Positions 1 to 36,377 of a stretch of DNA of 36,377 nt are shown here, piece by piece. The notes below the pieces were generated by a model. It was not told the origin of the DNA, made no database searches, and saw nothing but the letters and a program-made list of their open reading frames with translations. This stretch comes from a virus. The position numbers were made by a program, and so were the translations under genes. Position 1 is the stretch's first letter. The number at the start of each line of letters is the position of its first letter. The DNA lies in IMG/VR virus record IMGVR_UViG_3300031857_000616, positions 1 through 36,377 of that record; one strand, given 5' to 3'.

Positions 1-2
1 AT

Positions 3-608
3 TACCAAAAATTGACTAGTCGTTGTAAAGTATGTATTAATAATTATAGAAAAAAGAATAAAGAAAAATTAAATGCTTATAATAAAAATTACTTACTTAA
101 CAATCCAGACAAAGCTAAAAAATATCAAGAAAATAGTAAAGAAAGAAAAAAACAAAATTTTAAATTATGGTATCAAAAAAATAAAAATAAACAAGCCATA
201 AAACACAAAAAATGGAGAGAGAACAATTTAGAGAGACATAGAAACAATTATAAAAAATGGAAAAAAACGCATGATAGAACTAGTTATCACAGAGATAGGA
301 GAGAAAATATTCCAACCGTTAAATTAATAGACAATGTTAGACGAAGAATAAATATAGCCCTGCAAGGTAAAAATAAATCTTCAATAGAATATTTAGGCAT
401 AGAAATTAAATTATATAAACAATATTTAGAAAATTTATTTCAACCAGGAATGAATTGGAATAATTATGGAATAAATGGTTGGCATATAGATCATATAGTT
501 CCACTTTCATCTGCTAAAAACAAAAAAGAACTAATAAAATTATTTCACTATACTAATACACAACCGTTATGGGCGAATGATAATCTTAAAAAAAGTAATA
601 AAATTTAA
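3..608 (+). CDS. HNH homing endonuclease, 5'-truncated by window edge
   Basis: The frame is open to the left edge, so the true start lies outside the window; the first in-window start would be a TTG at 12. Near the N-terminus is CKVC, probably the second half of a zinc-binding CxxC pair. The middle is a long Lys/Asn/Tyr-rich basic helical stretch suited to DNA contact. The C-terminus has the HNH core WHIDHIVPLS followed by NTQPLWANDNLKKSNK, typical of phage free-standing HNH endonucleases. It is transcribed rightward against the neighbouring leftward genes, as expected for an inserted selfish gene. Confidence 0.85.
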   Translation, partial: YQKLTSRCKVCINNYRKKNKEKLNAYNKNYLLNNPDKAKKYQENSKERKKQNFKLWYQKNKNKQAIKHKKWRENNLERHRNNYKKWKKTHDRTSYHRDRRENIPTVKLIDNVRRRINIALQGKNKSSIEYLGIEIKLYKQYLENLFQPGMNWNNYGINGWHIDHIVPLSSAKNKKELIKLFHYTNTQPLWANDNLKKSNKI

Positions 609-627
609 TTAAAATAAAGACTTAGTT

Positions 628-921
628 TCATCGGTAAACCCATACAGGATGATAAAAATATTGAACTTGAGGAACATAAACAACTTTCTGAGTCCTATAC
701 CACAAACATCTTTGTTCCACAACTATAGGCTGTTGTACAACATATGGGGTATATTGATAAACAACTACTGGTTGTGGTGGAGGATTATAGGTTTGCTGAG
801 TAATAGTAGTCTGTGTTACTGTAGGAGAACTATATACATAAGGAATCCAATCTTGAGCATAAGCACTATTAGTAATAGTCATAGCACAAAGAAAATATAA
901 GCACTTCATCAAATTTCTCAT
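628..921 (-). CDS. Small secreted Pro/Gln/Val/Tyr-rich protein
   Basis: 97 aa. Residues 1-22 form a signal peptide (hydrophobic core, then SAYA before QD, a good signal peptidase I site). The mature part is low-complexity, rich in P, Q, V, T, Y, with two Cys only one of which is mature. No family recognised. An AAGGAG ribosome site precedes the ATG. It is the last gene of the leftward operon and converges on the HNH gene. A role at the cell envelope is inferred only from the signal peptide. Confidence 0.7.
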   Translation of the reverse strand: MRNLMKCLYFLCAMTITNSAYAQDWIPYVYSSPTVTQTTITQQTYNPPPQPVVVYQYTPYVVQQPIVVEQRCLWYRTQKVVYVPQVQYFYHPVWVYR

Positions 922-939
922 TGTATCTCCTTAAATAAT

Positions 940-1161
940 TTATAAATCAATGTTCACATTATGTTTATTAAGTAATCTATAAAACTCATCACGAATCTTA
1001 TCAAGAGCATCATTAGCGCTCTTAAAATCATGATGGTTTCGTTGCCAGCTTCTAATCTGTTCACTAAAATCCCAAAGAAAACTTTGAACTTTTGGGGCTT
1101 GAGTAGCAACATCATATTCGTGTTGATCTTCCGGCAAATCAAACCTTAGTAAAACTTTCAT
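940..1161 (-). CDS. Conserved small phage protein, unknown function
   Basis: 73 aa from the ATG at 1161, beginning MKVLLRFDLPED. A TTG six bases upstream is a less likely start because AAGGGA is well spaced from this ATG. The sequence looks like a single-domain protein with a long amphipathic helix (residues 25-65). Similar RFDLPE proteins recur in phage genomes, but I know no function. It overlaps the stop of the upstream gene by a few bases, so translation is coupled. Confidence 0.75.
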   Translation of the reverse strand: MKVLLRFDLPEDQHEYDVATQAPKVQSFLWDFSEQIRSWQRNHHDFKSANDALDKIRDEFYRLLNKHNVNIDL

Positions 1162-1919
1162 GACCAAATTTCCCTTCGTATCTTAATTAGTTCAATTAGT
1201 TTCTCAGTATCTTCCTTATCATATTGTTTTTCTGTTTTTTCTATTGATGACAATGCTTTTTTATACTCTTTAGAAATCTTTGATGAAAAATGTTCATCTT
1301 CAAAGTCTTTAAACTTGTAAACTTCATGAGGGTCTGGTCTATTAGGTCTAATATCTTTCCACCACAGATAAAGCTCTTTTACTTTTTGTGCAGATAAAGC
1401 CTGTGGAGTCATTTCACCATAGTGTTTGTCTTCTTTGCTTGTGCCGTAATCTTCATTATAAACCAAAGAAGAGGCCCAATTCAAATGATCTAATCCGGCT
1501 TCTCTAGAGCGGCCATTAACAAATTTATATTTCTTAGACTTATCATATCTGCTAGTTGTCGCCAGTTCTATTTCGACATAATCAGACAACTCATTGAATA
1601 AGCCATGTAATACTTTATAGTCAAATTCATAATATTCTCCGGGCTTGAGTCCGGTTTTTAACACATGAGTCTGATCTATCCATCTGTTCTGGATATAAAT
1701 CTTTATTGTATGATACAAATCGCTGGGGAACATTACAAAATCTTGTAGCTTTTTAAGACCCTTTTCGGCCAACCAATATCTAGTCGGATACTTCTTTTTT
1801 GCTTCATTATGCCAATCGTCCCACTCTTTCCAGCCCAAAGCATAAGGCTTTTTTGTGCCTCTAATAATGTCAGCTAAATTTGAACAACTCCAGTAATTAT
1901 AGCGTGATCGTCTTAGCAT
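1158..1919 (-). CDS. Conserved phage hypothetical protein (253 aa)
   Basis: Starts MLRRSRYNYWSCSNLADIIRG. The N-terminal 40 residues (RSRYNYWSCS, GTKKPYAL, WKEWDDW) look like a motif I associate with uncharacterised phage proteins. Residues about 90-200 are rich in aromatic and charged residues; the C-terminus is a charged helix. The ATG shares a base with the TAA of the upstream gene (TAATG), showing translational coupling. Function unknown. Confidence 0.8.
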   Translation of the reverse strand: MLRRSRYNYWSCSNLADIIRGTKKPYALGWKEWDDWHNEAKKKYPTRYWLAEKGLKKLQDFVMFPSDLYHTIKIYIQNRWIDQTHVLKTGLKPGEYYEFDYKVLHGLFNELSDYVEIELATTSRYDKSKKYKFVNGRSREAGLDHLNWASSLVYNEDYGTSKEDKHYGEMTPQALSAQKVKELYLWWKDIRPNRPDPHEVYKFKDFEDEHFSSKISKEYKKALSSIEKTEKQYDKEDTEKLIELIKIRREIWS

Positions 1920-2353
1920 TATTTTGATCTTTCTTCTCTATGCTTATCACACAGTACGCTAATCCATCCACCTTTAGTTGGCTTGCCGGGATCGCCACAA
2001 ACCTCACAGATTTTATAACTTAGCTCATCTGCCAAAGACACAAGTCCTCTTACATAATCATCTCCACCACTATAATATATTCTCAATCCACCAAACTTTT
2101 CTTTTATTTGGTCAAATTTTACAGGAACGTAGTCTAAATCTGACTGATCGTTTTCTGTCCTAATTCTTATTCTGTCTGCTATATTTTTCTCATGTTTAAA
2201 AATTCTCCAACAAACAGAAGATATCAATTCATACCAACCTAAACCACACTCTATGCCGAAACTCATGCACGACTCTCTACGAGATTTTAGTCTATTAGAA
2301 AATAGATCTGGATATTCTTCATAAAGAGTGTCCCATGACTTTTCATTGTCCAT
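1919..2353 (-). CDS. Phage hypothetical protein with C-terminal zinc-binding pair
   Basis: 144 aa. The central segment KEKFGGLRIYYSGGDDYVRGL is followed by CEVCGDPGKP and a terminal CDKH, giving a likely CxxC...CxxH zinc site at residues about 115-138. The layout resembles uncharacterised phage proteins of this length. An AAGGAA ribosome site precedes the ATG. A TATAAT with a weak TTGTTC 17 bases upstream at about 2380-2408 might provide extra transcription. Function unknown. Confidence 0.75.
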   Translation of the reverse strand: MDNEKSWDTLYEEYPDLFSNRLKSRRESCMSFGIECGLGWYELISSVCWRIFKHEKNIADRIRIRTENDQSDLDYVPVKFDQIKEKFGGLRIYYSGGDDYVRGLVSLADELSYKICEVCGDPGKPTKGGWISVLCDKHREERSK

Positions 2354-2467
2354 CGCTCTATTCCTTTTAAGGCTTACTAATTATAGTAACGCTCACATCT
2401 CTGAACAAAAGCAGGAAGCATCTTACGAAGATTATGTGGCATAGTATCAAAAGAGGAATGACTAGGT

Positions 2468-2665
2468 TCAAAAAACCGCTCGACCAAGAGCAATCTTTAA
2501 CCCCATTTTCTTACTAAACTTATCACCCTTGCGACATTGAGCATAGCCGATAGAAAAATCTCCCTTGTACTGTGTTGGAACAGCCACCAAAACTCCCTTT
2601 GGTTCGCCTCTTTTGTCACGATAATAAGTGATAAGACTATACTTTGGAATATTCAGATCAATCAT
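2468..2665 (-). CDS. Small phage protein, probably truncated by a 1-base frameshift
   Basis: 65 aa from the ATG at 2665, chosen over an upstream in-frame ATG because AAAGGAG sits just before it. The protein begins MIDLNIPKYSLITYYRDK and ends GRAVF at a TGA that falls in a run of six T on the coding strand. Removing one T continues the frame for about 30 more codons to 2377, giving a tail (PHNLRKMLPAFVQRCERYY) like the ends of full-length phage relatives as I remember them. See finding. Driven by the promoter at 2695-2723. Confidence 0.7.
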   Translation of the reverse strand: MIDLNIPKYSLITYYRDKRGEPKGVLVAVPTQYKGDFSIGYAQCRKGDKFSKKMGLKIALGRAVF

Positions 2666-2694
2666 TTTTATTCTCCTTTGTGGGTGTACATGGA

Positions 2695-2723
2695 AGTATA
2701 TCATACTATCGTCGTGCTGTCAA
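2695..2723 (-). promoter_or_regulatory. Leftward sigma70-like promoter
   Basis: TTGACA, 17-base spacer containing ACGATAG, then TATACT, just upstream of the gene starting at 2665. Confidence 0.75.
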
Positions 2724-3102
2724 CCGGCACTTTACAGTTTTTGGTAAAAACTATACCCTTTTTCGCTGGTGCTGGGATAGGTTCGTCGAATTTTTCGACA
2801 TAGGAAACCACCCAACCATACTTAGGCTTATCATTCCAACCATAAAGAGGATCGTTCTGTGATACTAGATGTTTATTATAATCATCAATCCAAGATATTT
2901 TATCTGGATATTTAAAACTACCACTAAATGTAATAGTACCAATAATTCTGGCTTTAAATTTGCCAAGTTTACCCGGAGTTTCAACTAGATATAATGGATG
3001 GTTAACATACTTCATTGGAATGTGATAGGATCGTGTCTCTATGCTTTTCAGCCCATCAATTAAAAGAGTTGACCAAGGAACCTGTATGTTTAAACCATTC
3101 AT
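2701..3102 (-). CDS. ASCH-domain protein
   Basis: 133 aa. The start LNIQVPWSTLLIDGLKSIETR matches the ASCH (PUA-like) fold signature: an early aromatic/hydrophobic strand followed by GxKxxExR. ASCH domains are proposed to bind RNA or modified bases. The ATG at 3102 overlaps the stop of the upstream small gene as ATGA, so this start is preferred to an in-frame GTG at 3123. The C-terminus overlaps the promoter of the next gene at 2695-2723. Confidence 0.8.
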   Translation of the reverse strand: MNGLNIQVPWSTLLIDGLKSIETRSYHIPMKYVNHPLYLVETPGKLGKFKARIIGTITFSGSFKYPDKISWIDDYNKHLVSQNDPLYGWNDKPKYGWVVSYVEKFDEPIPAPAKKGIVFTKNCKVPVDSTTIV

Positions 3103-3224
3103 TTTGTAACTTCTATGTGCCACCTGTTGCCGTGAAGTTCAGCCACAACTCCCATATTCAGCTTAACAAGTTCTGCTACTATTTCGGCCAACTTTTGTGT
3201 TTCATTCAGATAAAGATAAATCAT
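3099..3224 (-). CDS. 41-aa small protein
   Basis: Begins MIYLYLNETQKLAEIV and ends in GNRWHIEVTK. It is the first gene after the strong promoter at 3249-3277, has a GGAGA ribosome site, and its TGA overlaps the ATG of the ASCH gene. No family recognised; small, soluble, alpha/beta by appearance. Confidence 0.7.
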   Translation of the reverse strand: MIYLYLNETQKLAEIVAELVKLNMGVVAELHGNRWHIEVTK

Positions 3225-3248
3225 GCTGTTTCTCCGTTGTGAGCGTTT

Positions 3249-3277
3249 AGTATAAGTCTCTTATCGGCAGTTGTCAA
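3249..3277 (-). promoter_or_regulatory. Leftward promoter with CGAT spacer motif
   Basis: TTGACA, 17-base spacer carrying GCCGATAAG, TATACT. Heads the 41-aa/ASCH pair. Confidence 0.85.
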
Positions 3278-3287
3278 GATGGTTCTT

Positions 3288-3325
3288 TAAAAAAAAGAAA
3301 CGATGGCGTGTATGCCGTCGCTTCT
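3288..3325 (-). terminator. Rho-independent terminator of the long leftward operon
   Basis: Read leftward, AGCGACGGC pairs with GCCATCGTT around a six-base loop and is followed by eight T. It closes the operon that starts at 8140-8168. Confidence 0.85.
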
Positions 3326-3352
3326 TAATTAATTTATGATTGTTCGTCAATT

Positions 3353-3598
3353 TTAACTTTTACTTAAATTCCTAAGAGATTCACTATCTTCAGTCATTAC
3401 TTTTTTGGCTATATTCATTTGATGCTCATAAGGATCAAATCCTGTTAATTGATAATAAAAATGAAATAATCGCTCAATTCTATTAGACGCATCATTCCAT
3501 AACTTTTCGCCATCTTCACTACCGCCATCAATAGTATCTCTATAATCTTGAATACAAGAAATAGCGATCATAATATCTTCAGCAAGAGTTGGTTTCAT
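3353..3598 (-). CDS. 81-aa hypothetical protein
   Basis: Begins MKPTLAEDIMIAISCIQDY. Mostly helical, acidic, no membrane span and no recognised motif. Last gene of the operon ahead of the terminator. Its ATG overlaps the stop of the upstream membrane peptide (ATGA). Confidence 0.7.
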   Translation of the reverse strand: MKPTLAEDIMIAISCIQDYRDTIDGGSEDGEKLWNDASNRIERLFHFYYQLTGFDPYEHQMNIAKKVMTEDSESLRNLSKS

Positions 3599-3714
3599 TT
3601 CTTTTTCCCATATTTTTTAAAGGTCGCATAAACGGTAATACAAATAGCAATAGATTGAATAGCATACCAGAAGTATAATTCGTTCATTATCTCATTAAGA
3701 CCCATACTTACCAT
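3595..3714 (-). CDS. 39-aa single-span membrane peptide
   Basis: MVSMGLNEIMNELYFWYAIQ, then a hydrophobic span (residues about 13-32) and a KKYGKKK tail, giving an N-out/C-in prediction by the positive-inside rule. An AAGGA ribosome site lies inside the upstream gene. Stop overlaps the next start. Function unknown. Confidence 0.6.
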   Translation of the reverse strand: MVSMGLNEIMNELYFWYAIQSIAICITVYATFKKYGKKK

Positions 3715-3871
3715 CGCTAAATCCTTCTTTATAGCCGTCATCATATGCTGTTTCTATAACTATTCTGAGTAATGCCAACAATTCTTTAGGAATAGTTAAA
3801 TTTTTGTTTCTTACAAATATTTGATTAATGTTGTGTTTTTCGATCCAATCGTCAAATTCTTTATTATTCAT
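3695..3871 (-). CDS. 58-aa hypothetical protein
   Basis: MNNKEFDDWIEKHNINQIF, ending YDDGYKEGFSDGKYGS. Overlaps its neighbours at both ends, as is typical here. The GYxxG repeat at the end resembles C-terminal tails of small phage proteins. The ribosome site is weak, so coupling from the gene above is likely. Function unknown. Confidence 0.6.
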   Translation of the reverse strand: MNNKEFDDWIEKHNINQIFVRNKNLTIPKELLALLRIVIETAYDDGYKEGFSDGKYGS

Positions 3872-4094
3872 TTTTGGACAATTTCTTATAAGTTAATGGA
3901 GCAGGATGTTGTTTTCGTTCTGTGGCCGCAACTAATTCTCCGTCCTCGTTCATTACTGGTTTAGTTTTACCATTTTCTATAATTAGATGAAATGCCTCGC
4001 CAGTTTCAGTATCCGCCCAAACTACCCAATTTAATGGATTACCATGAGCATCAAAAACAGAATATGAACAATGTTCGGGAACTTTAAGTATCAT
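3864..4094 (-). CDS. 76-aa hypothetical protein
   Basis: MILKVPEHCSYSVFDAHGNP; the middle reads as paired beta strands (WVVWADTETGEAFHLI) followed by a Lys-rich tail. No family recognised. Overlaps the HAD gene upstream by 11 bases. Confidence 0.7.
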   Translation of the reverse strand: MILKVPEHCSYSVFDAHGNPLNWVVWADTETGEAFHLIIENGKTKPVMNEDGELVAATERKQHPAPLTYKKLSKNE

Positions 4095-4629
4095 TTTTCT
4101 CTGGTTGATTCACAAAAGTAATGAAATTCTCAAGATTTTGAATATAATCTACTAATTCTGGAATAGTATTTAAATATCCATGTCTAATAACAGCACTATA
4201 CATATTAATGTTCTTCGCCCCTTCAATATCTCCAAATTTTGGATTAGCAGTAACCATCAATGTTTCTGTTGGCTTAAAATTTGTGTCTGTTTCTATGGTC
4301 TTATAAGCATCAAAATGAGGTTTGTAAACTTTGTGTTTATTTAAGTTAATAATATAGTTCCAATAAATATTATTAGATTCTGATATGGTTTTAATTAAAT
4401 CATAAGAACCATTGCTTAATGCTAAACAATAATATCCATTATCTTGCAAGAGTTTTATTCCTGCTGCACTATCTTCGTGGGCCGTTAAAGCATACCAACT
4501 ATTAGGGAAAGAGTATGGAGAAAAATCTTTTTTATTTACATGATCTACATAGTCTTGTATTTCTTGTCTGGATATGTTCCTCATATCAAAAACAGTACCA
4601 AAACAATCAAAAGCAATACATTTAATCAT
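4084..4629 (-). CDS. HAD-superfamily hydrolase (2-haloacid-dehalogenase-like)
   Basis: 181 aa. Motif I is FDCFGTVFD with the nucleophile Asp8; motif II is LSNGS (Ser72); motif III is a Lys in KVYKP (about 103); motif IV is GDIEGAKN (Asp134). The C at position 9 where phosphatases have an aspartate two residues after the nucleophile is replaced by F10 and the DxxGTxFD layout is that of haloacid dehalogenases. Shorter than the usual 220-240 aa, with a reduced cap (residues 15-65). The substrate cannot be told. Sits mid-operon among unknown genes. Confidence 0.85.
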   Translation of the reverse strand: MIKCIAFDCFGTVFDMRNISRQEIQDYVDHVNKKDFSPYSFPNSWYALTAHEDSAAGIKLLQDNGYYCLALSNGSYDLIKTISESNNIYWNYIINLNKHKVYKPHFDAYKTIETDTNFKPTETLMVTANPKFGDIEGAKNINMYSAVIRHGYLNTIPELVDYIQNLENFITFVNQPEKNDT

Positions 4630-4820
4630 TTCTTTTCTCCGATAATACTATACAAAAAATCGGCCAATCCCTTAATTTGCTTGTTTCCATAGACAAATAT
4701 TATTTTAGAATCACTATCATAGTGAGATAGTTCTATAACGTGTTCATCAAAATGAGATTTAACTATAATTTTAATTTTATTATCTTGATCTTGATAGTAA
4801 CCTGTTTCTGGACTATTCAT
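4626..4820 (-). CDS. 64-aa hypothetical protein
   Basis: Begins MNSPETGYYQDQDNK. The ATG at 4820 overlaps the stop of the upstream membrane peptide; a TTG six bases upstream is less likely. Alternating hydrophobic residues suggest a small beta fold. Its stop overlaps the HAD start (ATGA). Confidence 0.65.
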   Translation of the reverse strand: MNSPETGYYQDQDNKIKIIVKSHFDEHVIELSHYDSDSKIIFVYGNKQIKGLADFLYSIIGEKK

Positions 4821-4947
4821 GCTCAATTTTCCAAATTATATTATGAAATGTTTTTTCTCCGTCCACGGCAGGATAACAATAGATCATAACCATAAATAAA
4901 GAACCGCCAAAATATAAAAATGTCATATCTCCAGTAATATCAATCAT
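4813..4947 (-). CDS. 44-aa membrane peptide
   Basis: MIDITGDMTFLYFGGSLFMV with a hydrophobic span at about residues 8-27. AAAGGA ribosome site ahead. Starts with MIDI like the peptide at 5330-5455. Function unknown. Confidence 0.6.
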   Translation of the reverse strand: MIDITGDMTFLYFGGSLFMVMIYCYPAVDGEKTFHNIIWKIEHE

Positions 4948-4950
4948 TGG

Positions 4951-5316
4951 TTAATAATCCTTTTGGTCATACAGTTCTGGGTATTCTTTGGTTAGTTTGT
5001 CTCTAGGATCAAAGTCTTGATTAAATTCTTCACAAACAAAAGCATAAAATTCATATCCTTCATATTCACTCTCTTGATAACGTCCCTGCTCTTTATCGTA
5101 TTTAACAACAAGTTCTTTTAGTTTATTTAGAAAATCGGTTTGTTCAGCAGTTTTTCTAACTTTTTCTTTGTGAAGTTCTAATTCTTCTTGGGTTAATTGG
5201 TAAAAATAAATATCTGCCTCTTCTCTAATTTTGTCGGCTATTGCACTATTTAGTTCTTCATCACTCATAGAGTATAATAGTTTCCAACATTCATACAATT
5301 TATCTAAATTAGTCAT
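4951..5316 (-). CDS. 121-aa hypothetical protein
   Basis: Starts MTNLDKLYECWKLL at the ATG at 5316; an in-frame TTG at 5337 lacks support. Strongly helical and Glu/Lys-rich with possible coiled-coil (residues 45-85) and an acidic C-terminus. No family recognised. Confidence 0.7.
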   Translation of the reverse strand: MTNLDKLYECWKLLYSMSDEELNSAIADKIREEADIYFYQLTQEELELHKEKVRKTAEQTDFLNKLKELVVKYDKEQGRYQESEYEGYEFYAFVCEEFNQDFDPRDKLTKEYPELYDQKDY

Positions 5317-5329
5317 TTCTTTTTCCCTA

Positions 5330-5455
5330 TTATACAATTTTAATATGCAGATATAACCATGAGATTATTTCAATAATTTTCCAAATACCAACAATAGACA
5401 ATACAAACATAATAGCGAGTGGAAGTATCAGTCCTTTAAAATTAATATCAATCAT
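5330..5455 (-). CDS. 41-aa single-span membrane peptide
   Basis: MIDINFKGLILPLAIMFVLS followed by more hydrophobic residues to about 35. ATG overlaps the upstream stop (ATGA). One of several tiny membrane peptides in this operon. Confidence 0.6.
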   Translation of the reverse strand: MIDINFKGLILPLAIMFVLSIVGIWKIIEIISWLYLHIKIV

Positions 5456-5817
5456 TTATTTCTCCAACTATCATATATAATAGGTTGACCATTTTCATCT
5501 TGACCAATAATTGGCCTAGTATGACTCCAACCTTCTTTTGGTTTCTTGTCTCTAATAAAGTTGAAACAATCTTTTAGATTTTCCTTACTAAAAGACATAA
5601 TATCATTTACATATTTAGTCAAATTTTGACTACCATCTTCAGTATAAATATTCCAATCGTTCTCCTTCATCCAGTTATTATATGCAATATGTGCAGATCT
5701 ACTACTTTTAAAGCTATCAATCAATCTAAACTCAAAAATATCAATTCGTCTAATAATATCTTGTCCATAAACCAATTCGTTGCCTTGTGGTTTTCCATAT
5801 TTCTGATTATATGTCAT
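5452..5817 (-). CDS. GxPxGNE-family protein, paralogue 1
   Basis: 121 aa. Begins MTYNQKYGKPQGNELVYG, then IIRRI. The same pattern (YG-K/Q-PQGNE-hydrophobic-YG, then ILR) starts the genes at 5814-6116 and 6714-6878, so these are tandem duplicates. The C-terminal half includes an Asp/Asn-rich stretch not shared by the shortest copy. Function unknown. Confidence 0.75.
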   Translation of the reverse strand: MTYNQKYGKPQGNELVYGQDIIRRIDIFEFRLIDSFKSSRSAHIAYNNWMKENDWNIYTEDGSQNLTKYVNDIMSFSKENLKDCFNFIRDKKPKEGWSHTRPIIGQDENGQPIIYDSWRNK

Positions 5818-6116
5818 TTACATTTTCCTTTTGTCTCAATCATATCGTCTACAATAACTTGATTGCATTTATATCCACACAAATAATGATGATTATTAGC
5901 CAGAACTATTTTTCGCCATGTACTCTGAAATGCTTCTGGATTTTCACTAATCCAAGCACGATAAATTTCACAGGCTTTTTTAACTGTGTCAAATTGATCA
6001 ACTATCCAAAATTGAGTGGTGATATTTTCTTTTTCGATTTGTCTTAAAATATAGTTTCCATACAGAAACTCATTACCTTGTGGTTGGCCGTATTTTTCAG
6101 TAAGAGTTAGATTCAT
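5814..6116 (-). CDS. GxPxGNE-family protein, paralogue 2
   Basis: 100 aa from the ATG at 6116, chosen because the N-terminus then aligns with its paralogues (LTEKYGQPQGNEFLYG). An ATG at 6128 is possible. Has two Cys near the C-terminus (CGYKC). Overlaps both neighbours. Confidence 0.75.
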   Translation of the reverse strand: MNLTLTEKYGQPQGNEFLYGNYILRQIEKENITTQFWIVDQFDTVKKACEIYRAWISENPEAFQSTWRKIVLANNHHYLCGYKCNQVIVDDMIETKGKCK

Positions 6117-6396
6117 TTTTCTTTCCATGACATTGAATTACTCCAAATTCATCAACATAACAATTGTCTAATGATTTTGTTCTTTCCACTAATTTTTCAA
6201 TTCCACCAACCGGCCCGTCTACTATTTCTTTCATGATTTTATTACATTCAATAATACTGTTATAAAGAATCATGATCTCTTCATATTTATCGTCTGGTAT
6301 TGAGCCAAGAGGTAATGGAATTATACCCAATCTTTGCAAATTGTCAAGTTGTTCCTGTAAGATTGTTTTGATATCGTCAATATCTTCGTTAGTCAT
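6097..6396 (-). CDS. 99-aa hypothetical protein
   Basis: Begins MTNEDIDDIKTILQEQLDNL. Helical N-terminus and a Pro/Gly-rich linker around residues 25-35. Overlaps the next gene by about 20 bases. Function unknown. Confidence 0.7.
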   Translation of the reverse strand: MTNEDIDDIKTILQEQLDNLQRLGIIPLPLGSIPDDKYEEIMILYNSIIECNKIMKEIVDGPVGGIEKLVERTKSLDNCYVDEFGVIQCHGKKNESNSY

Positions 6397-6685
6397 TATT
6401 TTTTTCCAGTTTTTTCATATCTTCTTTTAGTCTTTTATGAAAACATTCTTCTCCATCATCATCAGAAAGTAGCCAATCAATCCTTTGAGCATAAATGGCT
6501 GCTTTTTTAATAAGATTAACGGCATTACGAAATTCTACAATTGTAAGAGGATCTTTAAAATCCCACTGAAGATTATCGTCCCATTCTGATTTTTTCTTAT
6601 TTTCATAATCCAGAATAACTTGTTCAATACTATCAGCGATAGCATTTAGTTCATATTGTTTGTAATCAAAATATCCACCGCTCAT
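6389..6685 (-). CDS. Conserved MSGGYFDY phage protein
   Basis: 98 aa. MSGGYFDYKQYELNAIAD at the start, KKAAIYAQRIDWLLSDDDGE in the middle and a Lys/Glu helix at the end. I recognise this pattern as a widespread phage and bacterial family of unknown function. Preceded by TTGGAGAAAA, a good ribosome site; a 10-codon ORF (ATG at about 6717) overlaps its start and may act as a coupling leader. Confidence 0.85.
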   Translation of the reverse strand: MSGGYFDYKQYELNAIADSIEQVILDYENKKKSEWDDNLQWDFKDPLTIVEFRNAVNLIKKAAIYAQRIDWLLSDDDGEECFHKRLKEDMKKLEKNND

Positions 6686-6713
6686 AAGTTTTTCTCCAAA
6701 AAGAATTTAGTCA

Positions 6714-6878
6714 TTATTGATTTTCCTTCATCCATTCATAGAAAGCCTTGTTCGCATCAAGATAGTTATCGAAATAGGCCACCTTTTTAAATCTATGCAC
6801 TCCAACCATTCTGAGAATTAAACGTCCCCAAATCAATTCATTGCCTTCTGGCTTGCCCCACATTTCAGTATACTTCAT
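6714..6878 (-). CDS. GxPxGNE-family protein, short paralogue 3
   Basis: 54 aa. MKYTEMWGKPEGNELIWG, then LILRMV, then a helical tail ending WMKENQ that matches WMKEND in paralogue 1. Separated from the other two copies by two unrelated genes. The ATG overlaps the upstream stop. Confidence 0.7.
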   Translation of the reverse strand: MKYTEMWGKPEGNELIWGRLILRMVGVHRFKKVAYFDNYLDANKAFYEWMKENQ

Positions 6879-7111
6879 TCTACTTCCCAACTTTCAATTT
6901 CCATATCATAATATCCATTACGATAGTACGAAGTATCACCATAGCGTTCTCTTTTACCTTTAGCCAATTTATTATCAGATACAAACTTTGTTGCATCACT
7001 AAAGTCTGAGAATACTTGTACAATTTCCTTATCTGGATGGGGCAAAAACGGCCCACCTATTTCATCTTGAAAAACATTTTCTTTTGTGCCAATAACAATA
7101 TAAACTATCAT
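6875..7111 (-). CDS. 78-aa hypothetical protein
   Basis: MIVYIVIGTKENVFQDEI, then VQVFSDFSDATKFV and a YYRNGYYDMEIE tail. Looks like a small alpha/beta domain of the kind found scattered in phage genomes. Function unknown. Confidence 0.7.
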   Translation of the reverse strand: MIVYIVIGTKENVFQDEIGGPFLPHPDKEIVQVFSDFSDATKFVSDNKLAKGKRERYGDTSYYRNGYYDMEIESWEVE

Positions 7112-7371
7112 TTCTTTTCTCTAATAGTTTCCCACGAACAATTTGGAGGCATAAGTTCTGGTTCTGAAAATGTTATTTTTGTAACCCTAATATTTTCATC
7201 AAACACAACAGCAGGGCCAGTAAAAGTAGCCTTTATAGTATTATTAAATTCTAATGTCACAGACTGTATCATGCTATTTGTTTTTATAGTTTTAATTTCC
7301 TTATTAAGTTTATTTATCACTATATCAGGCTCAAGAATACTATCTTCTATTTGTTGTTTAGAAAATTTCAT
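7108..7371 (-). CDS. 87-aa hypothetical protein
   Basis: Starts MKFSKQQIEDSILEPD at 7371, overlapping the upstream stop by 14 bases; a TTG 12 bases upstream is the alternative. Mostly beta by appearance. Ends in a charged tail. Function unknown. Confidence 0.65.
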   Translation of the reverse strand: MKFSKQQIEDSILEPDIVINKLNKEIKTIKTNSMIQSVTLEFNNTIKATFTGPAVVFDENIRVTKITFSEPELMPPNCSWETIREKK

Positions 7372-7558
7372 TATTTTTTGCAATGGTTTTGATTAATTTT
7401 ATTGCTTCTATTAAAGTTGCATTTTCACAATCCCTTTTACAAAAAGAACTGTGACTTTGACCACAAGGCCCAGTACAGTTTATTTTACGCAATTCTTCTA
7501 GTCTGTCAACTAATGGTTTTTTAAGCCATTCGGCGGGATTGTTGTATATTGTATTCAT
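7358..7558 (-). CDS. Small Cys-rich protein
   Basis: 66 aa. Four Cys in CTGPCGQSHSSFCKRDC (residues 28-44) suggest a zinc knuckle, flanked by helices. Overlaps both neighbours. Function unknown. Confidence 0.65.
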   Translation of the reverse strand: MNTIYNNPAEWLKKPLVDRLEELRKINCTGPCGQSHSSFCKRDCENATLIEAIKLIKTIAKNNEIF

Positions 7559-7704
7559 TTCTTTTCCTCAATAGTTTCCTTTAACAAACTAATAGCCGTT
7601 TCTAAAAATGAATAATAATCGGCCAATCCCCAACTATCCTCATTAAACATAGAACGATAGTCTGTTAAAAATTCTTTAATATTATTTTCAAGTTGAATGT
7701 TCAT
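7555..7704 (-). CDS. 49-aa helical protein
   Basis: MNIQLENNIKEFLTDYRSMF, ending LLKETIEEKK. ATGA overlap with the next gene. No motif recognised. Confidence 0.6.
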   Translation of the reverse strand: MNIQLENNIKEFLTDYRSMFNEDSWGLADYYSFLETAISLLKETIEEKK

Positions 7705-7882
7705 TATTTTGCTCCAGCATATTATTCAAATATTTAGCTAAATTTTCCACATCAGTTTCAGTCCAAGAATAAAAATTTACATTAATAGTGCGACTGTTAC
7801 CAAAATGCTCAATATCCAGTTGATAACTTTCCAGAGCGTCAAGAATTAGACCAACCTCATGCTTATCAAGATTAATATTCAT
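7688..7882 (-). CDS. 64-aa hypothetical protein
   Basis: MNINLDKHEVGLILDALESY; two helices around an NVNFYSWTE strand. Second gene of the operon. Function unknown. Confidence 0.65.
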   Translation of the reverse strand: MNINLDKHEVGLILDALESYQLDIEHFGNSRTINVNFYSWTETDVENLAKYLNNMLEQNNEHST

Positions 7883-7909
7883 TAGTTTTCATTTCTTTTG
7901 ATTTGTGGT

Positions 7910-8095
7910 TTATTTGCCACTAAAGGCTATTTGATTTCTTGGTTCAGTGGGTTTTTTACCACCTATTTGTCTTAAAAGAATATGAGCATTAGTATAATTT
8001 GGGTCATTTTTAGACCGTTTTTCTACCAAATACCATCCTAGAACTTGTTGTAAAAGTTCCATTTCACTATCGGTCAAAAGAATAGATTTATACAT
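7910..8095 (-). CDS. 61-aa hypothetical protein, first gene of the long operon
   Basis: MYKSILLTDSEMELLQQVLG; helical and basic towards the C-terminus. Directly downstream of the promoter at 8140-8168. Function unknown. Confidence 0.65.
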   Translation of the reverse strand: MYKSILLTDSEMELLQQVLGWYLVEKRSKNDPNYTNAHILLRQIGGKKPTEPRNQIAFSGK

Positions 8096-8139
8096 TTTTC
8101 CCCTAGAATAATCAACTTCACCATATTACTACTAGTAGC

Positions 8140-8168
8140 AGTATATCCTATGGGTAGTAGGTTGTCAA
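8140..8168 (-). promoter_or_regulatory. Promoter of the long leftward operon
   Basis: TTGACA, 17 bases, TATACT. This is the only strong promoter seen for the roughly 4.7-kb operon ending at the terminator at 3288-3325. Its spacer lacks the CGAT motif. Confidence 0.85.
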
Positions 8169-8280
8169 TGGGGATTATCGGTCATTTCCCGCAGTGGTCT
8201 TTAATTAGTTTTTTCACCACGGGTAATAGCGATAAGTTAAAACGGCGAAAATAAAGGCGAAAGTTAATGCTAAAACTTAA

Positions 8281-8451
8281 TCAGCGTTCGCTTTTGGTGG
8301 AAATGTCAGATGGAAATGTGGTAAAAGCTTGGTTTTTATAGGGGGTTGAATATAATTTCTGAACAAAATATGGCACAGAAAGCATTGAAACTATGGTGCA
8401 GAGAGTGATAAATATCAGTGAATTGATAAAAGGCTGATGAAATTGTCTCAT
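8281..8451 (-). CDS. 56-aa single-span membrane protein
   Basis: MRQFHQPFINSLIFITLCTI with a span at about residues 10-30, then a soluble Ser/Thr/Lys tail. ATG overlaps the stop of the gene above. With its neighbour it forms a pair of small membrane proteins; a holin or antiholin role is possible but unsupported. Confidence 0.55.
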   Translation of the reverse strand: MRQFHQPFINSLIFITLCTIVSMLSVPYFVQKLYSTPYKNQAFTTFPSDISTKSER

Positions 8452-8543
8452 TTTGTATTTTCCCCTTTTACTATAAAGTAGGTGGCTATGGTGCAGAAAA
8501 TGTATGTGGATAGTAGTATGATGTAGAATGTTGTTTCAGTCAT
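8448..8543 (-). CDS. 31-aa membrane peptide
   Basis: MTETTFYIILLSTYIFCTIA then a short KGENTK tail. Two more in-frame ATGs lie at 8549 and 8555 and no ribosome site is clear, so the start is uncertain. A TATAAT lies just upstream at about 8553-8558. Coupled to the next gene by ATGA. Confidence 0.45.
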   Translation of the reverse strand: MTETTFYIILLSTYIFCTIATYFIVKGENTK

Positions 8544-8638
8544 GACCATATTCATTATATAAAAAGATATAACATAAACCAAAAAATGCTAAACAGACCG
8601 GGAAAATTATGTGACTATATTGATGCAAATATCCTAAG

Positions 8639-8797
8639 TTATGGTGAGCCATAATATTTCATGATTCTGTATAGTAGTGTTAGTGATATTACTATTGTTG
8701 ATCCAATTATAAATCCCCTAGTAAATTCATCGTGAATTAATGTGGGGCAAAGCGGCCTATTGACAATACTAGATAGAAGTGGTATAATACCATTCAT
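8639..8797 (-). CDS. 52-aa membrane protein
   Basis: From the ATG at 8797 (TGATG overlap with the upstream stop): MNGIIPLLSSIVNRPL, with a hydrophobic span at about residues 28-46. An in-frame ATG at 8833 is the alternative. Function unknown. Confidence 0.55.
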   Translation of the reverse strand: MNGIIPLLSSIVNRPLCPTLIHDEFTRGFIIGSTIVISLTLLYRIMKYYGSP

Positions 8798-8985
8798 CAG
8801 TCCAATCCCATTAGTTCCTTTAGTCTTTTCCACATAGACTTGGAGGGAATAGTATTAATATCAGTTGAAGGAATGACCGGAGTTGGTTCGCCACAAACCT
8901 TTTCTCTAGAGCATTTCCTTGCACAACTTTTCTTAGTACTAGATTTTACTTTTTTCTTAACGGGCTTAATTTTTTTCTTTGCCAT
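8797..8985 (-). CDS. 62-aa Lys-rich basic protein
   Basis: MAKKKIKPVKKKVKSSTKKS: a strongly basic N-terminal third with three Cys nearby, then a Pro/Thr linker and a short C-terminal helix. Non-specific nucleic-acid binding is plausible from charge alone. Start at the ATG; a GTG nine bases upstream is possible. Confidence 0.6.
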   Translation of the reverse strand: MAKKKIKPVKKKVKSSTKKSCARKCSREKVCGEPTPVIPSTDINTIPSKSMWKRLKELMGLD

Positions 8986-9024
8986 ATTTCTCACTGACTG
9001 TTCTCATAATTCAAATCTATTATA

Positions 9025-9219
9025 TTAGGTGAGACTATCGCCTTGGTATGTTATTTTAGGTAAAGGGTTATCTTCAGCATAGTCTGATACTTTTTGTAAC
9101 TTGACCACTAGAAGTAAACTATCTTTTTCTTCATTAGGCACTGATCCTACTAGTCTTACTATGTCTGAAAATAATTTTCCGGGGTTAATATCTAGAGTTT
9201 GTAATTTATAATAAACCAT
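9025..9219 (-). CDS. 64-aa hypothetical protein
   Basis: MVYYKLQTLDINPGKLFSDI. Small alpha/beta protein. Its ATG lies five bases after the repeated TCTCGCTGACTA element at 9224-9275, so no promoter is obvious. Function unknown. Confidence 0.6.
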   Translation of the reverse strand: MVYYKLQTLDINPGKLFSDIVRLVGSVPNEEKDSLLLVVKLQKVSDYAEDNPLPKITYQGDSLT

Positions 9220-9223
9220 AAAA

Positions 9224-9275
9224 TCTCGCTGACTACGATCAAAAAAATCAAACCCGACAAGATAGGCTGAGACAA
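9224..9275. repeat. TCTCGCTGACTA element, copy 1 (divergent)
   Basis: Shares TCTCGCTGACTA at one end and GGCTGAGACAA at the other with copies 2-4, but lacks the central GAATCC..GGAT hairpin. Overlaps the terminator at 9241-9297. Confidence 0.6.
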
Positions 9276-9297
9276 TCCCATGACCTATCTTACCGGG
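9241..9297 (-). terminator. Rho-independent terminator
   Basis: Read leftward, CCCGGTAAGATAGG pairs with CCTATCTTGTCGGG, followed by a T-rich stretch ending in seven T. Ends the 9774-9315 operon. Confidence 0.8.
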
Positions 9298-9314
9298 CCT
9301 ATAAAATTTACTAA

Positions 9315-9551
9315 CTATAAGTTAAGGAAAAATTCACTATCCGGAGTTTTCCACTTATGAATTTTGGGTAGTTTAATAGCTTTAGTTATTCTACCCCTAT
9401 TGTCTTTGTGGTGAGCTATAATATGAATTTTACCATCTTCATTTCTAAAGCTCCAATTGTAGTTTCTAATTATGTTTTCGGGACTAGTTTCATTATCATA
9501 TATCTCACCCATTATATGAAATGTAATAACCCGATTAAATAGTCTAGGCAT
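9315..9551 (-). CDS. 78-aa hypothetical protein
   Basis: MPRLFNRVITFHIMGEIYDN, then a beta-rich basic middle (HIIAHHKDNRGRITKAIKL). Overlaps the upstream gene by 8 bases. Function unknown. Confidence 0.7.
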   Translation of the reverse strand: MPRLFNRVITFHIMGEIYDNETSPENIIRNYNWSFRNEDGKIHIIAHHKDNRGRITKAIKLPKIHKWKTPDSEFFLNL

Positions 9552-9774
9552 TGGTGGCCTCCTCTATTAATTCTTCGATATGAATATCGCTCATTAACAT
9601 AGGATCACGCCGCATAATTTCATACTCTAATTCTTCATTAGACATATAGTGCTTATCTTGCATCAAGCATTCTTTTAGTCTGCTTTTTATATCCAAAAAA
9701 TGCATACCACCAACTATATCATCAACATATCTTTCAATAACATAATCACGGTTGAAACTATCAATCTTATACAT
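9544..9774 (-). CDS. 76-aa phage protein, paralogue of 10568-10759
   Basis: MYKIDSFNRDYVIERYVDDI, then MSNEELEYEI. The order hydrophobic-Y-V-DD-I/L-x-G/D-M, an internal Leu-rich helix, MSxEEL and a final acidic DP/PD matches the 63-aa protein at 10568-10759. I recognise similar small proteins in many phages; function unknown. GAGGTGA ribosome site. Confidence 0.75.
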   Translation of the reverse strand: MYKIDSFNRDYVIERYVDDIVGGMHFLDIKSRLKECLMQDKHYMSNEELEYEIMRRDPMLMSDIHIEELIEEATNA

Positions 9775-9870
9775 AGGTCACCTCATAGAAAAGTTAAAAA
9801 ATACTCATCTATGATTCCAATTGTTCCCCATCGCCACAACGGGTAACTATCGGCTCCGTAGTTATATTGT

Positions 9871-9898
9871 ATTTTACTTGACGAGATGAAGAGGTCAA
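9871..9898 (-). promoter_or_regulatory. Probable leftward promoter
   Basis: TTGACC, 16 bases, TAAAAT, about 95 bases upstream of the gene starting at 9774. Confidence 0.5.
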
Positions 9899-10201
9899 AT
9901 CTTTTTTCTTATGTTGTCATCTTAATCCTATTCATGGTGGTGGTTAAAGTGGTGTTCGTGATGACCCGTGAATTTTAAAAAAATGTCCTATAAGTTGACC
10001 AGTAAGCCTTAGGAGTGGTTTTATGATTCTCAAGAGCCTTCAACTCTCGCTGACTATGTCCAACCAGGCGAATCCGGCGGATGGGCTGAGACAATTAGTT
10101 AAAGTTTTCTAAGAACTTAAGTTGTATTTAACAAAAAGTTTTGGGCTTGACAGCACTAGATGAGAGATTATATATTATGCAGAGGGGGCATTAATCATTA
10201 C
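9899..10201. other. Intergenic stretch without a gene
   Basis: I see no convincing ORF. It holds TCTCGCTGACTA copy 2 and, on the + strand at 10147, TTGACA with TATATT 18 bases on, a possible rightward promoter facing the leftward genes with no ORF behind it. The words TTGACAGCACTA recur at 10974 after copy 3. Confidence 0.5.
10045..10094. repeat. TCTCGCTGACTA element, copy 2
   Basis: TCTCGCTGACTA, about 13 variable bases, GCGAATCCGGCGGATGGGC, GAGACAA. Outer TCTC/GAGA and inner ATCC/GGAT can pair. Confidence 0.75.
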
Positions 10202-10273
10202 TTAGTTATTTATATCTCTTACTCCTAGTATAACTCCTAAGATTCCACTCAGAGCAAAAGTAATAGTTAGCAT
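10202..10273 (-). CDS. 23-aa membrane peptide
   Basis: MLTITFALSGILGVILGVRD: almost entirely one hydrophobic span, then INN. AAAGGA ribosome site and a promoter at 10317-10344. Too short for a family; judged real because the signals are in order. Confidence 0.45.
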   Translation of the reverse strand: MLTITFALSGILGVILGVRDINN

Positions 10274-10316
10274 AAGAATCCTTTAAGAATGAACAAACTG
10301 GACAACCAACTTCCCC

Positions 10317-10344
10317 ATTGTACCATAAAACAGACAGTACGCAA
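10317..10344 (-). promoter_or_regulatory. Probable leftward promoter
   Basis: TTGCGT, 16 bases, TACAAT, ahead of the 23-aa membrane peptide. Confidence 0.45.
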
Positions 10345-10373
10345 CCCCAAGCGCCACAAGGAGTTGTAAACTG

Positions 10374-10565
10374 TCAAGAAGTTTGATACAGTCCAATAGT
10401 GATATTATCATCCCTATAGACATCACCAAATTCAAAATCGGGCATTTCTATATTAGGATCAAATTCAGTAATAAATTCTCTTGCATAAGCCACAGCATCA
10501 GAAGAATTATTGAATACTTTAACTTGAGCAACACTATTATCTTGACAATAAACAAAAGCCCACAT
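10374..10565 (-). CDS. 63-aa hypothetical protein
   Basis: MWAFVYCQDNSVAQVKVFNN, then DAVAYAREFI. Alpha/beta appearance; starts two bases after the stop of the upstream gene, so in the same operon. Function unknown. Confidence 0.65.
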   Translation of the reverse strand: MWAFVYCQDNSVAQVKVFNNSSDAVAYAREFITEFDPNIEMPDFEFGDVYRDDNITIGLYQTS

Positions 10566-10567
10566 GT

Positions 10568-10759
10568 TTAGTCCTCCAGAATATCAGGATAGTATTCTTT
10601 AATTTCTTTCTGTAAATCCCCAATACTCATATTCTCCTTATTCTCAACCAACATACTATAAGCAAAAGAGTACAGAGTATCAAAGTCCATATCTTCTAAG
10701 AGTCTTGAAGCATACACACGAACAATATCAGTAATATTATCTTCAGTTATTTTAATCAT
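10568..10759 (-). CDS. 63-aa phage protein, paralogue of 9544-9774
   Basis: MIKITEDNITDIVRVYASRL, then DMDFDTLYSFAYSML and MSIGDLQKEI. The start at 10759 has AAAGGAAAGG ahead and lies 28 bases after the -10; the longer frame to 10843 would run through the promoter. Family common in phages, function unknown. Confidence 0.75.
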   Translation of the reverse strand: MIKITEDNITDIVRVYASRLLEDMDFDTLYSFAYSMLVENKENMSIGDLQKEIKEYYPDILED

Positions 10760-10786
10760 CTCAACCTTTCCTTTCTCTGCACCACC

Positions 10787-10815
10787 ACTATACCATATCG
10801 TCCTACAGTATACAA
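10787..10815 (-). promoter_or_regulatory. Leftward promoter
   Basis: TTGTAT, 17-base spacer with GACGATAT, TATAGT. Confidence 0.65.
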
Positions 10816-11006
10816 GACCTTTAGTAAAACTCAAATGCCCCAATATTCTCGCTGACTATCTTCAAATTGCGAATCCGTAGGATGGGGTGCGACAACAATA
10901 ACTGTTAACTTTTTATATTGGGTTAGGATTATATCATTCGTCATAAGTCTTTTCATAATTTCACCTAAACCCTTGACAGCACTACACTTACACCTCATTG
11001 TATCGT
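10816..11006. other. Intergenic stretch without a gene
   Basis: No ORF with a ribosome site. Holds TCTCGCTGACTA copy 3 and the word TTGACAGCACTA at 10974 on the + strand, without a good -10. Confidence 0.5.
10847..10895. repeat. TCTCGCTGACTA element, copy 3
   Basis: TCTCGCTGACTA, then GCGAATCCGTAGGATGGGG and GCGACAA. The closing arm is GCGA rather than GAGA, which can pair with TCGC of the opening arm, hinting that pairing is conserved. Confidence 0.75.
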
Positions 11007-11140
11007 CACTTACAGCAAGAGTCTATAGCGTAAGTGTGAGATTCTTTGACAAAATTGACGTAAGTGGTTGTCAGAATTAAACTTACGACAAAATCCGGCG
11101 GCCCCGCCCGCCATAAGTCCCCTTGGGCAAAGGACTTACG
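11007..11140. repeat. Double-hairpin repeat, copy 1, with an extra hairpin
   Basis: Extra hairpin CACTTAC/GTAAGTG at 11007-11036, then hairpin CGTAAGT/ACTTACG at 11059-11087, a GC-rich linker (CCGGCGGCCCCGCCCGCC) and hairpin ATAAGTCC/GGACTTAC at 11113-11139. Lies after the DUF932-type gene in the direction of transcription. Confidence 0.8.
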
Positions 11141-11170
11141 ACGAGTTTCGGGGTCTCGATTTTACGCTAT

Positions 11171-12118
11171 TCAGACCGCATTAGCAAAATCCATAGCGAT
11201 ATTTAGTGCCTTGAGATTATCGTTGGCATTTTGACCGAACCATAGAGAGTCGAGCCGATTATCGGTCGTGCGACCTTTACTGTAGTTAAGATATTCATTA
11301 AAGCCATTGTAAGCAGCCCACCAAGTTCCACGAACATTAGTAGCAGCTTGCTTCGGCCCTTCGACGCGAGACAGAATATCATCCATGATATTGCGGGTAC
11401 GAGTCTTAATATCTTCATCAACCGTCTTGTCGATACCAAGTACCATCTTAACGTACTTCTTAATATCGTTCTGATTAAAGTTCTTAGAAGCGAGGAATCG
11501 GAACTGTTCTGCCGTAGCTTCAAACTCGGCATTAATATTGTCCATAATATCACGCACGTTATCCAGATTATTTTTACTGGAGCGAGTGTGACGAATACGA
11601 ATCAGTTTACTAGCCTTGTTATGATGAGCAGCAGCCAGAGTGTTGACACAGACCACACGAATCGGAGTATATCCGACACGAATAGCCGTTGTACCATCAT
11701 GGCTATTACTCAGCAGGATAAACTTACAAACTTCATCACCCTTAACAATTTCGCTATTGTCTCGGTTGAGTTGAGCAAGAACCCAAACTTTCTGACCGCT
11801 ATGGAGCGAACCGGCAGTATGCAGATTGCACTCGCCAGCGTCAAGAAACGGCTGAAACCAATCAAAAGCATCCTGATTCTGGAGGGGCGTATAACGAGGC
11901 CCAACAACCCCAAGGATGCTATTATCAGTCTTGCGGTATGTAGCACGGTGCGATACGTGAATACCGTCAACGGTTTGCAAATCCTTCAAGCCTACTTCCC
12001 AATCCAGACCGGCAGCAGTAATAGCTTCGCTAATCGTGGGGGCTTCATCCAACTGATTGCCAAGGCCATGCCAAGGGGTAGCACCAACAAACATCATTTT
12101 TTCAACAGCAGCAGGCAT
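11171..12118 (-). CDS. DUF932 phage/plasmid-like protein
   Basis: 315 aa from the ATG at 12118 (AAAGGG site; a TTG six bases upstream is the alternative). Early ATPWHGLGN and TYRKTDNSILGVVGPRYTP are hallmarks of the DUF932 / phage-plasmid-like family (TIGR03299 type), as are LSNSHDG and RVVCVNTL in the middle. Length is normal for the family. The biochemical role is not established. GC content is higher than in the operon to the left. Flanked by a double-hairpin repeat on each side and driven by its own promoter. Confidence 0.88.
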   Translation of the reverse strand: MPAAVEKMMFVGATPWHGLGNQLDEAPTISEAITAAGLDWEVGLKDLQTVDGIHVSHRATYRKTDNSILGVVGPRYTPLQNQDAFDWFQPFLDAGECNLHTAGSLHSGQKVWVLAQLNRDNSEIVKGDEVCKFILLSNSHDGTTAIRVGYTPIRVVCVNTLAAAHHNKASKLIRIRHTRSSKNNLDNVRDIMDNINAEFEATAEQFRFLASKNFNQNDIKKYVKMVLGIDKTVDEDIKTRTRNIMDDILSRVEGPKQAATNVRGTWWAAYNGFNEYLNYSKGRTTDNRLDSLWFGQNANDNLKALNIAMDFANAV

Positions 12119-12163
12119 AATCAACCCTTTCGTGTTATCTACTTTCGTTCTTCCGATACTCTG

Positions 12164-12191
12164 ATTCTACTATATCTTATCGGCGTGTCAA
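12164..12191 (-). promoter_or_regulatory. Leftward promoter with CGAT spacer motif
   Basis: TTGACA, 16-base spacer CGCCGATAAGATATAG, TAGAAT. Drives the DUF932 gene. Confidence 0.88.
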
Positions 12192-12216
12192 GAGGAAAAC
12201 TTGCGAAAAAAATCTC

Positions 12217-12302
12217 GTCGTAAGTGGTTGAAAATACTGGACTTACGACTTGCCGGCCCCGCCGCCTTGCTCCTAACCCTTTGGGGCGTAAGGGTTTAGG
12301 AG
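12217..12302. repeat. Double-hairpin repeat, copy 2
   Basis: GTCGTAAGT/ACTTACGAC (12217-12249), linker GCCGGCCCCGCCGCC, then CTCCTAACCCTT/AAGGGTTTAGGAG (12270-12302). Its second hairpin contains the end of the phosphoribosyltransferase gene. Confidence 0.85.
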
Positions 12303-12788
12303 GCTCATGTTGTAGTCTTTTTCAAATAATTTGATATTTTTTAATGTATAAGCACATTCATCTGGGATATAACAATAAAGTCCTACACACCTTGCCCTTT
12401 CATATTCGCGTGAGATAGTCCGGTTAATATGCCTAAGAGTATCGCCACTACATATAAGATCATCAAGGATGATATACCTAAAAGGTGCAACTCCCTCCAT
12501 AGTGAATTCTGAATATCTTTTTTCTGAATCTTTTCTAACAATCAGAATATGTTTATCCAGCAGTTCCGCCACTTGTGGAACAACCATGAGGCCACTGGTA
12601 CCACAACAAGCAATAGTATCAAACTGATTAGAGATTTTTCTTAAATCACATACAGCTTTGATAATAATCTTATTACGTTCCCGATGATTTAATACTCTGC
12701 AAGTATGGTCAGCTCCTTGAATATACTGTCCGTCGTTTGTTTTACGGAAGTCTTCAACATCGTGCCAATTTTTAGTGATATCTTGCAT
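12273..12788 (-). CDS. Phosphoribosyltransferase-fold protein
   Basis: 171 aa. The PRPP-binding signature is RYIILDDLICSGDTL (residues 104-118), and ACCGTSG (60-66) fits the upstream pyrophosphate loop. N-terminus is basic and His-rich. It would be a type I PRTase acting on a nucleobase or PRPP; the substrate hood is not recognisable, so the exact reaction is unknown. The last codons lie inside the double-hairpin repeat. The tRNA-like gene at 12795-12885 ends only a few bases upstream of its start codon, so both may come from one transcript. Confidence 0.85.
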   Translation of the reverse strand: MQDITKNWHDVEDFRKTNDGQYIQGADHTCRVLNHRERNKIIIKAVCDLRKISNQFDTIACCGTSGLMVVPQVAELLDKHILIVRKDSEKRYSEFTMEGVAPFRYIILDDLICSGDTLRHINRTISREYERARCVGLYCYIPDECAYTLKNIKLFEKDYNMSLLNPYAPKG

Positions 12789-12794
12789 AGTTAA

Positions 12795-12885
12795 AGCGGA
12801 CGATACGATTCGAACGTACTAATGAAAAGAAGGAGAAAGGAGTTTTCCTTATAAAGAATTACTTGTCCCACCAAGCTGCGTCCGC
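12795..12885 (-). tRNA. tRNA-like gene with extra sequence (possible Ile UAU)
   Basis: Perfect 7-bp acceptor stem GCGGACG/CGTCCGC, D-arm GCTT/AAGT, and T-arm with TTCGAAT loop. The anticodon region reads TTCTTTATAAGGAA, which fits a UAU loop only with a poor stem, and is followed by a pyrimidine-rich stretch of about 20 bases where a variable loop of 5 is expected. GAAAA/TTTTC could close the extra part. Either a class II-like tRNA, an insertion-bearing tRNA or a decayed one. Confidence 0.5.
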
Positions 12886-12897
12886 CGAGGAGAAAGA

Positions 12898-13053
12898 CTA
12901 CTCATCTACCAATTCATCTGCAATGTTATGATAATAATTATCCCATTCTGGAGTACTGTCTACGACATCAGTATCATCTTCATATAAATATAAATCGTCA
13001 TAGTTGGATGCAAGATTATCGTAATCATGATCGTATTCGTCGTAGTAACTCAT
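12898..13053 (-). CDS. 51-aa acidic Asp/Tyr-rich protein
   Basis: MSYYDEYDHDYDNLASNYDD, continuing acidic to the end. AGGAG ribosome site seven bases before the ATG and own promoter at 13072-13100. Strong negative charge recalls DNA-mimic proteins, but composition alone does not prove that. A second acidic D/Y-rich protein lies at 22055-22342. Confidence 0.7.
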   Translation of the reverse strand: MSYYDEYDHDYDNLASNYDDLYLYEDDTDVVDSTPEWDNYYHNIADELVDE

Positions 13054-13071
13054 AACATCTCCTATAAACCT

Positions 13072-13100
13072 ATCTTACACCATCTAGAGAAACTTGTCAA
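13072..13100 (-). promoter_or_regulatory. Leftward promoter
   Basis: TTGACA, 17 bases, TAAGAT, starting right after the 3' end of tRNA-Lys. Confidence 0.7.
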
Positions 13101-13101
13101 G

Positions 13102-13174
13102 TGGGCCCCCAGGGACTCGAACCCTGAACCTAAGAGTTAAAAGCTCCTTGCTCTGCCAATTGAGCTAGAGGCCC
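13102..13174 (-). tRNA. tRNA-Lys (UUU)
   Basis: Acceptor GGGCCTC/GGGGCCC, anticodon stem AGGAG/CTCTT with loop CTTTTAA, T-loop TTCGAGT. CCA is not encoded. Confidence 0.92.
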
Positions 13175-13179
13175 GAACC

Positions 13180-13347
13180 TTATTCTACAACAGAGTAACT
13201 ATAACTATCCACATCATCCATATAAGCAGCCTGTACCCTGTCAAATACATCCATATAATTAAAGTCAAGACTATCCATAGATATAATCAAATCGGTCAAA
13301 CTCTGTCCTTCACTATTAAGAATATCATAGATATGAACATTCTTCAT
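13180..13347 (-). CDS. 55-aa small acidic protein
   Basis: MKNVHIYDILNSEGQSLTDL, then a Tyr/Asp-rich end. GGAGAG ribosome site and own promoter at 13368-13396. Lies between tRNA-Lys and tRNA-Glu. Function unknown. Confidence 0.65.
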   Translation of the reverse strand: MKNVHIYDILNSEGQSLTDLIISMDSLDFNYMDVFDRVQAAYMDDVDSYSYSVVE

Positions 13348-13367
13348 CTATTCTCTCCTTTTTGATT

Positions 13368-13396
13368 ATCATACCGTGTCCGAATCATTCTGTCAA
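13368..13396 (-). promoter_or_regulatory. Leftward promoter
   Basis: TTGACA, 17 bases, TATGAT, immediately downstream of tRNA-Glu. Confidence 0.7.
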
Positions 13397-13397
13397 T

Positions 13398-13467
13398 AGC
13401 CCTATGGAGAATCGAACTCCAATCTCCACCTTGAAAGGGTGGCGTCATAGCCATTAGACTATAGGGC
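13398..13467 (-). tRNA. tRNA-Glu (UUC)
   Basis: Acceptor GCCCTAT/ATAGGGC, anticodon stem CCACC/GGTGG with loop CTTTCAA, T-loop TTCGATT. Short D-arm (GTC/GAC). Confidence 0.9.
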
Positions 13468-13502
13468 CACAAACCATCGTAACTCTAACGTCAGCCTCCG
13501 AA

Positions 13503-13576
13503 TAGGGCGTGTAGGAGTCGAACCTACCTTTTGAATACCTTATAAGAGTATGTGCAACTACCGGCTGCAACGCCCC
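13503..13576 (-). tRNA. tRNA-Ile (UAU)
   Basis: Acceptor GGGGCGT/ACGCCCT, anticodon stem ATACT/GGTAT with loop CTTATAA giving UAU, T-loop TTCGACT. It would read AUA directly instead of the usual lysidine-modified CAU tRNA. Confidence 0.85.
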
Positions 13577-13628
13577 ATGTTTCTTAGATCATACTCTCTT
13601 TATCGGCTGTTGTCAACTACTTCTTTAG

Positions 13629-13715
13629 CGGAATCTGAGGGATTCGAACCCCCGGAGGATTTTAACCCTCGGCGGTTTAGTAAACCGCTGCCTTAAACCA
13701 CTCGGCCAAGATTCC
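13629..13715 (-). tRNA. tRNA-Ser with anticodon ACU
   Basis: Class II tRNA: acceptor GGAATCT/AGATTCC, D-arm GCCGAGTGGTTTAAGGC, anticodon stem GCGGT/ACCGC with loop TTACTAA, long variable arm, T-loop TTCGAAT. The anticodon reads ACU where bacterial AGY-serine tRNAs have GCU; see finding. Confidence 0.88.
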
Positions 13716-13717
13716 AA

Positions 13718-13788
13718 CAAAGGCGGAAGGAATCGAACCTTCATCTACGGTTTTGGAGACCGTCATTCTACCGTTGAACTACGCCAAT
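13718..13788 (-). tRNA. tRNA-Trp (CCA)
   Basis: Anticodon stem ACGGT/ACCGT with loop CTCCAAA, D-arm GTTC/GAAT, T-loop TTCGATT. Acceptor positions 2 and 3 form T-T mismatches with 71 and 70. Confidence 0.85.
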
Positions 13789-13791
13789 AAA

Positions 13792-13863
13792 CTGCCCGAC
13801 TAGGACTCGAACCTAGAACCTACAAATTAACAGTTTGCCGCACTACCATTGTGCTATCGGGCA
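13792..13863 (-). tRNA. tRNA-Asn (GUU)
   Basis: Acceptor TGCCCGA/TCGGGCA, anticodon stem GCAAA/TTTGT with loop CTGTTAA, T-loop TTCGAGT. Confidence 0.92.
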
Positions 13864-13870
13864 ATAACTT

Positions 13871-13908
13871 GGTGTATAAAATGGTAACACACCATACAAG
13901 TATACACC
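13871..13908. repeat. Inverted repeat upstream of the HNH gene
   Basis: GGTGTATA pairs with TATACACC, with an inner ATGGT/ACCAT hairpin. It lies between tRNA-Asn and the HNH start at 13932. It could be an operator or a folded leader; the sequence TTGGTGTATA also occurs ahead of the HNH gene at 18708. Confidence 0.6.
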
Positions 13909-13931
13909 TATTCTACCAAAAGGATTCATAA

Positions 13932-14438
13932 ATGCAAGCCAAACCAAGAAAAAATCGTAGTAAAATATGGTCAATGCCAGTAGATGATTTTAAATTATTA
14001 GTATCACAAAGTTCTACAATAGGCGAAATTTTATCATATTTTAAATTACGAAATAAAGGAGGTAATAGTAATACAGTTAAAAGACGTATTAAATATGAAA
14101 ATATTGATATATCTCATATAAAACTTGGTAAAGGGTCCAATAAAGGTAGAACATTTAAACCCCGAAGATCCAATCAAGAACTTTTTACAAAAACATCTAA
14201 TGCTCAAAACAAAGATCTAAAAAAGAGAATCTTAAAAGATAAACTATTACCATACCAATGTGAGTGTGGTTTATCACATACATGGAATAATAAACCATTA
14301 ATATTACAACTAGATCATATCAATGGAAATCCACAAGATAATAGGCTATCAAATTTACGATTTCTATGCCCAAACTGTCACAGTCAAACAGAAACATATG
14401 CTTCAAAAACTAGATGCCCGGCTAGGAGTCGAACCTAG
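13932..14438 (+). CDS. HNH homing endonuclease in the tRNA cluster
   Basis: 168 aa. Basic N-terminal half with an HTH-like stretch (LVSQSSTIGEILSYFKL), then the HNH core CECG...LQLDHINGNPQDNRLSNLRFLCPNCHSQTETY, with CxC and CPNC zinc ligands. Rightward, opposing the tRNA genes. The last eight codons and the stop lie in the antisense of the tRNA-Gln 3' half, so the insertion or later drift used the tRNA gene for its stop codon. Confidence 0.88.
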   Translation: MQAKPRKNRSKIWSMPVDDFKLLVSQSSTIGEILSYFKLRNKGGNSNTVKRRIKYENIDISHIKLGKGSNKGRTFKPRRSNQELFTKTSNAQNKDLKKRILKDKLLPYQCECGLSHTWNNKPLILQLDHINGNPQDNRLSNLRFLCPNCHSQTETYASKTRCPARSRT

Positions 14439-14486
14439 AACCCGCTGGTCCAAAGCCAGCTGCTCTACCAATTAAGCTACCGGGCA
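14414..14486 (-). tRNA. tRNA-Gln (UUG)
   Basis: Acceptor TGCCCGG/CCGGGCA, anticodon stem GCTGG/CCAGC with loop CTTTGGA, T-loop TTCGACT. Overlaps the HNH gene end on the other strand. Confidence 0.9.
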
Positions 14487-14490
14487 ATTA

Positions 14491-14700
14491 TTATTTATCT
14501 CTATGAGAACCACTATCTTTCCTACTATCTCTCAAATACTTAGCCGCCTCTATCATCCAATATCCCATTTTTTCAATTTTATCTGCTTCTTTACCAGTAA
14601 GGTATGATGCAGTATGAATAAAAATATACTCTATCTTACCTTTAGATACTATATCTAGTACCCCAACTGTACTATCAATAAATTGTTCTGGTTTTTTCAT
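14491..14700 (-). CDS. 69-aa hypothetical protein
   Basis: MKKPEQFIDSTVGVLDIVSK, then helices to SGSHRDK. The ATG at 14700 lies five bases after the 3' end of tRNA-Thr with no ribosome site, so tRNA 3' processing would leave a nearly leaderless mRNA. Function unknown. Confidence 0.65.
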   Translation of the reverse strand: MKKPEQFIDSTVGVLDIVSKGKIEYIFIHTASYLTGKEADKIEKMGYWMIEAAKYLRDSRKDSGSHRDK

Positions 14701-14705
14701 ATCTA

Positions 14706-14777
14706 AGCCCACAGAGGGAATTGAACCCCCATCCGATGATTACAAATCAACTGTAATAGCCATTATACTATGCGGGC
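14706..14777 (-). tRNA. tRNA-Thr (UGU)
   Basis: Acceptor GCCCGCA/TGTGGGC, anticodon stem GTTGA/TCATC with one T-T mismatch, loop TTTGTAA, T-loop TTCAATT. Confidence 0.85.
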
Positions 14778-14811
14778 AGACTACATATCATACTCATTAC
14801 GCCATGCTCTG

Positions 14812-15234
14812 TCAATATCTTGACGTGTACGCTGGCGTTTGGGTCTGTTGTCCATAAGCGTATCTCGGTGTTCGCGGTGGCCCGTTGGGAGTTCCCACTG
14901 GTGTTTGGTTTTGACCTTGATATTGCCGTACTTGCGGCGAGGACGCATATCGTCGTTGTTCTGGGGCGTAATCATACCATAATCCATCTTCGTGTTTATA
15001 AAAAACCTTATCTACGTTAGGGTCATACGCCATTAAGCAGTATTGTATAGGATAAATTACCTTTGTCAACTCTTTTTTTTCTTGCAGAGCTGGCAGTTTA
15101 ATTTCACCCTTTTGATAATCTTTTACACCATTCCACACAAAACCGATCAAAGCAATAGCTACGCCAATCCATTGTATCATACGTTCATTCCATGTCAAGA
15201 GCCTTTTCCGTCCCATAGAAGAATTATCGGCCAT
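14812..15234 (-). CDS. Membrane-anchored protein with Gln/Pro/Tyr-rich tail
   Basis: 140 aa. Basic N-terminus (GRKRLL), one span at about residues 20-38 (IQWIGVAIALIGFVW), a globular middle, then a low-complexity tail rich in Q, P, Y, R. The ATG directly abuts GGAG, so the start is uncertain. A second ORF in another frame (14781-14987) overlaps the tail; one of them, or a frameshift between them, may be the real C-terminus. Confidence 0.6.
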   Translation of the reverse strand: MADNSSMGRKRLLTWNERMIQWIGVAIALIGFVWNGVKDYQKGEIKLPALQEKKELTKVIYPIQYCLMAYDPNVDKVFYKHEDGLWYDYAPEQRRYASSPQVRQYQGQNQTPVGTPNGPPRTPRYAYGQQTQTPAYTSRY

Positions 15235-15256
15235 CTCCTTTTCAATCTTTAGCTTT

Positions 15257-15340
15257 TCCTAAGTCTTTGCGGGGCAACAACTTACGGCAAATCGGGCCGG
15301 CCCGGCCACGCCTAAGTCCTTACGTGGCAACGGGTTACGA
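15257..15340. repeat. Double-hairpin repeat, copy 3
   Basis: CCTAAGT..ACTTACGG, linker GGGCCGGCCCGGCC, CCTAAGTCC..GGGTTACG. Pairing is less perfect than in copies 2, 4 and 6. Confidence 0.75.
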
Positions 15341-15574
15341 TCACTTTTCCATAGTCCACTTAGCCTTTTTCACAACCTTCTCTGTTTTATATACCTTAGT
15401 ATCTGGTAATGCTGAAACATAGTCTTTAAATCCACGCTCATCTATATAAAAATACTCATCTAATATATCAAACTTATTAGTTTCCCATAAAGCGTCACAC
15501 GCTGCCCCAAGAGGACTTTTATTAGTAGAATAAATAAGTTCTAAGGTGTTGCTCTTAATATAATACTTAGGCAT
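15341..15574 (-). CDS. 77-aa hypothetical protein
   Basis: Starts MPKYYIKSNTLELIYSTN at 15574, overlapping the upstream stop by 8 bases; the longer frame has no ribosome site. Ends with a Lys-rich tail. The LELIYSTNKSPLGAACDAL stretch resembles small phage proteins of unknown role. Confidence 0.7.
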   Translation of the reverse strand: MPKYYIKSNTLELIYSTNKSPLGAACDALWETNKFDILDEYFYIDERGFKDYVSALPDTKVYKTEKVVKKAKWTMEK

Positions 15575-16178
15575 ACTCTGGTTCCTCATGTTGACCACAA
15601 CAGGCTTCACAGTTACAGTATGTGTTCTCCGAACCCTCCCAACAAACTTCGGGCCAATCACTTTCGTCAACTGGTGTTAAACTTTCTCGCCCAAAATCAA
15701 TAACCACCAATACTTTTTCTTTACCTCTTTTAACATATCCTAAATTATTCTCATGGGCATCAGTATAAGAGATACCATTATCCTCCATGTCGTTCAACAA
15801 ATCTTGTATAGCATAATAATTAGAACACAAATCATTACAGGCACAATCTCCATCACAATCCATAACGTCTTTACAGACATAAGGCTTTGCAATTTCGGTC
15901 AAATATCCCCAGTCGCTCAATACCATTTCCGTAACTGTAATCATCTCACCCTTGTCATTCTGCTTAACAAAATAATTAGGTATTCTAATCCTACAAACAG
16001 GACTATAAACCCTTGGGGCCATATATGGAGCTAAATGATCCTGAACAGCATGAGCAAAAGAGGCCAAGCTTTTATTAGGAAAACTTTTGAAGCCATAGCT
16101 TTTACCTTTTACCTTATAAAAAGCATTTTGGCTACCAGCGTCTTGATATTTTCCAACATAACTATATTTAGTAGGCAT
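15567..16178 (-). CDS. Protein-kinase-like fold protein
   Basis: 203 aa. YTDAHENNLGYV (residues 138-149) fits the kinase catalytic loop DxHxxN, and VVIDFG (158-163) fits the metal-binding DFG. The N-terminal VGKYQDAGSQNAFYKV and YGFKSF could form the nucleotide-binding strand pair with Lys31. Unusual Cys-rich insert CDGDCACNDLC (108-118) and a second cluster at the C-terminus (CNCEACC). Such small kinase-like proteins occur in phages; activity is unproven. Confidence 0.7.
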   Translation of the reverse strand: MPTKYSYVGKYQDAGSQNAFYKVKGKSYGFKSFPNKSLASFAHAVQDHLAPYMAPRVYSPVCRIRIPNYFVKQNDKGEMITVTEMVLSDWGYLTEIAKPYVCKDVMDCDGDCACNDLCSNYYAIQDLLNDMEDNGISYTDAHENNLGYVKRGKEKVLVVIDFGRESLTPVDESDWPEVCWEGSENTYCNCEACCGQHEEPEYA

Positions 16179-16187
16179 GATATTCTC

Positions 16188-16901
16188 TTAGTGGGAGGGA
16201 AACAAGACATTAGCCAAACCACGCGGACACAAATCACAATGTACACTATTTTTGGTTTTGGTGCAAGTCACGACACCTCGACCACGACGGATTTCTGGAC
16301 AAGTAATAAACTTCTCACCCTCCAACACAACCAGCTTCGGCAGTGCTGCTCTCCATGCGTCGGCTTTAGCCTTACTGCGAGGACGCTTGGGAGCGATTTT
16401 AGTATCACTATCGCACCATGCAAAAAGTTTGAAACCAGCCTCTTTCGCTTGTTTCATATCTTCGCCATCGTGGATACTAGCATACATATTTATGTACTTG
16501 CCAAGTTCAGTAGACAGCCGAGTATCATAGATATGGGTATAAGCCCACATGGTCGGCAGACTACCACCACTAGCAAGAATACTCTCACAAGCCCACAATA
16601 CATTATTGACATATTCATTGTCGAGTTGACCGTCTTTAAAAAAGTCGCCACGTTCATGCCAGCGAACATCTTTATTTTTCTTGACAGCATCTACGAGCAT
16701 CGCACGGATACGATTTTTTTCCGTGATAAGATTTTGCATAGCAGCAGGACGAACACCGGGATAGATATTTTCCAAATCCTCAGCATAGCATCCGTTCCCG
16801 AGAAAATCACAATCGGGAGGACAAGTATCGCCAACAGGACGACTCACTACGATACAGTTTTCCTTACCCAACTTATCGTTACCATTTGCCGTTTTCATCA
16901 T
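16188..16901 (-). CDS. Gp88-like phage protein
   Basis: 237 aa. CPPDCDFLGNGCYAE near the N-terminus, RWHERGDFF in the middle, an HIYDTRLS segment and terminal CxxCPRG. This matches the layout of the phage gene-product-88 family with conserved Cys clusters that may bind metal. Biochemical role not known. Own promoter upstream, double-hairpin repeat further upstream. Confidence 0.75.
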   Translation of the reverse strand: MMKTANGNDKLGKENCIVVSRPVGDTCPPDCDFLGNGCYAEDLENIYPGVRPAAMQNLITEKNRIRAMLVDAVKKNKDVRWHERGDFFKDGQLDNEYVNNVLWACESILASGGSLPTMWAYTHIYDTRLSTELGKYINMYASIHDGEDMKQAKEAGFKLFAWCDSDTKIAPKRPRSKAKADAWRAALPKLVVLEGEKFITCPEIRRGRGVVTCTKTKNSVHCDLCPRGLANVLFPSH

Positions 16902-16923
16902 GCTTCTCCTAGCGTGTCTCTCG

Positions 16924-16951
16924 ATTCTACACTATATGATCGACAAGTCAA
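16924..16951 (-). promoter_or_regulatory. Leftward promoter with CGAT spacer motif
   Basis: TTGACT, 16-base spacer beginning TGTCGATCAT, TAGAAT. Drives the Gp88-like gene. Confidence 0.82.
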
Positions 16952-16981
16952 GAGAGAAACTTTAGCAGAGAAAAATTTAAG

Positions 16982-17063
16982 CGTAAGTCGTTGTGTGGCA
17001 AGCACTTACGTCAAGGCCGGCCGCCCGGATTTGCCCTAAGTCCTTATGCGTAAAGAACTTAGG
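16982..17063. repeat. Double-hairpin repeat, copy 4
   Basis: CGTAAGT/ACTTACG (16982-17010), linker GGCCGGCCGCCCGG, CCTAAGT/ACTTAGG (17035-17063). Both stems perfect. Confidence 0.88.
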
Positions 17064-17118
17064 AGAAGCTCACAAGCTTTTAAGAATTGTTCGGTAGCTT
17101 CTGCGTGATTATTCATAA

Positions 17119-17190
17119 TAGCCCCAAGAGGAATCGAACCTCTAATCACTGCTTAGAAGGCAGTTGTTATGTCCATTTAACTATGGGGCC
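17119..17190 (-). tRNA. tRNA-Arg (UCU)
   Basis: Acceptor GGCCCCA/TGGGGCT, anticodon stem ACTGC/GCAGT with loop CTTCTAA, T-loop TTCGATT. Stands alone with its own promoter. Confidence 0.92.
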
Positions 17191-17196
17191 ATAATA

Positions 17197-17230
17197 CCGA
17201 TAGCCGCCAGTATTACCAGCGGCGTATCGG
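17197..17230 (-). repeat. Strong hairpin ahead of tRNA-Arg
   Basis: CCGATA-(C)-GCCGC pairs with GCGGC-TATCGG around an 11-base loop. It falls at the predicted 5' end of the tRNA-Arg transcript and could protect it or guide 5' trimming. Confidence 0.7.
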
Positions 17231-17233
17231 ATT

Positions 17234-17262
17234 ATTATAGCACAGGTGCTAGGTTCAGGCAA
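17234..17262 (-). promoter_or_regulatory. Promoter of tRNA-Arg
   Basis: TTGCCT, 17 bases, TATAAT, overlapping the end of the gene at 17255-17515. Confidence 0.65.
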
Positions 17263-17515
17263 CAGCCTCAACTTCCTCAATCTTACTGGTCTTAGCCTTG
17301 TGACCGTCACCGGCATCCTTCACACTGATACCAAAAATCCGACTACGAGCAACCTTCCAACCCTGCTCCGAATAGTCCTTGATACCCTGAGCCTTTACCA
17401 CCACCGGAGTCTCATCCGGCAGAGCATCGGCCAGAGCCGAACTGATCGTCTGCTCTACAACCTCATGGTCAAGAACTTCGCTGGCAACAGCAACCTCAAA
17501 ACGATAAACGTGCAT
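17255..17515 (-). CDS. 86-aa hypothetical protein
   Basis: Starts MHVYRFEVAVASEVLDHEVV at 17515 (AAAGGG site); the longer frame runs through the promoter. Beta-alpha-beta appearance (VVVKAQGIKDYSEQGW). Ala/Val-rich with higher GC than the left-hand operon. Function unknown. Confidence 0.7.
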   Translation of the reverse strand: MHVYRFEVAVASEVLDHEVVEQTISSALADALPDETPVVVKAQGIKDYSEQGWKVARSRIFGISVKDAGDGHKAKTSKIEEVEAVA

Positions 17516-17558
17516 AATATAAACCCTTTCCAAAAGTGTTATCGAACCAAGTAAACCA

Positions 17559-17587
17559 ATTCTACCTAATGAATCATCACTTGTCAA
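17559..17587 (-). promoter_or_regulatory. Leftward promoter
   Basis: TTGACA, 17 bases, TAGAAT, for the gene starting at 17515. Confidence 0.8.
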
Positions 17588-17645
17588 GGGCTAGGTTGAA
17601 CATTATTTGTTGCGATCAACCAGCGTCTTGTCGTGTGATGCTATC

Positions 17646-17673
17646 ATTCTACAATAAGTATCGACACTGTCAA
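17646..17673 (-). promoter_or_regulatory. Second leftward promoter with CGAT motif and no ORF of its own
   Basis: TTGACA, 16-base spacer GTGTCGATACTTATTG, TAGAAT. Only about 60 bases separate it from the next promoter and there is no ORF between; it may make a short RNA or add to transcription of 17515. Confidence 0.72.
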
Positions 17674-17713
17674 GTCCATTCGTGAATCATTTTTTCAGAT
17701 TTGCGAAATTTGC

Positions 17714-17796
17714 TCTAAACCGTTGCAGCATAAGCACTTACGTCGAATCCGGCCCCGCGGCCTCGCCCTAAGTTCTTTAGGAGCAAGGCTTTAGGT
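17714..17796. repeat. Double-hairpin repeat, copy 5
   Basis: Degenerate first hairpin ending CACTTACG, linker TCCGGCCCCGCGGCC, then CCCTAAGT..CTTTAGG. Confidence 0.7.
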
Positions 17797-18167
17797 CAAG
17801 AAAGAAAACCCTCACAACCCAAGTCCCTCATTTCACGAAGAAGAAAAAGAGCCTTTTCAGGAGTATTCAGAGTGATGCTCTGCTTGGCATTTGGATTACC
17901 AGCAACATGCCTATCGCCCTGAAATCCACCAGTAAAAACATCGGTCCAATCCTTGCTCTCTTTCAATCCCCAGCCAGTAGCGGCACGAATAGCCTTAATG
18001 CAAGGGATTCGGTTGTCAAGAGTCATACCACCAGTAATGGTAACGGTCTTGTTCTGGTTCACACCAAGAGCAACCTCAAAAGCGGTTACGATCCGCTCAT
18101 AGATTTCCAGATTGCAGTTCGTCGCAAGATTCATAGCCTCACGAACACTCAGTTCCAACTTAATCAT
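17796..18167 (-). CDS. Protein with L7/L12 C-terminal-like domain
   Basis: 123 aa from the ATG at 18167, which overlaps the upstream stop. Residues 53-78, RIPCIKAIRAATGWGLKESK and on, match the ribosomal protein L7/L12 C-terminal signature (xIxVIKxVRExTGLGLKEAK). The N-terminal part (helical, KLELSVREAMNLA) differs from the L7/L12 dimerisation domain. In L7/L12 this domain recruits translation factors; a phage copy might act on translation or simply reuse the fold. Confidence 0.75.
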   Translation of the reverse strand: MIKLELSVREAMNLATNCNLEIYERIVTAFEVALGVNQNKTVTITGGMTLDNRIPCIKAIRAATGWGLKESKDWTDVFTGGFQGDRHVAGNPNAKQSITLNTPEKALFLLREMRDLGCEGFLS

Positions 18168-18642
18168 ATATTCCAAAACTTTCTGTATATTTAGGTTCGA
18201 TCTCGTAAATACCGTCAAAATTTCCATTTCGTTCTTCTAGGACATATACCTGTTTACCACCAGTAATCAAGGTATCATATTCACTATTGTCCCAAATAAA
18301 CTCATTGTTATCGCTTTCTCGTCGCCAGTGTGGGTCACGAAGTGGATTATAATACAGCTTTTCCAGATTGTCAACAGGCAAAATCGGATAAAAACTTTTT
18401 CTCAACATAAATTCTTCACATCTTACCCATCCACTCACATCATGCACACCAGCCTCAAATACCTGTTTAGCCTTATTGGGTCTATTCCACAGTTTACAAC
18501 CCCGCATTTCTAACTGATACTCAGCAGGGTCATAATAGTACACATCGACAGTTTTACCGCCTTGCTTCACTTTCACTTGCCAAAACTTATAGTTTGGCCC
18601 ATTACTAAGGTGAAATCTAACTTCTGCATGAAGATTTTTCAT
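18160..18642 (-). CDS. 160-aa hypothetical protein
   Basis: MKNLHAEVRFHLSNGPNYKF, with repeated aromatic beta segments (WQVKVKQGGKTVDVYYYDP, GWVRCEEFML) and acidic end. Resembles uncharacterised phage proteins with a KVDVYYYDP core. Translationally coupled to the L7/L12-like gene. A TATACT at about 18674 suggests a nearby promoter with a weak -35. Confidence 0.7.
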   Translation of the reverse strand: MKNLHAEVRFHLSNGPNYKFWQVKVKQGGKTVDVYYYDPAEYQLEMRGCKLWNRPNKAKQVFEAGVHDVSGWVRCEEFMLRKSFYPILPVDNLEKLYYNPLRDPHWRRESDNNEFIWDNSEYDTLITGGKQVYVLEERNGNFDGIYEIEPKYTESFGIYD

Positions 18643-18707
18643 TGTCCATCACTTTATTGGTGTATACTGTAGTATAGTGCTTACCATCTTATCACAAGGA
18701 AAACCAT

Positions 18708-19172
18708 ATGTCAATACCAGAAACGAAAGTCTGTGCAAAATGCAAGATAGAAAAATCGGCTAATGAATATAGTATAGTTAAAACAAAAAGAGGTAAATAT
18801 AATCCTCATTTAAGTAGCCGTTGTAAATTATGCAGAGCGGAGGACCAAACCAAACACCGCAAACCATACGATTCAGATTATGCTCTATCTTGGAAGTCTA
18901 AAAATCCGGATAAAGTTAAACAATACCAAAAAGATATCTATCAAAAAAGAAAGTTACGTTGGGAAAACTTTATGAAAACACAAAAATGTAGTAGATGCGG
19001 CATATCTGATTATCGAGTCTTACAATGGCATCATATTGATCCATCAACTAAAACTATGACAATAGGCGCCCAAGCAAGACAAGGAAAATGGAATCAAATC
19101 ATGGAAGAAGTCAAAAAATGTATTTGCGTCTGTGCTAATTGTCATTTTATTCTTCATTCTGAAGAAAATTAA
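18708..19172 (+). CDS. HNH endonuclease
   Basis: 154 aa. N-terminal CAKC (9-12) and RCKLC (39-42) zinc pair, basic middle, CSRC (94-97), catalytic WHHID (107-111) and terminal CANCH. AAGGA ribosome site. Rightward, inserted among leftward genes, and convergent with 19173-19340 with no spacing between the stop codons. Confidence 0.87.
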   Translation: MSIPETKVCAKCKIEKSANEYSIVKTKRGKYNPHLSSRCKLCRAEDQTKHRKPYDSDYALSWKSKNPDKVKQYQKDIYQKRKLRWENFMKTQKCSRCGISDYRVLQWHHIDPSTKTMTIGAQARQGKWNQIMEEVKKCICVCANCHFILHSEEN

Positions 19173-19340
19173 TTATTTCCTACTTTTAGGATTATCAACA
19201 GCCTCTGCTAACTTTTCCCACAGATCCTCTACCAGTTGTTGATTACAGTCAACAGCTCTAAAAGGAACGTAATAAATAGCGTCCAAAAACTCATTGACAA
19301 GTTGTTTTAGTTCTTGGAGTTCAATACTTTCAGTTTTCAT
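19173..19340 (-). CDS. 55-aa helical protein
   Basis: MKTESIELQELKQLVNEFLD, acidic and helical, ending NPKSRK. Start at 19340 has AGGAG; the longer frame crosses the promoter. Function unknown. Confidence 0.7.
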   Translation of the reverse strand: MKTESIELQELKQLVNEFLDAIYYVPFRAVDCNQQLVEDLWEKLAEAVDNPKSRK

Positions 19341-19359
19341 CTTTCTCTCCTTTGTCACC

Positions 19360-19387
19360 ATTATACCATTCTTTATCGGTAAGTCAA
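19360..19387 (-). promoter_or_regulatory. Leftward promoter with CGAT spacer motif
   Basis: TTGACT, 16-base spacer TACCGATAAAGAATGG, TATAAT. Begins where the large RNA ends. Confidence 0.85.
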
Positions 19388-19989
19388 GTACCACCACACT
19401 GATAGTTTTACGAAGAATACGTGGTACTGTATTGTCTTCAACCTCAAGGTTTTACCTTATCTAAGGAAACTATCAGCAGAGTTGTAACCAGCGGAACTTT
19501 TTACGCCCCAGTTCCTATAACCCACCAATACCCCGATATTATGAACCCTTGGAGCAAGGTAAACACTGGTGGAAACCGCCCACGGAAACCTCCCTGTAAC
19601 CGGATGAACTGCTAGCATCATGTTCCGGTTAGTCTGGCTCTTGGTGACGGTTACTGGTTGTATTGTATATGGCAACGTTTTTAGCCTATCACAGAGGATG
19701 GGAAGGGCGAACGTTTTTAATCCTAACCTATTATCTAGGAACCATAATAATCATCGTGGTGAGGATGCCATCCCCCATAGATTGGTACTTCTATCTAACG
19801 TATAACTCCGTTAGCAACCCCACGCTGCATAACAGCCGTAGGTTTATCGAAATAGGTTATCCCAATCTAGTCCCGCCGCATGGACCCACGAAAGTTTGTC
19901 ATAGTACGCTAGGTTTAGTGCTGCTTCTCTATCCTAGCACGGCTTAGTATGATGTTATCTCTGGCACTTAACCGCTATGTTTGTATTGT
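19388..19989 (-). ncRNA. Candidate large structured non-coding RNA (about 600 nt)
   Basis: Own promoter at 19996-20023, no ORF with a ribosome site on either strand, and dense perfect stems: AACCTATT/AATAGGTT closing 19725-19858; AACCGGA/TCCGGTT 19598-19630; GCTAGG/CCTAGC 19908-19938; GGAACT/AGTTCC 19493-19515; TAACG/CGTTA 19796-19813; CCTT/AAGG 19547-19559. At the 3' end CTGATAGTTT (19399-19408) pairs with AAACTATCAG (19467-19476), crossing GTACCAC/GTGGTAC (19388-19427): a pseudoknot. The word AACGTTTTTA occurs twice (19674, 19710). Size, phage context and nearby tRNA genes recall GOLLD and ROOL RNAs, but I cannot confirm a family. Confidence 0.72.
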
Positions 19990-19995
19990 GTCACC

Positions 19996-20023
19996 AATAT
20001 AGCATACGTTCTTGGTTTGTCAA
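19996..20023 (-). promoter_or_regulatory. Promoter of the large RNA
   Basis: TTGACA, 16 bases, TATATT. No ribosome site or ORF follows. Confidence 0.8.
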
Positions 20024-20064
20024 GCGTACAACACCGAATGAATCGGATTTTCGTTGGTGACTAG

Positions 20065-20166
20065 GGGCGAAGGGTGGAATCGAACCACCTCATGGGCATT
20101 TGCTTGCCTACTCCACTGGTCAGTGTCTCGGAACTTCCCACACGCTACCATTACGCTACATTCGCC
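20065..20166 (-). tRNA. tRNA-like gene with anomalous anticodon region
   Basis: 102 nt. Acceptor GGCGAAT(G)/CTTCGCC, D-arm GCGT/GCGT with AATGGTA, T-arm GGTGG/CCACC with TTCGATT loop. No normal anticodon arm: between GTGGG (26-30) and a complementary CCCAT (71-75) lies about 40 nt instead of 7, itself holding CAC/GTG and GGCA/TGCC hairpins. Could be a tRNA with a short insertion, or a tRNA mimic. Transcribed from its own promoter starting about 9 bases upstream. Confidence 0.6.
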
Positions 20167-20181
20167 ATGTCTTACTCTATC

Positions 20182-20209
20182 ATTCTACACTCTATTATCG
20201 GCTTGTCAA
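20182..20209 (-). promoter_or_regulatory. Promoter of the tRNA-like gene, with CGAT motif
   Basis: TTGACA, 16-base spacer AGCCGATAATAGAGTG, TAGAAT. Confidence 0.85.
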
Positions 20210-20226
20210 GAGGGTTTCTTGAATTT

Positions 20227-20433
20227 TTAGTTGGCAGACGGAGACAAAACCTTTTCGGCCGTTTCCACAATATAATTCATCATCACCTTTTGCAAAACCT
20301 TTTCTGCCAAAAAAATAGCATTAGCCTTATCCATATTACCCACACCTTGCATTTGAGCAATACTTACCACAGTTCCAGTAAACTCCATAATTTCTGCCAG
20401 AACCATATCGCTTTTAGTTGGTACAGCAATCAT
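20227..20433 (-). CDS. 68-aa hypothetical protein
   Basis: MIAVPTKSDMVLAEIMEFTG, Ala/Met/Val-rich helices without a clear membrane span. GAGGAGA ribosome site and promoter at 20453-20481. Function unknown. Confidence 0.7.
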   Translation of the reverse strand: MIAVPTKSDMVLAEIMEFTGTVVSIAQMQGVGNMDKANAIFLAEKVLQKVMMNYIVETAEKVLSPSAN

Positions 20434-20452
20434 GATTTTCTCCTCTATTAGG

Positions 20453-20481
20453 ATTCTACACTATGAATTAATGCTTGTCAA
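20453..20481 (-). promoter_or_regulatory. Leftward promoter
   Basis: TTGACA, 17 bases, TAGAAT. Confidence 0.82.
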
Positions 20482-20492
20482 GGGTACGCAAA

Positions 20493-20543
20493 TCTCGCTG
20501 ACTAAATCCACCCAAGCCGAATCCGTAGGATTAGGAGAGACTA
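20493..20543. repeat. TCTCGCTGACTA element, copy 4
   Basis: TCTCGCTGACTA, GCCGAATCCGTAGGAT, GGAGAGAC. Overlaps the end of the 53-aa gene and sits just upstream of a promoter. Confidence 0.75.
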
Positions 20544-20692
20544 GCAATCCGCTCTAGCCAAATGTCTTTACCATATTTTTCGCTAGCTTTCCTAGTCGCG
20601 TCAGTTTCGCTAAACGATACAACATAACCCACAAAGCGATTATGCTGAAAAACACGCCAAGTGTAACCGGCATAGCAGTTCATGGTTTTCAT
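20531..20692 (-). CDS. 53-aa hypothetical protein
   Basis: MKTMNCYAGYTWRVFQHNRF, then VGYVVSFSETDATRKASEKY. The pattern of two strands and a helix resembles small phage proteins. Own promoter only seven bases before the ATG, so the mRNA may be nearly leaderless. The stop lies in TCTCGCTGACTA copy 4. Confidence 0.65.
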   Translation of the reverse strand: MKTMNCYAGYTWRVFQHNRFVGYVVSFSETDATRKASEKYGKDIWLERIASLS

Positions 20693-20698
20693 ACCCTG

Positions 20699-20726
20699 AT
20701 TCTACAGTATTATCGGCATTTGTCAA
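20699..20726 (-). promoter_or_regulatory. Leftward promoter with CGAT spacer motif
   Basis: TTGACA, 16-base spacer AATGCCGATAATACTG, TAGAAT. Confidence 0.86.
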
Positions 20727-20742
20727 TAGGAGTCTTTAATTT

Positions 20743-20826
20743 GTCGTAAGTTGTTGTGGAGCAAAGAGTTACGACGAATCCGGCCCGCCGCCCTAGTCCT
20801 AAGTGCTGCCGTAGCAACGACTTAGG
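20743..20826. repeat. Double-hairpin repeat, copy 6
   Basis: GTCGTAA/TTACGAC (20743-20775), linker CCGGCCCGCCGCCC, CCTAAGT/ACTTAGG (20798-20826). Confidence 0.88.
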
Positions 20827-20857
20827 AGAAGGGTTTTTGGTTTTAGTGTACTAGTGT

Positions 20858-21265
20858 TCAGAGCATAGCCGCAACTGCATTGCGGAAGAGTCGGTTGGTG
20901 AACACACACCTACGCACGTTCTTAGTACGCTCTGCATAGAAGTTGCGAATACTACCGTCAACCATTTCACACGTTACAAGATGCTTAGTACGCTTGAAAT
21001 TAGGATCATTAACACGGTAATTACTACGAGCATTAAGCCTCTTAATCTGGTAGTCATCCATAGTATAAACAGGCTCAATAACCCTAGCAAGAATACGCTC
21101 AGGCTCACCATGATAAGGCTGCTCATATTCAAAGTTATAAACTTCTCCAACCTTAGCATTGGTAAGCGAACCATGTACGCCACGAACAATATTATACGCC
21201 AGAGCAAGCAAAGCAATGACACCAACCACACCAGCACCAATCATCACAATCGTTTCATTCGACAT
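20858..21265 (-). CDS. Membrane-anchored phage protein
   Basis: 135 aa from the ATG at 21265 (AAAGGG site). Residues about 5-28 form one span (IVMIGAGVVGVIALLALAY). The soluble part contains EPERILARVIEP, IKRLNARSNYRVNDP and RNFYAERTKN, a conserved pattern I associate with phage proteins of unknown role. Own promoter. Confidence 0.75.
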   Translation of the reverse strand: MSNETIVMIGAGVVGVIALLALAYNIVRGVHGSLTNAKVGEVYNFEYEQPYHGEPERILARVIEPVYTMDDYQIKRLNARSNYRVNDPNFKRTKHLVTCEMVDGSIRNFYAERTKNVRRCVFTNRLFRNAVAAML

Positions 21266-21304
21266 AAAAACCCTTTCTTTAGAAGACAAACCCTCAATGA
21301 CTCA

Positions 21305-21333
21305 AGTCTATACCATATATCGGCAGTTGTCAA
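21305..21333 (-). promoter_or_regulatory. Leftward promoter with CGAT spacer motif
   Basis: TTGACA, 17-base spacer ACTGCCGATATATGGTA, TAGACT. Confidence 0.8.
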
Positions 21334-21593
21334 GCGTGAACTTTACCAAAATTCTCAACCCAAAATTCTTGCATTTCATACAGGTTGACGCCCGTATCAT
21401 GCCAAGAAATTCGGTCAGGAGTTTCGATACCAATCTTTCCATGCTTGCAAACCTCACGAATTTCATTCTTGAAAGTGTCGTAAGAATCACACTGGGCCGC
21501 AAATCTATTTAGACCTTCATCATTTGATATCCACAAACAGACATTCCATGTGGCATAATTAGCATAACCGTTGTAAGTGCCATCAGGACTCAT
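21330..21593 (-). CDS. YNGYANYATWNV phage protein (DUF7249-like)
   Basis: 87 aa from the ATG at 21593 (AAAGGG site). YNGYANYATWNVCLWISNDE is the hallmark of a widespread phage family of unknown function; GIETPDRISWHDTGVN is also typical. Its end overlaps the -35 of the next promoter. Confidence 0.85.
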   Translation of the reverse strand: MSPDGTYNGYANYATWNVCLWISNDEGLNRFAAQCDSYDTFKNEIREVCKHGKIGIETPDRISWHDTGVNLYEMQEFWVENFGKVHA

Positions 21594-21622
21594 GATTAAC
21601 CCTTTCGTTAGGTGACACCCTA

Positions 21623-21650
21623 AGCATACCATATAGATCGGCTAATGCAA
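21623..21650 (-). promoter_or_regulatory. Leftward promoter with CGAT spacer motif
   Basis: TTGCAT, 16-base spacer TAGCCGATCTATATGG, TATGCT. Confidence 0.72.
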
Positions 21651-21676
21651 GGGCTAATCTTGAAAAAATTTTTTTA

Positions 21677-21760
21677 GACGTAAATCCTTGTGGCATAAGT
21701 ACTTACGTCGAGCTGGGCGGCGCGGCCTCGCCCTAAGTCCTTTAGTGGCAAGGCTTTACG
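21677..21760. repeat. Double-hairpin repeat, copy 7
   Basis: GACGTAAAT/ACTTACGTC, linker GGGCGGCGCGGCC, CCCTAAGTCC..GGCTTTACG. Confidence 0.8.
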
Positions 21761-21767
21761 CTCAATT

Positions 21768-22058
21768 TCACTCAAAGTCTACGAAAATTACTTGATTGTA
21801 ACCCCGCGGCTTAATAGTGAGACTGTCACCATAATCGTAAGTATCACTCTTAACGCCAGTCATACCAGCCGCAAGCTTAGCCTTTCGCACAATATTACGT
21901 TGTGATGCCTCAGAGTTAATAGCAAACTCATAACGGTTAGCCCAAGAGTAATTAGCTTCACCACCAAAAGTATCGGTCTGCGTAACGGTAACCTTCATCA
22001 TCTTATTATTCCTATTAGAGAAAAAAGTATCGATCCAATTTTTAATGTCTTTACTCAT
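21768..22058 (-). CDS. 96-aa hypothetical protein
   Basis: MSKDIKNWIDTFFSNRNNKM, then a beta-rich part with MKVTVTQTDTFGGEANYSWANR. The ATG at 22058 overlaps the upstream stop and follows GGAGGTGA; an internal ATG at 22001 could also start a shorter form. YSWANRYEF is a pattern seen in small phage proteins. Function unknown. Confidence 0.7.
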   Translation of the reverse strand: MSKDIKNWIDTFFSNRNNKMMKVTVTQTDTFGGEANYSWANRYEFAINSEASQRNIVRKAKLAAGMTGVKSDTYDYGDSLTIKPRGYNQVIFVDFE

Positions 22059-22342
22059 TCACCTCCATAATAGTCTTCATACATTGGGGTGTCATCCCCG
22101 TAATATCCATAGTCTTCATCTGTACCCCAACCAACAGACTCCATAGCCGAATCGTGGTCGCCATCCATGCTATCATCATACTCATCTGCGTCATCCATAG
22201 CCCTATCTGTCCACCAATTTTCATCCTCATGACCATCATACAGGTACTCGGCAAAAAGAATATCGCTAGGATCATGCTCAACAATCATATCATCATCCTC
22301 GTAAGAGTTATCGGGATCGAAAAGGGGGTCAGGGTGACTCAT
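22055..22342 (-). CDS. Highly acidic Asp/Glu/Tyr-rich protein
   Basis: 95 aa, beginning MSHPDPLFDPDNSYEDDDM and acidic throughout, ending YEDYYGGE. GGAGAAA ribosome site. Composition would fit a DNA-mimic anti-restriction-type protein or a disordered linker; neither can be shown. Compare the acidic 51-aa protein at 12898-13053. Confidence 0.7.
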   Translation of the reverse strand: MSHPDPLFDPDNSYEDDDMIVEHDPSDILFAEYLYDGHEDENWWTDRAMDDADEYDDSMDGDHDSAMESVGWGTDEDYGYYGDDTPMYEDYYGGE

Positions 22343-22355
22343 GACTTTCTCCTAT

Positions 22356-22544
22356 TTAAGAAACATACCATACTTCGCCGTTCTCGTCAACCATCTCTTG
22401 CGGCTCTGGATACATTTCTTCCCAAAGCCCCGTCACTTCCGCATAGTCGAAAGGATCGCAGTTCGGTTCGTCAATCGGCTCGACCATACCCTCGTCAACC
22501 ATTCCGTTCAGGATCGCGTTGATTTCATCAAAATCGTTCAGCAT
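22356..22544 (-). CDS. 62-aa acidic protein
   Basis: Starts MLNDFDEINAILNGMVDEGM at 22544 (GGGAGAAAG site). Acidic, helical N-terminus and EMVDENGEVWYVS end. First gene after the promoter at 22570-22597. Function unknown. Confidence 0.7.
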   Translation of the reverse strand: MLNDFDEINAILNGMVDEGMVEPIDEPNCDPFDYAEVTGLWEEMYPEPQEMVDENGEVWYVS

Positions 22545-22569
22545 GATCTTTCTCCCTTGTGATGCTTTC

Positions 22570-22597
22570 ATTCTACAGTATTTATCGACCAATGCAA
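22570..22597 (-). promoter_or_regulatory. Leftward promoter with CGAT spacer motif
   Basis: TTGCAT, 16-base spacer TGGTCGATAAATACTG, TAGAAT. Confidence 0.8.
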
Positions 22598-22680
22598 GCG
22601 AAATCTTTGGAAAAAAGAAAATATAATTCCATGCCAAATGAAGAAAATTCTTTCGGCACAGCATTTGCGTTGAAACTCGC

Positions 22681-22762
22681 CCTAAGTGCTTACGCCACAA
22701 CAACTTACGTCAAGCCGGGCGGGCCGCGTTCGCCCTAAGTCCTTATGCTGCAAGCACTTAGG
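22681..22762. repeat. Double-hairpin repeat, copy 8
   Basis: CCTAAGT..ACTTACG, linker GCCGGGCGGGCCGCG, then perfect CCTAAGT/ACTTAGG (22734-22762). Confidence 0.83.
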
Positions 22763-22775
22763 TTAAGAATTAACT

Positions 22776-22889
22776 TCATTTCTTTCTTGCAGGAAAAACC
22801 AAATTAGACAATAATGATACTATCTCTTCATTAACAAAGCCAATAATAAATGCCACAAATACCCACACCCAGTTTATATCGTCTAACAT
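22776..22889 (-). CDS. 37-aa membrane peptide, paralogue A
   Basis: MLDDINWVWVFVAFIIGFVN, then an LVFPARKK tail. Same design as the peptide at 22975-23088 (MLDxxN, W-rich span, V-F/Y-P-A/I-RKK tail), so the two are duplicates. AAAGGC site. Function unknown. Confidence 0.6.
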   Translation of the reverse strand: MLDDINWVWVFVAFIIGFVNEEIVSLLSNLVFPARKK

Positions 22890-22901
22890 CTGTGTAAGCC
22901 T

Positions 22902-22973
22902 TTAGTTTAGAAGTACAGCAAAAATCAGACCGAAAGCAAAAGCCATGCCGAATATAATAAATTCCTTACGCAT
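22902..22973 (-). CDS. 23-aa membrane peptide
   Basis: MRKEFIIFGMAFAFGLIFAV and LLN: a basic start and one span. AAAAGG just upstream; starts two bases after the stop of the gene above. Very short, but part of an orderly string of tiny membrane genes. Confidence 0.5.
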   Translation of the reverse strand: MRKEFIIFGMAFAFGLIFAVLLN

Positions 22974-22974
22974 A

Positions 22975-23088
22975 TTACCTTTTCTTCCTAATAGGATAAA
23001 CCAGATCAGCCACCACCCACGAACTACCCACACCAATTATAAAACCAAGGCCCATCCATAGCCATTCTACATTTAGATTATCTAACAT
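22975..23088 (-). CDS. 37-aa membrane peptide, paralogue B
   Basis: MLDNLNVEWLWMGLGFIIGV, second half VVADLVYPIRKKR. Paralogue of 22776-22889. AAAGGA ribosome site about 10 bases ahead. Confidence 0.6.
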   Translation of the reverse strand: MLDNLNVEWLWMGLGFIIGVGSSWVVADLVYPIRKKR

Positions 23089-23105
23089 CCATGTATTCCT
23101 TTGTT

Positions 23106-23198
23106 TTAGAGCTTATCCCCCATATCTAAAATAGCCAGAGCAATACCGCCCACAACTATAATAGAAAACATATACAATAAAAAGGTCAAAATTATCAT
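23106..23198 (-). CDS. 30-aa membrane peptide
   Basis: MIILTFLLYMFSIIVVGGIA, ending DMGDKL. ATG overlaps the stop of the 62-aa gene (ATGA), so translation is coupled. Confidence 0.55.
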   Translation of the reverse strand: MIILTFLLYMFSIIVVGGIALAILDMGDKL

Positions 23199-23383
23199 GA
23201 TACCACCATCCTATCCTCAAACTCTGTACCATCCTGCAAGTACCATTCATGCTTTTTCTGATAAACTTTAACAGAAGAATACTGATTAATACGCTTTTTA
23301 GTAGTAACAGTCCGCTGGCGGGACAGGTAGCAACATCCAGTGAGTGATAACTTGATCAGTTTTGCCCCATTTAGTATTTCCAT
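23195..23383 (-). CDS. 62-aa basic protein
   Basis: MEILNGAKLIKLSLTGCCYL, then a Lys/Arg/Gln-rich middle and an EFEDRMVVS end. GGAAAAG ribosome site. Cotranscribed with 23416-23622. Function unknown. Confidence 0.6.
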   Translation of the reverse strand: MEILNGAKLIKLSLTGCCYLSRQRTVTTKKRINQYSSVKVYQKKHEWYLQDGTEFEDRMVVS

Positions 23384-23415
23384 TTTCTTTTCCTTTGTGA
23401 TAGCTGTCGAGCATA

Positions 23416-23622
23416 TTACTTCTCCACGTAATTGGTAAGTTCGTTCTGATTGAAGATACCATGCTGGCCGTTTTCGTCAACAACAAAAAACATAATCAAA
23501 GGCTGTCCGCTATGCGGAAGCATCCCTGTCTTTTGGATAATCACATCAAAACTTTTAACGGTTACTTTTTTACCGCTGGGGGTGGTGGCGTGAATCGTAA
23601 TATCAGTGGTCGAAGGATTCAT
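23416..23622 (-). CDS. 68-aa hypothetical protein
   Basis: MNPSTTDITIHATTPSGKKV, a beta-rich protein with VVDENGQHGIFNQNEL. Driven by the promoter at 23646-23674. Function unknown. Confidence 0.65.
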   Translation of the reverse strand: MNPSTTDITIHATTPSGKKVTVKSFDVIIQKTGMLPHSGQPLIMFFVVDENGQHGIFNQNELTNYVEK

Positions 23623-23645
23623 TTTATCTCTTTCTATTTATCGAC

Positions 23646-23674
23646 ATTCTACAGGATAAACTTTAGGCCGTCAA
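23646..23674 (-). promoter_or_regulatory. Leftward promoter, CGAT motif after the -10
   Basis: TTGACG, 17 bases, TAGAAT, followed at once by GTCGATAAA. Confidence 0.75.
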
Positions 23675-23848
23675 CTCTGCAAAATCCACAATTCGAAGAA
23701 TTTTTCCTTCCGAATCAACTTCGCAGACCGAGCAATCGTACTGGTACAGGAAACGGCTCTGAATATCACGCTTCCAAACCACAACAGCTTCCGCAAGAGT
23801 AGCATATCGGGCAGTCTGAACAAAACCATCATGAGCAATTGCAAACAT
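23663..23848 (-). CDS. 61-aa hypothetical protein
   Basis: MFAIAHDGFVQTARYATLAE, then a VCEVDSEGKILRIVDF end. Small alpha/beta protein with two Cys. GAAAGA ahead of the ATG. Its end overlaps the next promoter. Confidence 0.65.
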   Translation of the reverse strand: MFAIAHDGFVQTARYATLAEAVVVWKRDIQSRFLYQYDCSVCEVDSEGKILRIVDFAELTA

Positions 23849-23876
23849 CTTTCTTTCTCCTAACTCTTATATCGAC

Positions 23877-23904
23877 ATTCTAGCGTCTAGTCTTTAAATT
23901 GCAA
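23877..23904 (-). promoter_or_regulatory. Leftward promoter, CGAT motif after the -10
   Basis: TTGCAA, 16 bases, TAGAAT, followed at once by GTCGATATAAG. Confidence 0.7.
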
Positions 23905-23990
23905 GAGAAAAATCTGAAATTTTGTGTCAAGAGTTTTTGACAAAACTTTTCTGCCTTTTGCTAGATTTGGCATATGATTTGCTAGATCGG

Positions 23991-24075
23991 TCGTAAGTCG
24001 TTATGCCTCAAGTACTTACGTCAAATTCGGCCCGCCGCCCGCGTCGTAAGTCCTTACGCCACAAGGGTTTGCGTC
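23991..24075. repeat. Double-hairpin repeat, copy 9
   Basis: CGTAAGT/ACTTACG (23992-24020), linker CGGCCCGCCGCCCGCG, then GTCGTAAGTCC..GGGTTTGCG. Confidence 0.83.
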
Positions 24076-24101
24076 AAGTTTTTTTTGCTAGTGTACGGAT
24101 G

Positions 24102-24428
24102 TCACCCCTCCGAAAAGGGGGAGACTTCCTCACCACATGCCTGAATGGCTGTATACTGTTCGATAAGAGCCTGAACACGCTCACGCGAACCCGGCTTGCC
24201 AACCTTTACGATCATAAGATCTTCACCCCCCACAAAGCGGGGATCGTTATTTTCTTTCTTTTTCTTGCCAATGTTACGCAACGCGGTACGATTGAACTTC
24301 AAAATCTTTTCGCTCTTGATTGGCCCATACTCTCCGTTAGCTAGAGTCGGTTGGTGCGGAATGGCAATTCCCACAAAGCACATGCGAGCTTGACGCTTGG
24401 CGTTTTCGATAATTGCAAACTTGGTCAT
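24102..24428 (-). CDS. 108-aa hypothetical protein
   Basis: MTKFAIIENAKRQARMCFVG from the ATG at 24428 (AGGAGA site). Basic middle (NIGKKKKENN) and a C-terminal helix. AIIENAKRQARMCFVGIAIP resembles phage hypothetical proteins. Function unknown. Confidence 0.7.
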   Translation of the reverse strand: MTKFAIIENAKRQARMCFVGIAIPHQPTLANGEYGPIKSEKILKFNRTALRNIGKKKKENNDPRFVGGEDLMIVKVGKPGSRERVQALIEQYTAIQACGEEVSPFSEG

Positions 24429-24453
24429 TTCTCTTTTCTCCTTAGTTGGATGA

Positions 24454-24482
24454 ATTGTAGGGAATTGTTTTAGGGTTGTCAA
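24454..24482 (-). promoter_or_regulatory. Leftward promoter
   Basis: TTGACA, 17 bases, TACAAT. Confidence 0.75.
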
Positions 24483-24619
24483 GAGCATTTTGCCAAAAGA
24501 TTCTGAACATATCGAAGTTTAGCGACATCATACCTAATTTGCCCATTTTGCATACACAGCACAACCTTGCCATTCTCAACAAAAGCAATCGTGCTACCAG
24601 AAACTTTTACGGCTTTCAT
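24479..24619 (-). CDS. 46-aa hypothetical protein
   Basis: MKAVKVSGSTIAFVENGKVV, then YDVAKLRYVQNLLAKCS. Start at 24619; the longer frame crosses the promoter. Its stop overlaps the -35 of the next gene. Function unknown. Confidence 0.6.
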   Translation of the reverse strand: MKAVKVSGSTIAFVENGKVVLCMQNGQIRYDVAKLRYVQNLLAKCS

Positions 24620-24645
24620 TTTCTTTCTCTCTTTCTCTTTCCAGT

Positions 24646-24673
24646 ATTCTAGCAAGTATTTTTTGGGAGTCAA
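24646..24673 (-). promoter_or_regulatory. Leftward promoter
   Basis: TTGACT, 16 bases, TAGAAT; the -35 contains the stop codon of the gene above. Confidence 0.75.
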
Positions 24674-24825
24674 TAGGTTTCCGAAAGCATAGCTTCCAGT
24701 TTCGCAATCTCTAGGCGAATCTTGCGAACCATAACCCAATCCCTATCATTCTTGTAGTTATCCAACTCATAACGAAGGCCAATGATTTCTTGCATAACTT
24801 GCATCTTAACGTTTTTCATTTTCAT
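24670..24825 (-). CDS. 51-aa helical protein
   Basis: MKMKNVKMQVMQEIIGLRYE, then a single long helix with Lys/Glu/Leu heptad-like spacing to the end. A small coiled coil is likely. Start could also be the second Met. Confidence 0.6.
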   Translation of the reverse strand: MKMKNVKMQVMQEIIGLRYELDNYKNDRDWVMVRKIRLEIAKLEAMLSETY

Positions 24826-24860
24826 TCTCTCTTTCTTTCTCTCTTACTTCTTATATCGAC

Positions 24861-24888
24861 ATTATACCAGCTATTCTTTAGCTTGCAA
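24861..24888 (-). promoter_or_regulatory. Leftward promoter, CGAT motif after the -10
   Basis: TTGCAA, 16 bases, TATAAT, followed at once by GTCGATATAAG, the same downstream word as at 23877. Confidence 0.75.
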
Positions 24889-24984
24889 GAGAAAAATCCA
24901 CATTTTTATGTCAAGAGATTTTGACAAAACTTTTGCTTGTTTTGTGGATATGTGGCACGGGTTTTGTATTTGGTTGGATTAGCT

Positions 24985-25067
24985 GTAACTCCTTATGCCA
25001 CAAGCACTTACGTCAAATCCGCCCGCCCGCCTTGTCGTAAACCCTTACGTACCAATCACTTACGCTT
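24985..25067. repeat. Double-hairpin repeat, copy 10
   Basis: Degenerate first hairpin ending CACTTACG, linker TCCGCCCGCCCGCC, then GTCGTAAACCC..CACTTACGC. Confidence 0.75.
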
Positions 25068-25118
25068 AGCGTTAATCTCTTTAAGAATAGCCACGATCAT
25101 AGGAATTCCGGTATTCAT
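25056..25118 (-). CDS. 20-aa peptide
   Basis: MNTGIPMIVAILKEINAKRK. GAGGTGA ribosome site, ATG overlaps the stop of the upstream gene, and the stop lies in double-hairpin copy 10. Very short, so tentative. Confidence 0.35.
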   Translation of the reverse strand: MNTGIPMIVAILKEINAKRK

Positions 25119-25378
25119 TTGTTCACCTCATTCTGCACAAACTTGGTTACCACCTTGCCTGTACTCTTGTCCAGCATCTTCACATTAAACTTTTGCCCAC
25201 TACCATCCTCAAGCAGTACGCCGAGGATATGTCCCATTGTAGCCGATCCGTCGTTAGCTACAAGTGTCACAAGAATTCTATCGGCCATCGTTATAGCGAT
25301 ACGCTTGGCGTTTGCATAGCGATAGCAGTTAAGAGGCTTCCCGTTTGAGTCGTGATAATGAATGGCATTCTTTTGCAT
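25115..25378 (-). CDS. 87-aa hypothetical protein
   Basis: MQKNAIHYHDSNGKPLNCYR, then an Ala/Val-rich core and LLEDGSGQKFNVKML, likely a small beta barrel. AAGGAAA ribosome site. Function unknown. Confidence 0.7.
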   Translation of the reverse strand: MQKNAIHYHDSNGKPLNCYRYANAKRIAITMADRILVTLVANDGSATMGHILGVLLEDGSGQKFNVKMLDKSTGKVVTKFVQNEVNK

Positions 25379-25389
25379 GGCTAATTTCC

Positions 25390-25539
25390 TTAGAGAATCG
25401 TACCATCACCACGAATACGATACATGATACCGCCGATACTGTACAGGCTGATACCCTCGCCCATATGCTGCACAAACGTAGCCGAATATCCATGTCGAGC
25501 AACCAACCGGCGAACTGTATTTTGTACTTGAATGGTCAT
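25390..25539 (-). CDS. 49-aa hypothetical protein
   Basis: MTIQVQNTVRRLVARHGYSA, then GEGISLYSIGGIMYRIRGDG. Helix followed by a beta hairpin. GGAGAAAA site and own promoter. Probably cotranscribed with 25115-25378. Confidence 0.65.
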   Translation of the reverse strand: MTIQVQNTVRRLVARHGYSATFVQHMGEGISLYSIGGIMYRIRGDGTIL

Positions 25540-25563
25540 TTCTTTTCTCCTCTGTATGATTCT

Positions 25564-25591
25564 ATTCTAGCAAGATTTTTTAGATCGTCAA
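25564..25591 (-). promoter_or_regulatory. Leftward promoter
   Basis: TTGACG, 16 bases, TAGAAT. Confidence 0.75.
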
Positions 25592-25605
25592 TACTATACA
25601 GAAGA

Positions 25606-25764
25606 TCAGCCGTCATCATATCCTTCTTCGAACTTCTCCAGCATCTTAGCCCTAAGATCGTCGTTCACGTTCATGTTTTCGCAATATGCTTCAAACTCGT
25701 TTGAGGAAGCCTGATCGTATCCCATGTTGTAAGCCGCAATCATCAGTTCGTCAATCTGGTTCAT
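25606..25764 (-). CDS. 52-aa acidic helical protein
   Basis: MNQIDELMIAAYNMGYDQAS, ending KFEEGYDDG. Acidic; the EEGYDDG tail recalls YDDGYKEG of the 58-aa protein at 3695-3871. Function unknown. Confidence 0.65.
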   Translation of the reverse strand: MNQIDELMIAAYNMGYDQASSNEFEAYCENMNVNDDLRAKMLEKFEEGYDDG

Positions 25765-25794
25765 TTTCTTTTTCTCTTTCTTTCTTGTTGATGA

Positions 25795-25823
25795 ATTCTA
25801 TACAGTTCTTATCGGCTTGTCAA
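25795..25823 (-). promoter_or_regulatory. Leftward promoter with CGAT spacer motif
   Basis: TTGACA, 17-base spacer AGCCGATAAGAACTGTA, TAGAAT. Confidence 0.85.
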
Positions 25824-25825
25824 GT

Positions 25826-25972
25826 CTATTTCTTGAGATTCTCAAAAAACTTTTTCACAGCCAAATCATTCTGAACCATATCCTTATTCACGATTGGCAT
25901 GGCATATGCCTTAGCAACCATAACCTTTTGATTCATTCTCTTAACCGCATTTTGCATCGTCTTATTCATCAT
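25826..25972 (-). CDS. 48-aa basic protein
   Basis: MMNKTMQNAVKRMNQKVMVA, Lys- and Met-rich, ending FFENLKK. GAAAGAAG ahead of the ATG. Function unknown. Confidence 0.6.
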   Translation of the reverse strand: MMNKTMQNAVKRMNQKVMVAKAYAMPIVNKDMVQNDLAVKKFFENLKK

Positions 25973-25998
25973 CTTCTTTCTCTCTTTCTTATGCCACA

Positions 25999-26027
25999 AT
26001 TATACCTACATCATCGTCCAAAGTCAA
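25999..26027 (-). promoter_or_regulatory. Leftward promoter
   Basis: TTGACT, 17-base spacer with GGACGATG, TATAAT. Confidence 0.78.
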
Positions 26028-26057
26028 GCCCCACCTTGAAAATATTTTTGGATTTTT

Positions 26058-26220
26058 CCTAAGTTATTATCCTACAAGCACTTAGATCAAAAAGATTTTT
26101 TATGATTGCTCAATGGACACGTTACACAATGAGAAAGTGTGCGTAAGTCTTTGTGTCGTAAGGGTTTACGTCAAATTTTGCTGCCCTGTTTGTCGTAAGT
26201 CTTTGTCCCACATATGGTTA
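26058..26220. repeat. Double-hairpin repeat, copy 11, split and decayed
   Basis: One hairpin CCTAAGT/ACTTAG at 26058-26085, then a second unit at 26141-26220 with CGTAAGT..TTTACG, an AT-drifted linker (TTTTGCTGCCC) and GTCGTAAGT..GGTTAGG. No gene in 26028-26326. Confidence 0.65.
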
Positions 26221-26261
26221 GGGGGTTTTTTTGTTTCTGATTGGTACTGGAAGATTTCTCC

Positions 26262-26298
26262 GAAAAAGCCCCGGTGGTCCAAAAACAATAAGCCACCC
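26262..26298 (-). terminator. Possible terminator of the subtilase gene
   Basis: Read leftward, GGTGG and CCACC close a 15-base loop and are followed by GGGGCTTTTT. Confidence 0.4.
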
Positions 26299-26326
26299 CA
26301 TATATAATTGGCCAGTTTATTAGCCC

Positions 26327-27559
26327 TTATCGTCTAATATAACCAGAATAGGCAATAGCTTCTTTTTGATTCACGGCGTCCAGAATCTTCACCACTACCA
26401 GATTCCATTTTTTACTAAAATATTTTTTAGATAGATTCAAGGTAAACTGTGATCCGTTGCCACTATTTGCTACTACCACATATCTTGTAGTGTTGTTGAT
26501 ACTAACCTGTACTTTAAGCTTGTTACTCATATTCGATGAATCATAAGCCCACCCACTAATAATACTTTTAGATACTTTATACAGCCCATAAACGATCTTA
26601 GGCTGTACTACAATTTGCACCGGAGGTTGATAACTTTCTCCCAATGGAACCATGTTTTTTAATAAAGTAATTGCCCCACCCACATTCAAAAAACCATAAC
26701 CCACCTTATCTGCTAAATTTTCCACATATGATGCTGCTGATAATATTGCGCTTTTAATCTGAGAGGCCACATAATTAATATTAATACTTTTCAACAAAGC
26801 TACCGCCCCACTAACAAAAGGAGCCGCCATGCTAGTGCCACTAACATATCCATAACTATTATTTGGTAATGTAGAATAGATACCCGTTCCTGGAGCAGCA
26901 ATATCTACACTATTTTTTCCATAGTTAGAATAATTAGCCAAAGTTAAATCCCTATTAGTAGCGGCCACACTAATAGTATTAGATAATTTATAAGAGCTAG
27001 GATATCTTGGAACCAAATCATTATTTGAAGAGTTATTACCAGCAGCGGTCACAACCACTATACCCAGATCATTAGCTCTTTTTATAGCATTTTCTAAAAC
27101 TAAAGACGATGAAGTTCCACCACCCCAACTCAAATTAATAGAAGCCACATTAAACCCCCTAGTCTTCATCATTGCTGCATAATTAATAGCAGTTGCAGCA
27201 GATCCTGTATATCCTAGTCCGCTACTATTTTGAAACTTTAGAGGCATAATACTAATATCATTAGATACGCCGGTTACTATACCAGCCACATGAGTACCAT
27301 GATAAAAATCATCTTGAGGAATATTATTATTGCTTACAAAATTCCACCCACTAATATCATCAATATAGCCATTGTTATCATTGTCTATATTATCCCCCGC
27401 TATTTCTTTAGTATTAATAAAAATATTGTCTTTAAGATCAATATGATAAAGATCAATACCAGAATCAACAATGGCCACTATGGGCTGAGAAGACGAGGTC
27501 GAACTTAATACTTTTTTATTTTCTAGTTGTTCTATGCCCAGAGCGCAGTCCTTGCTCAT
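26327..27559 (-). CDS. Subtilisin-family serine protease (S8) with planctomycete-like N-terminus
   Basis: 410 aa. Catalytic triad: Asp32 in IVDSGID, His87 in YHGTHVAG, Ser243 in GTSMAAP; oxyanion Asn175 in AAGNN. Residues 8-20 read GIEQLENKKVLSS, like the LExRxLLS-type N-termini of planctomycete exported proteins; no classical signal peptide or long pro-domain is present. The C-terminal 110 residues form a beta-rich domain (SGWAYDSS, YSGYIRR). AAGGAGG ribosome site, own promoter. Asn/Ser/Ile-rich AT-biased codons match the phage. Either a host-derived accessory gene or a virion/lysis protease. Confidence 0.9.
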   Translation of the reverse strand: MSKDCALGIEQLENKKVLSSTSSSQPIVAIVDSGIDLYHIDLKDNIFINTKEIAGDNIDNDNNGYIDDISGWNFVSNNNIPQDDFYHGTHVAGIVTGVSNDISIMPLKFQNSSGLGYTGSAATAINYAAMMKTRGFNVASINLSWGGGTSSSLVLENAIKRANDLGIVVVTAAGNNSSNNDLVPRYPSSYKLSNTISVAATNRDLTLANYSNYGKNSVDIAAPGTGIYSTLPNNSYGYVSGTSMAAPFVSGAVALLKSININYVASQIKSAILSAASYVENLADKVGYGFLNVGGAITLLKNMVPLGESYQPPVQIVVQPKIVYGLYKVSKSIISGWAYDSSNMSNKLKVQVSINNTTRYVVVANSGNGSQFTLNLSKKYFSKKWNLVVVKILDAVNQKEAIAYSGYIRR

Positions 27560-27587
27560 TTCATAATCCTCCTTGAAAGATATGAGG

Positions 27588-27615
27588 ATTCTAACCCAGA
27601 AAAAGCAATAGTCAA
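27588..27615 (-). promoter_or_regulatory. Promoter of the subtilase gene
   Basis: TTGACT, 16 bases, TAGAAT, 28 bases before the ATG. Confidence 0.8.
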
Positions 27616-27654
27616 GAAAAAAAATGAGGGATCCCGATTTGGCCGAGATCCCCC
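27616..27654 (-). terminator. Rho-independent terminator
   Basis: GGGATCTCG pairs with CGGGATCCC around a 7-base loop, followed by eight T in the leftward direction. Ends the HTH gene. Confidence 0.88.
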
Positions 27655-27665
27655 ATTAATTTCAT

Positions 27666-27878
27666 TCAAACTACAGTATTTTCACCAGCACTTTTCTTTC
27701 TACGACCCCTGGGCTTGCTAACTCCCAGCTTTCGTCTTTGACGTCTAATCATACCATAAGTTACAGTTTCCCCAGTCATTTCACTCAGCTTCTTAGCTAG
27801 CTCATCATCACTAAAACCATTAAGATTGTCCTTAATATACTGCAATTCAACATCTGTCCATCTTTTATATGTAGCCAT
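27666..27878 (-). CDS. Small HTH (Myb/SANT-like) DNA-binding protein
   Basis: 70 aa from the ATG at 27878 (AAGGAAA site). KRWTDVELQYIKDNLNGFSD then DELAKKLSEM, ETVTYGMIRRQRRKLGV is the three-helix Myb/SANT-type layout used by small phage and bacterial regulators; the tail PRGRRKKS is basic. It lies beside, and is divergent from, the head operon, with an inverted repeat between them, so it is a candidate regulator of both promoters. Confidence 0.8.
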   Translation of the reverse strand: MATYKRWTDVELQYIKDNLNGFSDDELAKKLSEMTGETVTYGMIRRQRRKLGVSKPRGRRKKSAGENTVV

Positions 27879-27892
27879 AAAATGTTTCCTTT

Positions 27893-27921
27893 TTGACAAA
27901 AAGTGTACAAAACATATTATA
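27893..27921 (+). promoter_or_regulatory. Rightward promoter of the head module
   Basis: TTGACA, 17 bases, ATTATA (or TATATA after 21). The first candidate promoter for the rightward genes. The same region read leftward gives TATAAT for the HTH gene. Confidence 0.6.
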
Positions 27922-27932
27922 TAGTACACTTT
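27900..27932. promoter_or_regulatory. Inverted-repeat operator
   Basis: AAAGTGTAC and GTACACTTT, perfect 9-bp arms 15 bases apart, lying over both divergent -10 regions. Likely binding site of a dimeric regulator. Confidence 0.7.
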
Positions 27933-27957
27933 GGTCACTTTAATGCAAGAGGTAAAA

Positions 27958-28107
27958 ATGAATATTGACCCCATTATCCCCTCTATTCTCCACATAACTG
28001 CTAAAGAAAATGTGGATATAAATGCTGATTTAACAGCAGAACAGATCAAATCCATAGGCCAACTACTAGAAGAAGCTCATGAAGAAGAAAAAGATTCACA
28101 AAGTTAA
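27958..28107 (+). CDS. 49-aa acidic protein
   Basis: MNIDPIIPSILHITAKENVD, then LTAEQIKSIGQLLEEAHEEE. AGAGGT ribosome site. Overlaps the sigma-like gene by 29 bases and is the first gene of the rightward operon. Function unknown. Confidence 0.65.
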   Translation: MNIDPIIPSILHITAKENVDINADLTAEQIKSIGQLLEEAHEEEKDSQS

Positions 28108-28699
28108 CGAAGACGAATTTCTTAAGATAATTGATATTATCGCCAAAAAATTAGCCTATAAATTCAAGTTTGGATATCATGATTTTGATGATATGAAGCA
28201 ACAGATAAGCATCTTTGCGCTAGAAGGTCTTAAAAATTATGATCATAAAAGACCACTAGAAAACTTCCTTTGGACCCACGTAAGAAATCGCCTCTTCAAC
28301 TATAAAAGAGATAATTACCAAAGGCCCGACAAACCATGTTTAAGCTGCCCCCTTTACGACCCTCACTGTAAAAATAGTAGTAGTGGATGTGTTGAATATA
28401 ATAATAAAAATGACTGTAGTTTGTATTCATCGTGGTTATCAAGAAATAGTACCAAAAAGAACCTTATGCACCTTACAACAATAGACGAAGTTAAAAACTA
28501 CGGGAATGCTTTTAGTAGTGATGATAATTTATTGTTTGATAATATTTCAAATAACGAAATTTTATCCTTAGTAGAACAACATCTTATGGGCGAAGAAAGA
28601 TCCACTTATATTAAGGTAAAGGGTGGCGCCAAGGTTAGTAAGGCAGACATGGACAAGCTAGTTGAAACCATAAGGGAGATAATAAGACTTCATGGCTAA
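28079..28699 (+). CDS. Phage sigma-like transcription factor
   Basis: 206 aa. Residues 33-80, FGYHDFDDMKQQISIFALEG and ENFLWTHVRNRLFNYKRDNY, fit sigma region 2 (core binding and -10 recognition). Next comes an unusual Cys-rich insert (Cys 87, 90, 97, 104, 113) that may bind zinc, then a helical C-terminus in place of a clear region 4. It probably redirects host RNA polymerase to late phage promoters, like T4 gp55, but this is inference. Confidence 0.75.
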   Translation: MKKKKIHKVNEDEFLKIIDIIAKKLAYKFKFGYHDFDDMKQQISIFALEGLKNYDHKRPLENFLWTHVRNRLFNYKRDNYQRPDKPCLSCPLYDPHCKNSSSGCVEYNNKNDCSLYSSWLSRNSTKKNLMHLTTIDEVKNYGNAFSSDDNLLFDNISNNEILSLVEQHLMGEERSTYIKVKGGAKVSKADMDKLVETIREIIRLHG

Positions 28700-29513
28700 A
28701 AAACGTGGACAACTTAGTTTAGACGAAGAAAAATTTATCAGAGAAAATATAGAAAGTTTAAGCGTAGAAGAAATTGCTGATGCTCTTAATCGTAATGTTG
28801 ATCCAGTTAATAGATACATTGATGAAAATCAATTATATGATATTAATGACAAGAGCGAGAACGAGATTCTCAGGCGCAAGCTACGCAGCAAAACCTTTTG
28901 GAATGAGATACTACGTCAGTTTGACGAAAATACTGGCGAATTACAATACTTTGAAGATACGTGGATTGGCCTAATTAAACAGTTCAGAGAGGACGTTTTA
29001 CCCGCCGAAGAACTTCAAATCAAACAGTTTATCACCATAGATATTCTTATTAACAGAAGCATGAAAGAACGTAAGCGTCACATTTCCGAGACAGAAAAAT
29101 TACAAAAATTAGTTGATAAAGAATACGAAAAACTTGAAGACCAAAGAGACATTCCCAAACTAGCTAATTTAGAAGCTCAATTAAGTTTCGCCCGCAACAG
29201 TATAGCAAGTTATACAAATGAATATACTAAGCTTTTAAACGAGCAACAAAAAATTAGCAAAGATCTTAAGGCTACTCGTGAACAGCGTATTAAAAGAATT
29301 GAAGATGGTAAAAGTTCTTGGGTTGGATTGATAAGAATGTTGGAGGATGAAGCTATTAGAGAAAAAGAAGGACGAGAAATGGAAATTTTGGCTATGGCTA
29401 CACAAAAGGCTAAAAATGAACTATATGACTATCACGAATATGCAGATCGTAGAGTTGATTCACCAATTTTAAGTCCAGACTCTATAGGTTATAATAATGA
29501 GAAACTATCGTGA
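28692..29513 (+). CDS. Probable terminase small subunit
   Basis: 273 aa. N-terminal HTH (residues 8-45, LSVEEIADALNRNVDPVNRY) for DNA binding, then a long Glu/Lys/Arg coiled coil (about 115-200). This layout and its place upstream of HNH and the large terminase fit a small terminase that recognises DNA for packaging; sequence alone is not decisive. Confidence 0.6.
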   Translation: MAKKRGQLSLDEEKFIRENIESLSVEEIADALNRNVDPVNRYIDENQLYDINDKSENEILRRKLRSKTFWNEILRQFDENTGELQYFEDTWIGLIKQFREDVLPAEELQIKQFITIDILINRSMKERKRHISETEKLQKLVDKEYEKLEDQRDIPKLANLEAQLSFARNSIASYTNEYTKLLNEQQKISKDLKATREQRIKRIEDGKSSWVGLIRMLEDEAIREKEGREMEILAMATQKAKNELYDYHEYADRRVDSPILSPDSIGYNNEKLS

Positions 29514-29763
29514 TCCTCAATATATTCAGTGGAGAAAAGATGTTAGAAAAAGAGACCACAATTGTTGTCAATGGCCCGGTTGTAATAAAAAAACCAAGCT
29601 ACAGGCTCATCATATTCAAAAGTGGTCAGATTTTCCAGGACTAAGATATCATATAGATAATGGCATTACACTATGTAAAGATCATCACAACATGATAAAG
29701 GATAACGAAGAAAACTATAGCGGATTCTTTTTTAAATTAATTCTAAATAAAAGAGGAAAATAA
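29497..29763 (+). CDS. Packaging-associated HNH nuclease
   Basis: 88 aa. RDPQYIQWRKDVRKRDHNCC, then CQWPGC, AHHI (residues 37-40) and CKDHH. Short HNH proteins beside terminase genes can be needed for DNA packaging (HK97 gp74 type), so this is likely functional rather than selfish. Overlaps the upstream gene by 17 bases and runs in the same direction. Confidence 0.85.
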   Translation: MRNYRDPQYIQWRKDVRKRDHNCCQWPGCNKKTKLQAHHIQKWSDFPGLRYHIDNGITLCKDHHNMIKDNEENYSGFFFKLILNKRGK

Positions 29764-29764
29764 A

Positions 29765-30349
29765 ATGCAACTAGATAAACCAGTAACAATTATCCCACCA
29801 TCATATATTTTAAACAATCAAGTAATACATCCTAATCCTTTTGTTTTAAAAGAACTAGATATCACTTATACAGACAATCCTAAAGACAAAAGAATCTATC
29901 TCACCATCAAGCCATTTCCTATTGGTGTACAACTATGGGGTCCAGAATCTTACGACGCAGTTGGAGACTGGACTCAAAAGCAAGCAGAAGACAGATTAAA
30001 AGCTTTAATTAATAATGAGATACATAAGTTTTTAGGATTATTGTTTAAGCAAACCGGAGATACTGACCCCGATGGTCCAGGCAGCATTTTAGCAGGAATG
30101 TTTAGTGGACTAGGAATCAAAACGTCTCCAACTTGCTCTTGTAAAAAACACATGAGAGAAATGAACCTTAGAGGTAATGATTGGTGTGAAAATAATATGG
30201 ATACTATTATGAGTTGGCTTAGAGCAGAGTCTGAAAAGCGTAAATTGCCATTTGTAGAAATTGTAGCAAAAACTATTGTGCGTAGTTCTATTAAAAAATC
30301 CCGTAGACTTTTAGAAAAAAGAATACTAGCTAATGCCCAAACAAGATAA
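29765..30349 (+). CDS. 194-aa phage protein with Cys motif
   Basis: Central TSPTCSCKKHMREMNLRGND, then WCENNMDTIMSWLRAES: a CxCxxH...C pattern with helical flank that I associate with uncharacterised phage and planctomycete-like proteins. The N-terminus is beta-rich with PFPIGVQLWGP. Starts two bases after the HNH stop and overlaps the ERCC4 gene. Function unknown. Confidence 0.7.
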   Translation: MQLDKPVTIIPPSYILNNQVIHPNPFVLKELDITYTDNPKDKRIYLTIKPFPIGVQLWGPESYDAVGDWTQKQAEDRLKALINNEIHKFLGLLFKQTGDTDPDGPGSILAGMFSGLGIKTSPTCSCKKHMREMNLRGNDWCENNMDTIMSWLRAESEKRKLPFVEIVAKTIVRSSIKKSRRLLEKRILANAQTR

Positions 30350-30821
30350 CTTCACAATCATAGTTGACACAAGAGAACAACTTCCTTGGGAATTTGGTTT
30401 TCATGTAACCAGCAAAAAGAAGCTGGATACTGGAGATTATAGTATGGAAGGATTCGAAAGTCTTTTTACAATAGAGCGTAAGCGCAGCGTTAGTGAGATA
30501 GCAAATAATATTACAGAAAGTCGATTCAAAGATGTTCTGGATCGTATGAGCAAAATCCCTCACAGTTTTATGTTGATGGAATTTGGTATAGATGAAATTT
30601 ATAATTTCCCGGTCGGCAGCGACATCCCCAAGAAAATGTGGGATAAGCTAAGAATTAGTGGTAATTATATTATGAAATATTTAGTAGAGGCCCAACTTAA
30701 TCATAATATTCACATACTTTTTTGCGGAGATGCAGAAACAGCAGAGCGTACAGCAGTAGGTATTATGAAAAGAATTTACGAGAAATATGGAAAACAAACA
30801 GAAAACAATAACAACGTTTGA
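30333..30821 (+). CDS. ERCC4-type nuclease
   Basis: 162 aa. VDTREQLPW (Asp12), LDTGDYS (34-36) and FTIERKRSVSE (ERK 48-50) form the XPF/MUS81-type ERCC4 nuclease core GDx..ERKx3(D); the last Asp is replaced by Ser/Glu here. No helicase or HhH2 domain follows, so it is a stand-alone nuclease domain. Placement between packaging genes suggests branch trimming or genome-end processing before packaging. Confidence 0.85.
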   Translation: MPKQDNFTIIVDTREQLPWEFGFHVTSKKKLDTGDYSMEGFESLFTIERKRSVSEIANNITESRFKDVLDRMSKIPHSFMLMEFGIDEIYNFPVGSDIPKKMWDKLRISGNYIMKYLVEAQLNHNIHILFCGDAETAERTAVGIMKRIYEKYGKQTENNNNV

Positions 30822-32820
30822 TGATGCTTGGCTAGGTCTAGGTGATCTTAGTCAAATAGTTATCGACCACAACCCTATGATTGGTCGAAACAAGGAAGAT
30901 ATAGAAAATCCAGACCTACATCTATTGAGACTGTTGAGAGATCCCAAATACTTCGGATCTACTGCTAAACTATTATTCAATATAGAACTTCACCCTATAC
31001 AGATAGCTATCTTGCAAGAATTTTGGCTAAGACCATTTCCTATGTTCATTGCATCTCGTGGTTTTGGTAAGTCGTTCTTAATGGCTATGTATTGTACATT
31101 AAAATGTATTTTGGTACCCGGAACAAAGATTGTTGTAGTAGGTGCTGCTTTTAGACAGAGCAAAATTATTTTCGAATATATGGAAACGCTATGGAGAAAT
31201 AGCCCTATCCTAAGAAGTGTTTTTAATGGTAATGATGATGGTCCACGACGTGACGTAGATAGATGTACTATGAGGCTTGGCGAAAGTTGGACAATCGCTG
31301 TTCCTATGGGCGATGGTAGTAAAATTAGAGGCTTAAGAGCGCATATTATTATTGCTGACGAATTTGCCTCTATTTCTCCTGATATTTATGAGACGGTAGT
31401 TTCAGGTTTCGCTGCCGTATCTGCTAGTCCAATACAAAATGTTAAAGAAGAAGCTAAAAAGAAAGCGATGACAGCAGTAGGATTATGGAATGATGAATTA
31501 GAAGCAGTGCAAATTAAAAAGGGTAACCAAGCTATCATAGCCGGTACTGCTGACTATAGTTTTAAGCATTTTGCTACTTATTGGAAAAGATATCAAGCTA
31601 TCATTAATAGTCAAGGAGATAAGCAAAAGCTGGAAGAAATTTTTAAGGGAGAAGTACCAGATAGTTTTAACTGGAAAGACTATAGTATAGTACGCATACC
31701 ATATGAAATTATTCCTAAAGGCTTCATGGATGACAAACAAGTTAGTCGTGCCAAAGCTACTATTCATACCGGCATATATAATATGGAATATGCGGCGTGT
31801 TTTACAGAAGACAGTGACGGTTTTTTCCGTCGATCACTAATAGAAAGTTGTGTGGTACATGAAAGCAAACCAATTGTGGTTAATGGTACTCCTGTTTTGT
31901 TTGATGTTAGTACCAAAGGAAACCCAGACCTTCAATACATTTATGGCATTGACCCAGCTTCTGAAAAGGACAATTTTAGTATCGTAATATTAGAGGTTCA
32001 TAAAGATCATAGTCGGCTAGTATATTGTTGGACCACTAATCGTAATAATTTTAAAGATCGTCAAAAAACTGGATTAATTAACGAATATGATTTTTACGGT
32101 TTCTGCGCTCGTAAGATACGCAACCTAATGAAAGTATTCCCTTGTGCTCGTATTGGATTAGATGCTCAGGGTGGTGGTGTGGCAATTGAAGAAGCATTAC
32201 ACGATCCAGGCAAACTAGAAGATGGTGAATCCTTAATATGGCCGGTTATAGACATTAATAAACCCAAAGAAACCGATGATCAGCAAGGATTACATATATT
32301 GGAATTAGTACAGTTTGCAAGGGCTGATTGGACGGCACAAGCTAATCACGGATTAAGAAAAGACCTAGAAGATAAAGTATTACTTTTTCCAAGATTTGAT
32401 CAAGTCAGTTTGGCTCTTGCTTTAGACAAAGAAGGTAAAGATATTATGTCTGCGGATCTTATGAATCTTTACGACAGTGAAAGCGAATGTATTTTAGAGA
32501 TTGAAGAGCTAAAGAATGAATTGACCACTATTGTTATGACACAAACTAGTACTGGACCTAACGCTAGAGATAGGTGGGATACCCCAGAAGTTAAGCTGCC
32601 TAATGGAAAAAAGGGAAAACTAAGAAAAGATAGATATAGCGCATTAATAATCGCTAATATGTTAGCTAGACAATTAAGTAGAACTTTAGAGCCAACTACT
32701 TTTGAGGTTATTGGTAATAATCTAGATATAGTAGAAAAGAAAGAAGGCCAAATGTATAAGGGGCCAAACTGGTTTATTGATGGAGCAAATGCTAACATAT
32801 ATGGTGGAATTTATAGATAA
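30787..32820 (+). CDS. terL: Terminase large subunit
   Basis: 677 aa. Walker A SRGFGKS (90-96), Walker B HIIIADE (186-192) with the catalytic Glu, and C-terminal RNase H-like nuclease with YGIDPAS (Asp389) and RIGLDAQGG (Asp459). The motor translocates DNA into the prohead and cuts it. Length is in the normal range for T4-like and giant-phage terminases. Overlaps the ERCC4 gene by 35 bases. Confidence 0.95.
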   Translation: MENKQKTITTFDDAWLGLGDLSQIVIDHNPMIGRNKEDIENPDLHLLRLLRDPKYFGSTAKLLFNIELHPIQIAILQEFWLRPFPMFIASRGFGKSFLMAMYCTLKCILVPGTKIVVVGAAFRQSKIIFEYMETLWRNSPILRSVFNGNDDGPRRDVDRCTMRLGESWTIAVPMGDGSKIRGLRAHIIIADEFASISPDIYETVVSGFAAVSASPIQNVKEEAKKKAMTAVGLWNDELEAVQIKKGNQAIIAGTADYSFKHFATYWKRYQAIINSQGDKQKLEEIFKGEVPDSFNWKDYSIVRIPYEIIPKGFMDDKQVSRAKATIHTGIYNMEYAACFTEDSDGFFRRSLIESCVVHESKPIVVNGTPVLFDVSTKGNPDLQYIYGIDPASEKDNFSIVILEVHKDHSRLVYCWTTNRNNFKDRQKTGLINEYDFYGFCARKIRNLMKVFPCARIGLDAQGGGVAIEEALHDPGKLEDGESLIWPVIDINKPKETDDQQGLHILELVQFARADWTAQANHGLRKDLEDKVLLFPRFDQVSLALALDKEGKDIMSADLMNLYDSESECILEIEELKNELTTIVMTQTSTGPNARDRWDTPEVKLPNGKKGKLRKDRYSALIIANMLARQLSRTLEPTTFEVIGNNLDIVEKKEGQMYKGPNWFIDGANANIYGGIYR

Positions 32821-32868
32821 TTAGTGTAATATATAATACCTATTACAATACCCATTATAATACCTATT
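32821..32868 (+). repeat. AT-rich 12-base tandem motif before the portal gene
   Basis: Words of the type CCTATTACAATA, CCCATTATAATA and CCTATTATG follow each other. There is no ribosome site, but TATAAT-like words could provide a promoter. Confidence 0.5.
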
Positions 32869-35052
32869 ATGCCAAGAAAAAAATATCCTAAAAGCGACAA
32901 TATTCCAACAGCTCCTAATGTTATGCCTGAAAATGCATATGTAACATGGGATGATAATGATTTGGCCAGTAAACAAAAAGCTTTAGATGAATCCAGCAAG
33001 GGTTTAGAAGAATACGGCTTATTCACCAATAAGACTACTGCTGCTACTAGTCGTTTTAGAAACTTTATGAATCTAGACGGTCAGGTTTCTGGTCGCCCAG
33101 GATTAACAAAAAACGATTATGATTATTTCCGTCCAGATGAAGCCATACCCACAGAAATCAAAGCCATCTTTGCAATGGCAGATCAAATCTATAATCGTGT
33201 AGGCTTAGTAAAAAATGTTATTGATCTTATGGGCGACTTTGCTAGTCAAGGTATTAGGCTTGTTCATCCCAATAAGCGTATAGAAAGATTTTATCGTAAT
33301 TGGTTTGAGAAAGTTAAGGGAGAAGAAAGAAGCGAAAGATTTTTAAATAATTTATACAGAGTAGGTAATGTTGTTATTCATAAGCAAACAGCTAAGATCA
33401 GTGTCAAAGTAGCCGATGAAATGTATAAAGCCAAAGCTTCTTCTGATCTTATCGTTAGTTCTGATGATACTAAAGTAGAAAAAAGAGAAATTCCTTGGAA
33501 ATATACTTTTATAGATCCTCGTGCGGTGGACATAGTAGGAGCTTCTTTATCTTCTTTTGTCGGGGATAAAAAATATACAATCACTATTCCTGCTAGTCTC
33601 AGAAAAATTATTAATGCTCCTCGTAATGATGCTGAAAAAGAAATAATAAATCAACTACCTTTAGCTATTATCGAAGCAGCACAAAGCAAGAAGGGCTATA
33701 ATTTAGACCCAGAAAAAACATTAGTATTTCACTACAAGAAAGACGATTGGAAAACATGGGCCTTCCCCATGATCTATAGTATTATGGATGATATTTCTAT
33801 TGTAGAAAAACTAAAACTAGCAGACTTAGCAGCTCTTGATGGCGCCATTAGCAATATTAGAATTTTTAAACTAGGAAGCCTAGAACATAAGATTGCTCCA
33901 ACACAAGCCGCCGCTAGTAAGCTTAGTCAAATACTACAGGGAAATGTTGGTGGTGGTACAATGGATCTTGTGTGGGGTCCAGATATTGAGCTAATTGAAA
34001 GTAAAACATCTGTACATCAGTTCTTAGGCGAAGGCAAATATACTCCGCACTTAAATGCTATTTATGCGGGATTAGGTATTCCACCTACTCTCACCGGCAC
34101 TTTCGGTGCTGCTGGTACCACAAATAACTTTATTAGTTTAAAGACATTAACTCAAAGACTTCAGTATGGTAGAAAAGTATTGATGTCTTTTTGGAAGCAT
34201 GAAATTGAACTAGTACAAAAGGCTATGGGTTTTAGGTTTCCAGCAAAGATAGAGTTTGACAGAATGGATCTTAGTAATGAAGATGCCGAAAAGGCGTTAT
34301 TAGTACAACTAGCTGATCGTAATCTTGTTAGCGATGAAATGCTACAAAGAGTCTTTGGTTTTGATCCAGATACAGAAAAGAGTAGACTTAACAGAGAATA
34401 TAAGGCTAGAACTAATGAAACAATGGTCCCTAAAGCTGGTCCTTGGCATAATCCTCAGCTTGAAGATAATCTTAAAAAGATTGCTTTACAAACTGGCATA
34501 GTAACACCAAGTCAGGTTGGATTAGAACTTGATAGAAAAAAACCCAGCGAACAAAGCGCTATGGATATGAAGTCTCCTTCATCTTCTGGTCCTCAAGCGC
34601 CTACTAGTCCGTCCGGACAACCACAACAAGGCCGACCCAAAAACAGCAACGATACAAAAAAAAGAAAGACCAAACAGTTCAGCCCACAAACAGGCGCGTC
34701 TTTACATCTATGGGCCATAGAAGCTCAAGACAAAATTGCGGAACTTATGAATCCTCATCTTCTAGCTTTTTATGACAAAAAAAATATGAGGAGCTTATCT
34801 AACGCAGAATATGAAGAAGCAGAAGCAACAAAAACGAAAATCTTCTTGTCACTGTCTCCGATGGAAACAATTACCGAAGAATTAGTTTTGTCAAAACTCA
34901 ATACTATTAATAGTATTGATATTAATGCGAAAAATAAAAACTATAATAAACTATTAAAAGGCATAAGTAACGAAATTAATAGAGAACCAACAACCGAAGA
35001 ACTTAAGTATACCAAAGCGTATTTTTATCAAACGGTGTATTCTGAGCAATAG
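32869..35052 (+). CDS. Portal protein
   Basis: 727 aa. Conserved portal-type stretches: IYNRVGLVKNVIDLMGDFAS early, RNWFEKV and LYRVGNVVIHK in the wing, KLADLAALDGAISNIRIFKL and PHLNAIYAGLGIPPTLTGTF in the stem and crown region. Follows terL and precedes the prohead protease as in many tailed phages. Pro/Ser/Gln-rich linker at about 560-600 before a helical C-terminal extension, which makes it longer than the usual 450-600 aa. No ribosome site at the ATG. Confidence 0.88.
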   Translation: MPRKKYPKSDNIPTAPNVMPENAYVTWDDNDLASKQKALDESSKGLEEYGLFTNKTTAATSRFRNFMNLDGQVSGRPGLTKNDYDYFRPDEAIPTEIKAIFAMADQIYNRVGLVKNVIDLMGDFASQGIRLVHPNKRIERFYRNWFEKVKGEERSERFLNNLYRVGNVVIHKQTAKISVKVADEMYKAKASSDLIVSSDDTKVEKREIPWKYTFIDPRAVDIVGASLSSFVGDKKYTITIPASLRKIINAPRNDAEKEIINQLPLAIIEAAQSKKGYNLDPEKTLVFHYKKDDWKTWAFPMIYSIMDDISIVEKLKLADLAALDGAISNIRIFKLGSLEHKIAPTQAAASKLSQILQGNVGGGTMDLVWGPDIELIESKTSVHQFLGEGKYTPHLNAIYAGLGIPPTLTGTFGAAGTTNNFISLKTLTQRLQYGRKVLMSFWKHEIELVQKAMGFRFPAKIEFDRMDLSNEDAEKALLVQLADRNLVSDEMLQRVFGFDPDTEKSRLNREYKARTNETMVPKAGPWHNPQLEDNLKKIALQTGIVTPSQVGLELDRKKPSEQSAMDMKSPSSSGPQAPTSPSGQPQQGRPKNSNDTKKRKTKQFSPQTGASLHLWAIEAQDKIAELMNPHLLAFYDKKNMRSLSNAEYEEAEATKTKIFLSLSPMETITEELVLSKLNTINSIDINAKNKNYNKLLKGISNEINREPTTEELKYTKAYFYQTVYSEQ

Positions 35053-35074
35053 ACCACAATAATTGAGGTAAATA

Positions 35075-36377
35075 ATGCATATTTTTAAAGATGAACAAGA
35101 AGCAGGACTATCAGAAGCCTTATCTGCAAAATCCTCTATTGTATATGCTTCGCTGGCCGAAAAAGTAGAGCCTGCCGAAATCGCACATAAAAAACTTAAA
35201 TCTGACAAGGCTTTAGCTGGAATAGAAGATACAGACCTATACTATACACAGTCCATTTTGGTAACAACATCATGGAATAAAAATGACGATATTTTTGATG
35301 CTAAAGAGGTTTGGCTGGCTAGAGAAACCCCAACCCACAAACCCACCAATCTTGAACATAACGAAAGCATTATAGTAGGCCATATAACTTCTAATTGGCC
35401 AATAGACGATGAAGGAAACCCAATTGAAACTAACACTGCAACACAAGATTTACCAGAAAAATTTCATATTTTAACAGGCTCGGTTATCTATAAGGGATTT
35501 ACGGATCCTGAACTCCACGAAAGAGCCACACAACTTATCGAAGAAATTGAAGCTGGCGAAAAATATGTTAGTATGGAATGTTTTTTTAAGGGATTTGATT
35601 ATGGACTCTTAAATAAAAGCACTGGTAAGTATCATATTTTAGCAAGAAATGAAGATACAGCATTTTTAACAAAACACTTAAGAGCTTATGGTGGAATAGG
35701 AGAACATGAAAATTATAAGGTTGGTAGAGTATTAAGAGAAATAACATTTTCTGGCAAGGGGTTTGTTAATAGGCCAGCCAATCCAGAAAGCATTATATTT
35801 ACTAAAGACAATCTTAAATTATCAAAAGAGATAGCATCCACAAAAAAAATAAACGAAAAAAATGACGATTCTTCGCAAGAAGGTGTATTTTCAAATCAAG
35901 CCAATTTAAAGGAGACAATTATGAGTGTTGAATCTGAAATAACTCAAGCAGAAGAAGTAACCACTGTCACCGAAACAGAGGTTGTTGATACTGTTGAGTC
36001 TACAGAAGTTGTGGCCACAGACACTGTCATTGACACAGAGACAGTTGAAAAAGAAGAAGCTGCCAAGAAAATGGTAGAAGAAATGACCAAAAAAGAAGAA
36101 GAAATGAAAAAGATGAAGGCCGCACTAGAAGCCGCTCAAGCAGAATTAGAAGTCGCCAATGAAGCTTTAGCAGCCTATAAAAATAAAGAAGCAGAAATGC
36201 TCAAGAAAGAAAAGAAGGCCAAAAGAATGGCTGCTCTTATGAACAGTGGCGTTAGCGAAGAACTAGCTAGTGCAACAGTTGATAAGTTCGAATCTTTAGA
36301 AGATGAAGCTTTTGACAGTATCGCATCTTTAGTAGCGGCTAGTAAAACAGCAACTACAACAGAAGAAACAACTAAGG
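35075..36377 (+). CDS. Prohead core protease with in-frame scaffold region (3' end outside window)
   Basis: At least 434 aa, open to the right edge. GAGGT ribosome site. N-terminal 250 residues are a prohead protease: NLEHNESIIVGHITS (His95 candidate), YVSMECFF (Ser166 candidate), then FLTKHLRAYGGIGEHENYKV and FSGKGFVNRPANPESI. This resembles T4 gp21-type and cyanophage core proteases. From about 285 the protein is Glu/Lys/Ala-rich coiled coil typical of scaffold. A second start at 35921 is in frame; see next entry. Confidence 0.85.
   Translation, partial: MHIFKDEQEAGLSEALSAKSSIVYASLAEKVEPAEIAHKKLKSDKALAGIEDTDLYYTQSILVTTSWNKNDDIFDAKEVWLARETPTHKPTNLEHNESIIVGHITSNWPIDDEGNPIETNTATQDLPEKFHILTGSVIYKGFTDPELHERATQLIEEIEAGEKYVSMECFFKGFDYGLLNKSTGKYHILARNEDTAFLTKHLRAYGGIGEHENYKVGRVLREITFSGKGFVNRPANPESIIFTKDNLKLSKEIASTKKINEKNDDSSQEGVFSNQANLKETIMSVESEITQAEEVTTVTETEVVDTVESTEVVATDTVIDTETVEKEEAAKKMVEEMTKKEEEMKKMKAALEAAQAELEVANEALAAYKNKEAEMLKKEKKAKRMAALMNSGVSEELASATVDKFESLEDEAFDSIASLVAASKTATTTEETTK
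35921..36377 (+). CDS. Nested scaffold protein (internal in-frame start)
   Basis: AAAGGAGACAATT precedes an ATG at residue 283 of the protease ORF and in the same frame, so a separate scaffold starting MSVESEITQAEEV is expected. It is acidic then coiled coil (residues about 45-105). The arrangement mirrors lambda C/Nu3. Runs off the window. Confidence 0.7.
   Translation, partial: MSVESEITQAEEVTTVTETEVVDTVESTEVVATDTVIDTETVEKEEAAKKMVEEMTKKEEEMKKMKAALEAAQAELEVANEALAAYKNKEAEMLKKEKKAKRMAALMNSGVSEELASATVDKFESLEDEAFDSIASLVAASKTATTTEETTK

Follow-up and report, generated by a model that had tools for sequence, protein, structure and literature searches.

What kind of molecule, if any, is encoded at positions 19388-19989 of the window, the 36.4-kb stretch of viral DNA (36,377 nucleotides; IMG/VR record IMGVR_UViG_3300031857_000616) analysed here? 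A sequence-only reading had proposed a large structured RNA, transcribed leftward in a phage region with tRNA genes and possibly representing a new class, and this proposal is supported by homologues and by covariation. The observation as a whole is confirmed and extends further than had been drawn, the interval being probably part of a leftward RNA of about 790 nt that comprises, as judged from the sequence, seven separately folding domains, A to G. In its predicted anatomy and its relationships alike, the window array almost certainly belongs to a so far uncatalogued family of phage RNAs that are large and modular. The predicted domains form a chain on the minus strand, following a sigma-70-type promoter sequence, and in many arrays of the family short linkers of the AAUACAA type lie between them.

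Results

The interval and its surroundings

The four stems quoted in the sequence-only reading are each exact in the sequence, and the repeated word that it pointed out, AACGTTTTTA, is present at 19674 and 19710. Perfect stems of every length counted are more numerous than in dinucleotide-preserving shuffles: 41 vs 21.3 for 6-mers (a count reached by 0 of 200 shuffles), 15 vs 5.5 for 7-mers (3 of 200), 8 vs 1.4 for 8-mers (1 of 200), 3 vs 0.4 for 9-mers (7 of 200) and 1 vs 0.07 for 10-mers (10 of 200). The folding energy of the whole 631-nt stretch is unexceptional (z -1.08; 3 of 20 shuffles equally good), so that energy by itself could not have decided the question, and domains A, C, E, F and G taken singly are similarly unremarkable (z -1.1 to -1.8). 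G+C content is 44-48% in the stretch, 33-36% immediately to its left and 38-46% to its right. ORFs of 61-94 aa are present in the stretch, and the contention that none is a credible reading frame is upheld in 62 homologous arrays, where the median length of the longest ATG ORF is 34.5 aa vs 37.5 aa in shuffled sequence; three of the 62 contain an ATG ORF longer than 65 aa (maximum 109 aa).

The same array occurs at 100% identity inside a 157.7-kb record, in the searched pieces of which it is the sole array. Elsewhere in the window are a terminase gene (30787-32820, phrog_2), tRNA genes (13101-14777 and 17118-17191) and many small ORFs. Directly to the left of the array, on the opposite strand, lies an HNH endonuclease gene (18708-19172, plus strand; phrog_2255, E 1.1e-25). 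Two other window frames gave weak matches far under the curated cut-offs, one sigma-factor-like (28079-28699, plus strand; E 0.0016) and one phosphoribosyltransferase-like (12273-12788, minus strand; E 0.00015). A toxin or defence gene beside the array was sought among seven neighbouring proteins with Pfam and among ten with PADLOC, and none was found in either set; PADLOC returned one weak match, to HamB (11.9 bits, E 0.0099).

Domain map of the window array

The domains of the window array lie in the order A-B-C-D-E-F-G (Table 1), and the array has the features by which the family is recognised, namely the D helices with their pseudoknot and D placed before F. Of its six junctions, two carry AAUACAA and one more (C-D) carries ACAAAC.

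Table 1. Predicted features of the window array, in the direction of the proposed transcript
Feature	Positions	Strand	Basis or detail
Likeliest promoter, TTGACA-16-TAGAAT	20182-20209	-	11 of 12 consensus matches
Domain A, tRNA-like cloverleaf	20066-20165	-	Rfam tRNA 32.5 bits (gathering 29); acceptor 20165-20161/20071-20067; T-stem 20089-20085/20077-20073; AAUGGUA D-loop; UUCGAUU T-loop
Domain B, hairpin closed by GUCACCAA/UUGGUGAC	19990-20061	-	Closing stem 20061-20054/19997-19990; z -2.90
Linker AAUACAA, B-C junction	19981-19987	-	Sequence
Domain C, variable leader slot, closed by CAUAG/CUAUG	19900-19979	-	Stems 19979-19975/19904-19900 and 19938-19933/19913-19908; z -1.58; 7 HMM hits only
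Domain D, core	19755-19890	-	Covariation; free-energy fold of D alone, z -2.66
D helices P1, P2, P3		-	19890-19886/19759-19755; 19885-19882/19873-19870; 19868-19862/19785-19779
D helices P5, P6, P7		-	19844-19841/19819-19816; 19814-19809/19800-19795; 19773-19770/19766-19763
D pseudoknot		-	19860-19856/19806-19802
Domain E, variable middle slot	19668-19746	-	AACGUU stem 19715-19710/19679-19674; z -1.27
Linker AAUACAA, E-F junction	19658-19664	-	Final two bases overlap F closing stem
Domain F, core	19486-19659	-	Covariation; fold of F alone agrees, energy unexceptional (z -1.11)
F closing stem AACCAG/CUGGUU		-	19659-19654/19491-19486
F helices P2, P4, P3		-	19652-19648/19578-19574; 19571-19567/19527-19523; 19515-19510/19498-19493
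F inner hairpin (modelled)		-	19631-19624/19604-19597
Domain G, tail	19388-19476	-	Stem 19476-19467/19408-19399 crossed by pseudoknot 19427-19421/19394-19388
Second promoter, TTGACT-16-TATAAT	19360-19387	-	Immediately past G; serves next small gene
Next small gene		-	Shine-Dalgarno 19353-19347; AUG 19340-19338

Homologues and distribution

The homologues that the sequence-only reading had suggested looking for in viral contigs proved abundant. A terminase search gave 560 related stretches, of which 80 were kept. The RNA was clearly matched (E 1e-8 or better) in 12 of 30 terminase-relative records, and in 17 of the 30 at E up to 1. Alignments of these relatives break into blocks, some lacking pieces of 80-90 nt and others carrying different pieces or a different order, which is explained if closed domains follow one another along the RNA, frequently separated by AAUACAA-type linkers, as reading of the sequences suggested. 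Two degenerate patterns, one for D and one for the linker with F, recovered 77 and 83 stretches in viral contigs, scans that are biased toward copies near the words picked. Hits of the iterated HMM profiles numbered 109 for D, 97 for F, 37 for G, 24 for B, 22 for A, 7 for C and 6 for E. In all, 110 arrays were assembled, 84 of them non-redundant and drawn from 82 contigs, two contigs being counted twice (L115/L179 and L151/L154) where an array is cut by a record end or a gap.

A related terminase (54-88% identity) is encoded in 41 of the 47 array contigs tested, these being 48 contigs minus one (L219) with neither D nor F and no terminase match, which argues that the RNA is mostly confined to a single phage lineage; the six array contigs without a terminase match may be fragments. 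The array is not universal in terminase-relative phages: with the D covariance model, 28 of 30 records (18 earlier unmatched and 10 newly searched, many of them fragments) were still negative. Comparison by blastn with named phages yielded nothing useful (one 23-base match, E 0.2), and comparison with plasmids yielded no match. Among 13 genome-contig stretches with the D pattern, real D and F domains are present in one, a 4.6-kb contig (L245, RFNS01000242.1) in an Alphaproteobacteria genome bin, which is probably a phage contig placed in a bacterial bin.

Several side observations concern the same lineage. The window subtilase (P0005; 26327-27559, minus strand) has the N-terminus LEQLENKKVLS, and a similar LE-LENKK-LS motif occurs in L075 and L076. 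Small proteins ending in VPEP followed by a hydrophobic and basic tail are encoded at 11 loci of related phages, some sharing one contig, and VPEPS-tailed small proteins occur in relatives including L119, L136, L181, L185 and L193. Such tails together with the LE-LENKK-LS N-terminus would, we presume, fit Planctomycetota-type hosts; a family-model scan of the subtilase gave no match backing this host motif. In three related records (G044, G061 and G077, the contigs of L137, L173 and L200) the terminase frame spans 1024-1036 aa and its match is divided in two, near residue 96 in G044 and G077 and near 178 in G061; the in-frame insertion is possibly an intein. Pistol self-cleaving ribozymes were detected near tRNA genes of related phages and outside the arrays, at 9010-9072 of L192 and 5102-5164 of L194 (52.4 and 51.0 bits; Rfam gathering 34.5).

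Covariation in domains D, F and G

Covariation of the stems in homologues was found for D, F and G by shuffle tests and, for D, by permutation on a tree, tests other than R-scape, and it supports both the predicted helices of these domains and the pseudoknots of D and G. For D, 58 of 78 full-length copies were aligned (A1), some of the 20 excluded being near-duplicates and the others chiefly the most variable copies. In this set 97.2% of cells pair, pseudoknot included, 17 of 35 pairs have changed on both sides, and the covariation score (0.259 vs 0.129) is reached by 0 of 500 shuffles. The pseudoknot pairs in 100% of cells, one of its pairs being C-G in 33 copies and G-C in 25. Pairing is 93.9% over all 78 copies and 89.0% (575 of 646 cells) in the 20 excluded copies when these are aligned separately.

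A first RNAalifold consensus for the 78 D copies was poor (-14.9), owing to inner hairpins swapped between copies, and the helices that were tested were then drawn manually on the alignment. When partners were slid by 1-3 columns pairing fell to 33-39%, a control biased in favour of the helices, since they were tested on the alignment on which they had been drawn. More independent supports come from free-energy folding, from the tree and from detection of a remote copy. The fold predicted for the window D alone recovers every nested helix. A tree of the unpaired columns alone requires 47 double compensations (changes between standard pairs), whereas 200 permutations of partners average 2.8 and never exceed 15. 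Finally, the D covariance model finds a diverged D in a record (G006) where nucleotide searches gave F only, with an E-value of 2.2e-11 under rough calibration.

In F, 95.0% of cells pair among 60 of 71 copies (A2), with 0 of 500 shuffles reaching the score, and 94.4% over all 71; the 11 excluded copies pair in 183 of 202 cells (90.6%). Its weakest helix is P4 (83.1%), and P2 is without a double change. The quoted 7-bp stem 19598-19604/19624-19630 reappears in the predicted free-energy fold of F. For G, the alignment (A4) holds 12 of the 23 copies in A3, namely those without a tRNA-like insertion, one of 24 copies being unaligned; 99.5% of cells pair, and of 500 shuffles none attains the covariation score, 6 reach the double-change pair count and 215 the number of pair types, this last measure being no better than in shuffles. 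This covariation supports as a pseudoknot the 7-bp stem that the sequence-only reading had drawn crossing its 10-bp stem (19399-19408/19467-19476), both of which lie in G.

The proposed 8-bp long-range stem (19725-19732/19851-19858) fared differently. It is unsupported, taking bases of the covarying pseudoknot of D (19860-19856), and it would link D to E, yet E is rare (6 E vs 109 D hits). The two AACGTT words pair with each other as the arms of a single stem in E, and both arms change together in relatives, from AACGUU/AACGUU to AGAGUU/AACUCU in L177 and in a second array (L200, by its flank).

Nearly fixed order and exchange of domains

Homologues indicate that the RNA is a chain of exchangeable domains rather than a single fixed fold, an architecture missed at first because seeing it needs homologues. 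Both D and F are present, D first, in 72 of the 84 non-redundant arrays, and the plain D-F array is the commonest (35 of 84). The order of lettered domains is nearly fixed, A, B or C preceding D, then E, F and G; the exceptions are two D-F-A-B-G arrays and one B-B-C-D-F-D. Two D domains occur in some arrays other than that of the window. Many unlettered domains are also hosted in the leader, middle and tail slots. Array length ranges from 258 to 912 nt (median 511) in the 62 of 84 arrays with promoter, D and F, and the sense strand folds more stably than the antisense in 88% of the first 25 of these 62.

Exchange was counted among pairs from 65 of the 84 arrays. Sixty pairs have D domains at least 93% identical; of these, 36 have unrelated upstream DNA, 40 a different middle slot and 45 an F below 75% identity. 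Conversely, in 63 of 107 pairs whose leaders are at least 93% identical, D is below 80%. Smaller hairpins within F also vary as entire units. Counting flanks, 78 of the 84 non-redundant array regions contain the word AATACAA. Of 18067 alignment ends, which are not independent of one another, 23.7% lie no more than 5 nt from ATACAA, compared with 3.3% for random points. Among 157 linker-to-linker segments, 55% have a closing stem of at least 5 pairs vs 29% when shuffled, and 5% vs 3% have one of at least 7 pairs. These comparisons delineate D and F as the common core, with leader, middle and tail slots whose domains are exchanged between phages, the breakpoints being enriched at AAUACAA-type linkers.

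Promoter, start and end of the predicted transcript

Of the 73 arrays for which 200 nt or more of upstream DNA is available, 72 have a TTGAC-N-TA...T site upstream. Its distance to the first lettered domain is at most 25 nt in 27 arrays, 26-120 nt (about one leader domain) in 29 and greater in 16, some distant sites being due to chance at a background of 0.73 per kb per strand. The promoter picked out in the sequence-only reading (20023-19996) does score 11 of 12 against the consensus, and it may be active in the window phage; as a family feature it does not stand, lying inside domain B, whose closing stem overlaps the -10 element, with a -35 box that is poorly kept in relatives, 4 of 12 distinct sequences (one of them truncated) and 14 of 24 copies having none. 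An equally good match lies upstream and is better placed (Table 1), so that the RNA probably starts near 20175 and includes the tRNA-like domain. The right boundary at 19989 accordingly gives way, the array reaching past B to A. Small genes and arrays of the lineage often share a similar promoter spacer (TTGACAAGCCGATAATAGA..TAGAAT and the like), as at 20481-20453 and 20209-20182 of the window.

No terminator-like site was found between 19100 and 20500 of the window, so read-through into the next small gene is possible. In other phages a T-run often follows directly after F.

Likeness to tRNA

Domain A exceeds the Rfam tRNA gathering threshold, yet it has 40 nt where the model has 9 at the anticodon loop. 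ARAGORN, run on the window, did not call it as a tRNA, and no readable seven-base anticodon loop was found in it. Rfam tRNA hits fall inside arrays at 5 of 20 loci, three of them in the tail after G. A T-arm motif, defined as four pairs around a U[UG][CU][AG]ANU loop, is carried by 20 of the 157 linker-to-linker segments, the expectation from shuffling being 0.95 and the highest count in 100 runs 4; since several of these are A copies or D variants, the independent domain types are fewer, about five to six by eye. Six of the 58 D copies carry a UGCGA[AU]U loop on P7, and these are exactly the six with a short P2 loop, as if the two loops touched each other. The Rfam tRNA model does not recognise this D variant, returning a chance-level PVT1 match only, and the tRNA likeness of the variant thus rests on loop, stem and topology. 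A tRNA-type T-arm with a closing stem is thereby predicted in A, in some D variants and in some middle and tail domains, with A and D appearing to lack an ordinary anticodon arm.

Domain A thus resembles tRNA in its acceptor-like stem and its D-loop and T-loop signatures. The array's tRNA-like domains differ from tRNA in that the 40 nt stand in for the anticodon loop in A, and a large pseudoknotted domain for the arm in D variants, and in that they sit within a longer RNA; some tail and leader copies (for example in L170, L138 and L231) are nearer ordinary tRNAs.

Comparison with known RNA families

Membership in GOLLD, ROOL, HEARO or OLE, which the sequence-only reading had entertained, found no backing in Rfam. 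HEARO has a profile in Rfam. So do GOLLD, ROOL and OLE, according to one account (PMC12286853). With Rfam 15 cmscan at gathering thresholds, on the window and 20 array loci, tRNA was the only family matched in arrays, and none of these four models matched; they were absent even at E up to 10 in the window array and the L130 array. Group I and group II intron models likewise gave no match in the window and the 20 loci, nor at E up to 10 in the same two arrays. Chance-level matches below threshold were set aside, namely OrzO-P, PepN thermometer and Ocean-VII in the window array and a miRNA and a CRISPR repeat model in the L130 array. A literature survey covering titles and abstract openings, with subscription journals largely outside its scope, yielded no description of such an RNA.

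GOLLD is also large and structured and is found in phages and prophages close to tRNA genes, with one conserved and one less conserved region and tRNAs sometimes in the linker (PMC12286853). From it the arrays differ in matching no Rfam model of this kind, in having a two-domain core with exchangeable slots, and in their AAUACAA-type linkers and tRNA-like domains with altered anticodon arms. ROOL is described as about 600 nt long, phage-encoded, rich in multiple pseudoknots and often near tRNA islands (PMC12286853), whereas the arrays lack a match to its Rfam model and show domain shuffling. Phage origin near tRNA genes, which holds for the window array, is not specific to those families. Type III antitoxin RNAs (ToxI and relatives) likewise comprise several units that include pseudoknots, and phages are able to escape type III toxin-antitoxin systems; the units of the arrays are mutually unlike, no toxin gene lies nearby among the proteins scanned, and there is no Rfam match. 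The sole direct repeat of at least 12 nt in 19388-20181 is one 12-nt pair at linkers.

Discussion

The arrays are, in our verdict, predicted transcripts of a new class of large phage RNA that appears to evolve by domain shuffling. Because a common core is joined to quickly replaced, partly tRNA-shaped side domains behind a probable promoter of their own, we suggest that they may be trans-acting scaffolds or decoys. Transcription would run leftward from about 20175, and the RNA would fold domain by domain and act in trans, its likeliest work being that of a scaffold or decoy in which each domain docks a protein, the ribosome or another host factor. The tRNA-shaped domains might catch factors that read the acceptor/T-arm elbow, that is, tRNA-processing or tRNA-attacking proteins, and the fast turnover of slots would reflect changing partners across hosts. 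Toward the explanation as a whole, modular family and trans-acting role together, we lean slightly; the scaffold or decoy step is put forward tentatively.

Other readings account for parts of the same evidence. The arrays might be RNA-only assemblies resembling GOLLD and ROOL, in which D and F would homo-oligomerise through loops or pseudoknots and the other domains would be cargo or decoration. Size, phage origin and proximity to tRNA genes match those families, GOLLD has a comparable division into conserved and less conserved regions with tRNAs sometimes in its linker (PMC12286853), and the D and G pseudoknots could be intermolecular; we nonetheless regard this as unlikely, given that no Rfam model is matched in sequence and structure and that shuffled domains, in 62 arrays spanning 258-912 nt, fit poorly with one fixed symmetric cage. 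Separately closed domains, A-rich linkers and tRNA-like domains in several places would also be expected of a polycistronic precursor, likened to tRNA arrays or type III antitoxin RNAs, that is cut at its linkers by an RNase E-like enzyme, and by RNase P at its tRNA-like domains, to release units acting singly. The joint presence of D and F, in that order, in 72 of 84 arrays suggests instead a joined core, and the domains are far longer than type III antitoxin repeats, so that such processing seems rather improbable.

A cis-acting leader or attenuator of the next gene would also suit part of the family, where F or G seems to run straight into a ribosome-binding site and gene: some arrays lead directly into AAUACAAAGGAG or similar and a start codon, others end in the terminator-like CUGGUUUUUU, and the window lacks a terminator between G and the next gene. 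Downstream genes nevertheless seem, on reading the arrays listed, to differ between phages, and a T-run follows many F copies and a fresh promoter some arrays (as at 19387-19360), making this quite unlikely as the general explanation. Finally, the mosaic structure, the tRNA-like pieces and the adjoining HNH endonuclease gene could be taken to mean that no RNA function exists, the locus being a DNA recombination hot spot or a collection of decaying tRNA genes and mobile repeats. Compensatory changes preserve the pairs, however, a covariance model detected a diverged D, and exact word matches to B' and G lie in arrays save for 3 of 32 and 4 of 16 in unrelated sequence; we find this reading scarcely credible.

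The arrays could conceivably represent a categorically new kind of genetic element, a possibility that we hold doubtful: a protein-like multidomain RNA with a fixed two-domain core and interchangeable effectors, several of them tRNA-derived, serving a lineage of large phages as polyvalent decoys against host factors that change. GOLLD, ROOL and other large structured phage RNAs are ornate, and their function is described as a long-standing puzzle (PMC12286853). To these the present family would add a class in which evolution has already reshuffled the parts. The combinations found in nature hint that D and F are retained while other domains can be exchanged, and the arrays provide a set of variants on hand for structural and functional studies. 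They suggest that RNA domains may be exchanged at linkers, in ordered slots, much as protein domains are.
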